Shown: one piece after another, positions 1-64,000 of the stretch
Numbering within the stretch: position 1 is the first letter of the stretch
Layout: the number at the start of each line of letters is the position of its first letter
Source of the DNA: Pseudoalteromonas sp. MM1
Lineage (GTDB): Bacteria; Pseudomonadota; Gammaproteobacteria; Enterobacterales; Alteromonadaceae
Assembly: GCF_030296835.1 (NCBI RefSeq)
Contig: NZ_AP027923.1
Coordinates: forward strand, 310,001 to 374,000
DNA: 64,000 bases
Direction of reading: 5' to 3'
Made by a program: the position numbers and the translations under genes
The notes under the pieces: generated by a model
Database searches by the model: none
Told to the model about the DNA's origin: nothing
Seen by the model: the letters and a program-made list of their open reading frames with translations, nothing else

Positions 1-2
1 AT

Positions 3-1157
3 TTTTTATTAGAACACCAAATAGCGTTATTGCCCTTATTAGTGGTAATTGCGATAGAGGCTATATTCCAATTAGTGAGCGTATTTGCCTATCGAAATGT
101 AAGCCAAGCTCGCCCCGTTGGTATGTTGATGCAGCTCACTGCTGATGTCCTGTTTTTAACTATTTTGCTCTTTTTAAGTGGCGGCGCAACTAATGCGTTT
201 GTATCGCTATTATTGTTACCTATTATGATTGCAGCTGTAACACTACGTGAAAAAGGACTCGCTTATATCGCCGTGCTTGCTATTGCCGCTTATAGCTTTT
301 TGCTAATTAGGATGCCCGATCACAGTATGCATCAAATGAACATGAGCGGGCACTTTATAGGCATGTGGGTAAATTTTGTTTTAAGCGCAAGTGTAATCGC
401 CCTTGTTATTGGTGCTATGAGTAGAGCATTAAAAGAGCGCGAACGTACAATTGCTAAAGCTCGCGAGCAACAATTACGTAACGAGCAACTGGTAACCTTA
501 GATGGCGCCGCTGCACAAATAACCCATCAACTCGCTACACCCATCGCTAACTTACAATTACTATTTGAAGAGCTTTTAGAAGAGCAACCGAGTAACCCTG
601 TTGTTGTGCAAATGCAAACACCGCTCAGGCAATGTGCGTCGCAATTAAACGACTTTAGAAAGCTTTCTGCGCAGCTTCGTAATAAAAATACCAAAGAGCA
701 CACAACAGTTAGCCAATTGCAAACGCAAATTACCGACACACTATTACTGCAATACCCAGATCAGCACATTAATTGGTTAAGTGAGCCAATAGCAGCCACC
801 CTAAAAAGTGATGCAATGCTATTACCTGCCATACTTAATTTGCTACAAAATGCATGCATTGCTAATCAAAAAAATAACCAAAGCCAGTTAGAGTTAAGCT
901 GGCAGCAAAATAATCAACATAGTGAATGTGTATATCTGCTAATTCGTGATTTTGGCAGCGGTTTTAGCCAATCACAATTAGCAGAGCTTGGCGGGCAACT
1001 TATGCCTAGTAGCCAAGGTATGGGGCTTGCGGTATTGCTTTCTAATGTAACGTTTGAGCGCCTAAACGGCTCGCTTACTTTGTATAACCATGCGGGTGGC
1101 GGGGCGGTTGCTAAAGTAAAATTAGCCATAGCAAATAATGAGCAGTCACTTACATGA
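3..1157 (+). CDS. RegB/PrrB-type sensor histidine kinase (5' end outside window)
   Basis: The reading frame is open to the window edge, so the true start lies upstream; the first possible start inside is a TTG at 30, which I do not believe. Several membrane helices are followed by a cytoplasmic kinase. Nucleotides 180-200 encode GGATNAF, matching the GGxxNPF quinone/redox motif of RegB except for Ala in place of Pro. The phospho-acceptor His is at 525-527 in ITHQLATP. A Cys at 633-635 lies in the dimerisation region, where RegB has its redox-active Cys. N-box (LLQNAC), G1 (DFGSGF) and G2 (GMGLAVL) follow. The stop overlaps the next gene by 4 bp (ATGA). It probably senses respiratory redox state and phosphorylates the regulator at 1154; the family assignment is good, the signal is inferred. 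Confidence 0.88.
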   Translation, partial: FLLEHQIALLPLLVVIAIEAIFQLVSVFAYRNVSQARPVGMLMQLTADVLFLTILLFLSGGATNAFVSLLLLPIMIAAVTLREKGLAYIAVLAIAAYSFLLIRMPDHSMHQMNMSGHFIGMWVNFVLSASVIALVIGAMSRALKERERTIAKAREQQLRNEQLVTLDGAAAQITHQLATPIANLQLLFEELLEEQPSNPVVVQMQTPLRQCASQLNDFRKLSAQLRNKNTKEHTTVSQLQTQITDTLLLQYPDQHINWLSEPIAATLKSDAMLLPAILNLLQNACIANQKNNQSQLELSWQQNNQHSECVYLLIRDFGSGFSQSQLAELGGQLMPSSQGMGLAVLLSNVTFERLNGSLTLYNHAGGGAVAKVKLAIANNEQSLT

Positions 1158-1681
1158 AATTACTTATAATTGAAGACGATATAAACTTAGCCAGCACACT
1201 CGCTAGGCGTTTAACAAAACAAGGCTTTAGTTGTGAGGTTGCACACAACCAAAGTGATGCATTACTTAGTGCACGTAAACACTTACCCGATTTTATTTTG
1301 CTCGATATGAAATTGGGTGAAGATAACGGCCTTGCTTTAATTAAGCCCCTTCGCAGCTTATTAGCGCAGGCGCATATTGTATTACTAACCGGATTTGCAA
1401 GTATAGCCACCGCAGTAGAAGCCATGCGTTTGGGCGCTGACGACTACCTAACTAAACCCGTTGATATGGCCACATTATTAAAGGCGCTAAACAATGATTT
1501 AAATACGCAAAATGCGAGCTGTATTGCAACACCGGTTATGTCGCCAGAGCGTTTAGAGTGGGAGCACATTCAGCAAGTACTGCATAGTAATAATGGCAAT
1601 GTGTCGGCCACTGCGAGGCAGTTAAATATGCATAGGCGCACATTGCAGCGTAAGTTACAAAAAAAGCCGGTTCAGCAGTAA
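1154..1681 (+). CDS. RegA/PrrA/ActR-type response regulator
   Basis: This 175-residue protein has an N-terminal receiver with acidic pair E7-D8-D9, phospho-acceptor Asp51 (ILLDMKLG) and the conserved Lys in YLTKP. It ends with a short Fis-type helix-turn-helix (NVSATARQLNMHRRTLQRKL), which is the hallmark of the RegA/PrrA/ActR/RoxR family. These regulators control energy-generating and redox-related genes in response to the partner kinase. The start codon overlaps the kinase stop by 4 bp, indicating translational coupling. The length is slightly under the usual 180-190 residues, but all elements are present. Confidence 0.92.
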   Translation: MKLLIIEDDINLASTLARRLTKQGFSCEVAHNQSDALLSARKHLPDFILLDMKLGEDNGLALIKPLRSLLAQAHIVLLTGFASIATAVEAMRLGADDYLTKPVDMATLLKALNNDLNTQNASCIATPVMSPERLEWEHIQQVLHSNNGNVSATARQLNMHRRTLQRKLQKKPVQQ

Positions 1682-1698
1682 CCGCTTAGGGGTATAAA

Positions 1699-2121
1699 AT
1701 GAGTGATGATGCGGCTTTATTAATGCGTAATCAAAAAATTATATTATTCGATGCGCAGTGTAAATTATGTAGTGCGTGGTGTAATTTTATAATTAGTAAC
1801 GATGCCAATGTCATTTTTAAACTATGCAGCGTGCAATCTCCAAAAGGTGCACTGCTATTAACTCACTTTGGTTTTTCAACCACGCAATACGCCTCAATGG
1901 TTTACCTACAAAACGGCAAAGCGTACACGCAAAATCATGCTTTTTTTGAAGTAGTAAAGCAGCTAGGTTACCCTTATAAATTGGCCACTGTATTTAGTGT
2001 TTTACCTAATACCTTTAATAATTGGCTGTACGATAAAATTGCTTTAAACCGCTATACCTTATTTGGCAAGTACAACTATTGCAGAATACCCAACTCAGAT
2101 GATGCAAAACATTATTTATAA
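1699..2121 (+). CDS. DCC-family (DUF393) thiol-disulfide oxidoreductase-like protein
   Basis: A 140-residue protein with the DCC signature near its N-terminus: LFDAQCKLCSAWC, with Cys21, Cys24 and Cys28. DUF393/YuxK-like proteins have a thioredoxin-related fold and are annotated as predicted thiol-disulfide oxidoreductases; no specific substrate is known. It starts 17 bp after the response regulator stop and may be co-transcribed, which would fit a redox theme with the kinase/regulator pair. An internal ATG (residue 9) just before the conserved domain is an alternative start. Confidence 0.8.
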   Translation: MSDDAALLMRNQKIILFDAQCKLCSAWCNFIISNDANVIFKLCSVQSPKGALLLTHFGFSTTQYASMVYLQNGKAYTQNHAFFEVVKQLGYPYKLATVFSVLPNTFNNWLYDKIALNRYTLFGKYNYCRIPNSDDAKHYL

Positions 2122-2211
2122 ACTAGTCGTTCACACATTGCAGTATAAGTAGATGCTAGGTTTAGGTGGCTGTGCTAAAATCGCCGCGTTTTAAATTATC
2201 AGGGCTTTGAA

Positions 2212-2490
2212 ATGGCAAGTACAGCGCACGCACTCCACATATTGGTTAAACACAAAGAAATAGCAGAAGACATTATTAAGCAATTAGGTAAAGGTGCCAA
2301 GTTTCAAACCTTAGCTAAAAAATACTCGTCGTGCCCATCAGGTAAAAAAGGCGGTGACCTTGGCGAATTTAGACGCGGGCAAATGGTTCCGCAGTTTGAC
2401 AAAATAGCTTTTAATGGCGCTATTCTAGAGCCGCATTTAGTTAAAACTAAATTTGGCTGGCATGTTATTAAAGTACTTTATCGTACTTAA
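2212..2490 (+). CDS. ppiC: Peptidyl-prolyl cis-trans isomerase C (parvulin)
   Basis: A 92-residue single-domain parvulin, almost the same length as E. coli PpiC (93 residues). It has the standard parvulin core: [10 protein letters not shown] at the start, the [13 protein letters not shown] segment, [17 protein letters not shown], and the terminal [10 protein letters not shown]. There is no signal peptide, so it should act in the cytoplasm on prolyl bonds of proteins. A clear hairpin terminator follows. Confidence 0.93.
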
Positions 2491-2512
2491 TAAGCTTGCT
2501 GACATTGACTAA

Positions 2513-2535
2513 AAAGGCTGCACACTGCAGCCTTT
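2513..2535. terminator. Bidirectional terminator between ppiC and the TonB-domain lipoprotein gene
   Basis: A perfect 10-bp stem (AAAGGCTGCA / TGCAGCCTTT) with a 3-nt loop lies between two convergent genes. A/T runs inside the arms make it usable from both sides. Confidence 0.8.
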
Positions 2536-2557
2536 AAGATATAACCTTACCCGATTA

Positions 2558-2902
2558 TTAATTATCCAAATTAAACTCAATTGTGATTTCTAAGTTTTTA
2601 TCAGGTACAGCAACACCATTAACAACTTTAGGTGAGTATTGCCATTTAGATAGGGCACGTTTGGCTTCGCTATTAAACACTTGCTCAGGTTTAGCGTTAA
2701 TAACTTTAATATTATTTGGGCGCCCATAACTATCTACATCATAAGACATGGTAACAAAACCTTCTGTTTTGTTACGTACCTCTGCAACAGGGTATTTAGG
2801 GGGAACTGTTGATTTTACTGTTGCGGTAGGACTGTCTTGAAGTGGAGTTGTAGTACAGCCAGTAATGATTAGAGCGGCAATGATAGACAGTAAGTATTTC
2901 AT
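2558..2902 (-). CDS. Small lipoprotein with TonB C-terminal-like domain
   Basis: A 114-residue protein with a lipoprotein signal (LIITGC, Cys16). The rest resembles a TonB C-terminal domain: PPKYPVAEVRNKTEGFVTMSYDVDSYG, then SEAKRALSKWQYSPKV. There is no N-terminal transmembrane anchor or proline-rich spacer of a true TonB, so it is not expected to energise receptors in the usual way. Such free-standing TonB-domain lipoproteins occur in Alteromonadales with unknown role. SD-like AAAGGAATT precedes the start. Confidence 0.75.
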   Translation of the reverse strand: MKYLLSIIAALIITGCTTTPLQDSPTATVKSTVPPKYPVAEVRNKTEGFVTMSYDVDSYGRPNNIKVINAKPEQVFNSEAKRALSKWQYSPKVVNGVAVPDKNLEITIEFNLDN

Positions 2903-3008
2903 TTTAATTCCTTTTATTATTTAGTTAGTCCCCTTTTTTATACTAAAAGACCAGTCATGTAAAATAATCCGCTTAGTTATCAAGCTCAATATTTAACCTG
3001 AGTTAAGG

Positions 3009-3740
3009 TTATTTAATAAACATCCAGATACCCGCAGCAATCATAAACAGGTTTTCGGTCAGAGAGACAAACCCCAGCGGTACATTACTATCTCCGCCAA
3101 CACAGGCACATTTAAGCTCTCGTTTGTCTATGTAAACAGCCTTAATGACCGATACGGCGCCAACACCCCCAATAAATAAAGAAATTGGTGCAACAATATA
3201 AGCTGAAAGCCCTGCAATCATGCCAATACTTACAAATGCTTCTAAAAATGGATACACATAAGCATATCTCACTACTTTCATCGCAAATAAGTCATAGGTT
3301 ATAAAAGAATTACTAAAGCTGTATAAGTCGCGTAATTTTTGAATAGCCAGTACGCCCATTGTTAACGCGACAAACAGCATAATTGTATGCATAGAAAAAA
3401 GTGCAAAGCCAGTCGAGTAGCTAAATGCAAAGGCAAGCAATAAGGTAACAGCAAAAATAGCCGTTACGGGAGTGTAAGTAGTGCCCTGTTGACCAGGCTC
3501 CGATTTATTAAAGTAAGCTCGCAGGTCGTCATACCCGCCAATGCGTTCGTTATCGATAAATGTTTGTGGTGTGGTATCAACATTGTGCTTTTGTTGAAAT
3601 GCATCGGTTTCTTCGCGCGAAGTCAGCGGCTTATCATCTACCTTATAGCCTTTTCGCTTAAGTAAATCTTTTGATTTGAGTCCAAATGGGCAAATATGCT
3701 CATTAGTTACCATTCTGTATAATGTTGCTGACTTAGCCAT
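3009..3740 (-). CDS. Glutaredoxin domain fused to a MauE/DoxX-like membrane domain
   Basis: A 243-residue protein in two parts. Residues 1-80 form a glutaredoxin-like domain with a single-cysteine active site (ICPFG, Cys17; the usual second Cys is Gly) and the cis-Pro segment TTPQTF, then IGGYDDL. Residues 90-243 contain four predicted membrane helices, and a CACVGG motif before the last helix resembles the cysteine motif of MauE-type redox membrane proteins. The protein probably carries thiol redox chemistry at the inner membrane. The partner is unknown. An SD-like AAGGAGCAAGC precedes the ATG. Confidence 0.8.
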   Translation of the reverse strand: MAKSATLYRMVTNEHICPFGLKSKDLLKRKGYKVDDKPLTSREETDAFQQKHNVDTTPQTFIDNERIGGYDDLRAYFNKSEPGQQGTTYTPVTAIFAVTLLLAFAFSYSTGFALFSMHTIMLFVALTMGVLAIQKLRDLYSFSNSFITYDLFAMKVVRYAYVYPFLEAFVSIGMIAGLSAYIVAPISLFIGGVGAVSVIKAVYIDKRELKCACVGGDSNVPLGFVSLTENLFMIAAGIWMFIK

Positions 3741-4074
3741 GCTTGCTCCTTATGCGTATTTAGTTACTCGTTAGCCCTTAAGTTATAGTGAGTGAATGGC
3801 GGTATGAAAGAAGTTAATGGCACCTTGTAATATTTACGTGGCATTTGAAATAAAATAGCGCGCAGCACACTCATTAAGAACACAAAATAGACAATGCACG
3901 TATAGTGCCAGCACTTTTATAAAAGCGCAGAAGGTGAAGTTTGAGTAGCAGAGGGTTTTTGTTAAAAGCTTATAGAAATATCGGCTCACGTAGACAGCAA
4001 AGTCACGCTGCACCTTTAAAACCGTATAAGACTGCATTGCGCAGCCTTATATATGTTAAACAGCAGCTTACTCG
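3741..4074. other. Intergenic region, no supported gene
   Basis: This 334-bp gap lies between two minus-strand genes. A 67-codon open frame on the minus strand (3834-4037) has no ribosome binding site, is rich in Cys/Tyr/Phe without any domain pattern and looks like chance. I see no convincing hairpin terminator. It should hold the promoter of the glutaredoxin-MauE gene's upstream side and the downstream end of nothing recognisable. Confidence 0.4.
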
Positions 4075-4734
4075 CTAAGCGTCTTGCTTAGCCTCTTCTT
4101 CACTAATTTGTTTTAGTGCTTGAATAAACGAATCGCTTGGTTGTCCGCCACTAATTGCATATTTATCGTTGATAATAAATGTAGGTACCGAGGTAATACC
4201 CATTTGCTTAAAGCGATCTTGCTCTTGGCGCACTGTTTGTACGTATTTATCTGAGTGTAAAATACTGCGGGCCTCTTCTTTATCAAGGCCAACACTTGCG
4301 ACTACATCAAGCAGAGCGTCTTCTTGATTTAAGTATTTTAAATCGGTGAAGTGGGCTTCAAAAAAGGCGAGTTTTAACTGCGTTTGTTTGCCTTGTTCGC
4401 GTGCCCATGTAAGTAGGCGGTGCAAGTCAAAGCTGTTGATCATGATGCGTTTGCCATCAAAATTAAACGTAAAGCCAGCACGCTTTCCTGCTTCGAACAT
4501 GTTTTTACGATTTTCATCACCTTGCTCTTCAGTCAGGTTGTACTTTTGCATTAAGTGTTCGTTTAAATCTTGACCTTCAAGTGGCATGTCAGGGTTTAAC
4601 TCAAAAGGATGCCACGTAATATCTGCACTCATTTCGTCTTTAAGTTGGCCAAGCGCTGTCTCAAGGTTTTTATAACCTACTACGCACCATGGGCACATTA
4701 CGTCTGACACGATATCAATTTTAAAGTTTTTCAT
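4075..4734 (-). CDS. DsbA-family oxidoreductase, FrnE-like
   Basis: A 219-residue FrnE/2-hydroxychromene-2-carboxylate-isomerase-like DsbA fold. The active site CPWC is at residues 14-17 and the cis-Pro loop is GITSVPTFII; helical insert between them. No signal peptide, so it is cytoplasmic. I place the start at the ATG at 4734 because AAAAGG lies 6 nt upstream; an in-frame frame extends further up to 4797, but that start lacks an SD and adds residues outside the family. Its likely role is thiol-disulfide exchange in the cytoplasm; the substrate is unknown. Confidence 0.88.
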   Translation of the reverse strand: MKNFKIDIVSDVMCPWCVVGYKNLETALGQLKDEMSADITWHPFELNPDMPLEGQDLNEHLMQKYNLTEEQGDENRKNMFEAGKRAGFTFNFDGKRIMINSFDLHRLLTWAREQGKQTQLKLAFFEAHFTDLKYLNQEDALLDVVASVGLDKEEARSILHSDKYVQTVRQEQDRFKQMGITSVPTFIINDKYAISGGQPSDSFIQALKQISEEEAKQDA

Positions 4735-4809
4735 ATTCATCCTTTTGCGGATTGCTTTGGTATAACAGGTATATTGGGATGAAGTATGCTTTATCAATCC
4801 TCAAACTAA

Positions 4810-4834
4810 AAAGAGCAGCTGATGGCTGCTCTTT
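4810..4834 (-). terminator. Terminator of the M24 peptidase gene
   Basis: A 10-bp perfect stem (AAAGAGCAGC / GCTGCTCTTT) with a 5-nt loop sits 10 bp after the stop at 4844. On the minus strand it is followed by a T-rich stretch. Confidence 0.8.
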
Positions 4835-4843
4835 ATAAAGGGT

Positions 4844-6064
4844 TTAAGCGTTAAGCCCAAACGGGTCGTCAATACTATAACTTGGTTGTGTAAACCAATG
4901 CGGGCCGTTGTCGGTCATATAAAAATGATCTTCTAAACGTACGCCAAATTCATCGGGTATAACTAGCATTGGCTCGTTACTAAAACACATGCCAGGTGCA
5001 AGTGGGGTTTTGTCTCCACCGACTAGATAAGGCCACTCGTGAATATCTAAGCCAATTCCATGGCCCGTACGATGCGGGCAGCCGGGTGTTTGATACTGTG
5101 GCCCCAATCCTTGAGCCGCTAAATAGTGACGAGCGCCTGCGTCAACATCTTCGCAGGTGGCACCAATGTTAGCGGCGTTAAATGCGGCTATTTGCGCTGC
5201 TTTTTCATGTTCCCAAAACATCCGTTGGCGCGGTGTTGGCTCACCAAATACATACGTGCGGGTTATGTCTGATAGGTAATCGTGTACTTTACAGCCGGTA
5301 TCTATTAATACCATATCGCCTTTTTTAAGTACTTGTGCATCTTTAACACCGTGCGGGAATGACGTTGCCACACCAAATAAAACAATACAAAAATAGTTAC
5401 CTGGTGCACCTACTTTTTGATGCGCTTGTTTAATAAAGGCCTCTACTTCTGTGGTGGTGATGCCTTCGTAAAGCATGCTAGCAGTTGCTTGGTGTACAGC
5501 TAAGGTCATATTCATTGCGCATTGCATAAGCGCTAATTCGTTTACCGACTTATGCATGCGGCAATGTGCAGTAACGCTTTGTGCATTGATTAGATTAAAG
5601 CCTTTTTGCGCTTTGTTAATACCGTCAAATATAAAAAACTGCGCACTTTCATCAATGCCTATAGTGGCGGTGTCGCTTACGTTAAGCTGCTTTAATACAT
5701 TTACAAAAAGCGAGTAGGGGCTCTCGTGCTCTTGCCAACCATGAATTGGGCCTTCAATCACTTTAAAGCCATTTAGGGTGCCAATTTCAAAATAAGGCGC
5801 TATGTATTGTACTTCACCAACCGCAGGCAGTATTGCGCCAACCATGCGCTCGCTTGCATACCATTTCATACCTGTAAAGTAGGTGAGGTTTGACCCTGCG
5901 TTTAAATAAATGGCATCTATATTATTGGCCGTCATATAAGCTTGCGCTTTTGCTATTCGCTCAATATGTTCATCAGCTTGAATAGGCTGTACCGAATGGG
6001 TCATGTTACTTAAACTGGCTAGCGCTTGCTCTGGGGTATTGATACCCACACCGATTGTGCTCAT
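4844..6064 (-). CDS. M24-family Xaa-Pro peptidase (creatinase/prolidase-like)
   Basis: A 406-residue pita-bread metallopeptidase. Residues 30-165 form the creatinase N-terminal domain and 175-400 the catalytic domain. All five dinuclear metal ligands of the family are visible: Asp255 (LIDTG), Asp266 (SDITRTY), His335 (HRTGHGIG), Glu364 (SNEPML) and Glu378 (VRLEDHF). It should cleave dipeptides or peptides with proline in the second position, in the cytoplasm. SD-like AAGGAG precedes the ATG. Whether it is an aminopeptidase or a dipeptidase cannot be told from sequence. Confidence 0.9.
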   Translation of the reverse strand: MSTIGVGINTPEQALASLSNMTHSVQPIQADEHIERIAKAQAYMTANNIDAIYLNAGSNLTYFTGMKWYASERMVGAILPAVGEVQYIAPYFEIGTLNGFKVIEGPIHGWQEHESPYSLFVNVLKQLNVSDTATIGIDESAQFFIFDGINKAQKGFNLINAQSVTAHCRMHKSVNELALMQCAMNMTLAVHQATASMLYEGITTTEVEAFIKQAHQKVGAPGNYFCIVLFGVATSFPHGVKDAQVLKKGDMVLIDTGCKVHDYLSDITRTYVFGEPTPRQRMFWEHEKAAQIAAFNAANIGATCEDVDAGARHYLAAQGLGPQYQTPGCPHRTGHGIGLDIHEWPYLVGGDKTPLAPGMCFSNEPMLVIPDEFGVRLEDHFYMTDNGPHWFTQPSYSIDDPFGLNA

Positions 6065-6203
6065 AGGCTTCTCCTTAGATTTTTTACAGTGTGAATAATG
6101 TATTTTTTAAATTCAATGTTATGCGACCAGCCGCATTTATAAGTGTGGCTGGTCTAAATAAAATCTATGTAGTGAAATGATGGGCGTAAATGCCCATTTG
6201 TAG

Positions 6204-6812
6204 CTATTTTTTTGCGTACGCAAGGCGGGTTAATTTATTACTGGTGTGGTAGCTATCTAGCCCAGTTACAGCGACTGTTTCTATTGCTTGTAAGTCTAAA
6301 AAGCCATCGCTTTGCAAGGCTACTTCGTCTAAATATACGTCGGTAATTTCACCGATTACAAGCTCGGTTCCATTTACTGCTAAATGTTGATGCTCAACGT
6401 AATTTACCGCGTATTTTAATCTCGACTCTTTGACAAAAGGCGCTGTAAAGTTGTTTAGGTACTCAGGCGTTAAACCTGTCGCGTCAAATTCTGACTCGCC
6501 TTTATCGTAGCGGGCTGAGGTTTGATGAGCTTGCTTATAAATAGCTTTATTGACCTGGTTAATGGTGTAACTACCCGTTTCTATGATGTTTTCAAACGTA
6601 TGGCGGGGCACGCTGTTAGGGCGCATGATCATACCAACTAATGGCGGGTGAGCACCTAAATGTATCACAGAGCTAACAATAGCTACGTTTGTATTGCCTT
6701 GTTTGTCTTGCGTGCCAATTAAGTTGGCACTTTTAAAGCCCGAAAGCGAATTAATTAAATGAGTACGCGTGTGTTTTTCAAGCGCGTTTATACGCTCTTT
6801 AGTAAAATGCAT
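6204..6812 (-). CDS. Flavin reductase-like (FMN split-barrel) protein
   Basis: A 202-residue member of the DIM6/NTAB flavin reductase-like family. Recognisable segments are SGFKSANLIGTQDKQGNTNVA, the flavin-binding region HPPLVGMIMRPNSVPRHTF, and SYTINQVN. It likely binds FMN non-covalently and reduces flavin or serves a partner enzyme. It starts only 9 bp after the short-chain dehydrogenase gene and is the last gene of a three-gene minus-strand operon (7939 to 6204). Confidence 0.85.
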   Translation of the reverse strand: MHFTKERINALEKHTRTHLINSLSGFKSANLIGTQDKQGNTNVAIVSSVIHLGAHPPLVGMIMRPNSVPRHTFENIIETGSYTINQVNKAIYKQAHQTSARYDKGESEFDATGLTPEYLNNFTAPFVKESRLKYAVNYVEHQHLAVNGTELVIGEITDVYLDEVALQSDGFLDLQAIETVAVTGLDSYHTSNKLTRLAYAKK

Positions 6813-6821
6813 TAAAAATCC

Positions 6822-7544
6822 TTACCACGGTATGGTGTTGCCTTGCCAATCTAAATAGGCGGGCTCACCGTTAAGTTCTAAATGAGGGTTATTAAACGTG
6901 AGTGTAAAAAGCTGTTTAGCTACAAATTCAGTGCTAAATAGCTTTCCCGCAGGTACGTTTTTTTGAAATGGTTTTGAAAGCGCTGTATCGGTAGTCCCCG
7001 GATGAAATAACACCAGTTTGGTATTTTTAGCTCTGCGTGCAAGCTCTATCGCTGCGGTTTTAAATAGCATGTTAAGTGCAGACTTTGAGGCGCGATACGT
7101 ATACCAACCGCCTAATTTATTATCGTTAATACTACCCACTCGGGCACTCAGTGCAGTAATAGTGCACTGCGTTTTATGTGTTAAAAGCGGCAAAATGCTC
7201 TGTAAGCACAGCAGAGGAGTGAGTGTGTTAGCGTTAAATAATTCGTTAAAGTAATCGGCGTTTAAATCTTCTAGCTTTTTTTCTGGCATGTGGGTTTTGT
7301 TGTGCAGTGCGCCATTAAACATAACAACTTGTTGGATATCGGCATTTTGATCTTTTAAGTACATTGTTACTTTGGCTAAGCTTTGAGCTGTGTAATCGCT
7401 CTTTAGGTAAACAATGTTACTATTGGTTTCTGCATTTTTTGAGCTGACACAAATGACTTGTACTGTGGGAGCATTAATTTGTAAGTGTTCAATATAAGCT
7501 TGTGCTATTGCGCTGCTGGCACCAAATAAAACAATTGTTTTCAT
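6822..7544 (-). CDS. Short-chain dehydrogenase/reductase (C-factor-like)
   Basis: A 240-residue SDR. Cofactor motif GASSAIA is at residues 8-14, the NG(A) motif follows strand 4 (MFNGALHN), a Ser lies in ITALSARVGS, and the catalytic Tyr-Lys pair is in YRASK. The HPGTTDTALSKPF segment after strand 6 is typical of CsgA-like SDRs. The glycine pattern is G-x-S-S-x-I, a common variant of GxxxGxG. It overlaps the upstream DCC gene by 4 bp and is followed after 9 bp by the flavin reductase, so all three are one operon. Substrate unknown. Confidence 0.87.
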   Translation of the reverse strand: MKTIVLFGASSAIAQAYIEHLQINAPTVQVICVSSKNAETNSNIVYLKSDYTAQSLAKVTMYLKDQNADIQQVVMFNGALHNKTHMPEKKLEDLNADYFNELFNANTLTPLLCLQSILPLLTHKTQCTITALSARVGSINDNKLGGWYTYRASKSALNMLFKTAAIELARRAKNTKLVLFHPGTTDTALSKPFQKNVPAGKLFSTEFVAKQLFTLTFNNPHLELNGEPAYLDWQGNTIPW

Positions 7545-7939
7545 TGCTTATCCCTAGGTTTTAAAGTGCACTGGCCGCTTGAACACTGAGCGCTTGGCAT
7601 TAACAACTGACTAATTTTTTGCCTGTGTTTTGCAAAAAATAAATAGGCGACGTCAGCGAAATAGCGAATTATTGGCAAGCGAAAAATTTTCAACCAGCGG
7701 TATTTTCCAACGGTTTTCCATGCTTGGTAAGTTACATCTAACCCGTAAATCATCTCACCACTTGGCAATTGGCCATGTAAAATTGCCATTGCCTTGTTTT
7801 TGTTAACACCAGGGTAACGTGCGCTAAAATCACTGCTATTAAGGTCTTCAAGAGTAATTTTATGTTTAGTATCAGCATCTTTGAGGTGCTGCATTTCAGT
7901 GTTGCACAGTGGACAGTTAGCATCGTAAAAAATGATCAT
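7541..7939 (-). CDS. DCC-family (DUF393) thiol-disulfide oxidoreductase-like protein
   Basis: A 132-residue DUF393 protein with the canonical FYDANCPLC motif (Cys9, Cys12) at the very N-terminus and a mid-protein GLDVTYQAW region that is conserved in the family. The C-terminal tail adds two further cysteines (CSSGQC). It is the first gene of the DCC-SDR-flavin reductase operon and overlaps the SDR start by 4 bp. It is a second DCC paralogue in the window (the other starts at 1699). Confidence 0.85.
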   Translation of the reverse strand: MIIFYDANCPLCNTEMQHLKDADTKHKITLEDLNSSDFSARYPGVNKNKAMAILHGQLPSGEMIYGLDVTYQAWKTVGKYRWLKIFRLPIIRYFADVAYLFFAKHRQKISQLLMPSAQCSSGQCTLKPRDKQ

Positions 7940-8059
7940 AAAAACCGTTTTCTAATAATTTACATATAGCTAATTACGATTCACCATTGCAAATGGATCT
8001 ATTAAATCTGCGCGCATGATGATATTAATAGCACTCCATGAAACAAAGGAGACTGAGAA

Positions 8060-10705
8060 ATGAGTGAACAATATGCCGCCTTGCGAGGTAATGTAAATTT
8101 ACTTGGGCAACTACTAGGACAAACTATTAAGGATGCTCAAGGCCAAGCGATTTTAGATAAAGTAGAGGAAATTCGTGCTTTATCAAAGTCATCTCGCAGT
8201 GGTAACGAAGACGACAGACAAGCGCTAATTGAGGTACTACATGCGCTTAGTGATGAAGAGCTTTTACCGGTTGCCCGTTCATTTAATCATTTTTTAAACT
8301 TAGCTAATGTAGCAGAGCAGTTCCACACTGTTTCGCGTTTTAATGATGTTGGCTTTTGCCAACTAAACCCTCTCACTCAAACATTAAAAACGTTAACTGC
8401 AAAAGCAAAAGAAGGCCAATTAGACAGTAATCATCTGGCCGAAACACTCTCAAAACTCCACATAAACTTAGTATTAACCGCTCACCCAACCGAGGTGACG
8501 CGCCGCACAATGATCAACAAACAAGTTGAACTTAGCGAATGTTTAGCGTCGCTTGAACGTAAAGATAATTTAGAGCAAGAACGCACTGCTATTTTAAACC
8601 GTATTGCACAGCTTATTAGCCAAGCGTGGCACACAGACGACATTCGTCGTTCGCGTCCTACACCTATTGATGAAGCTAAATGGGGCTATGCGGTAATTGA
8701 AAATAGCTTGTGGCACGCTGTGCCGCGTTTTTTACGTGAGTTTTCAGAACAAGTAAAAGAGCATTTAAGTTTAGAATTACCCATCGATTACAGCCCTATT
8801 GAGTTTACTTCTTGGATGGGGGGAGACCGCGATGGTAACCCGTTTGTGACCGCGCAAGTGACCTCTGAAGTACTTGATCACGGTCGTTGGATGGCGCTTA
8901 ATTTATATATTCAAGACTTAAAAACATTGTGCGCTGAGCTTTCTATGTCTGATGCAAGCGATGAGCTTATTGAACTTGCAGGGCAAGAGTTTGAACCATA
9001 CCGTGCAGTAATCAAAAAGCTTAAGGTTCAAGTTGCTGAAACAGTGGCTCATTTAGGCGCTAAAATTAAAAACAAGCGTAGTGATTCACAAGATTTAATA
9101 ACTGATATTAATCAAATTAAACACCCAATAGAAGTGTGTTACCGCTCGTTATTAAAGTGCAACATGAAAGTAGTCGCCGATGGCTTATTACTTGATTTAT
9201 TGCACCGTATTAATAGCTTTGGCCTGCGTTTGGCAAAACTTGATGTGCGCCAAGACTCCGATCGTCACAGCGATGTGTTTTCAGAGCTAACACGCCACTT
9301 AGGCTTAGGTGATTACAACCAATGGCAAGAGCAAGACAAGCAAGCGTTTTTGCTTACCGAGCTTAATTCTCGCCGTCCGCTAATTCCTAAAAATTGGCAA
9401 CCAAGCCCAGAGGTACAAGAAGTACTCGACACCTTTGATGTTATTGCAAAGCAAGATGAAAATACATTTGGCTTATACATCATTTCAATGGCGCGTACTG
9501 CCTCTGATATTTTAGCGGTACAACTACTGTTAAAAGAAAGTGGCTGTCAATTTGATTTACCTGTTGCACCATTGTTTGAAACACTTGACGATTTAAATGC
9601 GGGTAGCGATGTAATTACTACATTGCTTGATAACGTGTGGTACCGCGGGCATATTAAAAATACTCAAAATGTAATGATCGGTTACTCAGATTCTGCCAAA
9701 GATGCCGGCATGATGGCTGCAGGTTGGGCGCAGTACGAAGCAATGGATAAATTAGTACAGCTTGCCGATGAACGTGGCATTGAGCTTGTTTTATTCCATG
9801 GTCGTGGTGGAACAGTTGGGCGTGGTGGGGCGCCTGCTGCTCAAGCGCTTCATTCACAACCACCGGGGTCGTTAAAAGGCGGCTTACGTGTAACTGAGCA
9901 AGGTGAAATGATCCGCTTTAAGTTTGGTTTACCCGATGTTGCACTGCAAAGTTTAAATATTTATGCGGGTGCCGTACTGCAAAGTAACTTATTACCACCG
10001 CCAGAGCCAAAGCAAGAATGGCGTGAAGTAATGAAGTTAATAAGTGAACAGTCGTGTGAGCACTACCGCAATGTAGTACGTCATGATGAAAACTTTGTCC
10101 CTTACTTTAGAATGGCAACCCCAGAGCTTGAACTATCAAAATTACCATTAGGCTCACGCCCTGCTAAGCGTAATCCAAATGGTGGCGTAGAAAGTTTGCG
10201 TGCTATTCCGTGGATTTTTGCATGGAGTCAAAACCGTTTAATGCTACCTGCATGGCTAGGTGCATTAACAGGCTTAAAAGCAGCGCTTGATAAGTATGGA
10301 CTTGAAACGCTACATGAAATGAGCTTGCAATGGCCGTTTTTCAGAGCGCGCCTAGAAATGCTAGAAATGGTATTTAGTAAAGCCGATAGTTGGTTAAGTG
10401 AGCATTACGATAACGCGCTGGTGGAGGATATGTACAAACCACTGGGTGTGTCACTGCGTAAAGAGCTTGAAGAAGCGATTAGTCTTGTACAGTCACTCAG
10501 CCCACAAAACAGCTTATTAGCTGATCAGCCTTGGATCAAAGAGTCTATTGCGCTTCGTAATCCGTACACTGATCCGCTTAACGTACTGCAAGTTGAATTA
10601 CTACGACGTGCACGTTCAAGCGAAAAAGGTAGCGAAGGTGACATTGATAATGCATTAATGATCACTATGACAGGTATTGCTGCAGGTATGCGTAATACAG
10701 GTTAA
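8060..10705 (+). CDS. ppc: Phosphoenolpyruvate carboxylase
   Basis: An 881-residue protein of normal bacterial PEPC length. It carries the two PROSITE-type signatures: [12 protein letters not shown] with catalytic His142, and the glycine-rich [16 protein letters not shown] loop containing active-site Arg/Lys region; the C-terminus ends [14 protein letters not shown] as in the family. It fixes bicarbonate onto PEP to give oxaloacetate, replenishing the TCA cycle in the cytoplasm. A good SD (AAAGGAGA) precedes the ATG and a strong terminator follows. It is monocistronic. Confidence 0.98.
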
Positions 10706-10759
10706 TACGTGATTTTATTATCGTGATAGTAAATCACTAATTTAATGTAATCGGTATTT

Positions 10760-10788
10760 AAAAGGGAACACGGTGTGTTCCCTTTTTT
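10760..10788 (+). terminator. ppc terminator
   Basis: A 12-bp perfect stem (AAAAGGGAACAC / GTGTTCCCTTTT) with loop GGT and a following T run, 54 bp after the ppc stop. Confidence 0.9.
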
Positions 10789-10910
10789 ATTTAATAACCT
10801 AAAAATTAACTTTTGTGGCCTATATGCGGGTCGATAAGGGGTGGATGCATTGTTTAGCTTTACTTATTCTTGCTGAATGTAAGTCATTAAAATAGCACAG
10901 GAGAGCTATC

Positions 10911-11022
10911 TAACCTGCTGGGTATCAAAGTTCAAGACGCGTTTAAAACAAATCCAGTCTGAACAAATATTAACCGCAAAGGTCAATAGTCCTAGTAATT
11001 CTAACCTTAACCTTTTAAACTA
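10911..11022. repeat. Possible diverged relative of the 34-kb MITE end
   Basis: The stretch ending GAACAAATATTAACCG then AAAGGTCAATAGTCCTA parallels the right end of the MITE at 34011-34274 (GAACAAATTTCAATCC, AAAGGTCAACAGGCCCTA), and the preceding bases align loosely too. No matching left end is visible, so this could be a decayed remnant. The rest of the 10789-11050 gap upstream of cdd shows no gene. Confidence 0.4.
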
Positions 11023-11050
11023 CTTGGCCATTAAATAATTATAATATGTT

Positions 11051-11977
11051 ATGGCTTCAGCAACTTTTACTGTGCAACAAGACACAGCCCTTACAAATTC
11101 ACATATCTCTTTAAGCGTAGCGCAAACTCAAGCTTTACGTGGTCAGCTAAAAACCCAACGCGGCATATTAAATTCTAATAATATAAAACAGCTATGTGCG
11201 CAATTTAATGTATCCAATGATGCATTATTACAGGGCTTAGTACCGCTCGCCTCAGAATTTTCAGTAGCGCCAGTTTCCCATTTTCATGTGGGAGCTATTG
11301 TTAAAGCACTTGATGAGCAAGGTGATATAAATTTTTATTTTGGTGCCAATGTAGAGTTTGATCATCAAGCACTTAGCTTAGTGGTACATGCAGAGCAGTC
11401 GGCAATTAATAATGCTTGGTTAAACGGCGCTAAAAAAATAGTTAAAATAGCTATTAGTGATGCACCCTGTGGTTATTGTAGGCAGTTTATGAACGAGCTG
11501 GCCGATGCCAAAGAGTTTGATATTTTACTGCCAGAGAACCATTTTAAGCTCGCTGATTTATTACCACATTCATTTGGGCCTACCGATTTAGGTAACGAAT
11601 TCAGTTTGTTTAATCCTAAGCCTCATCAGAAAAAGTTTGCAGACACTGGACTAGATAGCAAATTAGCCGCCATGGCGCTAAATGCATATGTACCTTATAG
11701 CCAAAATTTTAGCGCTGTTAAAATAAGTACTTTTGACGATGGTGATTTTTACGGCAGCTACGCAGAAAATGCAGCCTATAGCCCAAGCCTTTCGCCACTG
11801 CAAAGTGCGCTTAGTCAGTTATTTTTAGCAGGGCTTAGCTTTAATGGTAATACGGTTAAATCAATCACCCTTTTAGAAACCCAAGGCCATGAAAATCAGG
11901 GTGGTGTGGCACGTGCTGTACTTGCAAGCTTTGACAGCCTACCCGAAATGAAAGTGATTAGCGCAGAGTTAAGGTAA
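11051..11977 (+). CDS. cdd: Cytidine deaminase (two-domain, E. coli type)
   Basis: A 308-residue homodimeric-type cytidine deaminase. The zinc site is complete: His113-Ala-Glu115 (VHAEQSAI) and the PCGYC motif with Cys140 and Cys143. The C-terminal half is the non-catalytic duplicated domain ([30 protein letters not shown]), as in E. coli Cdd (294 residues). It converts cytidine/deoxycytidine to uridine/deoxyuridine. It converges with udp, which handles the product uridine. No good SD is seen before the ATG. Confidence 0.95.
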
Positions 11978-12004
11978 TCAGAACTCAGCTTAAGCTAAAA
12001 ACAA

Positions 12005-12030
12005 TAAAGCACAGCAATTGCTGTGCTTTA
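12005..12030. terminator. Bidirectional terminator between cdd and udp
   Basis: A 26-bp perfect palindrome (TAAAGCACAGCA / TGCTGTGCTTTA around a central AT) between the convergent cdd and udp genes. Confidence 0.85.
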
Positions 12031-12058
12031 TACGTTAAATTGAAGTGCTGAGAAGGGG

Positions 12059-12814
12059 TTAGCCTAATAGTACCTTTGCAGCTTCTATTACGACGGCTAC
12101 TGATTTTCTTTCAATTTCACCGTGATCTACATTTGGAATTTCTTGACGAGTACGGTTAACAAGTACACCTGCAACACACGCAGCTTGTAAGCCAAGAGCT
12201 GCACACATTGTAAATAATGTCGCCGACTCCATTTCGTAATTCATCACGCCTAGGTTTTGCCACTCTTCACAGCTACCTTGTAATGACTTTGGTACGTAGC
12301 CCGAGTGCGTATCGTAACGCTCTTGGCCTGGGTAGAAGGTATCGCTTGAAGCTGTGATACCAATATGAAAATCAATATCTAAGTTTTTACACGCTTGTAC
12401 CATAGCTTGTGTTGCGTAAAAATCAGATACCGCAGGGTAGCTAAGCGGCGCAAAATGCTGGCTGGCACCATCTAAACGTACAGATGCTTGGCTAATTAAA
12501 ATTTCGCCTTCGTTAATATGAGGCTGAATCGCGCCTGTAGTACCAATACGTAAAAATTTACGCACACCAAGTTGCGCTAATTCTTCTACAGCAATCGATG
12601 TAGATGGGCCGCCAATACCAGTTGAACATACCACTACTGAGTGGCCATTTAGCTGACCTAAATACACATGAAATTCGCGAGTTTGAGCTAGGCAGGTTGG
12701 GTTGTCTAGGAATTGTGAAATACGTGCTGCACGATCAGGATCGCCCGGTACAATCGCAAGTTTTGCACCTTTAAGATCGTCAATACATAGTCCTAAGTGA
12801 AATACCTTTTCCAT
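12059..12814 (-). CDS. udp: Uridine phosphorylase
   Basis: A 251-residue NP-I family nucleoside phosphorylase, the same length class as E. coli Udp (253). Visible motifs are VPGDPDRA at the start, the phosphate-binding [21 protein letters not shown], and the ribose/base contact [11 protein letters not shown]. It splits uridine with phosphate into uracil and ribose-1-phosphate. Together with convergent cdd it makes a pyrimidine-salvage pair. Confidence 0.96.
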
Positions 12815-13253
12815 AACTAAGCCTTTTATAAAAATTTGTTGTCAATCTAGCATCATTGCCATAAACGTTTACCAAGTACAGGACGTTTGTCCGTTTTGTG
12901 CTAATCCCCTTTAAAAATATTAAGATACAACAATTTATTCATCTACTTTGAATATTCAATCAAACACTTAACCGGTATAAAAAAAGGCGCTGTTGACTTG
13001 CCCTTGCAGACATTATATGTATCGGGCAAGAGCAAAAGCACACTAATATTTGCTGATTAAAACTAGAGTTAAAGTTATTAAAAATCAAGTGGTTAATGTT
13101 TTTTTTGAACTTTATTTAGACCCTTGCTACTGCGTTTTTAGAGCGCAAAAAATGGTTTAGTAAAATTAAATTTAAGTTTAAGTATGTTTTATCTTTTTGC
13201 ATAACTAATCAAAAAACTCTGTTTTACACAGTAATAGTTTATAGAGGTTTATT
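12815..13253. other. Long intergenic region upstream of the ureohydrolase gene
   Basis: This 439-bp divergent region holds promoters for udp and the ureohydrolase gene. A CTTGCCC / GGGCAAG inverted repeat (arms 12997-13003 and 13024-13030) brackets 20 bases preceded by an A-run (12980-12986). I found no open reading frame with a ribosome binding site and no riboswitch I recognise. Confidence 0.4.
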
Positions 13254-14363
13254 ATGAGCACACAATTTCAAGCATTTAAAAATAAAGTTGAGCACTGCTT
13301 GTGCTCACCTGGCGATGGTGTATTTACTGTAAATACAGCAAAAGAGCGCAAGGCCGCACTTCGTAATAAGCTTTATGGGCAAACCGAAAACGTAGATTCA
13401 CTGTGGCGCGATTCTTTAAATGAGCTACCAAATTCCCCACATAAAGCCGTTATGTTAGGCATTAGCTCAGATTGTGGTGGTGGTATTTTACGTGGCGCGA
13501 ATTGGGGGCCATTATTTTTACGCTCAGCACTTATAGATCAGCAACCGCAGTGCCACTCATTCGATTTAGGAGACGTGCGCGTAATTCCGCATTTATTGCA
13601 TGATAAATACCTAAACGATGCAACAATTTCTAATTGTCAAAAAGCCCTTTACGGTGATGAGAGTAACGATTACTACGTAAGCCCGCTTTCTATTACTGAA
13701 GACGTGTGTGACAGTTTTTACGCCACATTTAAAGAGAAAGGCATTTTTGGTATTGGTGGCGATCATTCAATTAGCTACCCGCTAACTAAAGCCTATTTAA
13801 AAGCAAAGCGCGAACAAGGTAAACGCACTGCAATTATTCACTTTGATGCGCATACCGACTTATTAGTAGAGCGTTTAGGCATAGATTTATGTTTTGGTTC
13901 GTGGTGTACACATATATTAGAATTTTTACCAGCGCCGCATCATTTAATTCAATTTGGTATTCGCTCAAGCGGTAAACCGAAGGCGCATTGGGAAAACACC
14001 TTTGGCGTTAAACAGCATTGGGCAGCTGAAATAATAGAGCGTGGTGCTAAAGCGGTTGCGGCCGAAACCATTGCGCAGCTTAAAGCTGATAGCGTAGATG
14101 AAGTGTATGTAAGCTTTGACATAGATGCACTCGATGCAGAATTTGCCTCGGCCACAGGCACGCCAGAAGATAATGGTTTAACTCCACAGCACGCACTTGA
14201 TATTTTATCGGCGATTGCTGATGAGTTTCCTATTACCGGCGCGGATATGATGGAAATAGCCCCATTTACCGACAGCTCATTAGTAGGGCAATCAAGTTCA
14301 GAAACAACGTTGCGCGAAGGCGCTAAAATTTCAGCGTTTTTGATTAATGCGATGAATAAGTAG
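13254..14363 (+). CDS. Ureohydrolase family enzyme (formimidoylglutamase/agmatinase/arginase-like)
   Basis: A 369-residue member of the arginase superfamily. The binuclear Mn site motifs are all there: GGDHS, FDAHTD and SFDIDALD, plus GADMMEIAPF near the C-terminus. It hydrolyses a guanidino- or formimino-type C-N bond, giving urea or formamide. The N-terminal ~60 residues are an extension over minimal family members. Substrate is not decided by these motifs: neighbouring hut or arginine genes are absent, so formimidoylglutamate, agmatine or arginine all remain possible. An SD-like GAGG lies 8 nt before the ATG. Confidence 0.85.
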   Translation: MSTQFQAFKNKVEHCLCSPGDGVFTVNTAKERKAALRNKLYGQTENVDSLWRDSLNELPNSPHKAVMLGISSDCGGGILRGANWGPLFLRSALIDQQPQCHSFDLGDVRVIPHLLHDKYLNDATISNCQKALYGDESNDYYVSPLSITEDVCDSFYATFKEKGIFGIGGDHSISYPLTKAYLKAKREQGKRTAIIHFDAHTDLLVERLGIDLCFGSWCTHILEFLPAPHHLIQFGIRSSGKPKAHWENTFGVKQHWAAEIIERGAKAVAAETIAQLKADSVDEVYVSFDIDALDAEFASATGTPEDNGLTPQHALDILSAIADEFPITGADMMEIAPFTDSSLVGQSSSETTLREGAKISAFLINAMNK

Positions 14364-14491
14364 CAAGTAGGAACTTAAAAAATCTAGTTCTATCAGCGTA
14401 TAGGGCTAGGTTTTTAGTTGAAAAACTAGCAGTTCGGTTACCCTCAGCTATAGTTGGTTTATACCCATTTATAGTTTAAAGGCGTAATTAA

Positions 14492-15193
14492 ATGAAGTTG
14501 TATTTACTTATACTGTGTTTTGCATGCATAAGGGTTAATGCAGCTGAAATTACTATTGTGACTGAAGTTTTTCCTGATTTTCAGTATATTGACTCGAACG
14601 GCCAACTTGCTGGGCGTTCTGTAGATAAAGTAAGAAAAGCACTTGATACTACCGATATTAAATACAATATGTCTGCAAATAGTTGGGCTGTGTCTTATAA
14701 CGCAGTATTAAGAGATACTAACACTTGTATTTTTTCTATTGTGAGGCTGCCTAAGCGAGAAGATAAATTTAGCTGGGTGGCTGAACTTGAAAGTTTTGAC
14801 TCTGCCATTTACGCGCTTAAATCACGTAATATTCGTTTAAATACACTTAACGATGCAAAAAAATATAAAACAGCGGTGGTTAGGAATAACTTTAGTCACC
14901 ATTATTTGTTAGAGCGTGGTTTTAATGAGGCTAAAAACTTACTGATAATTGATAGCTTAGACAAAATAGATAAAATAATAAGCACACGGCACGATATTCT
15001 CGACTTTGTTATTTTAAGTAAAAAACAATTTAATTATCGAGCGCAGTTTGAGCCAAAGCTAAAGTTATTAGAGCCGATCTTTACGCTCAATACACAACAT
15101 TCTCCCCTTTACTTTGCCTGTAATAAAAACATGCAGCAAAGTCTACAAGATAGACTCGCCTTGGCATTCGATGAAGCAAAAAAGGAAAGGTAA
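14492..15193 (+). CDS. Orphan periplasmic solute-binding protein (family 3-like)
   Basis: A 233-residue secreted protein with signal peptide (residues 1-18, cleavage after VNA). The body matches the small SBP_bac_3-like proteins common in Alteromonadales: ITIVTEVFPDFQYIDSNGQLAGRSVD at the start, then ESFDSAIYALKS. There is no permease or ATPase next door, so a transport role is unproven; it may act as a sensory or scavenging binding protein. Two similar orphans occur in the window (39383, 53291). Confidence 0.7.
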   Translation: MKLYLLILCFACIRVNAAEITIVTEVFPDFQYIDSNGQLAGRSVDKVRKALDTTDIKYNMSANSWAVSYNAVLRDTNTCIFSIVRLPKREDKFSWVAELESFDSAIYALKSRNIRLNTLNDAKKYKTAVVRNNFSHHYLLERGFNEAKNLLIIDSLDKIDKIISTRHDILDFVILSKKQFNYRAQFEPKLKLLEPIFTLNTQHSPLYFACNKNMQQSLQDRLALAFDEAKKER

Positions 15194-15318
15194 GTACATT
15201 AAATTCAATGGCTTACTTATTTAAACTGTAAAAATGCAAATATAAATTGCCGCGTTTAAAAAAGCGTCTATAATCAGCTGCTTTTTATTGAAAAAGCGCT
15301 AACTTTTTGGAGCGTTAA

Positions 15319-16599
15319 ATGGGTGATTTAATCGGGATTAGCTTATTGATCTTGATCAGTGCGTTGTTTGCCATGTCGGAAATTGCTATTGCAGCGTCAC
15401 GTAAAATTAAACTGCGTGTAATGGCTGATGAAGGCAGTGACAACGCGGCCGCGGTATTAAAACTGCAAGAAAATCCAGGGGCGTTTTTTGCGATGATTCA
15501 AATCGCTCTAAATGCCATTGCTATTTTAGGCGGAATAGTTGGCGAACAAGCGCTATCGCCTTATGTTCAAAGTGTATTGGTGCTTTTTTATCAAGGTATA
15601 CATCTTGAAAAAATTAGCTTTTTATTTTCGTTTTTTACCATTACTTCTTTGTTTATATTATTTGCAGATTTAATGCCAAAGCGTTTAGCGATGATCATGC
15701 CCGAAGCTGTCGCTGTGCGTGTAGTAACAATTATGCGATGGGTTACTTTTGGGCTCACGCCACTAGTCATGTTTTTTAATGGGTTAACTAATTTTGTACT
15801 GCGTTTATTTAAAGTACCTGCAGAGCGAGAAGATATTGTTACCACCGAAGACATTGTGGCGATGATGGACGCGGGCGCTGAATATGGAAGCTTACAACAA
15901 CAAGAGTATGAGCTAATTGGCAACGTGTTTGAATTAGAGGCACGTTTTTTATCAAGTGTTATGACTCCGCGCGACCAAATAGTTTATTTTGACTTAAATG
16001 AAAGCAGCCATGATATAGCCACCAAAATTATAGATCACCCTCATAATCATTTTTTAGTGGTATCGGGGAGTTTAGATAAGCTACGTGGCTCTGTTGAGTC
16101 AAAAGATATATTACGCCAAGTGCTTAAAGGTGAACCTGCAACCATTAAGCAAGAGCTATTAGAAGCGGATGTTTTTTACTTGCCCGAAACGTTAAGTCTT
16201 TCTGAGGCTTTAAATGCATTTAAAAGCGCAGCTAAACCGTTTGCGGTAGTGGTAAATGAGTATGCGTTATTGGTAGGTATTGTAACCGTTAAAGACTTAA
16301 TGAAAGGCTTCATGGGGGATTTAATTACCCATCAAGGCGATGAGCTTATTATAGAGCGTGATGAGGGGTCATGGTTGGTTGATGGTTTAACCCCTATTTC
16401 TGATTTAGCTAAGGTTTTAGATATTGAAGAGTTTCCTGAGCAAATGCATTTTGAAACGGCTGCCGGTTTTTTAATTTATACCATGAAACGCATTCCTAAA
16501 CGGGCAGAACATTTAAGCTTTAATGGGTTTAAGTTTGAAGTAGTCGATGTTGAGGGGATCAGGGTAGAACAACTACTGGTTTCGCGAATAAAAAACTAG
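15319..16599 (+). CDS. CNNM/CBS-domain membrane protein, YtfL(PaeA)-like
   Basis: A 426-residue protein: residues 1-150 carry the four-helix DUF21/CNNM transmembrane domain (start GISLLILISALFAMSEIAIAA), 190-325 two CBS domains (VMTPRDQIVYFDL; ADVFYLPETLSLSEAL) and 340-420 a CorC_HlyC domain (DEGSWLVDGLTPISDLAKVLDI). The N-terminus closely resembles E. coli YtfL/PaeA, which is linked to polyamine tolerance; other relatives handle magnesium or cobalt. I therefore give family but not substrate. SD TTGGAG precedes the ATG. Confidence 0.87.
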   Translation: MGDLIGISLLILISALFAMSEIAIAASRKIKLRVMADEGSDNAAAVLKLQENPGAFFAMIQIALNAIAILGGIVGEQALSPYVQSVLVLFYQGIHLEKISFLFSFFTITSLFILFADLMPKRLAMIMPEAVAVRVVTIMRWVTFGLTPLVMFFNGLTNFVLRLFKVPAEREDIVTTEDIVAMMDAGAEYGSLQQQEYELIGNVFELEARFLSSVMTPRDQIVYFDLNESSHDIATKIIDHPHNHFLVVSGSLDKLRGSVESKDILRQVLKGEPATIKQELLEADVFYLPETLSLSEALNAFKSAAKPFAVVVNEYALLVGIVTVKDLMKGFMGDLITHQGDELIIERDEGSWLVDGLTPISDLAKVLDIEEFPEQMHFETAAGFLIYTMKRIPKRAEHLSFNGFKFEVVDVEGIRVEQLLVSRIKN

Positions 16600-16617
16600 C
16601 CGTAAATTTACGTAAAG

Positions 16618-16642
16618 AGCCAAGCTAAGCTTGGCTTTTTTA
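16618..16642 (+). terminator. Terminator of the YtfL-like gene
   Basis: AGCCAAG / CTTGGCT stem with a CTAAG loop, followed by six Ts, 18 bp after the stop. Confidence 0.85.
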
Positions 16643-16727
16643 TTTCCTGACCTACAACAAAAAAACCGCAGAAAGTTTATTTTTCATACTTGTGTGTTTT
16701 ATTTTTCATCAAGTTAACATTTCCTAC

Positions 16728-16744
16728 AACCTAGTGACTAGGTT
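16728..16744. promoter_or_regulatory. Inverted repeat upstream of the efflux operon
   Basis: AACCTAG-TGA-CTAGGTT is a perfect 7-bp inverted repeat with a 3-nt spacer, about 120 bp before the adaptor gene and upstream of a TATAAT-like -10 at 16790-16795. It could be an operator for an unknown regulator. Confidence 0.35.
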
Positions 16745-16810
16745 TAATTTGCAACTGTAAGTTAGTGTAAATTTAAGTCTTTTAAGATTTATAATCCTAT
16801 CAAATTGCTT

Positions 16811-16830
16811 TAGAATGATCGTTCATTCTA
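16811..16830. promoter_or_regulatory. Probable TetR-family operator of the RND efflux operon
   Basis: TAGAATGATCGTTCATTCTA has perfect 8-bp arms (TAGAATGA / TCATTCTA) around TCGT. It lies 15 bp after the putative -10 (TATAAT, 16790-16795) and 30 bp before the adaptor start. The arms resemble AATGA...TCATT operators of AcrR/TetR-type repressors, and a TetR gene ends this operon (22663). Confidence 0.7.
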
Positions 16831-16858
16831 GAGATAAATAGACTAAAAGGTATTTAAC

Positions 16859-18028
16859 ATGCAGCGTTCTCGCATCGCTTTATTTGTATTAACAGCCCTG
16901 TTTGGGTCTGTTGCTTTAACAGGTTGTGACCAAGCAGCTGACTCGCAACAAGCTTCAGCTCCACAAGCAGTACCTGTTGGTGTAATTACATTAAAAAGCC
17001 AAGCGCTTACTCTAAAAAAGGAGCTTCCCGGTCGTATTAGTGCTTTTCAAATTGCACAGATCCGCCCGCAAGTAAGTGGTATTGTGCAATCGCGTTTATT
17101 TAAAGAAGGTGCGCAAGTTAAGCAAGGCCAAGCGCTTTACCAAATTGACCCTGCCACGTTTGAAGCCGACTTAGCAGCAAGCGAAGCGGCTGTTGCCCGC
17201 GCTGAGGCAAGCATTGCTAGTACTAAATCAAAAGCGTCGCGTTATAGTGAGCTTTTAAAAATTAAAGCCGTAAGTCAGCAAGATTTTGATGAAGCTGATG
17301 CAGCACAAAAGCAAGCACAAGCCGAGCTATTAACAGCAAAAGCACAGCTTAAATCTGCACAAATAAACTTAGATTATAGCCATGTATCTTCTCCGATTAG
17401 TGGTCAAATTAGTAAATCGAGCGTTACTGTTGGTGCGCTTGTTAGTGCTAATCAAACAACGGCACTGGCAACAGTAACCCAGCTTGACCCTATATACGTT
17501 GATTTAACGCAATCAAGCAACGAGCTAACTCAACTTAAAAAAGCCATTTCTTCTGGTTCATTAAGTGTTGACTCAAAAGCACAAGCCGACGTTGAGCTGC
17601 AAATGGAAGATGGCTCTATTTACCCAATTAAAGGCACGTTACAATTTTCAGAAGTAACTGTAGACCCAAGCACTGGGTCGGTAACCTTGCGCGCTAAATT
17701 CCCAAATCCAGATAGGTTATTATTACCGGGTATGTATGCACGTGCCTCAGTGGTTGAGGGCGTAAAACAAAACGCTATTTTAGTGCCGCAGCGTGGAGTA
17801 AGCCGAAATACAAAAGGCGAGCCAACAGCTATGGTTGTAAGCAAAGAAAACACCGTTGAAAGCCGGGTGTTAAAAGTAGATAGAACGATTGGCTCTAACT
17901 GGTTAGTAACCGCTGGATTAGCTGATGGCGACAAAGTAATTGTTGAAGGCTTACAAAAAATTCGCCCAGGTGCACCAGTTAGCCCTTCAGAAGTTTCACC
18001 GTCTGCAACAGCCGACAAAGCGCAATAA
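16859..18028 (+). CDS. RND efflux periplasmic adaptor lipoprotein (AcrA/MexA type)
   Basis: A 389-residue membrane-fusion protein with a lipoprotein signal (VALTGC, Cys23). After it come the lipoyl/barrel-sandwich halves (ISAFQIAQIRPQVSGIVQSR and SPISGQISKSSVTVGALV), an alpha-helical hairpin rich in Ala/Lys (about residues 100-165) and a beta-barrel (DPIYVDLTQSS). It links the inner-membrane pump at 18041 to the outer-membrane channel at 21172. Only 12 bp separate it from the pump gene. Confidence 0.93.
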   Translation: MQRSRIALFVLTALFGSVALTGCDQAADSQQASAPQAVPVGVITLKSQALTLKKELPGRISAFQIAQIRPQVSGIVQSRLFKEGAQVKQGQALYQIDPATFEADLAASEAAVARAEASIASTKSKASRYSELLKIKAVSQQDFDEADAAQKQAQAELLTAKAQLKSAQINLDYSHVSSPISGQISKSSVTVGALVSANQTTALATVTQLDPIYVDLTQSSNELTQLKKAISSGSLSVDSKAQADVELQMEDGSIYPIKGTLQFSEVTVDPSTGSVTLRAKFPNPDRLLLPGMYARASVVEGVKQNAILVPQRGVSRNTKGEPTAMVVSKENTVESRVLKVDRTIGSNWLVTAGLADGDKVIVEGLQKIRPGAPVSPSEVSPSATADKAQ

Positions 18029-18040
18029 CGGAGAGTTTTA

Positions 18041-21000
18041 ATGTCACGATTTTTTATCGACAGACCCATCTTTGCGTGGGTGCTTGCTATCGTGGTTATG
18101 CTTGCAGGTGTGTTGGCTATTCAAAATTTACCAATAGCACAATACCCGTCAATTGCACCGCCAGCAATTAGCATTACCGCTACTTACCCTGGAGCATCAG
18201 CTCGTACCCTAGAGGATACGGTTACCCAGGTTATAGAGCAAAAAATGAAAGGACTTGATGGCTTGTTGTATATGTCATCTACGTCTGAGTCGAGCGGTTC
18301 TGCTACGCTTACGCTTTCATTTAGCGCCGATACAGACCCAGACATTGCACAGGTACAAGTGCAAAACAAGTTAGCCACAGCTACACCGCTTTTACCAGAA
18401 GAAGTACAAAGGCAAGGTGTATCGGTGGCTAAGTCTGCACGTAACTTTTTAATGGTTTTAGGTTTTGTATCAAAAGATGGCAGCATGACCAATATTGACA
18501 TTGGTGATTATGTCTCATCGAATGTGCAAGATATTGTTTCGCGTGTTGAAGGGGTGGGTGAGGTTCAGCTATTTGGCTCTCAATATGCTATGCGTATTTG
18601 GTTAGACCCTGCTAAGTTACAAAACTACAAATTAACGCCTGCTGATATTAGCACCTCAATTAGCGCCCAAAATGCGCAAGTATCTGCTGGTCAATTAGGC
18701 GGCATGCCAGCGGTTGAAGGCCAGCAGCTCAATGCAACGGTAACAGCACAAAGCCGTTTACAAACTGCAGCAGAGTTTGAACAAATTATAGTAAAAGCAA
18801 ACGCTGACGGCTCGTTTGTTCGTCTTGAAGATGTAGCGCGTGTAGAGCTAGGTGGCGAGAGCTACCGTGTTGTAGCTCGTTACGATGGAAAACCTGCATC
18901 AGGCCTAGGTATTAAGCTTGCCAGTGGGGCAAATGCCCTTGATACAGCCGAAGGTGTAAAAGCTGCGATTGCAGAGCTTAAGGCGTTTTTCCCTGAAGGA
19001 TTAGACGTTGTTGTACCCTACGACACTACACCATTTGTATCGCTATCGATTGAAAAAGTGGTTCATACGTTAATAGAAGCAGTGGTACTGGTTTTTGTAG
19101 TTATGTATCTGTTTTTACAAAACTTCCGCGCTACGCTTATTCCAACGATTGCCGTGCCAGTGGTGTTACTAGGTACTTTTGGTATTTTGTACACGTTTGG
19201 CTATTCAATAAATACATTAACCATGTTTGCCATGGTACTTGCCATAGGCCTACTGGTTGATGATGCCATTGTTGTAGTAGAAAACGTTGAGCGTGTAATG
19301 AGTGAAGAAAAACTCTCTGCGCTTGAGGCAACACGTAAATCAATGGATGAAATTAAAGGCGCGCTAGTGGGTATTGCTATGGTGCTGTCGGCGGTATTTA
19401 TTCCGATGGCGTTCTTTAGTGGTTCTACCGGTGTTATTTATCGTCAGTTCTCTATTACGTTGGTATCAGCAATGGGACTATCGGTATTGGTGGCGCTTAT
19501 TTTAACACCTGCGTTGTGTGCCACGCTTTTAAAACCAAGCCATGTTCACGATAACAGCTCGTTATTCGGTCGTTTTTTTAGTGGCTTTAACCGCGGATTT
19601 GATCAAACTAATTCAGGCGCACAAAGTTTTGTCAGTCGTATGATCCGTTTATCTAAGCGCTATCTTTTATGTTATGGCCTTATTGTAGCGGGTATGGTGT
19701 ATATCTTTTCAAGCTTACCAACGGCATTTTTACCAGATGAAGACCAAGGTATTTTGTTTAATCAGGTGTCATTACCAGCAGGCTCAACGACTGAAGAGAC
19801 GCTTGAAGTAGTTAAAAAAGTAGAAAAGCACTTTTTGAACGATCAATCAGATGCTGTAAATGGTATTTTCACGGTAACTGGATTTAGTTTTGCAGGTTCT
19901 GGTCAAAACTCAGCAATTGCCTTTGTTAACTTTAAACACTGGGATGAGCGTCAAGGCGAAGGTTTATCTGTACAAGCAGTTGCAGGTAAAGCAATGGGCT
20001 ATTTTTCTACCATTAAAGAAGCGTTTGTATTTGCTTTTCCGCCGCCAGCGATTGTGGAACTAGGTACGGCTAATGGCTTTAATATTTTCTTACAAGACCG
20101 TGTTGGACTTGGCCACGACGCACTACTGGCCGCGCGTAACCAGCTATTAGGATTAGCAAGCCAAAGCCCAATTCTCGCGGGCGTACGCCCTAATGGCCAA
20201 GAAGATATGCCAGAGCTTCAACTTGATGTAGACCTTGCTAAAGCTCAGGCTCTGGGCGTTTCGCAAGCTAATATTAACAGCACGCTTGCAACAGCCTGGG
20301 GTAGTAGTTATGTAAATGACTTTATTGACCGCGGCCGTGTAAAAAAAGTATACCTACAAGGCGATGCCGATTCGCGTATGGTGCCAGAGGATTTAAACAA
20401 GTGGTATGTACGTAATGATAGCGGTGATATGGTACCATTTTCAGCCTTTGCAAGTTCGCATTGGACCTATGGCTCGCCACGTCTTGAGCGCTACAATGGC
20501 TTTTCTGCAATGGAAATTCAAGGTACAGCTGCGCCAGGTTACAGTACAGGCCAAGCAATGGATGAAATGGAGCGCTTAGTAAAGCAATTACCTAATGGTA
20601 TTGCCTCTGAGTGGACCGGTATTTCGTTTCAAGAGCGCTCAAGTAGCGGCCAAGCGCCATTGCTATATGGTTTATCATTGTTGTTTGTATTTTTATGTTT
20701 AGCAGCGCTTTATGAAAGTTGGTCGGTACCGTTTGCTGTAATGCTTATTGTGCCACTGGGTATATTTGGCGCTATGGTTGCTGCACTAACGGCTGGATTA
20801 TCTAACGATATATACTTACAGGTTGGTTTGTTAACCACCATAGGTCTTGCCTCTAAAAATGCAATATTAATTGTAGAGTTCGCGATTCATAAAATGCAAG
20901 AAGGCTTAAGTTTAGTCGATGCGGCTGTTGCTGCCGTACGCTTGCGTTTACGCCCAATACTTATGACATCTATGGCCTTTATTTGTGGTGTTATTCCACT

Positions 21001-21175
21001 TGCTATTGCCTCAAGTGCTGGCTCAGGCGCACAAAATGCACTGGGTATTTCAATTATTGGTGGTACGCTTGCCTCGTCTATTTTAGTGGTGGTATTTGTG
21101 CCGTTATTCTTTGTATTGGTTCGTCGTTTATTCCCTATGGCAAATAGCGAAGACAAAAAGGAGCGCGCACAATGA
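18041..21175 (+). CDS. RND multidrug efflux pump, AcrB/MexB (HAE-1) type
   Basis: A 1044-residue proton-driven inner-membrane pump of normal HAE-1 length. The first helix context ([20 protein letters not shown]) and proton-relay residues are visible: the Asp-Asp pair in [16 protein letters not shown] and the Lys in [13 protein letters not shown]. Twelve helices and two large periplasmic loops fit the family. It should export hydrophobic or amphiphilic drugs or dyes via the adaptor and channel encoded on either side. Its stop overlaps the channel gene by 4 bp. Confidence 0.96.
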
Positions 21176-22587
21176 GCATAAAACGTTTAAGTTTAAGTGC
21201 TATTACGCTTGTTATTTTAAGTGGTTGCCAATTAGCCCCTGAGCAAAAAGAGCTTACTGTACCAGTGCCAGATGCATATGCATCTGACACTGAGCAAGCA
21301 TCAGCACAGCAATTACATTGGCAGCAATTTTTTAACGATGAAAAATTAAAAACCCTGATTGGCTTAAGCCTTGAGCATAATAAAGATATGCAAATTGCGG
21401 TACTCAATGTGCAGCGTGTACGTGGCTTATACCAAATTGAAGACTCGGCTTTATACCCATCGTTAGATTTTAACGCCAGTGGTACGCGCCAACGTTTACC
21501 GGCTGACTTATCAAGTACGGGTGAAGCTGCAATCAGCTCACAATACAGTGCAACAGTGGGTATTACCTCTTATGAGTTGGATATTTGGGGCAAGGTCCGT
21601 AACCAATCAGAGCAAGCCCTGCAAAACCTTTATAACACTGAGCTTACTCAGTACAGCACGCAAATTTCACTTATTGCTGAGCTTGCTAATGCGTGGCTAA
21701 ACTACGCCACCGACTTACAGTTATTAGAACTAGCGAAAGAAACATTAAGCTCGCAACAAGAGTCACTTTCGCTTACGCAAAAAAGCTTTGATTTAGGCGC
21801 TACATCTGCCATTACGCTTGAGCAGCTCAAAAGTACTGTGGCCACAGCAAAAGTAGATATAGCAACGTATAAACGCTTGTTAAAACGTGATAAAAGCGCG
21901 TTAGATTTACTGGTAGGGCAGCCTGTATCGAGTGATTTATTGCCAACTAATTCGTTAACCAATTTATTGGCTTTACCAGAAGTACCGGTTGGTTTGCCCT
22001 CTGATTTACTAACGCAGCGCCCTGATATTAAAGCCGCTGAGCACGCTTTATTAGCCGCAAACGCAAATATTGGTATAGCACGTGCGGCTTTTTACCCTAG
22101 CATTAGCTTAACGGCAGCGGCGGGAAGTACGTCTAGTGATTTAAGTGGCTTGTTTGATTCAGGCTCAGGGACATGGAGCTTTGTACCGTCGATAAACTTA
22201 CCGATTTTTACTATGGGCCGTAACCAAGCAAACCTAGATGTTGCTAAGGCTGAACAAGAAATTGCAGTGGCTACTTACCAACAAAAAATTCAAAATGCGT
22301 TTCGTGAAACCGCCGATGCATTAGCAGATAGAGAAGGCTATAAAGAGCAACTAGATGCCCTCGATATGCTAATAAGTTCGCGTCAGCTTACTTACGATTT
22401 ATCAAAAATGCGTTACGAAAAAGGCGCTGATAGCTACCTACAAGTACTTGATGCTCAACGTACGTGGTACTCGGCTCAACAGCAGTTAATAACGGGTCAG
22501 CAGGCTTACCTTGCCAGCCAAATTAACTTGTATAAAGCCTTAGGTGGTGGCTGGAATATTGCTAAAACTCCTGTGCAAGAGCAGTAA
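21172..22587 (+). CDS. Outer-membrane efflux channel lipoprotein (OprM/NodT family)
   Basis: A 471-residue TolC-superfamily protein with a lipoprotein signal (VILSGC, Cys19). Family landmarks are the [23 protein letters not shown] start, the [13 protein letters not shown] strand, the [32 protein letters not shown] segment and the repeat-like SLPIF. The ATGA overlap with the pump gene shows tight co-translation. It completes the tripartite pump. Confidence 0.94.
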
Positions 22588-22662
22588 AATGAAAGGTGTT
22601 ATTAAATTAAGATCTGCAATGTTCTTACCTATTATGTATGCGTTTAATACTGGAGTTAGGTT

Positions 22663-23289
22663 ATGAGCACTAAGGCCAAAAGACATGTAGACCCAGCCTT
22701 AGCCCAAGCCAGGCGCGAACAGGTGCTTAGTGCTGCCGCAGAGTGCTTTAGACGTAAGGGATACCATGGCGCAGGTATGGCCGAAATTTCCCGAACTGCA
22801 GGTATGAGCGCTGGGCATATATATAACTACTTTGAAAGCAAAGAGGCAATAATTGAAAGTATTATTGCTAAAGACATGGAAGAAATGTTTTCTATCTTTC
22901 AGGAGTTTGAAGATCACCCTGGTGATGTTTTGCAAGCGCTTATAGATGGCTTAAACATGGGTGTGCAAAGGCATATGGATACCGGTGCTTGTGTCATTGA
23001 TTTAGACATGATGGCGGAAGCAGGTCGCAATAATAAAGTGGCCTTGCTTTTGCGCGATATGGACACTCAAGCACGCTCTCGCATGCGCCAACTGCTCACC
23101 AGTGAGCGTAGTGCGCTTAAAAACACGGATGAACAAGAGCTTGAAAGCCGCATTAACGTCATTTTTTCGATGATGGCGGGGTTACTGCTACGTAAAATGC
23201 TCTACCCTGAACTCACCGAAGAAACGGTTTTAATCGCACTAAGGCCTGCAATGAAAACCCTGTTATTGCCGTTCGATAAAGCCCAGTAA
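22663..23289 (+). CDS. TetR/AcrR-family regulator, probable repressor of the upstream efflux operon
   Basis: A 208-residue TetR-family protein. The N-terminal helix-turn-helix is in GYHGAGMAEISRTAGMSAGHIYNYFESKEAI (residues ~33-64). The C-terminal ligand domain is divergent, with a notable ACVIDLDMMAEAGRNNK segment. It sits 75 bp after the channel gene on the same strand, and an AATGA-type palindrome lies before the adaptor gene, so local repression induced by pump substrates is the likely mode. SD GTTAGGTT precedes the ATG. Confidence 0.87.
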   Translation: MSTKAKRHVDPALAQARREQVLSAAAECFRRKGYHGAGMAEISRTAGMSAGHIYNYFESKEAIIESIIAKDMEEMFSIFQEFEDHPGDVLQALIDGLNMGVQRHMDTGACVIDLDMMAEAGRNNKVALLLRDMDTQARSRMRQLLTSERSALKNTDEQELESRINVIFSMMAGLLLRKMLYPELTEETVLIALRPAMKTLLLPFDKAQ

Positions 23290-23298
23290 TTGAAAATT

Positions 23299-23326
23299 AA
23301 AAAGCGAGTCTTAGCACTCGCTTTTT
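23299..23326. terminator. Bidirectional terminator between the TetR gene and the HupE-like gene
   Basis: Perfect 11-bp stem AAAAAGCGAGT / ACTCGCTTTTT with a 6-nt loop between convergent genes. Confidence 0.88.
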
Positions 23327-23329
23327 GTA

Positions 23330-24433
23330 TTAAATTCGCTCTATACACCACATTAAAGCCATTGCGGCTATTGCAAGCGAACCTATGGGCATTATCCATT
23401 TTATGTAGGTAGGCTTATCTCGCACTATAAGTAACAGAGGTAGTGCTAGACACAAAATACTCAACTGTCCCAGTTCAACCCCTAAGTTAAATGCTAAAAT
23501 ACTCAATAGCTGATAATCACTCGATAACCCAAGCTCACCAAGCACACTGGCAAAGCCCATACCGTGTAATAAACCAAATGCAAAAGTTAGCCAGCCAAGG
23601 CGCAATATAACTGGCCATACGTTATTTAAAGCTGCAAATAATACTGAAATTGCAATACCAAGCTCTACCCAGCGGCTATTTGGCGACACCATATTAAGCG
23701 CTGTCGCTGTTAAAGTAAGTGAATGGGCGAGGGTAAATGCCGTTACAATCCAGGCTGTGTGCTTAATTATTTGTTTTTTAGAGGCGATTGCCTGCCATTG
23801 TTTGTTAGTGCGATACAATACACAGGTTAAAAGTAAGGCAATTAAAAATAAAATATGGTCAACACCAATCCAAATATGTAATACACCTTGATAAACATAT
23901 TGGTTAAATGTACTTAGGTAACTTGCTTGTTGTGTAGAAAACGCCTGTTGTTGCTCAGCTTTGGTAAATACGCGCGATACTTGGTTTACGTTAACAATCA
24001 CCTTGTGATTAGCATCGTACTCAAAAAAAGCACTGTAGTTAAGGGTGATATCGGCATTATTGGCGCAACTAAATAGCAGCGGTAAAACTAAATAAGCCTC
24101 ATTAAAATGGTTATCTAATTGGTAGTTATCAGCAATTGTTAGCGGGCAAGTTTGCAAGTTTTGTAAAACAGTAAAATTAGATTTTGCATAGCGATTAATG
24201 GCTTCGTTTTGTGACTTAAGTTCGGCCCAGCTTATTTGTTGGTCTTGGTTTAAATCAAGCGCAACGCTTTGTTCTAAATCGTTAATATTTATTTGCCATG
24301 TACCTGTATATTGCTGCGGATTTTGCGCGTTATCTAAAGTGATGTAACTGGTACTTAGTTGGTGTGCATGGGCACTAAAAGTGCAAATTAGTGTAACAAG
24401 TAAAGCGGTTAAAAAAGAGCTTAATGTTTTCAT
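23330..24433 (-). CDS. HupE/UreJ_2-family membrane protein
   Basis: A 367-residue protein: signal peptide (1-23), a periplasmic domain to about residue 180 with an EF-hand-like DLNQDQQISWAEL segment, and a C-terminal half of six or more helices with HupE/UreJ motifs GVDHILFLIALLL, TLAHSLTL, GLLHGMGFA and NLGVELGQ. The His-rich membrane motifs suggest metal handling (relatives are linked to nickel/cobalt or hydrogenase), but this is inferred and no hydrogenase or urease genes are nearby. It overlaps the TPR gene by 4 bp and is the last gene of a four-gene operon. Confidence 0.85.
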   Translation of the reverse strand: MKTLSSFLTALLVTLICTFSAHAHQLSTSYITLDNAQNPQQYTGTWQININDLEQSVALDLNQDQQISWAELKSQNEAINRYAKSNFTVLQNLQTCPLTIADNYQLDNHFNEAYLVLPLLFSCANNADITLNYSAFFEYDANHKVIVNVNQVSRVFTKAEQQQAFSTQQASYLSTFNQYVYQGVLHIWIGVDHILFLIALLLTCVLYRTNKQWQAIASKKQIIKHTAWIVTAFTLAHSLTLTATALNMVSPNSRWVELGIAISVLFAALNNVWPVILRLGWLTFAFGLLHGMGFASVLGELGLSSDYQLLSILAFNLGVELGQLSILCLALPLLLIVRDKPTYIKWIMPIGSLAIAAMALMWCIERI

Positions 24434-25458
24434 AAGGTGTCCCTAGCCATGGCATTAGCTTGGTGTAATAGGTGTTGATCTGTGCTCATTTTTGCTTGCT
24501 GCCAATTTATATTTGCCCAATATTGTGCCTTGGCTTTATCTACTTGTACATGAATATAATAGTTAGCTAAATCATTGGCATGAAAAGTATCTTGTCGTTG
24601 TTCTCGTAAGTTAACTCGTTGCTGCATACGTGTTTGCCACTGATCACTAACTTTATGTGTGCTGCGTTTTTCAGCTATGGCGAGCCGAAGTAAAACAGCA
24701 TCTTCAAGTTGACTCTTTAAATTACTAAATTGACTCAAGGTATTAAGTACCTGCTCAGGGTTGTTTTGGCTTAGCTGTATATCAGCCCATAACACAATGA
24801 GGCTCACAGGTGCTTTGCTTAAATCAATACTGTTAATGTGCTCAAGCGCTTCGGTGAGCTTATTAAGCCTAAACGCCATCTCACTAAGTACCTGTTTGGT
24901 TGTTAAGCTTATGTTTTTATTTTGAGTAATATCAAGTAATGATTGATAGCTTTGCTGTAATTGACCTTGCTGACTTTGAATATCAAGCACACAGGTTGTT
25001 GCACTGATAACGCTTGCTGCACCAATAAGAGACACACAGTGTTGCTTGGCTTGTTCAAACTTACCTTGTGTCATCAACATATTTGCCAATAAAAGATGGG
25101 TGTTGACATGGCTTGGGTGTTTTTCTATTACAGTATTTGCAACTTTAATAGCGCGTGTAAATTGATGCTCTTTTTGTAACACTCTTGCATATAAATAGCC
25201 TATTTGTGCCGTGGGCTCTTGTTTATAAAGTGCAGCTAAGCGGTTTTTTAGCACGCCTTGATAACGCTCGGTTTGCCCTATGTATTGGCTGTTTAAAACC
25301 AAAGTGTTGAGTTGCTCTAGTGTTAAATTAGCGCTAATTGATGAATTACTGGTTGCAATAATATCGTCATCATTTGGAATCGTGGGCTTTGCAAGCACGT
25401 TACTTACAAACAGTGCAGCGCAAAAAGCAAAGAGCATTTTTTTATAATGACCGTGCAT
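24430..25458 (-). CDS. Secreted TPR-repeat protein
   Basis: A 342-residue protein with a signal peptide (cleavage about residue 23, after VLA) and tetratricopeptide repeats: AQIGYLYARVLQKEHQFTRAIKVANTVIEKHPSHVNTHLLLANMLMTQGKFEQA shows two adjacent units. TPRs bind other proteins, so it is a plausible scaffold for the neighbouring envelope proteins. AGAGG 8 nt upstream supports the ATG at 25458. The 4-bp overlap with the HupE-like gene ties the two together. Confidence 0.75.
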   Translation of the reverse strand: MHGHYKKMLFAFCAALFVSNVLAKPTIPNDDDIIATSNSSISANLTLEQLNTLVLNSQYIGQTERYQGVLKNRLAALYKQEPTAQIGYLYARVLQKEHQFTRAIKVANTVIEKHPSHVNTHLLLANMLMTQGKFEQAKQHCVSLIGAASVISATTCVLDIQSQQGQLQQSYQSLLDITQNKNISLTTKQVLSEMAFRLNKLTEALEHINSIDLSKAPVSLIVLWADIQLSQNNPEQVLNTLSQFSNLKSQLEDAVLLRLAIAEKRSTHKVSDQWQTRMQQRVNLREQRQDTFHANDLANYYIHVQVDKAKAQYWANINWQQAKMSTDQHLLHQANAMARDTL

Positions 25459-25508
25459 TGTTTTATCCTCTTAAAAAAGCCATCCATGGCCATCAGCTTA
25501 AATTACTT

Positions 25509-25548
25509 ATACCAATCCGCATAATTAAGTATTATTGCGGATTGGTAT
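25509..25548. repeat. 40-bp palindrome, solo ATACCAAT-type repeat
   Basis: A near-perfect palindrome, ATACCAATCCGC at one end and GCGGATTGGTAT at the other, between the lipoprotein and TPR genes. Its ends equal the ends of the 243-bp element at 54045. As RNA it would form a long hairpin inside the operon and could stop or stabilise transcripts. Confidence 0.8.
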
Positions 25549-25551
25549 CAA

Positions 25552-26055
25552 TTAGTTACCTGATGAAATAGTACTTACATCGGTATCTGTATTGGTAAAA
25601 ACACGTCCGTTGGTCGATAGTGGCTCATCGTTAGGGCTTTGATTAAATGCATCACTGGCAAATTGTGCAAAATCTACTTGCAAAGCCTCAATGGTAATAT
25701 CAACCATAGCTGTCACTTGCTGGTTTACCCCATCAGATACGCCAAACATAAAGCTGTCACTGCCTGTTGCTTCTTTATTGGGTGTATAGGTAAAGCTACC
25801 ATCACTATTAACTACTACATTGCCCAGTGTAGGCTCTGTTGTGAGTTCATAGGTGAGTGAGTCGCCATCGGCATCGGTAGCCACTAACATGTCGTTAATT
25901 TCAACTTCTGTTTGTGTGGTTAACATTACATCAGTTGCACTGGGGGCTGTATTTACCAACGGTGTAGGCAGTTTATTGTCATCATCGTTGCTACATGCGC
26001 TAAGCGTTAGTGCGCCAAGTAGTACACCGATATGAGTAAGAGTTAAATTACGCAT
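25552..26055 (-). CDS. Lipoprotein with a cadherin/VCBS-like (Big_9-type) domain
   Basis: A 167-residue lipoprotein (LTLSAC, Cys21; then an Asn/Asp-rich linker). Residues ~35-125 are one tandem-95/VCBS-like beta-sandwich: NTAPSATDVMLTT, DADGDSLTYELTTEPTLGNVVVNSDGSFTYTPN and GSDSFMFGVSDG, with DADGD as a likely calcium site. The last ~40 residues are Asp/Asn/Ser rich. It starts 10 bp after the DUF4331 gene and likely sits on the outer membrane as its partner; that partnership is inferred from position. Confidence 0.75.
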   Translation of the reverse strand: MRNLTLTHIGVLLGALTLSACSNDDDNKLPTPLVNTAPSATDVMLTTQTEVEINDMLVATDADGDSLTYELTTEPTLGNVVVNSDGSFTYTPNKEATGSDSFMFGVSDGVNQQVTAMVDITIEALQVDFAQFASDAFNQSPNDEPLSTNGRVFTNTDTDVSTISSGN

Positions 26056-26065
26056 ACGTTACTCC

Positions 26066-27658
26066 TTATTTAGACCCTGCAAGTGGGGTGGCTAAGTATG
26101 GGAAAGCGGCATCCATCATGCTTGCATCAACTGGCGCACCATCAGTGAATGGCACTGTACCTACATCAGCATCTTCTGGCGTACACAGGCCTAAGTCGGT
26201 GTCTTCACCATTTACTGGAATAGGGTGACACAAACGGCCCATTACTACGCGAAGTGCAATATCTACTACATCATCACCTGGGCGACGGCCATTTGGAAAG
26301 CCCGCTAAATCATCACCAGCAACACCAAATGCAGATTGATCAGCCTGGGCTGTGGCTGCAATTGCGGTATTTAAACGTAACATTTCTGAAGGCGTTACCG
26401 TTGCTTGTTGGTTTACTCCAGCAAAACCGGTTAAAAATGCAGTAATTAAATCTGTGCGCGGAAAATTAGTAGGTGCTAGTGTTTCCAGTTCAGCGCCTAA
26501 TGTAGTATTTACTGCATCTTTGAATAAAATATTTAATAGTTCCGGTAAAGAAGGGTGCGAAACATAATCTAAAAATTGTGCATCGTCTTTTGGCTGAGCC
26601 GTTGAGAAGGTATCTTTGTCTTTAATACCAATAACAAGCTCATTAACCAATGGGTTACCTAAGCGAGAAACCTGTGTTAATGCACCGCCATTTACCGCGT
26701 TATCTGCAAACTTAGCGTTAGGATTTAGAATGCGTGCTTGAGGTAGGCTCGCTGTAGTCCATGAGCCAATTACGCCGTTGCCTTCACCCACAATACAGCT
26801 TTTAGGCATTTCAACGGCGATTGAGGTTACGTTTTTATCAATGAGGTCATCATTATCGGCAGATTGCGTAATACCACCAGGGAAACCACCGCCATCGCCC
26901 GCACCAGGTGCACTGTCGCCCTCTACAGGCACATAGTTTACTAGATCAAAGGTTTTACCTAAGTTAACAACGAATGGGTCTTTACGTTGACCTACAAATA
27001 CTTTGGCCATACTGTCACAGCCCGGTACAGAAACTTGGTAAACAAACTGATCGGCATAAGTTTGGTAATCTGCCATTGAACCAAATGTTTTATCGCCTAC
27101 GTAGTCCAGTGGTTTATTAAACGTGGTTGAGCTGGTGGTGGTATTGCTTAATGTGGTACTGGTACCTGTGCGTTGTGGGCCGTTAATCATGCTTAGTGTA
27201 TATGACTCACTAAAATTTGCAGCGCTATCATCACCTGCTGCAACGCCACCTACATTTTTAAGGGGGACAGATACAGTGCGTTGATTACCTTCTGGGCCAA
27301 CAGTTAATTGCACCCCTTGGTTATCGTTAGGGAGCATGCTCTTGAAGTTAAACGCAAAGGTAATATCCTCAACAGCGTCACCATCATTATCAATATGAAT
27401 ACTGTAAGTTGCGTCAGGGTCCATGGCAAAATAGTTTGGGCCGCCGTAGGCATCTTGTAATGGAATGTAATTGGCAATAAACGTAACGTAATCGTCTCTG
27501 CCTGCCTCATAACTATTAAATACATAAAAGTCGGTAGAGTCTAAAGTTGGAAAGCGGCTAATATTTGGCGCTTCACGGTGACTTGATGCCTCGCTAGAGG
27601 TGCTTACTAAGGTACTGCATACTACTACTGCGAGTATAGATGGAGTTAAAGCTTTCAT
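26066..27658 (-). CDS. DUF4331-family secreted protein
   Basis: A 530-residue protein with a signal peptide (about 1-24). It opens with ASSHREAPNISRFPTLDSTDFYVFNSY, the diagnostic DUF4331 start, and continues with DPDATYSIHIDNDGDAVEDITFAFNF. The family has no established function. It has its own promoter matching the one before the ECF sigma gene (27697-27723) and heads a four-gene operon. The SD is AAGGAAAAAGTC before the ATG. Its conserved SHREAP motif and Asp-rich stretches could bind metal, but this is a guess. Confidence 0.88.
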   Translation of the reverse strand: MKALTPSILAVVVCSTLVSTSSEASSHREAPNISRFPTLDSTDFYVFNSYEAGRDDYVTFIANYIPLQDAYGGPNYFAMDPDATYSIHIDNDGDAVEDITFAFNFKSMLPNDNQGVQLTVGPEGNQRTVSVPLKNVGGVAAGDDSAANFSESYTLSMINGPQRTGTSTTLSNTTTSSTTFNKPLDYVGDKTFGSMADYQTYADQFVYQVSVPGCDSMAKVFVGQRKDPFVVNLGKTFDLVNYVPVEGDSAPGAGDGGGFPGGITQSADNDDLIDKNVTSIAVEMPKSCIVGEGNGVIGSWTTASLPQARILNPNAKFADNAVNGGALTQVSRLGNPLVNELVIGIKDKDTFSTAQPKDDAQFLDYVSHPSLPELLNILFKDAVNTTLGAELETLAPTNFPRTDLITAFLTGFAGVNQQATVTPSEMLRLNTAIAATAQADQSAFGVAGDDLAGFPNGRRPGDDVVDIALRVVMGRLCHPIPVNGEDTDLGLCTPEDADVGTVPFTDGAPVDASMMDAAFPYLATPLAGSK

Positions 27659-27696
27659 GACTTTTTCCTTTAGTTTTGATTGGAGTCATCATTAAT

Positions 27697-27723
27697 AACG
27701 AAGCAAAAAGCACAATGGATGCA
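27697..27723 (-). promoter_or_regulatory. ECF-type promoter of the DUF4331 operon
   Basis: On the minus strand: TGCATCCA (27723-27716), 15 bases, then CGTT (27700-27697), 39 bases before the DUF4331 ATG. The same two blocks with the same spacing precede the ECF sigma gene (29054-29080). Confidence 0.75.
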
Positions 27724-27763
27724 AAAAAGTTAAAAAATTTTATTTTTTGTTAAATTAAATAAT

Positions 27764-27800
27764 AAAAGAGGAGGCTAATGCGCGATTAGCCTCCTCTTTT
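27764..27800 (-). terminator. Terminator after the anti-sigma gene
   Basis: A 15-bp perfect stem (arms 27764-27778 and 27786-27800, reading AAAAGAGGAGGCTAA) with a 7-nt loop, 17 bp after the anti-sigma stop. It separates the sigma/anti-sigma unit from the DUF4331 operon. Confidence 0.92.
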
Positions 27801-27816
27801 TTTCGCGTGCAAAAAG

Positions 27817-28500
27817 CTATAAAATAACTAGCTCAGTGGTATAAAGTACCTCAGTTGGTGAGCCATTAGGTGAGCCACCGAGTGGCTCTAAACTTACTGC
27901 AAGTAAGGCAATGTTTTGCGCATTAAAGCGTGTGTCTTTTATTAATAGTTTTTCACCTTGTTTAGGCAATAAGCCCAGCGAAATAGGTGCATCTTGTCCT
28001 TTTAAAATCATCCATAGCTCGTAGTCTTTATCTGTTTGAGCAACTAATTTAGTGCTGGCTTTAACTGATAATACTTGCTCGTTCACATTAATAAACCACA
28101 GTGATTGTTTATTTTGGTTTTGTACCAGCGCAATTTGCTGGCTATCTTGGAGTTGTGTGGTTGGCTGAATAATTAAAAATGCTAAAATAATACAGGCCGC
28201 TGTGGCTATAAATGACCAAGTACGCCATAACGATGGAGCCGGTTTTATGACTGTTTTAGCTTGCGGTGAGTTGTTTTCTATTTTATCTAAAATGTGTTGC
28301 CATACATGAGCGCTGGGTGCTTGTGGTGTAATTGCACTGGCTAAGTCATTTAAATTTTGCTCCCACATAACGGTAGCTTCGCGCGCTTGTGGTAGGCTCA
28401 ACATTAAACGCTGAAAACGCTTTCGGGCAAGCCCCTTTAATGTGCCTAGCACATATTGAGCCGCTAAAGTCTCTAGTAGTTCTGGTTTGTTATAATTCAT
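27817..28500 (-). CDS. RskA-type anti-sigma factor
   Basis: A 227-residue single-pass membrane protein. An N-terminal cytoplasmic sigma-binding region (LLETLAAQYVLGTLKGLARKRFQRLM) precedes one membrane helix (~residues 88-106, WSFIATAACIILAFLII) and a periplasmic RskA-like domain (QDSQQIALVQNQNKQSLWFINVN; DYELWMILKGQDAPISLGLLPK). I choose the ATG at 28500, whose ATGA overlaps the sigma stop; a GTG at 28512 is in frame but its SD would overlap the codon. It should hold the ECF sigma at the membrane until a signal inactivates it. Confidence 0.85.
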   Translation of the reverse strand: MNYNKPELLETLAAQYVLGTLKGLARKRFQRLMLSLPQAREATVMWEQNLNDLASAITPQAPSAHVWQHILDKIENNSPQAKTVIKPAPSLWRTWSFIATAACIILAFLIIQPTTQLQDSQQIALVQNQNKQSLWFINVNEQVLSVKASTKLVAQTDKDYELWMILKGQDAPISLGLLPKQGEKLLIKDTRFNAQNIALLAVSLEPLGGSPNGSPTEVLYTTELVIL

Positions 28501-29021
28501 AACGTTAAACACCTCTGCAACTGCTGTAACCCACGCCTGATCCAGCTTTTAACCGTACCTAAGGGCGTTTCTATGTAATTGACTAGTTCACCATGGCTCA
28601 AGCCCTTGTAATAGGCTAAATGTATGGCTTGTTTTTGCTGTGGATCGAGTTGTTCAATACAATCAACGAGTTTGGTTTGTTCGTCGTAACTAACATCGAC
28701 TGCTTGTTCATCGTATTGCTCATCGCCCATGGCTTGTTCTTTTCTGACCTTATGATAGCGCAGCGCATCTAAACATCTGTATCGTACTATGCTTATCATC
28801 CAGCTTATTACAGTGCCTTTTGTGGAATTGTACTCAGATGCGTTATGCCAAATTTTAATAAATGCCTCTTGCAATACTTCTTCTGCGTGAGCTCGGTTTG
28901 AAAGCATATTCAAACTAATCGCAAATAATTTACCACTGGTTTGCTGATATAAATCGGCAAAAGCGGTTTTGTTACCCTGTGCAGTTTTACACAAAAGGGG
29001 GAGTAAATTATCGTTTTCCAT
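28497..29021 (-). CDS. ECF sigma factor (SigK-like, RskA-associated)
   Basis: A 174-residue ECF sigma-70. Region 2 is visible in FADLYQQTSGKLFAISLNMLSNRAHAEEVLQEAFIKIWHNA and the region 4 helix-turn-helix in QAIHLAYYKGLSHGELVNYIETPLGTVKSWIRRGLQQL. An upstream in-frame frame runs to 29081, but the ATG at 29021 has an AGGA 5 nt upstream and starts the domain properly. It overlaps the anti-sigma gene by 4 bp. The same promoter sequence appears before its own gene and the DUF4331 gene, predicting autoregulation. Confidence 0.9.
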   Translation of the reverse strand: MENDNLLPLLCKTAQGNKTAFADLYQQTSGKLFAISLNMLSNRAHAEEVLQEAFIKIWHNASEYNSTKGTVISWMISIVRYRCLDALRYHKVRKEQAMGDEQYDEQAVDVSYDEQTKLVDCIEQLDPQQKQAIHLAYYKGLSHGELVNYIETPLGTVKSWIRRGLQQLQRCLTL

Positions 29022-29053
29022 ATGGGTCCTGTTGTTTTTATTATTACTGATTA

Positions 29054-29080
29054 AACGTTTAAGGGCGGGAATTGGATGCA
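29054..29080 (-). promoter_or_regulatory. ECF-type promoter of the sigma/anti-sigma operon
   Basis: On the minus strand: TGCATCCA (29080-29073), 15 bases, then CGTT (29057-29054), 33 bases before the sigma ATG. Blocks and spacing are identical to those before DUF4331. Confidence 0.75.
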
Positions 29081-29358
29081 CACTTTATAGCTGACTTTTC
29101 ATATTAGCTGTTATGCGCATCTAAACAAGTTTTAATCCTAAATAATGCATTTTAATGATGAGAAAAAATGACCGACTTAAATGTAAAAAGCACATATTAG
29201 TTAATTAACTTAGAAAGGCGTAAATTATAGTACTTAATAATCAGTTGGTTACAATAATTACCGGGCTTTAAATTCGTGTTTTATTGGCGTATAAATTGCA
29301 ACTACACTTGCACAAGGCTGTTAAAAAACATAAAAACAGTAAATACAAAGGGGAATTT

Positions 29359-30978
29359 ATGTGGGCTGCAACGAGTTATTTAATTTTAGCGTTAATTTTT
29401 ATATTGATAGGCTGGGAGGTTAACTCGGTTTATTTTGCCGTGGTATTTTATTGGAGTGCACTGTCGTTAATACTTGTTAGTGGTGCATATATTTTTAATT
29501 TAGCGAAAATTTTTAGAAAGCGCGAAAATGGTGTCATCCCATTTTATATTCGCTGGGCATTTGTACCTTTTTTATTGGGGGTGCAAATTTACAATGCGTA
29601 TTCTCGAAAGCACGATAAAGTCCCTCCGATTCAAAAAGTTAACGAGCATTTGTTTTTAGCATGCAGATTATTCCCCTCCGATATTGATACGTTAAAAGAA
29701 AACGGGATAACAGCAATTTTAGATGTTACGTGTGAGTTTGATGGTTTAGAGTGGAGCTCTACACAAGAAAATATTAGCTACTTAAATATTCCAGTGCTTG
29801 ATCATAGTGTGCCTACGCATTCGCAGTTAAATCAAGCAATAAATTGGATCCATCATCACATAAAAGAAGACCGCCGCGTGGTAGTTCATTGTGCACTAGG
29901 AAGAGGGCGCTCTGTATTTGTAATGGCAGCGTATTTATTGAGCCAAAATAAAAACGCCGATGTTCACCAAGTGCTCGCGCAAATAAAAGAAACCCGCGAA
30001 ACCGCAAATCTTAATAAGCATCAGCTTCGTCATTTAGCAAAGCGACATAAAAAGGGCGAGCTGGTTATTAAAAACAAAGCTGTATTAATAGCCAATCCTG
30101 TGTCGGGTACCAAAATGTGGCAAGACAAAGAGCATTTAATAGTGGCTAGGTTGTCGGCGTATTATGATTTAGAAGTATTAACCACCACCAAAGAAATAAA
30201 CGGTATTGAGCTTGCTAAACAAGCCATTAACGATAAGCCAGATATAATTATTGCCTGTGGTGGCGATGGAACCGTGACAGAAGTAGCAAGTGTGTTGGTA
30301 AACACCCAGTGTAAACTGGGCATTATACCAATGGGCACAGCCAATGCTTTAGCTCATGTGCTTATGGGGATTAGATCTAAAATAATTCCTGTTGAACAGG
30401 CCTGCGATTTAATTATTGATGGTCAAACTCACACAATAGATACCGCGTATTGTAACGATGAGCTAATGCTGTTGTTAGCTGGTATTGGTTATGAGCAATC
30501 GATGATAGAAAAAGCGGATAGAGAGGCTAAAAATAAATCTGGGCAACTTGCGTATTTAAACGGTTTTTTTCAGGCATTTAGTGAGCAAAAAGCGCAAACG
30601 CTTTATGTCACTCTTGACGATAACCAAACACAAGAGGTGCATACCAATAGCTTTATAGTTGCTAATGCGGCTCCGTTTACTACACTACTAGCGCAAGGGG
30701 GAGGGCAACCCAATCACGAAGATGGTCTGCTAGACATAAATTGGCTGGTACCAAGTGAAGAAAATACAACCAGCGTGCTTAGCATTGCCGAGCTAATGTT
30801 TAGCAGTATTACTCAAACCCAATTGGCAATTAGCTCGCATCATACAAATGCTAAAAGAGTAACCATTACGGCAGATGATGACATAAAGTACGTGCTAGAT
30901 GGTGAGGTAAAAACAGCTAAAACACTGGTTATTAACATAGACCCAGGCGCGCTAAAGGTTATTAGCAAAGAGCTGTAA
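29359..30978 (+). CDS. Fusion: membrane region + dual-specificity phosphatase + YegS/DAGK-type lipid kinase
   Basis: A 539-residue three-part protein. Residues 1-80 hold two to three membrane helices. Residues ~95-230 form a dual-specificity/tyrosine phosphatase with the HCxxxxxR loop HCALGRGRS (Cys178, Arg184) and a plausible general-acid Asp in VLDHS. Residues ~240-539 are a diacylglycerol/sphingosine-kinase-type lipid kinase with PVSGTK, the GGDGT nucleotide motif (301-305) and PMGTANALA. I choose the ATG at 29359 (AAGGGG 6 nt upstream); a TTG at 29284 is in frame but poorly supported. It may couple phospholipid or phosphoinositide turnover at the inner membrane. Confidence 0.88.
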   Translation: MWAATSYLILALIFILIGWEVNSVYFAVVFYWSALSLILVSGAYIFNLAKIFRKRENGVIPFYIRWAFVPFLLGVQIYNAYSRKHDKVPPIQKVNEHLFLACRLFPSDIDTLKENGITAILDVTCEFDGLEWSSTQENISYLNIPVLDHSVPTHSQLNQAINWIHHHIKEDRRVVVHCALGRGRSVFVMAAYLLSQNKNADVHQVLAQIKETRETANLNKHQLRHLAKRHKKGELVIKNKAVLIANPVSGTKMWQDKEHLIVARLSAYYDLEVLTTTKEINGIELAKQAINDKPDIIIACGGDGTVTEVASVLVNTQCKLGIIPMGTANALAHVLMGIRSKIIPVEQACDLIIDGQTHTIDTAYCNDELMLLLAGIGYEQSMIEKADREAKNKSGQLAYLNGFFQAFSEQKAQTLYVTLDDNQTQEVHTNSFIVANAAPFTTLLAQGGGQPNHEDGLLDINWLVPSEENTTSVLSIAELMFSSITQTQLAISSHHTNAKRVTITADDDIKYVLDGEVKTAKTLVINIDPGALKVISKEL

Positions 30979-30982
30979 ATAC

Positions 30983-31008
30983 AAAAAGCACGATTAAACG
31001 TGCTTTTT
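30983..31008. terminator. Bidirectional terminator between the fusion gene and the VF530-family gene
   Basis: Perfect 10-bp stem AAAAAGCACG / CGTGCTTTTT with a 6-nt loop between convergent genes. Confidence 0.88.
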
Positions 31009-31024
31009 AATTGCGTATTGTTTA

Positions 31025-31339
31025 TTACTTTTTAATAGACGGCCAAACAAAACCGCTCGTATCAGGCGTGTTAGTGTGTTTTGGACGTGCTGCGCTTTTA
31101 GGCTTACGCAGTGGCTTGTTACTTAAAGTATGAAGGTAAAGCGCTTCTACTTTATCACGCGCCCAAGGGGTTTTACGTAAAAACTTTAAGCTCGACTTAA
31201 TACTTGGTGAGTCGGTAAAACACTTAATTTTTACTTGCTCGCCCATGGCTTTAAAACCTAAGCGTTGCTCAAGCTCTACTAAAATTTGTTCTAATGTTAC
31301 CCCGTGAAGAGGATTTTTTGGTTGATTATCCATAGCCAT
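31025..31339 (-). CDS. VF530-family (DUF2132) small DNA-binding-like protein
   Basis: A 104-residue protein with the full VF530 core: NPLHGVTLEQILVELEQRLGF, then the CFTDSPSIKSSLKFLRKTPWARDKVEALYL block, which is highly conserved in the family. The C-terminal tail is Lys/Pro rich (KPLRKPKSAARPKH). The family was named from a Vibrio fischeri protein with a DNA-binding-like fold; no biological role is established. Confidence 0.88.
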   Translation of the reverse strand: MAMDNQPKNPLHGVTLEQILVELEQRLGFKAMGEQVKIKCFTDSPSIKSSLKFLRKTPWARDKVEALYLHTLSNKPLRKPKSAARPKHTNTPDTSGFVWPSIKK

Positions 31340-31387
31340 ACTACTTATTTAAACTGCGCGCATTGTAGCGTAAATACTCATTTAGCG

Positions 31388-31690
31388 CTAATTGACCGTA
31401 ATGGTTTTAGGCTTAGCGGGATAAACAACATTGCCATTTTTATTTAATTTTAGCCAAATTAGCTCACGGTTATTTTGCTGCGAGTTAATGGCCGCGCACA
31501 CTAAGACAAAAGATTGTACTTGTATCAGCGCACCTTCACTATAGCGTTTGTTATCGTACCAACAGATATCACCACTATTAATAATCTCATTTGCGTCAAT
31601 AATAGAATGTGTTTTGAGCGTTTTTGCATAGCTGTTAAAGGCTAAAGTGAATGCAATTAAAAAAATAAATAAACTCATAATATGGCGCAT
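31388..31690 (-). CDS. DUF1496-family secreted small protein
   Basis: A 100-residue secreted protein with a signal peptide (~22 residues) and a DUF1496-like pattern: ICWYDNKRYSEGALIQV, then FVLVCAA, with two cysteines likely forming a disulfide. The ATG at 31690 is chosen because GAGG lies 6 nt upstream; an in-frame TTG at 31696 lacks that support. Function unknown. Confidence 0.75.
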   Translation of the reverse strand: MRHIMSLFIFLIAFTLAFNSYAKTLKTHSIIDANEIINSGDICWYDNKRYSEGALIQVQSFVLVCAAINSQQNNRELIWLKLNKNGNVVYPAKPKTITVN

Positions 31691-31807
31691 GATCAACCTC
31701 GAATTTTGATAGTTTAAAAATAGTACACACGATTAAAAAACATGCTAGGGTAAGTAATAGCGTTATACAACACTGACTTAAACACACAACTATAAAAAGG
31801 TGAACAC

Positions 31808-32041
31808 ATGCAATTTAATCAAACAATGATAGATGAATTTACGTTATTAGCTAAGTTTCCACGTGAGAGCAAAATGCAGGGGATCAAGTTACACTCGGAT
31901 GCGCAGCCAAATTTATTAAGCGCAGCGCAAAGGTTGTTTGATAAAGGCGTAATAGATAGCCCAGATGGCGGCTATTTAACCGAACTGGGCCTTGATTTAA
32001 TTGAGCACGTAAGTGTTATACACAGTGCGTTAAAAAGTTAA
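31808..32041 (+). CDS. TIGR02647-family small protein
   Basis: A 77-residue protein, helical throughout (FNQTMIDEFTLLAKFPRESKMQGIKLHSDAQPNLLSAAQRLFDKGVIDSPDGGYLTELG). It matches the small TIGR02647 family of gammaproteobacteria, whose short helix-turn-helix look has led to guesses of DNA binding. AAAAGGTG precedes the ATG by 6 nt. Its stop overlaps the convergent maiA stop in TTAA. Confidence 0.75.
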   Translation: MQFNQTMIDEFTLLAKFPRESKMQGIKLHSDAQPNLLSAAQRLFDKGVIDSPDGGYLTELGLDLIEHVSVIHSALKS

Positions 32042-32667
32042 ACCGCATCGCGCTGATTTTGCGGCGCGGCGTCACTAAATGCATGTAGAGCATTACAGCG
32101 GGCATAAATGGCTGCAATTTTTGGATACGCAGCCATATCAACATTAAAACGCAACGCATTAAATACCTGTGGCACTAAACATATATCAGCCAGCGATGGC
32201 TGATCCCCAGCGCAAAAGTTATTATTTTCATTTAACATCAATTCTATTTTTTCAAAACCAAGCTCTACCCAATGTTTGTACCAGGTGGTTTTTGCTTGCT
32301 CGTCTACACCCAGTTCGTTGCTTAAATACTTGAGCACGCGTAAGTTATTTACAGGGTGAATATCACATGCCACTGCATAGCTAATATTACGAATTTGCGC
32401 TTTTTGCCATGCAGTACCATAAATTAGCGGCGTTTGTGGATAGCTTTCATCTAACCATTCTAAAATAGCGAGTGATTGCGCTAATACGCCTTCGTCTGTT
32501 TCAAGAGCGGGAAGTAGGCCTTGCACATTTTTATCTAAATAAGGCTGAGCTAGCTGTTCAGACTTAAGTAAATTAACAAATTGCATATCATGCTCAATGC
32601 CTTTTAAATTAAGTGCTATGCGTACACGATAAGCAGCAGATGAGCGAAAGTAGCTGTATAGTTTCAT
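32038..32667 (-). CDS. maiA: Maleylacetoacetate isomerase
   Basis: A 209-residue zeta-class glutathione transferase. The diagnostic zeta motif SSAAYRVRIALNLKG lies at residues 9-23, and the C-terminal domain contains GDQPSLADICLVPQVFNA. It isomerises maleylacetoacetate to fumarylacetoacetate with glutathione, the step after HmgA. It starts 5 bp after hmgA with SD GAGGAATAATAAC, so the two form an operon. The fumarylacetoacetase gene is not in the window. Confidence 0.94.
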   Translation of the reverse strand: MKLYSYFRSSAAYRVRIALNLKGIEHDMQFVNLLKSEQLAQPYLDKNVQGLLPALETDEGVLAQSLAILEWLDESYPQTPLIYGTAWQKAQIRNISYAVACDIHPVNNLRVLKYLSNELGVDEQAKTTWYKHWVELGFEKIELMLNENNNFCAGDQPSLADICLVPQVFNALRFNVDMAAYPKIAAIYARCNALHAFSDAAPQNQRDAV

Positions 32668-32672
32668 TGTTA

Positions 32673-33971
32673 TTATTCCTCGCCTGTAAAATGTTTTGTG
32701 ATACTACGCCAGCACTGAGTGTAATTAGTTTGGCGTTCTTTTCCTTCAAGGGCATATTTAGTGGGCGATATTATGTAACGAGATTCAAACATAAAGGCCA
32801 ACGTGTTCTCGTATTTTTGCGGAATGAGCTCAGCGTTAGATGCTTTTTCAAATACCTCTGCTTCAGGCCCATGGGGCGACATGCAATTATGCAAACTAGC
32901 GCCTCCAGGTACAAACCCATGCTGTTTTGCATCGTAAACTCCCTCTATTAAACCCATAAACTCACTCATAATATTCCGATGGTAGTAGGGAGGCCTAAAT
33001 GTATTCTCTGCCACCATCCAGCGCGGTGGAAAAATTACAAAATCTACATTTGCCATGCCCTCAGTGGCTGAGGGGGAGGTAAGTACAGTAAAAATAGAGG
33101 GATCTGGGTGATCAAAACTCACCGTGTTAATAACATTAAAACGGGCCAAATCGTATTTGTACGGGGCGCTGTTACCTGTCCATGCAACCACATCAAAAGG
33201 CGAGTGAGTGATTGGGCAGCTAAATAGATTACCATTAAATTTAGTTATTAATTGAAAGTTGCCTTCTTTATCTTCAAATGACGCAACAGGGTATTTAAAG
33301 TCCCTATCGTTTGCGTAGCCATTAGCACCAACGGGGCCGCGCTCGGCGAGCTCAAACGCATGGCCATAGTTTTCACAAATGTAACCACGTGCAGTTTCAT
33401 CTATTAAATCAACCGAAAACTTTATCCCGCGTGGGATTACTGCAATTTCGCCAGGCTTTACAGTCAGCTTTCCGCACTCAGTGTGTAATAGCAATTCGCC
33501 CTGTTGAGGCACAAACAACAGCTCACCATCGGCATTACAAAAATAACGGCCTTGCATAGAGCTGTTTGCAACATACATATGAATACCAATACCCGATTGA
33601 CTATTGGCACTGCCGTTTGCAGCCATTGTAATTAATCCATCAATAAAATCAGTAGTCTTCGAGGGAATATCAATCGGGCTCCAGCGCATCATCGTAGGGG
33701 GCGTAATTGCTTCAGTTATAGGTGCTGTTCTTATTAATGCGTTATCTATAGCGGTGTATTCGCCTTGTACAACAGATGGACGAAGGCGGTATAACCACGT
33801 GCGGCGATTAGCAGCACGCGGCGCTGTAAAGGCAGTGCTGCTAAATTGCTCAGTGTATAAATTGTACTTAACTTTTTGTGGGGTAAATTGCCCAATAGGC
33901 AGTGCTCCGGGTAGTGCTTCGGTTTCAAATTCATTGCCAAAACCGCTCATGTAGTTTATTTCGTTGGCCAT
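32673..33971 (-). CDS. hmgA: Homogentisate 1,2-dioxygenase
   Basis: A 432-residue homogentisate dioxygenase of normal length. Family landmarks are GFGNEFETEALPGALP at the N-terminus, the Fe-site segment FRPPYYHRNIMSEFMGLI (His and Glu ligands) and SLHNCMSPHGPEAEVFEKA with the third ligand His. It opens the ring of homogentisate in tyrosine/phenylalanine breakdown; loss gives pyomelanin in many bacteria. SD AGGATCAC precedes the start. A MITE separates its promoter region from the divergent MarR gene. Confidence 0.96.
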   Translation of the reverse strand: MANEINYMSGFGNEFETEALPGALPIGQFTPQKVKYNLYTEQFSSTAFTAPRAANRRTWLYRLRPSVVQGEYTAIDNALIRTAPITEAITPPTMMRWSPIDIPSKTTDFIDGLITMAANGSANSQSGIGIHMYVANSSMQGRYFCNADGELLFVPQQGELLLHTECGKLTVKPGEIAVIPRGIKFSVDLIDETARGYICENYGHAFELAERGPVGANGYANDRDFKYPVASFEDKEGNFQLITKFNGNLFSCPITHSPFDVVAWTGNSAPYKYDLARFNVINTVSFDHPDPSIFTVLTSPSATEGMANVDFVIFPPRWMVAENTFRPPYYHRNIMSEFMGLIEGVYDAKQHGFVPGGASLHNCMSPHGPEAEVFEKASNAELIPQKYENTLAFMFESRYIISPTKYALEGKERQTNYTQCWRSITKHFTGEE

Positions 33972-34010
33972 AATGTGATCCTGTGAGAGTGACAGTGTTT
34001 TATCTTTCTA

Positions 34011-34274
34011 GGGCCTGTTTATCTTTCGAGGTTGAATTTGCAGCAGTCTGTTTGGTAATTAGGCAAGACAGAGCCTATGCAGTGTGGTTGTTCCCCATAA
34101 ATAGGCGATAACGTAGCATAAATGCCAAACAGGCGCTGCCCGAAGGGTTCTGCCTAGGGATCATTTACTCTTTGTTGCTCGGTTTTTACTTAGCCCACTA
34201 GGTTACAAACCTCACGCCGCGATTAAATGGCCCCTAGATTGAACAAATTTCAATCCTGAAAGGTCAACAGGCCC
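34011..34274. mobile_element. 264-bp MITE with ~30-bp imperfect terminal inverted repeats and TA target duplication
   Basis: Left end GGGCCTGTTTATCTTTCGAG (from 34011) and the complement of the right end, GGGCCTGTTGACCTTTCAGG, match over about 30 bp with some mismatches. Each end is flanked by TA (34009-34010 and 34275-34276). No open frame of transposase length lies inside. TA duplication points to a Tc1/mariner- or IS630-like helper transposase. It sits between divergent hmgA and the MarR regulator gene. Confidence 0.8.
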
Positions 34275-34288
34275 TAATTAGTTTAAAG

Positions 34289-34306
34289 TACTCTCAAGTG
34301 AGAGTA
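34289..34306. promoter_or_regulatory. Probable operator for the MarR-family regulator
   Basis: TACTCTCA-AG-TGAGAGTA is a perfect 8-bp inverted repeat with 2-bp spacer, 80 bp before the MarR ATG. A related half-site (TGAGAGTG) lies at 33984-33991, just upstream of hmgA. The size and symmetry fit MarR operators. Confidence 0.6.
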
Positions 34307-34386
34307 ATTTCAAATGAGCGCATGTTTTAGACTGTAAATAAAAATGCACAACTTGAAAAGTGTGTAAAAACGGTGAGAAAGTACTA

Positions 34387-34815
34387 ATGGAAATAGATTT
34401 AAATGAATTTTTGCCTTATCAGCTAAACCAATTGGCAACTAAAATTAGTGATGACTTTGCCAGTGTATATCAACAAAAATACAATTTAACCATTTCTCAA
34501 TGGCGCATAGTGGCCAATTTAGCTCAATTTGGTCAAAGTAATGCGAGGGAATTATGTTCATTGGCCAATATGGATAAGTCTACGGTTTCAAGAGCCATTA
34601 AAGCGTTAATAGATCAAGGCTACTTAGTTACTCAGTTAAGTGAGCAAGATAAACGAGCAACTGACGTTATGTTAAATCAGCGAGGAAAAGAGTTATACCA
34701 GCGTATCGCACAGGATGCGTATATTTGGCAGAGACAACTAGCGGCTAATTTTAGTAAAGATGAGCAGGAACAACTTTTAAGCTTACTAATTAAATTAAAA
34801 ACATCTTTCAAATAA
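34387..34815 (+). CDS. MarR-family transcriptional regulator
   Basis: A 142-residue MarR protein with the winged-helix core ISQWRIVANLAQFGQSNARELCSLANMDKSTVSRAIKALIDQGYLVTQLSEQDKRATDVMLNQRGKELY. I choose the ATG at 34387 over an in-frame GTG at 34360, because GGTGAG lies upstream at a fitting distance and family members begin here. It is divergent from hmgA-maiA and is a good candidate regulator of homogentisate breakdown, with an aromatic ligand as inducer; this is inferred from position and the palindromes. Confidence 0.88.
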   Translation: MEIDLNEFLPYQLNQLATKISDDFASVYQQKYNLTISQWRIVANLAQFGQSNARELCSLANMDKSTVSRAIKALIDQGYLVTQLSEQDKRATDVMLNQRGKELYQRIAQDAYIWQRQLAANFSKDEQEQLLSLLIKLKTSFK

Positions 34816-34817
34816 AA

Positions 34818-34841
34818 AAAGCCCATCAAAAGATGGGCTTT
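34818..34841. terminator. Bidirectional terminator between the MarR gene and the TonB receptor gene
   Basis: Perfect stem AAAGCCCATC / GATGGGCTTT with AAAA loop between the convergent genes. Confidence 0.88.
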
Positions 34842-34868
34842 AATAAATAGCTTTTTACGCTAATGCGA

Positions 34869-37800
34869 TTAGAAAGTGTAACGAACACCTACACGCATTT
34901 GCCATAAAGACGCATCAGTTTGTACTGATGTATTTGCATTGTTTTCGTTAAAGCCAGAGTATACGTAACGGCCTTGCTCATCAATTGATGTTGAAATCAT
35001 GCTAGCGCCAACGAAAGGACCTTTTTTAAGTACGCCCCAATCATCGTTTAATAGGTTAGTTAAGTTATCAATTACGAAGAATGCTTCACCTTTATGGCCA
35101 TCCATAAAGCCTGGTAATTCTTGAGTAACTTTAAAGTTAAATTTAACAAACCAATCTGAGTTTTCAGCATTACGACCAGTGATTTCACCGCGCTCTAAAC
35201 CGTTAGACGCGATAAAGTCATTAAACGCATTAATTTCATCAGCGCTCATGTCATAAACAACGTTAGGATCGTTTTCAAGTGGTACGTAAAGTAATTGGCG
35301 ATCTCCGTTCCAGTTTGCATCGCCCCATACTTTTTCGTCACTACCATCAAATGTATAGCTGTATGGTAAGCCTTTGTATGCTTCACCGTATAGGTTAAAG
35401 CGAGTAGCAAAACCATCTACAAACTCATGAGAGTAGCCAAGCGTCATAGTAAAACGATGTGGGATTTCGTAATCTGATGATGCAACCCCAGGGTTACCAG
35501 GATCCGTTAGCGCAATATTGCCGTAGTTAGAACCCGCAACAGAGCTTGTCATTGGGTTAACATCGTCTGAATCCGTGTACGCGTAACCAAAGTTAACACT
35601 TACGCCATTATCAAACATTTTGCTAACTGCTAGTGATATAACTGAAGAGTCGCCGCTATCACCACTTACATTAGTTAGAAGATATTCATTTGCGCGCCCT
35701 TCAATTGATTCGTAAATAGGGCGGCCATCAAAAGTTGTTGTACCTGTATCTTGAAGAGCAATGTCACGCATTAGCGCAGCATCTTTCTTCTTAGAGTATA
35801 AGTAATCAAGTGAAATTACATACTCGTTTTCTGTTGTGTATGTTGCACCAATTGAGTATTTCCACTCTGAAGGAATTTCAAAGTCTGGGTCAACAGCGTT
35901 TACAAGACCATCGCCAGAACCAGGAACAACACCTGCAACGGCATCAAATTGAGACTGAGGGATTTCAAAACCTGGAGAACCACCATTTACGTTAGGTGTA
36001 GCAAATAAGTCGATAGCACCAAACTGGTTTGCACTAATATTAGTAATACCGTCGTTTGAATAAGAGTTCGATAGCCAAACATTCGGGTTACCACCAGAGA
36101 ATAAGCCAACGCCTGCGCGTACTTCTAGCTCGTCTGTTGCGTACCACTGGAAGCCAACTCGTGGTTGAAGTAAATCAATACCATCGAACGTGCTTTGGTT
36201 ACTAAAGCCGTAGCGGTCAGTAAAGTTTTGGTTGAAGTTAGGTACGTCATCACTTGTGTATTTATCGTAACGTAAACCAAACGTGATGTTTGCATCTAGG
36301 TCTGTAAATGCGTATTCATCTTGAACATAAAACGTATGCTGAGCGTATGAGAAACTTGCAGCAGCATCGTTTGGATCGTTAGTTGTTGCAGCATTATTAT
36401 AGAAAATGGCGCTTGCTATACCGTTTTCAAAATCATCGACTGAATTAAAACGATATTCACCTTCAGTATGCTGCACGAATAAGTTAAATACATCTAGCTC
36501 TTCAAACTCATAACCAGCTGTAATGGTATGTTGGTCAAGATAATAAGTACCCGCTACTTTAAATGTAGTGGTATCGTAATCTAGATCATTTGACTGTCGA
36601 GAATCATCTGGCCCGATAAATACAGTACCACCATCTTCTGTACGAATTTGCATTTCGCCAAAGCTGCTAGCAGCATCAAGTGACTGTACAGTTGCATCTA
36701 GTTCTGATTTACCAATACGAACTTCAGTTGAAAAGTCATCTGACCAATCTGAGTAAACAGATGCGATGATTGAAGTAAATTCTGCACTTTGGTCGTAAAA
36801 GTGGTTAGATAATGAAACACGGCTAGAACCAGTATCAGACTGTGAAACCGTATTACCATCGTTGTAGTTATAGATTAAGTTTGCACGGTGATCTTCGTTG
36901 ATGTTCCAATCTAATTTAACTAAGATTTTTTCATCTTCAACAGGCATACTTGAAGGCATACCGCCTACGTCATAACCATATACAGATTGAGCTACACTTG
37001 TAATACGAGCAATATCATCTGCAGTTACACTGCCGCTGCTTAAACCGTCGTAGTTAAACTGTTGAACACCTTCAAGTTTTTCATATGAAGTGAATAAAAA
37101 TAGTTTATCTTCGATTAACGGTAAGCCAACGTTAAAGCCGTAACGTTTTTCGGTGTAGTTACCGTTATCAACGTCTTCGCCTTCAATTTTATCGCCTTTT
37201 AATGAATCACTTGTGAAATCGTAGAAGATGCCACCGTGAACTTCATTTCCACCAGATTTAGTTACCGCATTAATGTTACATGAGGTAAAACCACCGTACT
37301 GTACGTCAAATGGTGCTAGCTCAGCTGAAACTTGCTCAATTGAGTCAAACGAGAAAGGGGCACGAATAGTAGGGTAACCGTTAGAGCTTAGACCGAAGTT
37401 ATCGTTCATACGAACGCCATCTAGCGTTAAGCTGTTGTAACGAGGGTTACCACCACCACAGTTGATTGAACCGCGGCTATCATCAATTGTGATACGCGGG
37501 TCAATACGAATGATATCTTTTAAATCACGGTTAATTGCAGGCGTGTTTTCAAGATCAGTTAAGGTAAATGTAGAAGCAGGACCTGTACCACCAGACATAG
37601 AGCTGATAGGTGCACCTGTTACTACAATTTGCTCCATGCTTGATTGTGGCTCAAGTGCAGCATTTACTGGGTAATCGTTACCAATGTTCAGGATGATATT
37701 ATTAAATTCTTGGTCAGCGTAAACATCAGAATCAACGATTACCTTGTAAGGACCACCAACACGAAGACCTTTAGCAGTAAAGTAACCTGCATCGTTTGCT

Positions 37801-37997
37801 TCTGTTGTTTTAACTGAGCCAGATGGTACGTGTAAAATTGTTATTTTAGTTCCTGGAGCAGGGTTACCGTTTGGACCAGTAATTTGACCCTTAATCGCAG
37901 AGGTTGTTTCGTTGGCGAATGCAGCGCCACTTACACTTACACACGCAGCGATAGCAAGTGAGAGTGCTGTTTTTTGAAGTTTAGTCTTCATTTTCAT
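34869..37997 (-). CDS. Oar-like TonB-dependent outer-membrane receptor
   Basis: A 1042-residue protein with a signal peptide (~28 residues), an N-terminal carboxypeptidase-regulatory-like domain (TSAIKGQITGPNGNPAPGTKITILHVPSG), a plug with IVVTGAPISSM and the Oar-like NPRYNSLTLDGVRMNDNFG, and a long barrel ending in LWQMRVGVRYTF. The TonB box is probably near EQIVVTG. Oar-type receptors take up large nutrients or peptides; the ligand is unknown. Two ATGs (37997 and 37991) are in frame; the GGGAA SD favours the second. Confidence 0.9.
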   Translation of the reverse strand: MKMKTKLQKTALSLAIAACVSVSGAAFANETTSAIKGQITGPNGNPAPGTKITILHVPSGSVKTTEANDAGYFTAKGLRVGGPYKVIVDSDVYADQEFNNIILNIGNDYPVNAALEPQSSMEQIVVTGAPISSMSGGTGPASTFTLTDLENTPAINRDLKDIIRIDPRITIDDSRGSINCGGGNPRYNSLTLDGVRMNDNFGLSSNGYPTIRAPFSFDSIEQVSAELAPFDVQYGGFTSCNINAVTKSGGNEVHGGIFYDFTSDSLKGDKIEGEDVDNGNYTEKRYGFNVGLPLIEDKLFLFTSYEKLEGVQQFNYDGLSSGSVTADDIARITSVAQSVYGYDVGGMPSSMPVEDEKILVKLDWNINEDHRANLIYNYNDGNTVSQSDTGSSRVSLSNHFYDQSAEFTSIIASVYSDWSDDFSTEVRIGKSELDATVQSLDAASSFGEMQIRTEDGGTVFIGPDDSRQSNDLDYDTTTFKVAGTYYLDQHTITAGYEFEELDVFNLFVQHTEGEYRFNSVDDFENGIASAIFYNNAATTNDPNDAAASFSYAQHTFYVQDEYAFTDLDANITFGLRYDKYTSDDVPNFNQNFTDRYGFSNQSTFDGIDLLQPRVGFQWYATDELEVRAGVGLFSGGNPNVWLSNSYSNDGITNISANQFGAIDLFATPNVNGGSPGFEIPQSQFDAVAGVVPGSGDGLVNAVDPDFEIPSEWKYSIGATYTTENEYVISLDYLYSKKKDAALMRDIALQDTGTTTFDGRPIYESIEGRANEYLLTNVSGDSGDSSVISLAVSKMFDNGVSVNFGYAYTDSDDVNPMTSSVAGSNYGNIALTDPGNPGVASSDYEIPHRFTMTLGYSHEFVDGFATRFNLYGEAYKGLPYSYTFDGSDEKVWGDANWNGDRQLLYVPLENDPNVVYDMSADEINAFNDFIASNGLERGEITGRNAENSDWFVKFNFKVTQELPGFMDGHKGEAFFVIDNLTNLLNDDWGVLKKGPFVGASMISTSIDEQGRYVYSGFNENNANTSVQTDASLWQMRVGVRYTF

Positions 37998-38321
37998 TTC
38001 CCGTGAAAGTTATAATTAAATTGTTATTTTAAGTAGTATAAATTAAATAGTACTGCTGAATTTATACTCTTGTAATATGCAAAATTAATTTGCACAATTT
38101 ATACTTGTATACTTAACTAAATTTGGATTAATTACTTATTATTATGTTACCGCCGTTATGTGACAGTATTATGAAATGCAAATTTTATAATTCCTTTTAC
38201 AACTGATTATTTACATTTTGTAATTAATACAATTTTAGCTTTATTATTTTAGCTATACTCCAGACCATGTATAAACATAAATTAATTCCCGTGTGTAGGT
38301 TTTTTATTTATAGGTTGATTA
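37998..38321. other. AT-rich intergenic region with the TonB receptor promoter
   Basis: A 324-bp very AT-rich stretch upstream of the receptor gene on the minus strand. It has no open frame with a ribosome binding site. It must contain the receptor promoter and the end of the nuclease transcript, but no strong hairpin terminator or recognisable operator stands out. Confidence 0.5.
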
Positions 38322-39167
38322 TTATTTTGTCGTTATTTTTAATTTTTTATTGTCATCTGACGAATCAAATAAATAGTTCAATACACCGGCAAGTCTAATG
38401 CCTGCTTTTTGCAAACGTTGCTTAACAAGCGGATTGTATTTAAAAACATAACTATAGCTCACTTCATCACTGGTTGAGGTATAAATATCTTCGGCCAATT
38501 CATGAGATTCCATCAGCCAAGTAGTAGGGCTGCTGTTTAAGTATGTTTTAATTAATGCTGCATCGTCGGTATCTATAAACTTAGCATATTCAGTGTAAGC
38601 TAAATTTTCATTTTCTATTAATCCAGTGTCCCAAAGGCTATGCAAATTGGTTTCGTTGTCAAAAAAATCAACTTTAATTAAATTGCCGCCTCTATCTTCA
38701 CTTCGCCCAGCATGAAATGGTTGGTGGCTGTCGCCTACCAAATGAACTAAAAACTTTAGGGCAAACTGTTTTTCATTAAATGAAGAAGTAGGTGACTGGA
38801 GTGTACTAATAGAGAAGTAAATACCTTCTAGAATGTTTGTAACATCGTCTTTGCTGTGTGTGTGTGCGTGATTTATGGAAAGCGTTTTATTTTTGGGAAG
38901 ATTTATGTAGTGCCAGCGTGAAGATTTTTTACGCCAAAATAGCTCAGGGCTAGATCGCATTTCATCAGCCCAAGTAGCAACTTGAGCCAGAGATTGCCCG
39001 TCTAATAGCGGCAACAAGTTATGCATCGTTTCGTCACTCAAATGCTGCTCAGCAATATGCCCAACAATTCGATGACCATTTTGACCCCATGCATACACTT
39101 TAGAAGTTGTAAAAATAGCACCAATTATTAACGTTGTGGCTACGAGAGTAGCAATTTTAATGCGCAT
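38322..39167 (-). CDS. Secreted S1/P1-family nuclease
   Basis: A 281-residue secreted S1/P1 nuclease. After the signal peptide the mature N-terminus is WGQNGHRIVGHIAE, whose Trp is a zinc ligand in the family. Other metal-site motifs are ATWADEMR, HLVGDSHQPFHAG, GGNLIKVDFF and NLHSLWDTGLI, which account for the usual three Zn ligand set. It degrades single-stranded RNA/DNA outside the cytoplasm, probably to gain phosphate or nucleosides. The ATG at 39167 is preferred over one at 39182, which lacks an SD. Confidence 0.88.
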   Translation of the reverse strand: MRIKIATLVATTLIIGAIFTTSKVYAWGQNGHRIVGHIAEQHLSDETMHNLLPLLDGQSLAQVATWADEMRSSPELFWRKKSSRWHYINLPKNKTLSINHAHTHSKDDVTNILEGIYFSISTLQSPTSSFNEKQFALKFLVHLVGDSHQPFHAGRSEDRGGNLIKVDFFDNETNLHSLWDTGLIENENLAYTEYAKFIDTDDAALIKTYLNSSPTTWLMESHELAEDIYTSTSDEVSYSYVFKYNPLVKQRLQKAGIRLAGVLNYLFDSSDDNKKLKITTK

Positions 39168-39382
39168 CACTGTTTCTTGCATTTATTTTTATTCACCTAT
39201 TAGCTGGTGTAAACATTGTGATTGTTTTTGCTAAATATAGGAAGGAGTCAAGAGTATTCATTATTTCTTATTCATAACCGTTTAAAATCAGCGGTTTATC
39301 TGTGATGGGTAAAATTACCTGTTGTAATAAGTAAATAATATTGTTCAAATATGACCTTAGCGTTGTTAGGTACATCTTATTG

Positions 39383-40282
39383 ATGGGGTTTAGAAAGGTC
39401 ATGTTACATAAACTGTTGTTTGTTACACTTTTGTTTCTGGTTATGGTTGCCGCATGGTCTGTTGGAAAGGTGAGCGTTAAAAGTAATGAAATAAATTTTC
39501 CAGAACTAATAAAAACGTCAACACAATGTTATACAACAGCCAGTGAAAACAAAAATCAGCTTATTGTATTTACGCCATCGCAAAGCGTGGCAGAGAAGCT
39601 TACAGAGTCTCTATGCCTTGATGCCGTGGTAACTAAACAATACGGTTCTGTTAAAGGCTACTGGGGTGACAGTACAACGGAGAGCTTCGATTTTGTTGGA
39701 AAAGGAATTGCAGACCTAGTACTTGCAAAAAACAATATAATGGATGCCTTTAATGCAGAGCTAACCTATAACTATCAATCTGTGGTGGGCTTCTCGGATT
39801 ACACCGCATTTTTTATCTCCTCAAAAGAAAAGCCACGCTTAACAAAGCAATACTTTTTAGATAAGCGTATAGGCTTATTGGATTACCCCACAAGCCGCTC
39901 TGGGCATATACTGCCTAAGAAAATGTTTAAAGATTTAAATATCAACTTAGCCAATCTAGATATTATCTACGCCAGCTCTCACAGCGAGCTGCGTGACTTA
40001 TTAGCTAATGGGCAGGTCGATATTATTGCGTCTTTTTGGAAAGAAAGTGACGCAGCACGTTTTTCAAAAAATTACATAACTCCCTTAAGTAATAAAATTT
40101 CAGGTTCGCGCTGGTATCTAAAAATGCAGCAAAACAATACAGACCTTTTATGCGCTGTACAGCGTCATATTCTTGATATGACAAAGGAGCAGACGCTGAG
40201 TTATTACAAAGAGGCGCAATCTTACTGGGATTGCAGTTCAGAGCAAGTAACAGCTAAAGGTGAGAGCGTTAAAAATGGATAA
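39383..40282 (+). CDS. Membrane-anchored periplasmic binding protein, PhnD-like fold
   Basis: About 299 residues. One N-terminal helix (LLFVTLLFLVMVAAW) is followed by a periplasmic binding-protein domain with a PhnD-like loop: KRIGLLDYPTSRSGHILPKKMFKDL, then YASSHSELRDLLANGQVDIIASFW. There are no ABC transporter genes nearby, and its last 8 bases overlap the next membrane gene, so the pair may sense a ligand. The start is uncertain: ATGs at 39383 and 39401 and a TTG at 39341 are all in frame, and none has a good SD. Confidence 0.6.
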   Translation: MGFRKVMLHKLLFVTLLFLVMVAAWSVGKVSVKSNEINFPELIKTSTQCYTTASENKNQLIVFTPSQSVAEKLTESLCLDAVVTKQYGSVKGYWGDSTTESFDFVGKGIADLVLAKNNIMDAFNAELTYNYQSVVGFSDYTAFFISSKEKPRLTKQYFLDKRIGLLDYPTSRSGHILPKKMFKDLNINLANLDIIYASSHSELRDLLANGQVDIIASFWKESDAARFSKNYITPLSNKISGSRWYLKMQQNNTDLLCAVQRHILDMTKEQTLSYYKEAQSYWDCSSEQVTAKGESVKNG

Positions 40283-41219
40283 GTATAAATATGTTTTTTT
40301 TGGCTGCGCTGTTTTTATTATTAACTGTTTAGTGTTTTATGTGTCTGTAATTAATGAGCAGAGTGACGCTATTAAACGCCAAGTTATAGAAACTGAAAAA
40401 CAAGTTGCATTGGACTTACCATTAATTGCGCTTTCAAATGAGTTGTTAAAGCACTCAGGTAACCAGCATGCAGTGCAAGACTATTTATTAAAGCTCAATG
40501 GCTATTTAGACAACAGTCTGCGCTTAGTCAAAATTGAACCAAAATCTGCTAAGCCTATAACTTTAAAACCAAATCAGTTTGTAAGAACGCTTAAGTCAAG
40601 CACCACACATGTCTCTTTAGTGTTCGAAGAAAACGCACAGTTTTGGTCAGAAAACAGGTTTTTAATTTGCTTGTTGTTTCTCATCTCGAGTATTTTGTTT
40701 AGCAAATGGTTGAAATCTATTATAGATATGCCTATTGAGGCGAAAACGCCACCATTGAGTACAGATACTGACTTAGCTAAACCAAAAGAGCTGGCTTTAA
40801 TTATTGATTTAAATACCAAAACACTCAGTAATAACTATGTGCCTGATGTTACTGTGTGCTTAGCAAATAAACCGTTATGCTTTTACTTAGCATTAATAGA
40901 GTTTTGTCGTGATAATAACGATGTTGTGCTAAATCAAAATAAATACGTGCCAGATGAGCTGATAGATTTGGCAAATAAGTATTTTTACAGGCTAATAGAG
41001 CTTGGGCATACCATACGCAAGCGTCCAAATTTTAATAGTAGCTTAGAAAAAACACTCAGTGAGATCCGCGCAGCCCTAGATGAAGTTTTAAATGAGTATC
41101 CTGATATGAAGGATATTTATTATCCGCCTAAGGCGTATGGGGAAGGGTCTAGATCTAGGTTACACAGTTACGCTTTAATCAATGTTGCAAAAGGAAATAT
41201 AGAGATAATAGGAAAGTAG
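40275..41219 (+). CDS. Two-helix inner-membrane protein of unrecognised family, possible signal transducer
   Basis: A 314-residue protein with two membrane helices (residues ~5-23 and ~131-149) flanking a periplasmic region of about 105 residues. The C-terminal ~160 residues are cytoplasmic and start at LALIIDLNTKTLSNNY, with VCLANKPLCFYLALIEFC and later SSLEKTLSEIRAALDEVLNEY. The last pattern could be a winged-helix recognition region, but I cannot assign a family with confidence. The ATG at 40275 has a GGTGAG SD and overlaps the upstream gene by 8 bp. Confidence 0.5.
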   Translation: MDKYKYVFFGCAVFIINCLVFYVSVINEQSDAIKRQVIETEKQVALDLPLIALSNELLKHSGNQHAVQDYLLKLNGYLDNSLRLVKIEPKSAKPITLKPNQFVRTLKSSTTHVSLVFEENAQFWSENRFLICLLFLISSILFSKWLKSIIDMPIEAKTPPLSTDTDLAKPKELALIIDLNTKTLSNNYVPDVTVCLANKPLCFYLALIEFCRDNNDVVLNQNKYVPDELIDLANKYFYRLIELGHTIRKRPNFNSSLEKTLSEIRAALDEVLNEYPDMKDIYYPPKAYGEGSRSRLHSYALINVAKGNIEIIGK

Positions 41220-41233
41220 CATGCTACCTTCCT
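41210..41233 (+). terminator. Possible terminator hairpin after the membrane gene pair
   Basis: AGGAAAGTAGC / (AT)GCTACCTTCCT forms an almost perfect palindrome overlapping the stop codon; no long T run follows, so activity is uncertain. Confidence 0.4.
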
Positions 41234-41260
41234 ATTCTTGAGTGAAGGAGGCAGGCGCAG

Positions 41261-42883
41261 TTATTTAGGTGCAAACTGCGCAGCTTTAAGTGGACTATTT
41301 TGCGAGACAAAGGTTTTAAGTGCCTGGGCATCGGTTTCATCTGTGCTCACAAAGCCTTTAAGTTTATTAATCGCAGGGTAACCGTCGCCACCCGATGCGT
41401 TATAGCTATTTAAACTCATACGGTAAGTTTTATTCTCTTCAAGTGGTTTACCGTCAATGAGTACACTGACTAATTTGCCATTTTTACGGGTAAACGCTAA
41501 TTTGTGATATTGTAAATATGCACCTGCATCCACTGGGAAGCTAGTCACTGTTTCTAAGTAGTTCCACAAATCACGCCCTTGCCAGTCCATGTAAGTAATG
41601 CGATTTTTAAACGGGTGTACTTTTAAAATATCTTTATAGCTAATATCGCCCGCTTCAATAGAGCTTCTTATTCCGCCCCCACTAATAAGGCCAAAGTCGG
41701 CGCCAACTACATTCATTTGTGCCTGTATAATTACACGGGCTAAATTAGTTTGCTGGTACCGTACTTTGTTTCTATCGCCCTCAAGGCGCGCATCAACACT
41801 GCCAATTTTACCTGCAATTTGTTTTGCACCCTTGGCTTGGTAAGTGGCTAAAAATGATTTTAAAGTAGGATCGGGCTCAATGTATTCATTGGCTAATACT
41901 TGTTTACTTGACCCATCGTCTTGAATTTCATCAACATATAAATTAACAGGCATTAATTTGTAATCTAATAAGGTCAGTGTGCCGTTTTCTAGCTTAAACT
42001 CTGCTTTACCTACATACTTGCCCCATTCGTGTGCTTGCATAATCCATGTGCCATTTTGCTGATCAGGTTTACAAGCAAGACCTGGTTTGAAGTTATCGTC
42101 GTTTTTATTTTTAGCAGCCATACAAACCGGCTCTTGCGAGTGGCCACCAATAATCATATCTAAGGTATTTGCGGGTAAAGAGCGAGCTAGAGTAACATCG
42201 CCTGGCGCATTAATTCCAAAGTTTGCATCTACATAATGGCCCATATGCGTCAGTGCAATGGTGATATCGGGGTTGTATTGCTGTTTAATTTCTTTAACAA
42301 GTTTAGCTGTTACATCAACAGGGTCTTTAAATTCTAAATGGCCAATATATTGAGGGTTAGCTATTTTAGCAGTGTCTGTAGTGGTAAGCCCGATAACCGC
42401 AATTTTTAAGCCATTTTTTTCAAAAACTTGATAGCCTTGAAATGCACTTTCTCCGGTGGCTTTATCAAAAATATTTGCAGACAGTAAGGGGAAGTTAGCC
42501 CATTGCTGCTGCTTAGCTAAAACGCTAAGCGGGTTATCAAATTCATGGTTACCAATTGCCATAGCATCGTAACCGAGTAACGACATCCCCTTAAAATCAG
42601 GCTCTGCGTGTTGTAGGTCTGACTCTGGTATACCGGTATTAATATCACCGCCAGAAAGCAGCAGTACTGCATGGCCTTGCTGTCGTGCCTCATTTCGCAA
42701 AGCGTCAATTAACGTTTTACGTGCAGCCATACCATATTCACCTTTTTCGTTATGCCAAAAGCGCCCATGATTATCATTAGTATGTAATACAGTAATATAC
42801 TGTGGAGCATTGGAGGTGTTAAAAGGTGAGCTTGTACAACCTATAACAGATAAAATAACTGAAAATAAAATAATTATACGCAT
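41261..42883 (-). CDS. Lipoprotein 5'-nucleotidase (UshA/NutA family)
   Basis: A 540-residue metallophosphatase with a lipoprotein signal (SVIGC, Cys16), as in the Vibrio NutA type rather than soluble E. coli UshA (550 residues). Metal-site motifs HTNDNHGRF, GGDINTG, GNHEFD, LTHMGHY and GGHSQ are present, and the 5'-nucleotidase C-terminal domain is visible in FGLISGGGIRSSIEAG and NSYNASGGDGYPAI. It should release phosphate from extracellular nucleotides. The secreted nuclease at 38322 could supply its substrates. Confidence 0.92.
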   Translation of the reverse strand: MRIIILFSVILSVIGCTSSPFNTSNAPQYITVLHTNDNHGRFWHNEKGEYGMAARKTLIDALRNEARQQGHAVLLLSGGDINTGIPESDLQHAEPDFKGMSLLGYDAMAIGNHEFDNPLSVLAKQQQWANFPLLSANIFDKATGESAFQGYQVFEKNGLKIAVIGLTTTDTAKIANPQYIGHLEFKDPVDVTAKLVKEIKQQYNPDITIALTHMGHYVDANFGINAPGDVTLARSLPANTLDMIIGGHSQEPVCMAAKNKNDDNFKPGLACKPDQQNGTWIMQAHEWGKYVGKAEFKLENGTLTLLDYKLMPVNLYVDEIQDDGSSKQVLANEYIEPDPTLKSFLATYQAKGAKQIAGKIGSVDARLEGDRNKVRYQQTNLARVIIQAQMNVVGADFGLISGGGIRSSIEAGDISYKDILKVHPFKNRITYMDWQGRDLWNYLETVTSFPVDAGAYLQYHKLAFTRKNGKLVSVLIDGKPLEENKTYRMSLNSYNASGGDGYPAINKLKGFVSTDETDAQALKTFVSQNSPLKAAQFAPK

Positions 42884-43176
42884 GAAATACCCATTTATTA
42901 TGGTGTGCTTAATTTATTAGGCGCTTAGTTTAAACTAATTTTGCAATAAATAACGTACTTATTTTAACCTTTTTTATACTGGAATTTTAAATGCTGTATT
43001 AAATTAATAAATGCGTTTTCTCTAAGCGAGTTCAGTGAACAGTATTTAAGAGTAAATGTAATAAAGTGTAACTGAAGAGGTGTGAATTGTAGCTGAGCCT
43101 TATTTGTGCTTTTCCTTGGCATGTCGTGTAGATTAGTATTAACACTTAATTTAAATAACAATAACAAAAAGGACTC

Positions 43177-43938
43177 ATGATGAAAAAGTGCCTGATTGGC
43201 TCACTACTTGCGTTTTCGTGCTTTACTAGCCAAGCCACCATTGTTGAAATGCAAACCTCGCACGGTGTAATAGAAATTAACTTGTTTGATCAACAAACAC
43301 CCAACACGGTAGCTAACTTTTTAAGTTATATTGAAGATGACGCATACAACCAAACTGTTATACACCGCTCAGTGAGCGACTTTGTAATACAAGGCGGTGG
43401 CTTTACATTTACCGACGAATTAGTGCCAATAACCACTCAGCCAGCTGTTGTTAATGAGCCTGTTTTATCTAATGTCAAGGGCACAATCGCGATGGCTAAA
43501 CTAGCCAACGATGAAAACAGCGCAACGAGCCAATGGTTTTTTAATATGGTTGATAATAGCGCAGCGCTTGATACTCAAAACGGCGGTTTTACAGTATTTG
43601 GACAAATTACAGCGCAAAGCCAAGCTACGCTCGATAATATTGCCGGATTGGTACATTGCGGCGATATTCCATTGGTTGATATAACCAGTGAACAATGCTC
43701 AAGCAGTGACGTAGCTCTGAGCAGCGCTAACTTTGTAAATATTAATAGTGTGGTGGTATTAGATGACGACCCGCTTTCATCTGCCAGCTTAAACCCAACA
43801 ACCAATACATTAATAAGCCAAGAGGATTCATCCTCTGAGGCCGGTTCGTCAAGCAGCTCGGGTGGGAGTATGGGGGCTGGTTTTTGCTTAATTGCACTGC
43901 TTGGCATAGGAAAACGGTTAAAACGCGCTAAATACTAA
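43177..43938 (+). CDS. Cyclophilin-type peptidyl-prolyl isomerase with GlyGly-CTERM tail
   Basis: A 253-residue secreted protein: signal peptide (1-20), cyclophilin domain (TSHGVIEINLFDQQTPNTVANFLSYIED, VIHRSVSDFVIQGGG, KGTIAMAKLANDENSATSQWFFNM), then a Ser/Gly-rich linker and C-terminal GGSMGAGFCLIALLGIGKRLKR. The tail matches the GlyGly-CTERM sorting signal handled by rhombosortase in Vibrio/Shewanella/Pseudoalteromonas. Compared with PpiA it has an extra ~70 residues. Two adjacent ATGs are candidates for the start. Confidence 0.87.
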   Translation: MMKKCLIGSLLAFSCFTSQATIVEMQTSHGVIEINLFDQQTPNTVANFLSYIEDDAYNQTVIHRSVSDFVIQGGGFTFTDELVPITTQPAVVNEPVLSNVKGTIAMAKLANDENSATSQWFFNMVDNSAALDTQNGGFTVFGQITAQSQATLDNIAGLVHCGDIPLVDITSEQCSSSDVALSSANFVNINSVVVLDDDPLSSASLNPTTNTLISQEDSSSEAGSSSSSGGSMGAGFCLIALLGIGKRLKRAKY

Positions 43939-43962
43939 CTATGTGCTAAACAGTAAATAAAA

Positions 43963-43982
43963 AAGCGGCTAATAAGCCGCTT
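43963..43982. terminator. Terminator between the cyclophilin and MAPEG genes
   Basis: Perfect 8-bp stem AAGCGGCT / AGCCGCTT with AATA loop between convergent genes; on the minus strand it is followed by a T run. Confidence 0.75.
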
Positions 43983-43985
43983 ATA

Positions 43986-44405
43986 CTAAAATGCTAAAAT
44001 TCGCCAAACAATCGCAAGCCATAAAGCAAACACGCTGGCGCAGCCGAGTAAAAAAACATTAAAGCGCATTCTTACATTATTACTGCCAATATGAATAACC
44101 GTATGCACAACACGCGAAATAACAAATAAGCACGCAAGCGCAGTTATTAAATAGCTGGCGCTGTTAAGTTGCAGTGCAACAATACAACCGATATAAAAAA
44201 GCACAGGTATTTCAAACTGATTAGTAAAGTTTCTATCGGCAACGCGTACGGTATCTCCTGCGTTATCAAGGTGCATGGTTTTAAAATCGCTTAACTGTAA
44301 TTGTTTGTTTTTTGCAGCAGCAAAGCGTCGTTTGCCCATAATTAACATTACAATGAGTGATAACGTTACTTGTGCAAACATGGCGAGTATTATTATTTTT
44401 TCCAT
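43986..44405 (-). CDS. MAPEG-family small membrane protein
   Basis: A 139-residue protein with about four membrane helices and MAPEG motifs: a charged loop after helix 1, then VADRNFTNQFEIPVLFYIGCIVALQL, and RVVHTVIHIGSNNVRMRFNVFLLG. MAPEG proteins are glutathione-related or eicosanoid-type enzymes in eukaryotes; the bacterial role is undefined. SD AAGGAAAT before the ATG. Confidence 0.87.
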   Translation of the reverse strand: MEKIIILAMFAQVTLSLIVMLIMGKRRFAAAKNKQLQLSDFKTMHLDNAGDTVRVADRNFTNQFEIPVLFYIGCIVALQLNSASYLITALACLFVISRVVHTVIHIGSNNVRMRFNVFLLGCASVFALWLAIVWRILAF

Positions 44406-44573
44406 CCTATTTCCTTCGTTATTATTTTACTGACTTTAAGTATGCAGGTGTTTTTCACAATGTGTTACATAAATTAGTATTATTTTGTGGTAAACCCTTA
44501 ATTGTTAGTGTTAATTTAGTCCTGTTACGTTGTTTTTAGCGCATCCTAAGCGCAATTTTAATGGAAAAACAAA

Positions 44574-47456
44574 ATGAAAAAAATTCTTGGTTTTAGCGCC
44601 ATCGCTTTAGCAGTTTTAAGTGGCTGTACAAATACATCATCGGTTTCTAGTTCTTCACAAAGCACCTTACTTTCCGACACATTAGTTGTAAGCCCAAATG
44701 ACACACGTGAATATAAAACCCTAAAGCTTGAAAACGAAATAGAAGTAATTTTAGTCTCTGATCCAAGTGCTGAAAAATCAGCAGCATCGCTAAGTGTAGG
44801 TGTAGGTTTACTACACGACCCTATGATGCAGCAAGGTATGGCACATTACTTAGAGCATATGCTTTTTTTAGGCACAGAGCGCTACCCCGACACAAAAGGC
44901 TACTCTGATTTTATGACCAAAAATGGCGGGGTAAATAACGCGTATACCTGGCTCGATATTACCAACTACATGTTTAAAATTAATAACGATGCCTTTGATG
45001 AAGCGCTAGACCGTTTTGCTGATTTTTTTAAAGCTCCTAAACTGTATCCTGAATATGCGGATAAAGAAAAAAACGCTGTCAATGCCGAGTGGTCAATGCG
45101 CCGCGAAATGGACTTTTTTGGTCAGTTTAAACTTGCCCGTAAAATGATGGGTGATCACCCTGCAAATCGTTTTTTAATTGGTAACCTAGAAACGTTAGGT
45201 GACAAAGAAGGTAGCCAATTACATAAAGAAACGGTCGACTTTTACAATAAATATTATTCATCTAACATCATGAAAGTGGCGCTTATTTCAAACTTGCCAA
45301 TTGATCAAATGGAGCAAAAAGCAAAAACTTATTTTGCCGATATCGAAAATAAACACATTGAAAAGCCAACCGTTACTGCTGAACTTGATTTTGATAACGC
45401 CGGTGGGAAAAAAGTATATTACTCACCGAATGAAGACGTAAAACAACTGCAACTTGAGTTTACTATTAATAACAATAGCCGCGACTTTGCAGTAAAACCT
45501 AATCGCTATGTAAGTTATTTATTAAGTAATGAAATGCCAGGTAGCCCTGCACAAATACTACGCGACAAAGGCTGGGTATCACAATTAACTGCGTCACCTT
45601 CTCCTAGCCAGTATGGTAATTACGGCGCACTGACTATTTCGTTAGAATTAACCGATGAAGGCATGAAAAACCGCGAAACAATTGTCGCAACTATTATGCA
45701 ATACATTGAACTGATTAAAAAAGAAGGTGTAGATGCTAAGTACTTTAACGAGATTCGTACATCACTTAGCAACCAATTTAAGTTTTTAGAAAAAGGTGAT
45801 GAGTTTAGCTATGTCAGCGCGCTTACTGGCAGCATGCAAGATTACCCATTAAATCATGCTATTGATGCACCTTACTATTATGCTAAATTTGACGCAGAGG
45901 CGATAAACGCGGTACTTAAACAATTAAATGCCGATACGCTGCGCGTTTGGTATATTTCGCAACAAGAAGAAACCGACTCGCAACTGCATTTTTATGATGG
46001 TAAGTACCGCATAGAAGATATTAGCGATGCCGAGATTGCCAGCTGGAAAACACCAAGCGAGTTTAAGCTTGCTTTACCAAGTGTAAATAACTTATTACCT
46101 GAAAGCTTTGCCATTAAAACAGCTAAGTTTAAAGAGCAGAAACACCCTAAACTGGCTTACGATAAAAACGGCGTAAAAGTATGGCGCCAAGCAAGTCAAA
46201 AGTTTGCAGACCAGCCAAAGGGGTTGGTTGAGGTATATATTAATACCCAACCTGGCTTAAACGACTTAAATGCTGAAGTACTTTATTCAGTTTGGGCCGA
46301 TTTATATAACATTCAACAAAGCCAACTAAGTACTGAAGCCGCCATAGCCGGCATGAGCGTAAACCTTGCGCCAAGTAATGGTTTAGTTTTATCGATGAGC
46401 GGCTTTACTGATAAGCAAGATGTACTGTTAAAACAGGCTCTAAGCGGGTTAAAAGCCGACGTAACTGCACAAGCATTTAACCAAGCAATTGATCGCTACA
46501 AACGTGGCTTATTAAATCAGCAAAAGCAATTTCCGTATGCACAAGCATTTGCTGCCTATTCTAAACTTACCCGCACAGGCAGTTTTGATACACAAGCACT
46601 AATTAAAGCGGCAGAATCGCTAAGTGTTGCCGATTTAAATAAGCTAAAAGTGGCTACATTTGCCACCAACGATTTACGTGTATTTAGCTACGGTAATTAC
46701 AACCAACAAGATATAGAATCGATAGCCAATGAGTTAAGTGCCACTTTACCGAGCAATCATACATCGAGTGAGTTTGCTCGCAGTAAAGCATGGTTGCCAC
46801 AGCCAGGCGAAACATTGGTACTTCAAAAAGATATTGATGTAGCCGATGTAGCTGTTGTAGATATGACCGTACACCCAATAGCCGGATATAAGCAAAAAGC
46901 ACAAGCAGCAGTGCTACAAAGTCACTTTAGAACCGTTGCATTTGATAAAATGCGTACCGAAGAGCAGCTCGCATACGCTGTAGGTGCCTTGGCTCGCCCA
47001 ATAGAAGAATACTCAGCTATTGGCTTGTTTATTCAAACACCGGTTAAAGGCCCTAAAGAGATACAAGCACGCTTTGAACAATTTAAAAAAGAGTATGCGG
47101 TAGAGCTTGATAACATGAGCACAGATACATTTGAGCAGCTTAAAAATGCGACGCTTGTATCATTAAAAGAGCAGCCTAAAAACTTAAGCGATGAAATGGG
47201 GCCTCTTATTACTGATTGGTATCGTGAAAACTTTAACTTTGACTCTAAGCAAAAGCTAGTTGATGAAGTTGAAAAAGTAACGCTTGAAGATATTAAACAG
47301 TACTACAAACAAACAATGTTAAACCCACAAGCCGCCCGTTTAAATGTGCAGCTGCGTGGTACTAAGTTTATTGAAAGTGACTTTGCTGATTTACCTAATC
47401 AAACAAAAATCACTACGCTTGATGCTTATTACAATGGCATTAAGTTGCAAAAATAA
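44574..47456 (+). CDS. M16-family metalloprotease lipoprotein (pitrilysin/insulinase-like)
   Basis: A 960-residue zinc protease with a lipoprotein signal (AVLSGC, Cys18) and the inverted zinc motif HYLEHMLFLG (His91, Glu94, His95), followed by a distal Glu in EKNAVNAEW. It is a full-length, four-domain member like E. coli protease III (PtrA, 962 residues), with the usual C-terminal half lacking a second zinc site. It degrades small peptides in the periplasm; the lipoprotein anchor distinguishes it from soluble PtrA. Confidence 0.92.
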   Translation: MKKILGFSAIALAVLSGCTNTSSVSSSSQSTLLSDTLVVSPNDTREYKTLKLENEIEVILVSDPSAEKSAASLSVGVGLLHDPMMQQGMAHYLEHMLFLGTERYPDTKGYSDFMTKNGGVNNAYTWLDITNYMFKINNDAFDEALDRFADFFKAPKLYPEYADKEKNAVNAEWSMRREMDFFGQFKLARKMMGDHPANRFLIGNLETLGDKEGSQLHKETVDFYNKYYSSNIMKVALISNLPIDQMEQKAKTYFADIENKHIEKPTVTAELDFDNAGGKKVYYSPNEDVKQLQLEFTINNNSRDFAVKPNRYVSYLLSNEMPGSPAQILRDKGWVSQLTASPSPSQYGNYGALTISLELTDEGMKNRETIVATIMQYIELIKKEGVDAKYFNEIRTSLSNQFKFLEKGDEFSYVSALTGSMQDYPLNHAIDAPYYYAKFDAEAINAVLKQLNADTLRVWYISQQEETDSQLHFYDGKYRIEDISDAEIASWKTPSEFKLALPSVNNLLPESFAIKTAKFKEQKHPKLAYDKNGVKVWRQASQKFADQPKGLVEVYINTQPGLNDLNAEVLYSVWADLYNIQQSQLSTEAAIAGMSVNLAPSNGLVLSMSGFTDKQDVLLKQALSGLKADVTAQAFNQAIDRYKRGLLNQQKQFPYAQAFAAYSKLTRTGSFDTQALIKAAESLSVADLNKLKVATFATNDLRVFSYGNYNQQDIESIANELSATLPSNHTSSEFARSKAWLPQPGETLVLQKDIDVADVAVVDMTVHPIAGYKQKAQAAVLQSHFRTVAFDKMRTEEQLAYAVGALARPIEEYSAIGLFIQTPVKGPKEIQARFEQFKKEYAVELDNMSTDTFEQLKNATLVSLKEQPKNLSDEMGPLITDWYRENFNFDSKQKLVDEVEKVTLEDIKQYYKQTMLNPQAARLNVQLRGTKFIESDFADLPNQTKITTLDAYYNGIKLQK

Positions 47457-47479
47457 ACGTTATACATAAAGTAAAAATA

Positions 47480-47511
47480 AACCCCAATGTATTGCTACAT
47501 TGGGGTTTTTT
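47480..47511. terminator. Bidirectional terminator between the M16 protease and NhaC-type genes
   Basis: A 12-bp perfect stem (AACCCCAATGTA / TACATTGGGGTT) with TTGC loop and a T run, between convergent genes. Confidence 0.92.
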
Positions 47512-47513
47512 AT

Positions 47514-48896
47514 TTATGCCATAACAATAAAGCCAATAACCGCCAATAAAGCCGCTATTAATGTATACGGCAACTGTGTTACTGCATGGCTCATTAAGTT
47601 ACAACCAGAGCCTTGGGCTGCAAGTACGGTAGAGTCTGAATAAAAGCATGCTTGGCTACCAAATGATGATGCTGATAATAACGCGCCAATAACCAGTGGA
47701 ACATTAGCATCAACGGCATTTGCTAGTGGCATAACAATAGGAATAGACACCGCAAAAATCCCCCAACTAGATCCAGTTGCAAAGGCCAAAATCGCCATCG
47801 CAATAAATACTACCGCAGGTAAAAACTGCGCGGTCATGTAGGGGCTTAAACTGCCTATAACAAACTGCGGTAAACCAATTAAATCGCACACATCCTTAAA
47901 TATGAATGCTGCTATAACAGTGCCAATAGCTGGTATCATGCTTTTAAAGCCATCAAGCATGCGCTCAATCATTTCGCTAACGCTCATTAATTTTTGTAGT
48001 GCATAAAAAGGCAGCGTTACCGCCATCGTTGCCAGTAAGCCTTTATATACATCTATTTCGAAATAAACTGTAAAGGCTACCAATAAAATTATTGGCAGTA
48101 AAAAGTTATGTAACTTTCCTTTAGGATCTGCGTCTTCAAAGCTTTCTTCAACCGCTTTTACTGCGTATTCGTCGGCTGTTTGAACATCACTAAATTGCGC
48201 AGGATCAACACTGGCTTGCTCAACTTGCGCTAATTTTTCTGCTTTTTTCATAGAACCAATAGCAGGAATAACACCGAGTACAACAAGCAATACAACTAGT
48301 ACTGCAAACCAAGCGTAAAACATATAAGGAATGGCTTGAATATACACCGCAATGCCTTTGCCTTCTTCAGCTATACCGTTATCGACTAACAAGCCGCCAA
48401 AAAATACCGCCCAAGTCGATAAAGGGACAAGTACGCATATAGGTGCTGCTGTTGAGTCTACAACGTAGGCAAGCATTTCTCGGCTAACTTTAAACTTATC
48501 AGTAATGCGCTTCATGGTTTCGCCAACGGTAAGCGCATTTAAGTAGTCATCAATAAAAATCACGACCCCTAAACAAAAGGTCATAAATAAAGAGGAGCGT
48601 TTTCCTTTAGTGTATTTTAGCGCTAATTTGCCAAACGCCGACGCACCGCCAGTGCGCACTAATAATGCGATTAAAGCGCCAAAGCCGCCGCACACAAGTA
48701 TTAACCAACCTATGGTTTCGTCGGTCATTACTTTAAGCGATGTGCTGGCAAAATTTGTAAGCACCTGAGCAGGGTCGGCTATTGCTAAGCCAACCAAAGC
48801 ACCAATAAGTAAAGATAAAATAGGGCGGCGTAAAACAACAGCCAAAACAACAACCACCGCTGGTGGCAGTAAACTTAACGCAGAGGGTTCAAGCAT
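47514..48896 (-). CDS. NhaC-family antiporter
   Basis: A 460-residue membrane protein with 10-12 helices. NhaC-family segments include LVCGGFGALIALLVRTGGASAFG, VIFIDDYLNALTVGETMKRITDKF, FATGSSWGIFAVSIPIVMPL and SFGSQACFYSDSTVLAAQGSGCNLMSHAVTQLPY. NhaC relatives do Na+/H+ exchange or amino-acid/cation transport. The ARG-box-like sequence over its promoter (49152-49187) raises the possibility of an arginine or basic-amino-acid link. The ATG directly follows an in-frame stop and has no clear SD. Confidence 0.85.
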   Translation of the reverse strand: MLEPSALSLLPPAVVVVLAVVLRRPILSLLIGALVGLAIADPAQVLTNFASTSLKVMTDETIGWLILVCGGFGALIALLVRTGGASAFGKLALKYTKGKRSSLFMTFCLGVVIFIDDYLNALTVGETMKRITDKFKVSREMLAYVVDSTAAPICVLVPLSTWAVFFGGLLVDNGIAEEGKGIAVYIQAIPYMFYAWFAVLVVLLVVLGVIPAIGSMKKAEKLAQVEQASVDPAQFSDVQTADEYAVKAVEESFEDADPKGKLHNFLLPIILLVAFTVYFEIDVYKGLLATMAVTLPFYALQKLMSVSEMIERMLDGFKSMIPAIGTVIAAFIFKDVCDLIGLPQFVIGSLSPYMTAQFLPAVVFIAMAILAFATGSSWGIFAVSIPIVMPLANAVDANVPLVIGALLSASSFGSQACFYSDSTVLAAQGSGCNLMSHAVTQLPYTLIAALLAVIGFIVMA

Positions 48897-49128
48897 TTAA
48901 GTGTTCACAAAATTAAAAGCATATTTAAGAATTTAAATTGCTTATACAAAAACAAAGAAAATGATATTTTGTTGTTAAATCATTTTCCAAGTCACTGCTT
49001 TTGTACGCGAGAGGAGTATTTAAACTGTTATGTTAAATTAAGGGTTTAAATAAAACGCGTTGGCTTTGGCGCCAGACGGAGCAAGAAATGCATACCGCTA
49101 TTGTTGTGCCTGTAAAAACATCGGCGCA
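48897..49128 (-). other. Long 5' leader of the NhaC-type gene
   Basis: If transcription starts just after the -10 at 49134-49129, the leader would be about 225 nt. It contains complementary GCGCC and GGCGC segments (near 49122-49127 and 49069-49074 on the plus strand) that could pair. I do not recognise a lysine riboswitch or another known class. It contains no convincing small open frame. Confidence 0.45.
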
Positions 49129-49157
49129 AAAATAATCTGGTTTTGCATTCCAGTCAA
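49129..49157 (-). promoter_or_regulatory. Promoter of the NhaC-type gene
   Basis: On the minus strand: TTGACT (-35, 49157-49152), 17-bp spacer, TATTTT (-10, 49134-49129). This is a strong sigma-70-like fit, and the -35 overlaps the ARG-box-like site. Confidence 0.6.
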
Positions 49158-49187
49158 TAAAAATTTATTTACATGAATAACTTTTTT
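49154..49187. promoter_or_regulatory. Tandem ARG-box-like sites (putative ArgR binding)
   Basis: TCAATAAAAATTTA at 49154-49167 matches the core TGAAT-wwww-ATTCA at 12 of 14 positions. A weaker second site (TGAAT then T-rich) starts at 49174, giving 20 bp centre to centre, close to the E. coli spacing of tandem ARG boxes. The first site overlaps the -35 of the NhaC-type promoter and would suit repression. Confidence 0.5.
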
Positions 49188-49200
49188 ACGAAGGCTTTAA

Positions 49201-49701
49201 ATGAACGCCGTAATTAAAACAAAACGTTTATTGCTTCGCTATGCAAATGAGCACGATGCAGCCATGTTACTTAATTTGGTTAATCAGCCTAATTTTATCA
49301 AGTATATTGGCGATAAAGGCATTTATACGCTTAGTGATGCCAAAAACTATATTGAGCAATCTTTTATAGCTTCCTATAAACACCAAGGGTTTGGTCCTTA
49401 TATTATTACTTTACACAGTGGTGAAGCAGTAGGAATAGTGGGTTTTTATAAACGTAAAGCGTTGCAACTGCCAGATTTAGGTTTTGCCTTGTTAACTCAT
49501 TATGAGAAAAACGGTTATATTTTTGAAGCGGCCAAAGCGCTTTTACAAAGTAGGCACACTCTAGGGATAAAACAGGTCAGTGCTATTTGCGCAGCTAATA
49601 ACACCGCTTCTCAGTGTGTATTATTAAAGTTAGGTTTTAACATGATAGGCAAGGCGGTTATTAATGATGATAAAACCGCCGTAAATATATATGGTTATTA
49701 A
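49201..49701 (+). CDS. GNAT-family N-acetyltransferase (RimJ/RimL-like)
   Basis: A 166-residue GNAT enzyme of the RimJ/RimL type: IKTKRLLLRYANEHDAAMLLNLVNQPNFIKYIGD at the start, GEAVGIVGFYKRKALQLPDLGFALL, and the CoA-binding/helix region ICAANNTASQCVLLKLGFN. Substrate unknown. The SD-like GAAGG before the ATG is partial. The stop overlaps the convergent PqiC gene stop (TTAA). Confidence 0.83.
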   Translation: MNAVIKTKRLLLRYANEHDAAMLLNLVNQPNFIKYIGDKGIYTLSDAKNYIEQSFIASYKHQGFGPYIITLHSGEAVGIVGFYKRKALQLPDLGFALLTHYEKNGYIFEAAKALLQSRHTLGIKQVSAICAANNTASQCVLLKLGFNMIGKAVINDDKTAVNIYGY

Positions 49702-50306
49702 AGTCGGGCTTGCTCTATAGTTTTTGCCACATCTAAGTTTATGTTTAACCACGCTTGTTCTAGGGTGGTCACTAAGCCATCATAGCCGTCGTCTTCTATG
49801 GGGACAATGTTTGAGAAATTATGTACGCTGAGCAGTCGGCGGCCAGTTTCTGGATGGGTGTAATATAAGCGCCATAACCCTGAAATATCAGCGTTGCCTT
49901 GCATATCACCGTTAAAGTGGTGCACTTCATACTCTAGCTCGTAAAACGTTTGCTGATCAAGCTCTGTAATAACTGGTAAACCTTTAATGACCATCCAATT
50001 GGGCATTGCATTAAAAAGGGTTTGTTGCGCTGTAGCGGTGAGCATAACATCGGGTGATTCACCCCATAGGTTGTAGTTTGCGGCATGAATTTGATTATTA
50101 TCAATTTTCATCGCTATACCTAAGTTATTCAGTGCGCCTCTAAGGGCCACAGTTTGTACTCTAAGTTGCGCATCAGTTTCTTTTACATGGCGTGATGATG
50201 AAGTAATGGGTTGTTCAAATTGATAATACTGCGTTGCGGTTTGAATTGACGCACTGCACCCACTAAGGGTAATTAACACGCTTATGGCTAAAAATAAGTG
50301 TTTCAT
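49698..50306 (-). CDS. pqiC: PqiC outer-membrane lipoprotein
   Basis: A 202-residue lipoprotein (TLSGC, Cys17) of the ABC-transport auxiliary/PqiC (YmbA) family. The internal pattern (PDVMLTATAQQTLFNAMPNWMVI) fits the family. It anchors the PqiB needle at the outer membrane. Its start overlaps the PqiB stop by 1 bp (TAATG), and it is the last gene of pqiABC. Confidence 0.85.
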   Translation of the reverse strand: MKHLFLAISVLITLSGCSASIQTATQYYQFEQPITSSSRHVKETDAQLRVQTVALRGALNNLGIAMKIDNNQIHAANYNLWGESPDVMLTATAQQTLFNAMPNWMVIKGLPVITELDQQTFYELEYEVHHFNGDMQGNADISGLWRLYYTHPETGRRLLSVHNFSNIVPIEDDGYDGLVTTLEQAWLNINLDVAKTIEQARL

Positions 50307-51961
50307 TATTGCTTCCTTGGTTGTGGATCAGCAGGGAGTGCTTTATCAAAAATAAACATATTTGGCTGCTCGTTTAAACCCCGCGTAAGCGGTTGAATTT
50401 CTTCACTTAAGCGTTTAAATTCAAGTAAGGTTTGCTGTAATTGATGATGAAACTCAGAGCCTGCCTGATAACTTGCCATGGTTTTATCAAATTGACGCAT
50501 GGTCACTTCAAACTGTTCCATACTTTTGGTCATTTTATCAAAGTTACGGTTGAAGTCGCCGGGTAAGTTTTGTGTATCTTTTTGACTTAATAACGCACGC
50601 ATTTCGTTAGCAAGGGCTTGGTAGTCGCTAAACGTAGCCTGCATTTGCTCCAGACTGTCTTCAATTTTTAAATCATTTACCTTGTTAAGCACATCCGAGA
50701 CCTGATCGGCAAGTACCGTAATGCCGCTTGAAATACTTGGAAAAACATCATACTGCGCAAGTTTTGCTAAATGCGCTTTTGGTGCGTCGGGGTATATATC
50801 AAAATCTACATACACTGCGCCTGTTAAAAGGTTGCCTGGTTTTAAAGAGGCGCGCATACCATTTTTTATCCAACCGGTTAGGCTGCTTTGCCAAAACTCT
50901 TTGGCCGCTGCGCTATCGTGATATAAACGGCCATATTCTATTTTAATCAGTACAGGCACCGCTGTGTTATGGTTTTTAAAATGCGCGGGTTTACCATTGA
51001 TAATAACGTTAGCGGGCGCCTCTACCACGGTACCAATTCGAGTGCCACGATATTCCACCGGGGCACCAGGTCTTAGGCCACGTATTGATTGTTCAAAATC
51101 AATAATGTAGTAATCAAAATCGTAAAAACGCTCTTCCAGGGCTTCTTTATAGCTTTGACTCAATGAGAAATTATGACCATCTTGTGCTAAATCTCCTGGT
51201 GCTTGCTGCTCTGGTAAGCCAACAGAAATACCGCCTTTGAGTAGTTTACTTAATGAGCCTGTACTTATATTAATTCCATCGGCCGATAGGTCTATTTCAA
51301 TGCCGGCGTTAACCCAAAAAATAGAGTTTAATGTTATGAGGTTTTGATAAGGTTCGTTAATAAAAATACCATACTTCATTGCTTGATTTTTCCAGTCAAA
51401 AGTAGCGGTTTCTATTTGGCCTATTTTGTAGTTTTTAAAAAATATTCCAGTGCTTACCTCGAGTACTTCAGCGTTGTAGCTGAGTAACTGAAAACGCCCA
51501 CCTTTTACATCTTTACCAATAAGGGCTGGCTCGTCTTGTAATACAAAACGTTCTTTTAGCTTTTTACTCTCCCCAGGGGCAAACTCTAAATAAACACCTG
51601 ACAAAAGCGTACTCATACCACTAATGCCCGTTTCGTCTATACGGGGTTTAACCACCCAAATTTTGGCATCTTCGGTGAGCAGTTCATTGTAGTTTTTGTC
51701 TATTTGCGCACGTGCAATAACACTATCTTGCGAGTCAGAAAGGCGTATAGCATCAATTTGGCCAATTTTAACACTGCGCACTTTTATTTCTGTTTTACCT
51801 GCAATAATACCCTCCGCATGGGGCATTTTTATATATATAGTAGGGCCTACATTTGCCTGGTATTGATACAACATCCATATACCAACTAATAAGGCTATTA
51901 GCGGGATAATCCAAATAGCAGAAATTTTTGGTTTTGTTGTTACATTAGCCGTTTCGGTCAT
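50306..51961 (-). CDS. pqiB: PqiB intermembrane lipid transport protein (MCE)
   Basis: A 551-residue protein: one N-terminal helix (ISAIWIIPLIALLVGIWML), then three MCE/MlaD domains (PTIYIKMPHAEGIIAGKTEIKVRSVKIGQI; KGGRFQLLSYN; GAPVEYRGTRIGTVV) and a C-terminal coiled-coil needle (residues ~440-540). PqiB forms a tunnel across the periplasm that moves lipids between membranes. The ATG at 51961 overlaps the PqiA stop by 4 bp; an upstream start at 52000 would run into PqiA. Confidence 0.93.
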   Translation of the reverse strand: MTETANVTTKPKISAIWIIPLIALLVGIWMLYQYQANVGPTIYIKMPHAEGIIAGKTEIKVRSVKIGQIDAIRLSDSQDSVIARAQIDKNYNELLTEDAKIWVVKPRIDETGISGMSTLLSGVYLEFAPGESKKLKERFVLQDEPALIGKDVKGGRFQLLSYNAEVLEVSTGIFFKNYKIGQIETATFDWKNQAMKYGIFINEPYQNLITLNSIFWVNAGIEIDLSADGINISTGSLSKLLKGGISVGLPEQQAPGDLAQDGHNFSLSQSYKEALEERFYDFDYYIIDFEQSIRGLRPGAPVEYRGTRIGTVVEAPANVIINGKPAHFKNHNTAVPVLIKIEYGRLYHDSAAAKEFWQSSLTGWIKNGMRASLKPGNLLTGAVYVDFDIYPDAPKAHLAKLAQYDVFPSISSGITVLADQVSDVLNKVNDLKIEDSLEQMQATFSDYQALANEMRALLSQKDTQNLPGDFNRNFDKMTKSMEQFEVTMRQFDKTMASYQAGSEFHHQLQQTLLEFKRLSEEIQPLTRGLNEQPNMFIFDKALPADPQPRKQ

Positions 51962-53187
51962 GCTTTGTTCTCTGAATGTTTGTTTTTTGGTTTGTCCCAC
52001 AACAAGCGCGGATCAAACGCATGTGCAGCCATCATTTGGCATATTACCATAACAGTAAAAAATACGATGCCAAGCCCTGGGGTAATTGACATTAAGTTGC
52101 CTAGTTGCACTAAGGCAACGAGTATAGCAACAACAAATACATCAATCATTGACCATTTGCCAATAAATTCAGTAAGTTGATAAATTTTAGTATAGCCTTT
52201 TGTGTGCTTGTTAGCAGGTTTTGCCACCATAATGCATAAAAAGCTAAGCACAAATGCTTTAGCCAATGGCACCACCACGCTGGCCAAAAATATGATGGCG
52301 GCAATTGGGTAAGAACCACTTTTCCAAAGTGTTAGTACGCCGCCAATTAAGGTTGATGGTGTTACATCACCCAGGCTTGTAGTGTGCATTATTGGTAATA
52401 GGTTTGCAGGTATATAGCATAGCACTGAGGTGACTAACCAAGCTGTCGCTTTTTGGACGCTATTAGGGTTTCTAATATGTGTTTTGCTGTGACAGCGAGG
52501 GCAGTAGTCCTCTTTACAAAGTTGGTGGCATACATGGCAGGCTTTTATATTTTGATCAATTGCCCGTTTAGCGTTTGCTGCATCTTCGATAGGTGTTGCT
52601 GGTTTAATATGTGCCCATAAACGCGGCTTATTTACATGAGCAAGTGCTGCAATATACATAATAACAAAGCCAATATAGGCCCAAAAACTGGCGCCAAAAC
52701 TAATGTCGGCAAGCGACATAATTTTAACCATGCTTACTAAAACGCCAATTAAAAATATTTCCGACATGATCCAAGGCTCAAGAGCCAAGGTAAACTTGAG
52801 CAATCGCCTTGCTATACCCTCTGGCAATGTTTGCAAAAGACCAAGATGTAAAGGGATCAGAATGATCAGTAAGCTCATTGGCAGCGCAATAATGCTTAAA
52901 TCAATAAATAAGCCAAGTAACTCACTGTCGTAATTAAATAAAATTCGGGCCGCATCGGGCAAGGTAATTGTTTGCGTTATACCGCTGCTACTAAATGAAA
53001 TAAACGGGTAAAACATGCTGCTTAAGAGCATCAGCAATGAGCCAATACTCAGCGCGACTACTTTACTATCGTTGTTTACATCGCCTTCGCACAGCTTATG
53101 GTGACAATGCGGGCACACGGCCATTTGCTTATCGGCTATTGCGGGTATATCTATTATTAAATCGCAACACGGGCAAATTGTTTGCAA
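51958..53187 (-). CDS. pqiA: PqiA inner-membrane protein
   Basis: A 409-residue protein with two PqiA domains, each with a zinc-ribbon knuckle (CPCC/CPHC at residues 5-27 and CHVC/CPRC at ~218-235) and about four helices. It is the inner-membrane partner of the PqiB needle in paraquat-inducible lipid transport. It is the first gene of the pqiABC operon, overlapping pqiB by 4 bp. Confidence 0.93.
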   Translation of the reverse strand: MQTICPCCDLIIDIPAIADKQMAVCPHCHHKLCEGDVNNDSKVVALSIGSLLMLLSSMFYPFISFSSSGITQTITLPDAARILFNYDSELLGLFIDLSIIALPMSLLIILIPLHLGLLQTLPEGIARRLLKFTLALEPWIMSEIFLIGVLVSMVKIMSLADISFGASFWAYIGFVIMYIAALAHVNKPRLWAHIKPATPIEDAANAKRAIDQNIKACHVCHQLCKEDYCPRCHSKTHIRNPNSVQKATAWLVTSVLCYIPANLLPIMHTTSLGDVTPSTLIGGVLTLWKSGSYPIAAIIFLASVVVPLAKAFVLSFLCIMVAKPANKHTKGYTKIYQLTEFIGKWSMIDVFVVAILVALVQLGNLMSITPGLGIVFFTVMVICQMMAAHAFDPRLLWDKPKNKHSENKA

Positions 53188-53290
53188 GTTATAACCATCA
53201 AAGAAGAATGTTTACGCAATTTTGCTATATTTAAACTATTAATACAACGCGATTAATCATTAAGCGCAATAACAATTCGTAAGGATTAAT

Positions 53291-54025
53291 GTGAGGCTGT
53301 TATTATTTTACTTTATTAGCTATTTTTTTATAAGCCCGCCAGTGCCTGCCGCTCAGCAAAAACAGCCAGTTGTGATTGCTGCTAGTGCGACTATTCCTCC
53401 CTATGTAATAGAAAAAACAGACTCAGGTATACAACTTGATATTATTAAAGCTGCACTATTTGAACAGGGCGTTAACGATATTGTTGTTATTTATATGTCT
53501 AACAAGCGCGCCGAGCAGCAGCTGCATAGCGGTAAGGTGGATATCTTGCTTAATTACGCAGGAAAGCGCGATGCAGATACTTACCCAAGTCAGCCAGTAT
53601 TGAGTTATAAAAATGTGGCGGTATCACTTAAAAAACGTGACTTTGCTATTGAGAGTGTAAATGATTTAAATAACAAAAGTGTATTAGGGTTTCAACATGC
53701 AACGGCTTATTTACCGCCTTCATTTGCAAAAGGAGTTGCTCAGTTTGCAAGTTATGAAGAAGTAGTCAATCAACGTGCACAAATTGATAGGCTAATGAAA
53801 GAGTGGGTGGATGTAATTGTTCTCGATGAGCGTATTTTTCATTATTATAACATTAACTATTCGCACTCATTACCCGTTAATATTCATGCTATTTTTCCAA
53901 AAGCGCCAAGGCCCGCTTATTTTAATAACCCGTTACTGCAACAAAAATTTGATAAAGGCCTAGTTGCCATAAAGCAAAGTGGTAAATATCAGCAGCTATT
54001 AAATGTAAACGGCCATGCTAAATAG
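53291..54025 (+). CDS. Orphan periplasmic solute-binding protein (family 3)
   Basis: A 244-residue secreted protein starting at a GTG (AAGGA 6 nt upstream). A signal peptide precedes PVVIAASATIPPYVIEKTDSGIQLDIIKAAL, a family-3 binding-protein start, with later VDVIVLDERIF. No transporter genes are adjacent. It is the third such orphan in the window. Its stop codon lies inside a hairpin (54009-54034). Confidence 0.75.
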   Translation: MRLLLFYFISYFFISPPVPAAQQKQPVVIAASATIPPYVIEKTDSGIQLDIIKAALFEQGVNDIVVIYMSNKRAEQQLHSGKVDILLNYAGKRDADTYPSQPVLSYKNVAVSLKKRDFAIESVNDLNNKSVLGFQHATAYLPPSFAKGVAQFASYEEVVNQRAQIDRLMKEWVDVIVLDERIFHYYNINYSHSLPVNIHAIFPKAPRPAYFNNPLLQQKFDKGLVAIKQSGKYQQLLNVNGHAK

Positions 54026-54034
54026 CATGGCCGT
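54009..54034 (+). terminator. Hairpin overlapping the stop of the solute-binding protein gene
   Basis: 11-bp perfect stem ACGGCCATGCT / AGCATGGCCGT with AAAT loop containing the TAG stop. There is no T run after it, so it may stabilise rather than terminate. Confidence 0.55.
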
Positions 54035-54044
54035 AGGTGTAATT

Positions 54045-54287
54045 ATACCAATCCGCATAATTAAGCGATCTATTTTGAGGATGGATAAACGTGTTGATAG
54101 CAAAGCAAAAATTCGCTATTTAGTTGTTATCGGCAATTGCCCCTGCATTGCTCTACCTTCTGCATCCATGCAGTCGTAAATGAGAATTTTTTAACGCAGA
54201 TAGCGACACGTTTAGCCTCTGAAAATGATTAAGTATTATTGCTTATTGCTTATTGCTTATTGCTTATTGCTTATTGCTTATTGGTAT
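54045..54287. mobile_element. 243-bp ATACCAAT MITE with heptamer expansion
   Basis: Starts ATACCAATCCGCATAATTAA and ends TTATTGGTAT. Internal inverted segments TAAACGTGTTGATAGC (left) and, complemented, TAAACGTGTCGCTATC (right) make it palindromic. The right end carries six TTATTGC units (54236-54277). It has no coding capacity. Its right end touches the stop codon of the thioesterase gene. Confidence 0.8.
54236..54277. repeat. TTATTGC x6 tandem repeat
   Basis: Six perfect 7-bp copies followed by a TTATTGG variant, inside the right arm of the MITE. Copy number may vary between strains by slippage. Confidence 0.92.
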
Positions 54288-55108
54288 TAGTCAAATAAGG
54301 CAACTGTTTGGCGGGTAAGGGCGATAAGTTCGCCTGATTGCGACCAAATACAGCCATCTTCTAATCCGTAGCCACCTTTAGCATGGTGAGTAATCGCTTC
54401 AAAGCCTAACCATTCACCGGGTGTAAGCGCTGGCTCTTGCACAAACTCTAAATACCACGACATGCTACTTGCTGGCGCAGGTTGCTTAAACATTTGCAGT
54501 AATGTGGGCGGCCAAGCATCTGTTAGTGCAATGATATGCGCTTCTGTAATGGTTTCGGGAGTGTGTTTAAAACGCATCCAACCACCTAAATGCGAAGTCT
54601 CAGCAGCACTAAATGGCATAGCGCCTTGTTGAGGGCATAAATCAACATGCTGGAAAAACTCAGGCATTTGCCCTTGAATAAATGGCAATGTATGTCGTGC
54701 ATCTACAGGCTTTAATCCCATTTCTTTACTTACTGGTACGTTAACACCTGATTGCCTATCAATAGCGAAGCACGCTTGGACAATTACACACACCTGCTCA
54801 CTTTGAATAACTTTAGCTAATACCTGAGTACTGCTTTTACCTTGGCGTAAAATTTCAACTGACAATGAAAAAGGCGTGTCGGCAAGCAGTGGCCCAACAA
54901 AATTAGTGCTCAGAGAAAGTAATCGTCTACTTGGGTCAATATGTTTTCTGATTGCTTGATAAAGTAGTGCAGCAGAAAGGCCACCAAATGCGGTTCTCCC
55001 TTGGCACCAATTAGCAGGAAACTCCATTGTATTGCTGTTATTGGCAAGCGAAGCCGAAGAAGAGCTTGAAATAGCAGAAGCTTGTTTTAATAAGTCATCA
55101 AAATGCAT
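54287..55108 (-). CDS. TesB-like acyl-CoA thioesterase
   Basis: A 273-residue double-hotdog thioesterase: WCQGRTAFGGLSAALLYQAIRKHI (residues ~34-57), LSTNFVGPLLADTPFSLSVEIL, QACFAIDR and WYLEFVQEP with later GYGLEDGCIWSQSGELIALTRQT. It should hydrolyse acyl-CoA. The ATG at 55108 is chosen because AAGGA lies 8 nt upstream; an ATG further up (55153) lacks one. Confidence 0.85.
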   Translation of the reverse strand: MHFDDLLKQASAISSSSSASLANNSNTMEFPANWCQGRTAFGGLSAALLYQAIRKHIDPSRRLLSLSTNFVGPLLADTPFSLSVEILRQGKSSTQVLAKVIQSEQVCVIVQACFAIDRQSGVNVPVSKEMGLKPVDARHTLPFIQGQMPEFFQHVDLCPQQGAMPFSAAETSHLGGWMRFKHTPETITEAHIIALTDAWPPTLLQMFKQPAPASSMSWYLEFVQEPALTPGEWLGFEAITHHAKGGYGLEDGCIWSQSGELIALTRQTVALFD

Positions 55109-55275
55109 CGTTAATATCCTTGAAATTATCATTATCAGACATATATAGCACATAACAACTGGTCAGACTAGATGTGTTAAATAGGTGTTTTTGGCGTAAA
55201 AAACATCAAACCCTACTTTTATTAAGGTTTTTTGTTAAATAAATTACAAAAAATGAATTTTTTTTCATTTTTACA

Positions 55276-55304
55276 GTTGAATTAACTTTGTGGCATCCCT
55301 ATTT
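55276..55304 (+). promoter_or_regulatory. Candidate sigma-32 heat-shock promoter of dnaK
   Basis: GTTGAA (55276-55281), 15-bp spacer, CCCTATTT (55297-55304). This is near CTTGAA-N13-15-CCCCATNT and lies 45 bp before the dnaK ATG. Confidence 0.6.
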
Positions 55305-55349
55305 ACTAGTCATCGAACGTATTAACGAATTTGAAGTTGGAGAAGATTC

Positions 55350-57269
55350 ATGGGTAAAATTATTGGAATCGATTTAGGTACTACAAACTCTTGTGTTGCA
55401 GTACTTGATGGTGATAAAGCACGTGTTATTGAAAATGCGGAAGGCGATCGCACAACCCCGTCTATTATTGCTTACACGCAAGACGGCGAGACTCTAGTAG
55501 GTCAACCTGCTAAGCGTCAAGCGGTTACTAACCCAACTAACACGTTATTTGCAATTAAGCGTTTAATTGGTCGTCGTTTTGAAGACGAAGAAGTACAACG
55601 TGATATCGGTATTATGCCGTTCAAAATCATCAAAGCTGATAACGGCGATGCATGGGTTGAAGCGGGTGGTGAAAAACGCGCTGCACCACAAATTTCTGCA
55701 GAAGTACTTAAAAAAATGAAGAAAACGGCAGAAGACTTTTTAGGTGAAAAAGTAACTGAAGCTGTAATCACAGTACCTGCATACTTTAACGATTCACAAC
55801 GTCAAGCAACAAAAGATGCTGGTCGTATTGCGGGTCTTGAAGTTAAACGTATCATCAATGAGCCAACAGCTGCTGCCCTTGCTTACGGCATGGACAAAAA
55901 CAAAGGTGAAAACGTTGTTGCAGTATACGACTTAGGTGGTGGTACTTTCGATTTATCAATCATTGAAATTGATGAAGTTGAAGGCGAGCACACGTTTGAA
56001 GTACTTGCTACAAATGGTGACACGCACTTAGGTGGTGAAGATTTCGATAACCGTGTAATCAACTACTTAGTAGCTGAGTTCAAGAAAGATCAAGGTATCG
56101 ATTTACAAAATGATCCACTTGCAATGCAACGTGTTAAAGAAGCGGCTGAAAAAGCAAAAATTGAACTATCATCTGCACAATCGACAGAAGTAAATCTTCC
56201 GTATGTAACTGCCGATGCTACAGGTCCTAAGCACATGAACGTTAAACTAACGCGTGCTAAGCTTGAGTCATTAGTAGAAGATTTAGTAACTAAGTCAATT
56301 GAGCCACTTAAACGCGCACTAGCGGATGCTGATTTATCTGTAAATGATATTAACGATATCATTTTAGTAGGTGGTCAAACACGTATGCCACTAGTACAAA
56401 AAACAGTTGCTGAGTTCTTTGGTAAAGAGCCACGTAAAGATGTTAACCCTGATGAAGCTGTAGCAGTAGGCGCGGCAATTCAAGGTGGTGTATTAGCAGG
56501 CGACGTTAAAGACGTACTATTACTAGACGTGTCTCCATTATCGCTAGGTATTGAGACAATGGGCTCTGTAATGACAGCGCTAATTGAGAAAAACACAACG
56601 ATTCCTACTAAGAAATCGCAAACGTTCTCTACAGCAGAAGACAACCAATCTGCCGTTACGATTCATGTACTACAAGGTGAGCGTAAACGTGCAAGCGACA
56701 ACAAATCTCTAGGTCAATTTAACCTAGAAGGTATTCGCCCGGCACAACGTGGTACACCACAAATCGAAGTAACATTCGATGTAGATGCGGATGGTATCTT
56801 ACATGTATCAGCCAAAGATAAAGATACAGGTAAAGAGCAAAAAATCACGATTCAAGCGTCTTCAGGCTTAAGCGATGAAGAAGTAGAAAAAATGGTTCGT
56901 GATGCAGAAGCTAACGCTGAAGAAGATAAAAAGTTTGAAGAGCTAGTAGCAACTCGTAACCAAGCTGATGCAATGGTACACGGCACACGTAAGCAAATTG
57001 AAGAAGCGGGTGACGCACTACCAAGCGAAGACAAAGAGGCTATTGAAGCCGCTGTTGTTGACCTTGAAGCAGCTATTAAGAGCGATGACAAAGCAGAAAT
57101 TGAAGCTAAAACGCAAGCACTTGCAGAAAAGTCTCAAAAGCTAATGGAAATTGCTCAAGCTAAAGCGCAACAAGGTGGCGCAGATGCAGGCGAGCAACCA
57201 CAACAGTCTGCTAAGCAAGACGACGATGTAGTTGATGCTGAGTTTGAAGAAGTAAAAGACGACAAGTAA
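55350..57269 (+). CDS. dnaK: Molecular chaperone DnaK (Hsp70)
   Basis: A 639-residue Hsp70 of typical length. Signature motifs are [30 protein letters not shown] and [13 protein letters not shown]; the nucleotide domain ends near residue 380, followed by the substrate domain and the terminal [11 protein letters not shown]. It folds and protects proteins with DnaJ and GrpE. A good SD (GGAGAAG) precedes the ATG. A hairpin (57341-57369) separates it from dnaJ. Confidence 0.98.
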
Positions 57270-57340
57270 TTGTCAGCTAAGCTTCTAACTAGCCTAAACA
57301 ACATGAATTGCTCACGTTTTTAGGGTAGGATGAACTTTTG

Positions 57341-57372
57341 AGGCGCGCAGGCTACAGCTTGTCGCGCCTTTT
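57341..57372 (+). terminator. Terminator-like hairpin between dnaK and dnaJ
   Basis: AGGCGCG / CGCGCCT (arms 57341-57347 and 57363-57369) followed by TTT. It may partly stop transcription and lower dnaJ relative to dnaK. Confidence 0.55.
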
Positions 57373-57470
57373 GTATGTATTTAAGGTTTAAAATTTTCAT
57401 GATAAATCGATGTGATTTATCGGTTTATCCCGCAGTTTAGCTGCAAATAGAAAAGAGTAGTGTGATAGAT

Positions 57471-58613
57471 ATGTCAAAACGCGATTATTACGAAGTTCTC
57501 GGCGTAAGCAAAGATGCAAGCGAGAGAGACATAAAAAAAGCGTATAAACGCTTAGCGATGAAATATCACCCAGATCGTACCGCCGGTGATAAAGATCTCG
57601 AAACTAAATTTAAAGAAGTAAAAGAAGCTTACGAGATTTTAACCGACGATCAAAAACGTCAAATGTATGACCAATACGGCCATGCTGCCTTTGAACAAGG
57701 CGGTGGCGGCGGTCACGGCGGCTTTGGCGGTGGTGGTCAAGGCGATTTTGGTGATATTTTTGGTGATGTGTTCGGTGACATTTTTGGTGGCGGTGGTGGC
57801 CGTCGTCAATCGCGTCAGCAACGTGGATCAGATTTACGTTACAACATGGACCTAAGCTTAGAAGAAGCGGTTCGTGGTAAAGAAGTAGAAATAAAAGTAC
57901 CTACATGGGTGAGCTGTAAGCCGTGTGATGGCAGTGGTGCAAAAGCGGGCTCTAAGCCTAAAACATGTACTACGTGTCATGGTGCTGGGCAAGTACAAAT
58001 GCGCCAAGGTTTCTTTGCTGTTCAACAAACATGTCCAACCTGTCAGGGACAAGGTCAGATTATTTCAGACCCATGTGATAAGTGTCACGGACAAGGGCGT
58101 GTTGAGAAAACGAAAACGTTGTCAGTTAAAATTCCAGCAGGCGTAGACACAGGCGATCGTATTCGTTTGAGCGGTGAAGGTGAAGCCGGTATGCACGGAG
58201 CACCAGCTGGCGACTTATACGTGCAAGTATCGGTACGCGAACACCCAATTTTTGTGCGCGATGCGAACAACTTGTACTGCGAAGTGCCAATTAGCTTTAC
58301 TACCGCAGGTTTAGGTGGCGAAATTGAAGTGCCTACGCTTGATGGTCGTGCCAAACTTAAAATACCGTCTGAAACTCAAACGGGCAAAATGTTCCGTATG
58401 CGTGGCAAAGGTGTTAAATCGGTACGTAGTGGTGCTCAAGGTGACTTAATTTGTAAAGTAGTGATTGAAACGCCAGTTAACTTAAACGAGCGTCAACGTG
58501 AGCTACTTAAAGAGTTAGACGAGAGCATGGGCAAAGATAGCTCAAAAAACCGTCCTAAAGAGCAAGGCTTTTTTGACGGCGTTAAAAAGTTTTTTGATGA
58601 TTTAACTAAGTAA
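57471..58613 (+). CDS. dnaJ: Co-chaperone DnaJ
   Basis: A 380-residue type I Hsp40: J-domain with the HPD motif in KYHPDR, a Gly/Phe-rich linker ([23 protein letters not shown]), four CxxCxGxG zinc-finger repeats ([32 protein letters not shown]) and the C-terminal substrate domain. The ATG at 57471 (MSKRDYYE) matches the family start. An in-frame GTG at 57462 has the better-placed SD (AAGAG), so a three-residue longer form is possible. Confidence 0.97.
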
Positions 58614-58632
58614 TTAGTTATCGTAAAAACTA

Positions 58633-58664
58633 AAAAAACGGTGCTTGATGCACCGTTTTTTTTT
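58633..58664 (+). terminator. dnaJ terminator
   Basis: A 12-bp perfect stem (AAAAAACGGTGC / GCACCGTTTTTT) with TTGAT loop and a run of Ts. Confidence 0.93.
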
Positions 58665-58914
58665 GCTCAAATTCATGTGATTTATTCATATTGTTGGGCA
58701 CTACCTAACAGTATTGTAGAGTGTATACACTCAATCGATTAATTCACTAAGCTATTGTGTTGCCTTATGTAATTGACCCTGCACGGCTTTATCCTTTACA
58801 CCTATATCCTCGTCAATAAGAGTTTTTTAGTGTATCTGCTATTAAGTAACCCTTCAAAATGATTAATCCTTATTGTAGATTAATAATGCACTTAAAATAA
58901 CGGGGCTAAATAGT
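58665..58914. other. Intergenic region upstream of ybaK
   Basis: A 250-bp AT-rich stretch after the dnaJ terminator. No hairpin, repeat or open frame with a ribosome binding site stands out; it presumably holds the ybaK promoter. Confidence 0.4.
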
Positions 58915-59376
58915 ATGACACCTGCAATCGAATTACTGAAAAAACAAAAAGTGCCTCACGATGTACTTAGTTATCAACATGATGCGAGTACAACACGTTA
59001 TGGCCAAGAAGCCGTTGAAAAGTTAAACCTTAACAGTGAACAGGTTTTTAAAACGCTCGTGCTTGAAACCAATGAAGGGCAGTTAATTGTTGCCATCACA
59101 CCGGTATCCCAGCAAGTAAATTTAAAGCAATTGGCCAAACTGTGTAGCTCCAAAAAAGTCGCAATGGCAAGCGCGCCAACGGTACAAGCCGCCACGGGGT
59201 ATATTTTGGGAGGGGTTAGTCCGCTTGGTCAAAAAAAACGCCTAACCACTTTTATTCATTCAAGCGCGATGGTATTTAATACAGTGTATGTAAGTGCAGG
59301 TAAGCGAGGGCTTGAGGTAGCGCTTTCGCCAACCGATTTAAAGTCACAAACACGTGCCACCTATGGCGATTTTTAA
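58915..59376 (+). CDS. ybaK: Cys-tRNA(Pro)/Cys-tRNA(Cys) deacylase YbaK
   Basis: A 153-residue single-domain YbaK/EbsC protein of the Cys-tRNA(Pro) deacylase type. It has the YQHDASTTRYGQEAVEKL start, the EQVFKTLVLETNEGQLIVAITPVSQQVNLKQLAK block and GYILGGVSPLGQKKRLTTFI, including the GxxxPlG loop. It clears mischarged cysteinyl-tRNA(Pro). It appears monocistronic. Confidence 0.92.
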   Translation: MTPAIELLKKQKVPHDVLSYQHDASTTRYGQEAVEKLNLNSEQVFKTLVLETNEGQLIVAITPVSQQVNLKQLAKLCSSKKVAMASAPTVQAATGYILGGVSPLGQKKRLTTFIHSSAMVFNTVYVSAGKRGLEVALSPTDLKSQTRATYGDF

Positions 59377-59496
59377 AAACCTCCACAAAAACCAATTCGC
59401 CCTAAACCGCAAATTTTAAAGGGGATAATTTGCTGCTTAGGGTATTTTTAACTACAGTCAAAATACCCTTGTACACTATGCATTATGGCAGTATGT

Positions 59497-59901
59497 ATGA
59501 ATTTTACTGATGTTAATTTTTTTGCCGTGCTTGTGGCGGCGCTTTCCTCTTTTATGCTTGGCGGTATTTGGTATTCAAACGCTTTTTTTAAAAATGCCTG
59601 GTTAGAATGTACAGGCCTTACGGAGCTTGATTTACAAACAGCGCAACCGGCGCTAATTTTTGGCGGCAGTATCGTACTTGCACTTTTGTCGGCGGTGGTG
59701 CTTTCATTGTTTTTAGGTAAAGAGGCCGGAATGGGAGAGGGCGCCTTTACAGGTTTTGCCATCGGTTTGTTTTGGGTAGGTAGCTCGCTGGGTCTCAGTT
59801 ACATTTATGAGCAGCGGCCAATCAAGTTGTTTATAATTAATGCAGGGTATTACACAATACAATTTACATTAATGGGTTTTATTATAGGTGTATGGCCTTA
59901 A
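59497..59901 (+). CDS. DUF1761-family membrane protein
   Basis: A 134-residue membrane protein with four helices. The family start (TDVNFFAVLVAALSSFMLGGIWYSNAFF) and GFAIGLFWVGSSLGLSYIYEQRPIKLFIINAGYY are typical of DUF1761. An ATG 12 nt upstream (59485) is also in frame; neither has a strong SD. Function unknown. Confidence 0.75.
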   Translation: MNFTDVNFFAVLVAALSSFMLGGIWYSNAFFKNAWLECTGLTELDLQTAQPALIFGGSIVLALLSAVVLSLFLGKEAGMGEGAFTGFAIGLFWVGSSLGLSYIYEQRPIKLFIINAGYYTIQFTLMGFIIGVWP

Positions 59902-59952
59902 GCACGCTCAATTAGGCGTCGCCTTTAAGTGCTTAAATACAATAAAGATAAT

Positions 59953-60321
59953 ATGAAAATGTTAGTCGTTGATGATATGCCACTTATGCGCCACGTATGA
60001 ATTAATATGTTAAGGCAGCTTGATTACAAAAATGTTGTGTGGGCAACTGACGCACAACAGACGTTAAAAATACTGCGTCAGCAAAAATTTGACTCAGTAA
60101 TAGCCAAACGACACATGCCTAAAGTAGACGGTGTAAACTTGTTCGATAACATACGTCACGACCAAGCCTTAGCCGATTTACCCGTTATTATGGTTACGTG
60201 TAAAGATAGCGCTGCTACAGTAAAACAAGTTATTAAAGCAAAAGTGTCGGGGTTTATTATTAAACCGTTTAATATGAATGTGCTATCAGCGCAATTAAGC
60301 CGCCTGTTTTTTAGAGATTAG
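59953..60321 (+). pseudogene. Broken CheY-like single receiver gene
   Basis: From the ATG at 59953 the frame reads MKMLVVDDMPLMRHV and then hits TGA at 59998-60000, where relatives continue (a CGA-to-TGA change would explain it). Downstream, the frame continues as a recognisable receiver (NMLRQLDYKNVVWATDAQ, PVIMVTCKD, GFIIKPF). The phospho-acceptor Asp is replaced by Lys: VIAKRHMPKVDG where CheY has a ..D-W-N-M-P. The gene is thus doubly defective. An internal restart at 60009 could make a degenerate fragment. Confidence 0.8.
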
Positions 60322-60472
60322 CAAAAAATTTTATGGTGTTTTATACCGCATCTATTATTTAATCCCCAGCGTTTTCTCCACTGCTCATTAGGCAGTTTGC
60401 CTCGCTTTTATAACGTTTTTATTTATTAACTGCTAAAATGCCTGCTTTGCATCTACGTATGTTAAGGAGTGT

Positions 60473-60724
60473 ATGGCTAAGCCAAATAAAAAGGGGCCGA
60501 CTAAAACAGTCGATATTTTTTGCTCTGCTTGCAAAGCGGCGCTGTTTAAATACAGAAAAGGCGGCAAAGGCGCTCTAGTAAAGTGTTTTATAGAGCGAAT
60601 AACCCAAGACTACACAACTACACCGTTTATTTGCCCCCAATGCGAGCGCCCATTTGCGCGCCCAGCAATTATACGTGGCACGCCAGCTTATAAAATAATT
60701 GGCGGTAAAGTTACCTTTAAATAA
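60473..60724 (+). CDS. Small zinc-ribbon-like hypothetical protein
   Basis: An 83-residue protein with two CxxC knuckles (FCSACKA and CPQCERPF), giving a treble-clef or ribbon zinc site, and a basic Lys-rich N-terminus (KPNKKGPTK). I cannot name the family. AAGGAG lies 7 nt before the ATG, supporting expression. Confidence 0.7.
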   Translation: MAKPNKKGPTKTVDIFCSACKAALFKYRKGGKGALVKCFIERITQDYTTTPFICPQCERPFARPAIIRGTPAYKIIGGKVTFK

Positions 60725-60909
60725 CCTAATACGTTTTAAAAATACAACAACTACAAAGGGTAGGTTTGCTACTGATAAGGCGGACAATTGGCCTTGTACC
60801 AATAAACAAGCCTGATATACTCGCCCGGTTTTGCTGTTTCAATGATTGAAAAACACCCTCCCCAAGGATAGGGCCAGTTAGTTGGGTTTTTTAAGCAAAG
60901 GATAAACGT

Positions 60910-61176
60910 GTGATAGCACTGTTATTTGATATTGTAGGTATGGCGGGTACTTTCTTAGTTGTTGGTGCATTCTTTTTGTTACAACTTAATAAAGCATCTC
61001 CAACGGGGTTATTGTACAACATAATGAATTTAACAGGGGCAATTTTGCTGTTAATTAGTTTGTGTTACAACTTTAACCTTGCAAGCTTTGTAATTGAGAT
61101 TTTCTGGATTGCAGCTTCACTGATCGGCTTATACAAGTACGCTAAAAATAAGCCTCAATTAGCCACTAACTCGTAA
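60910..61176 (+). CDS. CBU_0592-like small membrane protein
   Basis: An 88-residue three-helix protein starting at a GTG (AAAGGA 5 nt upstream). The pattern LFDIVGMAGTFLVVGAFFLLQL, LLYNIMNLTGAILLLISL and VIEIFWIAASLIGLYKY fits the CBU_0592 family, which is of unknown function. Confidence 0.7.
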   Translation: MIALLFDIVGMAGTFLVVGAFFLLQLNKASPTGLLYNIMNLTGAILLLISLCYNFNLASFVIEIFWIAASLIGLYKYAKNKPQLATNS

Positions 61177-61347
61177 TTTTAGTACCGCTAATGATGTTTA
61201 CTGTTGCGAGTCAGTACAGACTTGCAGCAGTTTATAAATAAATTAAGATTTATTGTATTTGTTAACATAAAGTTTCTGTTGTTAGCGCCCATAACCCGTT
61301 AAACTAGCGCCCTTAAATTTTATAGCTATTTTGTTGTGAGCTAGGGC

Positions 61348-63072
61348 ATGTTCTCCTTTTCTAAAAAACTTCTTTTATCTTTTGTTGTACTGATAGTGCT
61401 ATTGTCCGTGGTGTTTTGCTATGGCCGAACTCATTATTATAATCAGGCCGAGCAAAAGGCAGCCCAACAGGCAACTCAATTAAAGCACTATATTGATACT
61501 GAGCTTGCTCGTTTTTCAAAAATTCCTCAGCTTCTTACTTATAACAACGAAGTTATCGATTTTTTAGGTGCGGCGCAAAATAACGAAAAAAAGATTAATA
61601 ACTACTTAGCTGATATACAACAAGCCAGTGGTGCTTCAGATATTTATATTCTTGATGAACAAGGTGCCGTGGTTGCCAGCAGTAACTGGCAGGCCGATCA
61701 TAACTTTTTAGGTAGCGATTTGTCGTTTAGACCGTATTTTAAGCGCGCATTTGCAGGTGAAAAAGTCGCGTACTTTGCTGTAGGCATGCGTACAAAAGAG
61801 CGAGGTATTTATTTTTCACAAGCCATTTATAACAATAATTTAGCGATAGGGGTTGTTGTTCTAAAAGTAAATGTAAACAAGTTTGAAAGCGACCGAGAAC
61901 TGCTAAATACCGCCAAAGGCAGTCACTTTTATGTTCAGCTAGAAGATAGTGTTATTGCTATTTCAGATATGGAAAATTGGCGCCTTAATACGTTTTCTGC
62001 ACTCGATATTACACATCGCAGAGACATCGCCCAGCGTCGTGCATATTTAGACTATCAACCAAAGCTGATTGCCCATTCAAATTACACATCACAAAGGTTA
62101 CTGTTTAACACAATTGATGAGCATAACTATTTATCCGTAGAGCAAAAATTACGTTTTTTGAGCGCATCTGTTACCGTACTAGTTAATGTATCTAATGTAA
62201 ATATTGCTCAATTACCTGTGTTATTTGGCTTTGTGGTAATTTATGCGCTTATTATTGCCCTAGGGTATGTTGTTTTAAGGCGCGTTTATGGCGTTAAAAA
62301 ACTGGTTTATTCACACCATAGTGTCACCCAAGAAATGAGCGCGCGCACTGATGCATTTAAAGCACAGCAAGATGCATTACTACAATCAACTAAACTTGCA
62401 ACAATTGGCCAGCTTAGCGTGGGCTTTAACCACGAAATAAATCATCCGCTTAATACTATTAATACCTATCTAGCTAGCGCTAAACGTTTGCTTGCTAAAG
62501 GTAAGTTTGAATCCCTAAACGAAAATTTACAGTTTATTGAAGCCTTAGTAGCAAGAGTGCATAAAATAGTTGCACAGCTAAATTATTTTTCTGATTCTGC
62601 AAAAACGATTATTAGCGAAGTGCCATTAAATGAATCAGTAGCCAAGGCACTAGATATTAATAAAAATCAGCTAAAGCAGGACAACATAAGTGTTTTACCG
62701 CCTAAAATTGACAGCCAACTAAAGGTTTTAGCAGATAAAGCGGCCCTTGAAGAAGTGTTAGTTAACTTAATATCGAATGCCAGCCAAGCAATGCAAGGAT
62801 GTATTACGCGCGAGCTGAGTATAAGTGCCAATTATCTAAATAATAGTGTGCAACTGTGTATTGAAGATACCGGACCAGGTATTGAAGTGCACGATTTAGA
62901 CACTATTTTTGAGCCTTTTTACAGTACGAAATCGGTTGATGGGCTAGGGCTTGGCTTGTGTATTTCTAAGCAAATTATTAGCGCGCTTAATGGCACGCTA
63001 AGCGCACAGAACCGCGAACAAGGCGGCGCTAAATTTATTATTACGCTACCTTGTGAGCCGCTAACGAGCTAA
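61348..63072 (+). CDS. DctB-like sensor histidine kinase
   Basis: A 574-residue kinase. Residues 1-24 and ~285-310 are membrane helices around a Cache-type sensor domain (ISYILDEQGAVVASSNW; DLSFRPYFKRAFAGEK; KERGIYFSQAIYNN), which resembles DctB. The H-box is GFNHEINHPLNTI with His362, and N, G1, F and G2 boxes follow (NLISNASQAM, DTGPGI, FEPFYSTK, GLGLGLCI). DctB senses C4-dicarboxylates. No response regulator gene follows, so its partner must lie elsewhere. Confidence 0.87.
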   Translation: MFSFSKKLLLSFVVLIVLLSVVFCYGRTHYYNQAEQKAAQQATQLKHYIDTELARFSKIPQLLTYNNEVIDFLGAAQNNEKKINNYLADIQQASGASDIYILDEQGAVVASSNWQADHNFLGSDLSFRPYFKRAFAGEKVAYFAVGMRTKERGIYFSQAIYNNNLAIGVVVLKVNVNKFESDRELLNTAKGSHFYVQLEDSVIAISDMENWRLNTFSALDITHRRDIAQRRAYLDYQPKLIAHSNYTSQRLLFNTIDEHNYLSVEQKLRFLSASVTVLVNVSNVNIAQLPVLFGFVVIYALIIALGYVVLRRVYGVKKLVYSHHSVTQEMSARTDAFKAQQDALLQSTKLATIGQLSVGFNHEINHPLNTINTYLASAKRLLAKGKFESLNENLQFIEALVARVHKIVAQLNYFSDSAKTIISEVPLNESVAKALDINKNQLKQDNISVLPPKIDSQLKVLADKAALEEVLVNLISNASQAMQGCITRELSISANYLNNSVQLCIEDTGPGIEVHDLDTIFEPFYSTKSVDGLGLGLCISKQIISALNGTLSAQNREQGGAKFIITLPCEPLTS

Positions 63073-63226
63073 ATAAAAGCAATTTAAGGGCGAAATTATT
63101 GAGCCAGCAGCGGTTAATTGTGGCTATTTGTTCCTATAAAAACGGTGATTTTTAGATAGTTAGTGTTATTGCTCGAAAATCAGAACGGCGTTATAGTCGT
63201 AGCAAAATGATACTCGAGTAGCACCT

Positions 63227-64000
63227 TTGAATACTGATAGCACACGCACCCCCTCACTCAGCGATACGTTTAATGAGCTGCAAAATAGCTTTTTAGCCCA
63301 GTCGTACCTCCCAATAGATAAGCGTATTGTTTTATTAAAAACGCTGCACAAACGCATTGTTAGTCACGAACAAGCACTTATTGATGCAGCATCAAAAGAT
63401 TTTGGCTACAGGACCGCGTTTGACACTTTACTTGGTGATATTCTGCCAACGGTTCAGGGCTTAGCGCACATAATTAAAAAATTACCAAAATGGGCAAAGC
63501 CCAGTAAGCGCTCAGCAAGCTTAAGTTTGTGGCCATCAAAAGTGAGTGTGACATACCAGCCACTTGGTGTAGTTGGCGTGATTGCTCCATGGAATTACCC
63601 CATACAATTGGCATTAGTGCCTGTTATTACCGCCATTGCAGCGGGCAATAGAGTTATGCTTAAGCTCAGCGAGTTTACCCCGCATACGAATGCAGTCATC
63701 GAAAAAATATTTGCAGATGAACTACAAGCGCATTGTAAAGTGGTGTTAGGGGAAAGCGATGTAGCGAGTGAATTTTCTGCACTGCCATTTGCACATTTAC
63801 TGTTTACTGGCTCAACGTCAGTGGGCAAGCTGGTTATGAAAGCGGCCAGTGAAAATTTAACCCCTGTTACCTTAGAGCTTGGTGGTAAGTCGCCGGTGAT
63901 CATTACTGAGCAAGCTAATATTAAAAAAGCAGCGCAAACCTTACTGTTTGGTAAGATGGCTAATGCAGGGCAAATATGTGTAGCCCCCGATTATGTATTT
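63227..64000 (+). CDS. Coniferyl-aldehyde-dehydrogenase-like ALDH (3' end outside window)
   Basis: The first 258 codons of an aldehyde dehydrogenase; the frame runs off the window end without a stop. No ATG precedes it: the frame opens after a stop at 63200 and the most likely start is TTG at 63227. Landmarks are VIAPWNYPIQLALVPVI, LFTGSTSVGKLVM, TLELGGKSP with the catalytic Glu, and NAGQICVAP with the catalytic Cys, all as in the CalB/coniferyl-aldehyde-dehydrogenase branch. It oxidises aldehydes to acids with NAD(P). Confidence 0.85.
   Translation, partial: MNTDSTRTPSLSDTFNELQNSFLAQSYLPIDKRIVLLKTLHKRIVSHEQALIDAASKDFGYRTAFDTLLGDILPTVQGLAHIIKKLPKWAKPSKRSASLSLWPSKVSVTYQPLGVVGVIAPWNYPIQLALVPVITAIAAGNRVMLKLSEFTPHTNAVIEKIFADELQAHCKVVLGESDVASEFSALPFAHLLFTGSTSVGKLVMKAASENLTPVTLELGGKSPVIITEQANIKKAAQTLLFGKMANAGQICVAPDYVF

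Follow-up and report, generated by a model that had tools for sequence, protein, structure and literature searches.

The analyzed window, i.e., a stretch of 64,000 nucleotides of the Pseudoalteromonas sp. MM1 genome, carries on its minus strand two adjacent operons. The first is composed of a gene for an ECF sigma factor (positions 28497..29021, 174 aa; PF04542 and PF08281) and an adjoining gene for an RskA-type anti-sigma factor (27817..28500, 227 aa), whose start overlaps the stop codon of the sigma gene (ATGA). Regions 2 and 4 of the sigma protein scored above the Pfam cut-offs and TIGR02937 gave 80.7 bits (cut-off 42.9), which places the protein among ECF sigma factors. Its best solved relative is SigK of 4nqw (E-value 1.3e-27), followed by RpoE of 2q1z; the score obtained with the NCBIfam SigK model NF007228 (140.5 bits) lies under the cut-off of 226, and we therefore name the protein SigK-like, not SigK. 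Two of its cysteines, Cys121 and Cys171, align with two cysteines of 4nqw SigK and are, in both proteins, 50 residues apart. The anti-sigma factor was recognized by the RskA_C domain (PF10099, 71.1 bits over 29.4, E-value 1.4e-19) and has one hydrophobic segment (residues 91-117), while the NCBIfam anti-sigma model NF052375 was just missed (91.5 bits, cut-off 100). Divergently from the sigma gene, on the plus strand (29284-30978), lies a gene for a fusion of a dual-specificity phosphatase with a diacylglycerol-kinase/YegS-like domain.

The second operon starts with a gene for a DUF4331 protein (26066..27658, 530 aa; PF14224, E-value 1e-153), in which a signal-like N-terminus precedes the sequence Ser-Ser-His-Arg-Glu-Ala-Pro. 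It also encodes a Big_9/cadherin-like lipoprotein (25552..26055, 167 aa; PF17963) with a lipobox, LSAC, identified by eye, a TPR protein (24430..25458, 342 aa; TPR families) with a signal-like N-terminus by hydropathy, and a HupE/UreJ-2 permease (23330..24433; PF13795, E-value 2e-44) with an N-terminal DUF6702-like domain (PF20420, 28.7 bits over the cut-off of 24). Between the Big_9 and TPR genes (25509-25548, minus strand) an inverted repeat, ATACCAATCCGCA ... TGCGGATTGGTAT, was found by eye. A terminator scan indicated intrinsic-terminator-like hairpins after hupE (23299..23326, minus strand) and, with 16 pairs, after rskA (27764..27800, minus strand). Since the latter stands between the two operons, a separate promoter is expected for the DUF4331 operon; terminator-like sites number 6 in the region versus 6.8 in shuffles, and the post-rskA hairpin has the most pairs.

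Two identical promoter-like sites in the window

A putative promoter composed of a -35 element TGCATCCA, a 15-base spacer and a -10 element CGTT precedes the sigma-rskA operon (29054..29080, minus strand), and the same arrangement precedes the DUF4331 operon (27697..27723, minus strand). The first-pass annotation had reported this pattern before both genes, and both sites can indeed be read off the sequence. The distances of 33 and 39 bases to the start codons given there are differences of coordinates: 32 bases lie between the motif and the sigma ATG (29021) and 38 between the motif and the DUF4331 ATG (27658), the proximity itself being confirmed. No other exact match was found in the window, and a search of both strands for 12/12 sites ending with CGTT or CGTA again returned the two promoters only. 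With up to two mismatches there were 7 matches versus 5.4 expected, so that the two exact sites are the sole standouts among the window matches.

It should be considered whether one region was recently copied, in which case the promoters would be alike without any functional constraint. Two identical 12-base patterns lying 1.36 kb apart fit such an event. However, the 15-base spacers (ATTCCCGCCCTTAAA in the sigma promoter and TTGTGCTTTTTGCTT in the DUF4331 promoter, each between TGCATCCA and CGTT) differ, as do the flanks, and in a profile of 72 distinct sites most spacer columns are low in information and the motif columns nearly invariant, a contrast which best-match picking favours. The probability of a recent duplication is therefore close to nil.

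The consensus derived from 73 sites (the 72 distinct ones included) reads TTGCATCCAAT, 13 mostly poorly conserved bases and CGTW; because only the best match of each stretch entered it, this profile is biased to the motif columns. The -35 element and the spacing described in the first-pass annotation were retained, and its fixed final T had to be given up, because the last base of the -10 element is either T or A.

Conservation within Pseudoalteromonas and further targets

In the set of 60 Pseudoalteromonas genomes (the one analyzed here included), orthologs of the sigma factor with 54-100% identity were identified in 22, one of which (G019) also has a second sigma copy (44% identity) with different neighbours. 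Amongst the remaining 38 genomes, 35 encode only paralogs (24-34% identity) and three gave no match at an E-value of 1e-15. The best TGCATCCA-N(14-16)-CGT[TA] site upstream of each start codon was scored out of 12. Each of the 22 sigma promoters had the motif (14 with 12/12, eight with 11), and so had each of the 22 DUF4331 promoters (20 with 12/12, two with 11), while base-shuffled upstream stretches (60 shuffles each) gave a mean of about 8 and a maximum of 11/12. The spacer is 15 bases long in all 44 promoters, and its sequence drifts. The absence of the motif before orthologous sigma genes had been set beforehand as an observation that would speak against a common regulation, and the opposite was found.

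The gene order sigma-rskA-DUF4331-Big9-TPR-HupE is kept in all 15 named Pseudoalteromonas loci examined. DUF4331 occurs in the same 22 of 60 genomes as the sigma factor and was not found in any of the 38 sigma-less genomes of the genus; these counts ignore kinship and are not independent, as the 22 sigma-bearing genomes may form one clade. One of the 38, G042, gave a single match to the sigma promoter, which is a remnant promoter followed by approximately 45 sigma codons (L286:4799-4953). This locus looks like a deletion scar, the remainder of the cluster being gone.

The genome of the analyzed strain consists of two contigs, and the window is located on the smaller one. The genome-wide search proposed in the first-pass annotation yielded two further targets, both on the larger contig, whose orthologs keep the motif. 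The third exact match is situated 94 bases upstream of a gene for a 704-aa NHL-repeat (beta-propeller) lipoprotein, after dxs. This gene is present in 14 of the 60 genomes, all of them sigma-bearing, and an exact GCATCC-N16-CGTT site was found upstream in 14/14, including two loci (L178 and L179) where the site lies beyond the 420-base scan (best scores there 9 and 8) and was recovered by wider scans, and one locus (L183) cut by a contig end, for which the distance from site to start is meaningless. A match ending with CGTA lies 49 bases upstream of a TonB-dependent receptor gene, orthologs of which were identified in 15 of the 22 sigma-bearing genomes, each with the motif, and in one of the 38 sigma-less genomes (G013), where no motif was found upstream.

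Taken together, the conservation of the sites suggests that the sigma-rskA operon, the DUF4331 operon, the NHL lipoprotein gene and the TonB receptor gene very probably constitute a four-unit regulon of the SigK-like sigma factor. The original proposal that this factor drives its own operon and the DUF4331 operon is supported by promoter conservation and the joint absence of both genes, and its extent has to be enlarged from two operons to four transcription units.

The genome-wide counts have to be read with caution. In the genome of the analyzed strain the exact 11-base form TGCATCC-N16-CGTT gave three matches, the same number as the reversed pattern, and this count is therefore no proof of function. 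Allowing one mismatch, 25 matches were obtained versus 29 for the reversed pattern; 21 of the 22 one-mismatch sites lie inside stop-to-stop frames of at least 100 aa, and the remaining one is the TonB promoter. Exact GCATCCA-N15-CGTT sites numbered 74 in 21 sigma-bearing relatives (50 for the reversed control; 47 of the 74 are located at the four units and 27 remain) and 88 in the 38 sigma-less genomes (51 for the control), and thus the count alone proves nothing. The stricter form TGCATCC-N16-CGTATT performed better, with 15 matches in 22 genomes versus none for the control, and from their positions 13 of the 15 can be assigned to promoters of DUF4331 or TonB genes. As regards the genome-wide search suggested in the first-pass annotation, the count of the CGTT form is near the control, and the CGTATT form fares better. 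It is position and conservation, not the genome-wide count, that argue for a function of the motif, and the motif counts of the 21 sigma-bearing and 38 sigma-less genomes give no hint of a large hidden regulon.

Two other candidates were rejected. An exact motif in G010 precedes a gene (that of L152/L291) considered as a fifth target, for which five of six homologs are siteless (best scores 8-9); no Pfam family was found in the homolog from the analyzed strain. The site G031:C236 lies antisense within a reading frame which, judged by eye, we take to be that of isocitrate dehydrogenase.

The motif outside the genus

Searches for DUF4331 gave hits in 15 of 197 genomes at the level of the order (14 from other genera) and in 13 of 299 at the level of the phylum, seven of which were new. 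Of the resulting 21 loci outside Pseudoalteromonas, 14 have matches to both sigma and rskA and seven do not. Upstream of DUF4331, ten of the 14 loci score 11-12 with a spacer of 15; these ten span six families, including that of the analyzed strain. Three of the others score 10 (one, L265, with a spacer of 16) and one (L279) scores 9. Amongst the seven sigma-less loci, six score 7-8 and one, L284, scores 12 with a spacer of 15, its 12/12 site being located before DUF4331 at L284:7386 on the minus strand. The 12 kb examined at this locus gave a match to neither sigma nor TPR nor HupE, and the sigma factor may be encoded elsewhere in that genome. Five of the seven sigma-less loci come from one genus (g17) and lack the motif, while the sixth g17 genome (L258) has the sigma factor, rskA and both motifs. 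In two loci without a sigma gene (L262 and L263) a TonB receptor gene is divergent to DUF4331.

At L265 the only sigma match lies apart from rskA, and a 12/12 site precedes that sigma gene. No site scoring at least 10 was found immediately before sigma at L255, L257, L264, L279 and L280. The sigma genes of L255 and L280 could be transcribed from upstream genes: at L255 a TonB receptor gene with its own motif precedes sigma, and at L280 the genes follow each other on one strand in the order DUF4331-TPR-HupE-sigma-rskA-TonB, with an 11/12 site in front.

More distant relatives of the sigma factor were scanned by pattern at 31 non-Pseudoalteromonas loci (L071-L101, with L102-L135 lying outside this count), and GCATCC-N(14-18)-CGT was found just before sigma only in Leucothrix (L072); no motif was found before sigma in Colwellia (L071). 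In general, amongst sigma relatives with at most 44% identity in other genera, only a few have the motif before sigma. By eye, TGCATCTA-N15-CGTT was seen upstream of sigma in another Leucothrix locus (L073). There (L073:6995-9276, plus strand) a related sigma-rskA pair precedes a phytase-like (PF13449) gene whose start resembles that of a lipoprotein; here a similar promoter goes with another target.

Another activator or a different ECF sigma factor, e.g., a paralog, might recognize the motif, the neighbouring sigma gene being merely one of its targets. Paralogous ECF sigma factors are indeed encoded in 35 of the 38 sigma-less genomes of the genus as well as in the genome of the analyzed strain, and a TGATCCA-N15-CGTA-like element, GTGATCCA-N15-CGTA, lies about 150-240 bases before the paralogous gene in seven of the eight loci examined among many paralog matches (L026-L032). 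However, a C between TG and ATCC is missing from this element, the 38 sigma-less genomes yielded neither a DUF4331 nor an NHL gene, and their single TonB receptor ortholog is motif-less. Moreover, outside the genus the motif appears mostly to accompany a SigK-like sigma factor together with rskA. Recognition by another regulator is thus improbable, and we infer that the SigK-like sigma factor itself reads the motif.

It is also worth mentioning that two ECF systems of one cell may be separated by a single base, the C in TGCATCC. The TGATCCA-N15-CGTA element of the paralogs resembles the promoter of RpoE-ChrR. The system described here differs from RpoE-ChrR (ECF11) by the extra C in the -35 element (TGCATCC), by RskA in place of ChrR and by its targets.

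Predicted regulation and roles of the products

In the proposed model RskA, a single-span membrane protein by hydropathy, would hold the sigma factor until an envelope or redox signal is received. The freed sigma factor would then transcribe the sigma-rskA operon, and so regulate itself, as well as the DUF4331-lipoprotein-TPR-HupE operon and two genes of the other replicon, those for the NHL lipoprotein and the TonB receptor. That RskA inhibits the sigma factor, and that the cysteine pair makes the latter redox-responsive, is presumed. For the -35 element of SigK itself, CCATCC is said to be the sequence, for which a literature search showed no confirming paper.

The system shares with SigK-RskA of Mycobacterium tuberculosis the sigma-rskA pair, an anti-sigma factor of the RskA_C type and the two cysteines 50 residues apart, as well as a small autoregulated regulon of exported proteins, predicted here and described for SigK in the available part of PMC7509140. 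According to the same part of that source, SigK targets MPT70 and MPT83, whereas the predicted targets here are DUF4331, HupE, the NHL lipoprotein and the TonB receptor. As regards the ECF18 family (RpoT of Pseudomonas putida and Psyr_0362), the available part of PMC3597554 likewise describes proteobacterial sigma factors in an operon with an anti-sigma gene; however, the RpoT targets include the TtgGHI pump, and no such regulon or promoter motif appears in that part. An autoregulated ECF sigma factor with RskA is thus known in kind, and the promoter rule and the targets are new; no paper on this regulon was found in a search of the open literature that touched on metal transport only lightly. 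What began as a coincidence of two sites has thus grown into a predicted regulon of four units, whose promoter rule is sharp and holds in several families related to Pseudoalteromonas.

The products may form one envelope path capturing a transition metal, most likely Cu or Ni, a reading much less certain than the regulon itself. It is suggested by the presence of the TonB receptor and by the N-termini of HupE and DUF4331, which were predicted by pattern. The sequence SSHREAP is present in DUF4331 of all 43 loci and in 120 of 120 homologs among the matches listed, 115 of which have Ala immediately before it; the predicted cleavage would leave His as the third residue of the mature protein. A histidine in this position characterizes amino-terminal Cu/Ni sites (ATCUN-type, X-X-His). 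The profile of DUF4331 had no significant match among solved structures (best E-value 0.17), and neither DUF4331 nor PF14224 was found in a search through the main text of 5.39 million open papers.

In HupE a histidine directly follows the signal-like stretch in all 35 proteins found in 37 loci, as judged by pattern (33 with one pattern, two with a looser one) and not by a signal-peptide predictor, and an alignment of 30 sequences shows no variation at this His1 and at a second His. The available part of PMC12537917 gives the name anglerases to HupE proteins which start with a His and bind Cu2+ or Ni2+ through their N-terminal domain, and reports for the Ang-1 domain, which has an N-terminal His and is fused to HupE/UreJ-2, affinities of 74 nM (Cu2+) and 220 nM (Ni2+). 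A DUF6702 protein is presented there as a metal sequesterase with a Kd of 5.6 pM for Ni2+ and of a few nM for Co2+ and Cu2+. With these DUF6702 and Ang-1 proteins the permease encoded in the window shares the presence of an exported N-terminal domain, the predicted His after the signal peptide and the HupE/UreJ-2 fusion; it differs in that its domain was not matched to the solved domains described in that part of PMC12537917 and has an EF-hand-like stretch. DUF4331 is not mentioned in the main text of PMC12537917. The HupE N-terminal profile gave no known metal-capture protein in the set of solved structures searched, which may not include 9GCE, and the HupE of L280 gave no DUF6702 match.

In the metal-capture reading a transition metal would pass from the outer-membrane TonB receptor to the secreted DUF4331 protein with its X-X-His terminus and further to the inner-membrane HupE with its N-terminal His. 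The full reading, in which a redox-gated sigma factor runs a metal-capture line composed of the TonB receptor, the NHL lipoprotein, the X-X-His protein DUF4331 and an anglerase-like HupE, is put forward tentatively, as possible rather than probable. If true, secreted metal-binding proteins would gain a new class in DUF4331. The association of this uncharacterised family with HupE, a propeller lipoprotein and a receptor of the TonB-dependent type offers for it a first testable role, i.e., metal handling.

The regulon might instead constitute a response to oxidative or redox stress, in which oxidation is sensed by the two cysteines of the sigma factor and the envelope proteins serve repair or scavenging. 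Cys121 and Cys171, aligned with the two SigK cysteines, are present in all 22 sigma orthologs, the other cysteines being variable, and the corresponding SigK pair (Cys133/Cys183) is, according to the available part of PMC7509140, conserved by 94% of the members of ECF18 and 56% of those of ECF19, with less than 2% for other families. On the other hand, no recognisable redox enzyme was found among the six envelope products, and the HupE permease and the TonB receptor point to transport. A stress response in place of metal capture seems less likely than not. Nevertheless, the redox-stress and metal-capture readings are not mutually exclusive, and a redox role is a fair rival to metal capture.

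The N-terminal domain of HupE (about 24364-23870, minus strand), which gave merely weak, non-significant profile matches to calcium sensors, contains an EF-hand-like stretch, DLNQDQQISWAE (DxNxDGxITWxE), similar in most of the 30 aligned relatives.
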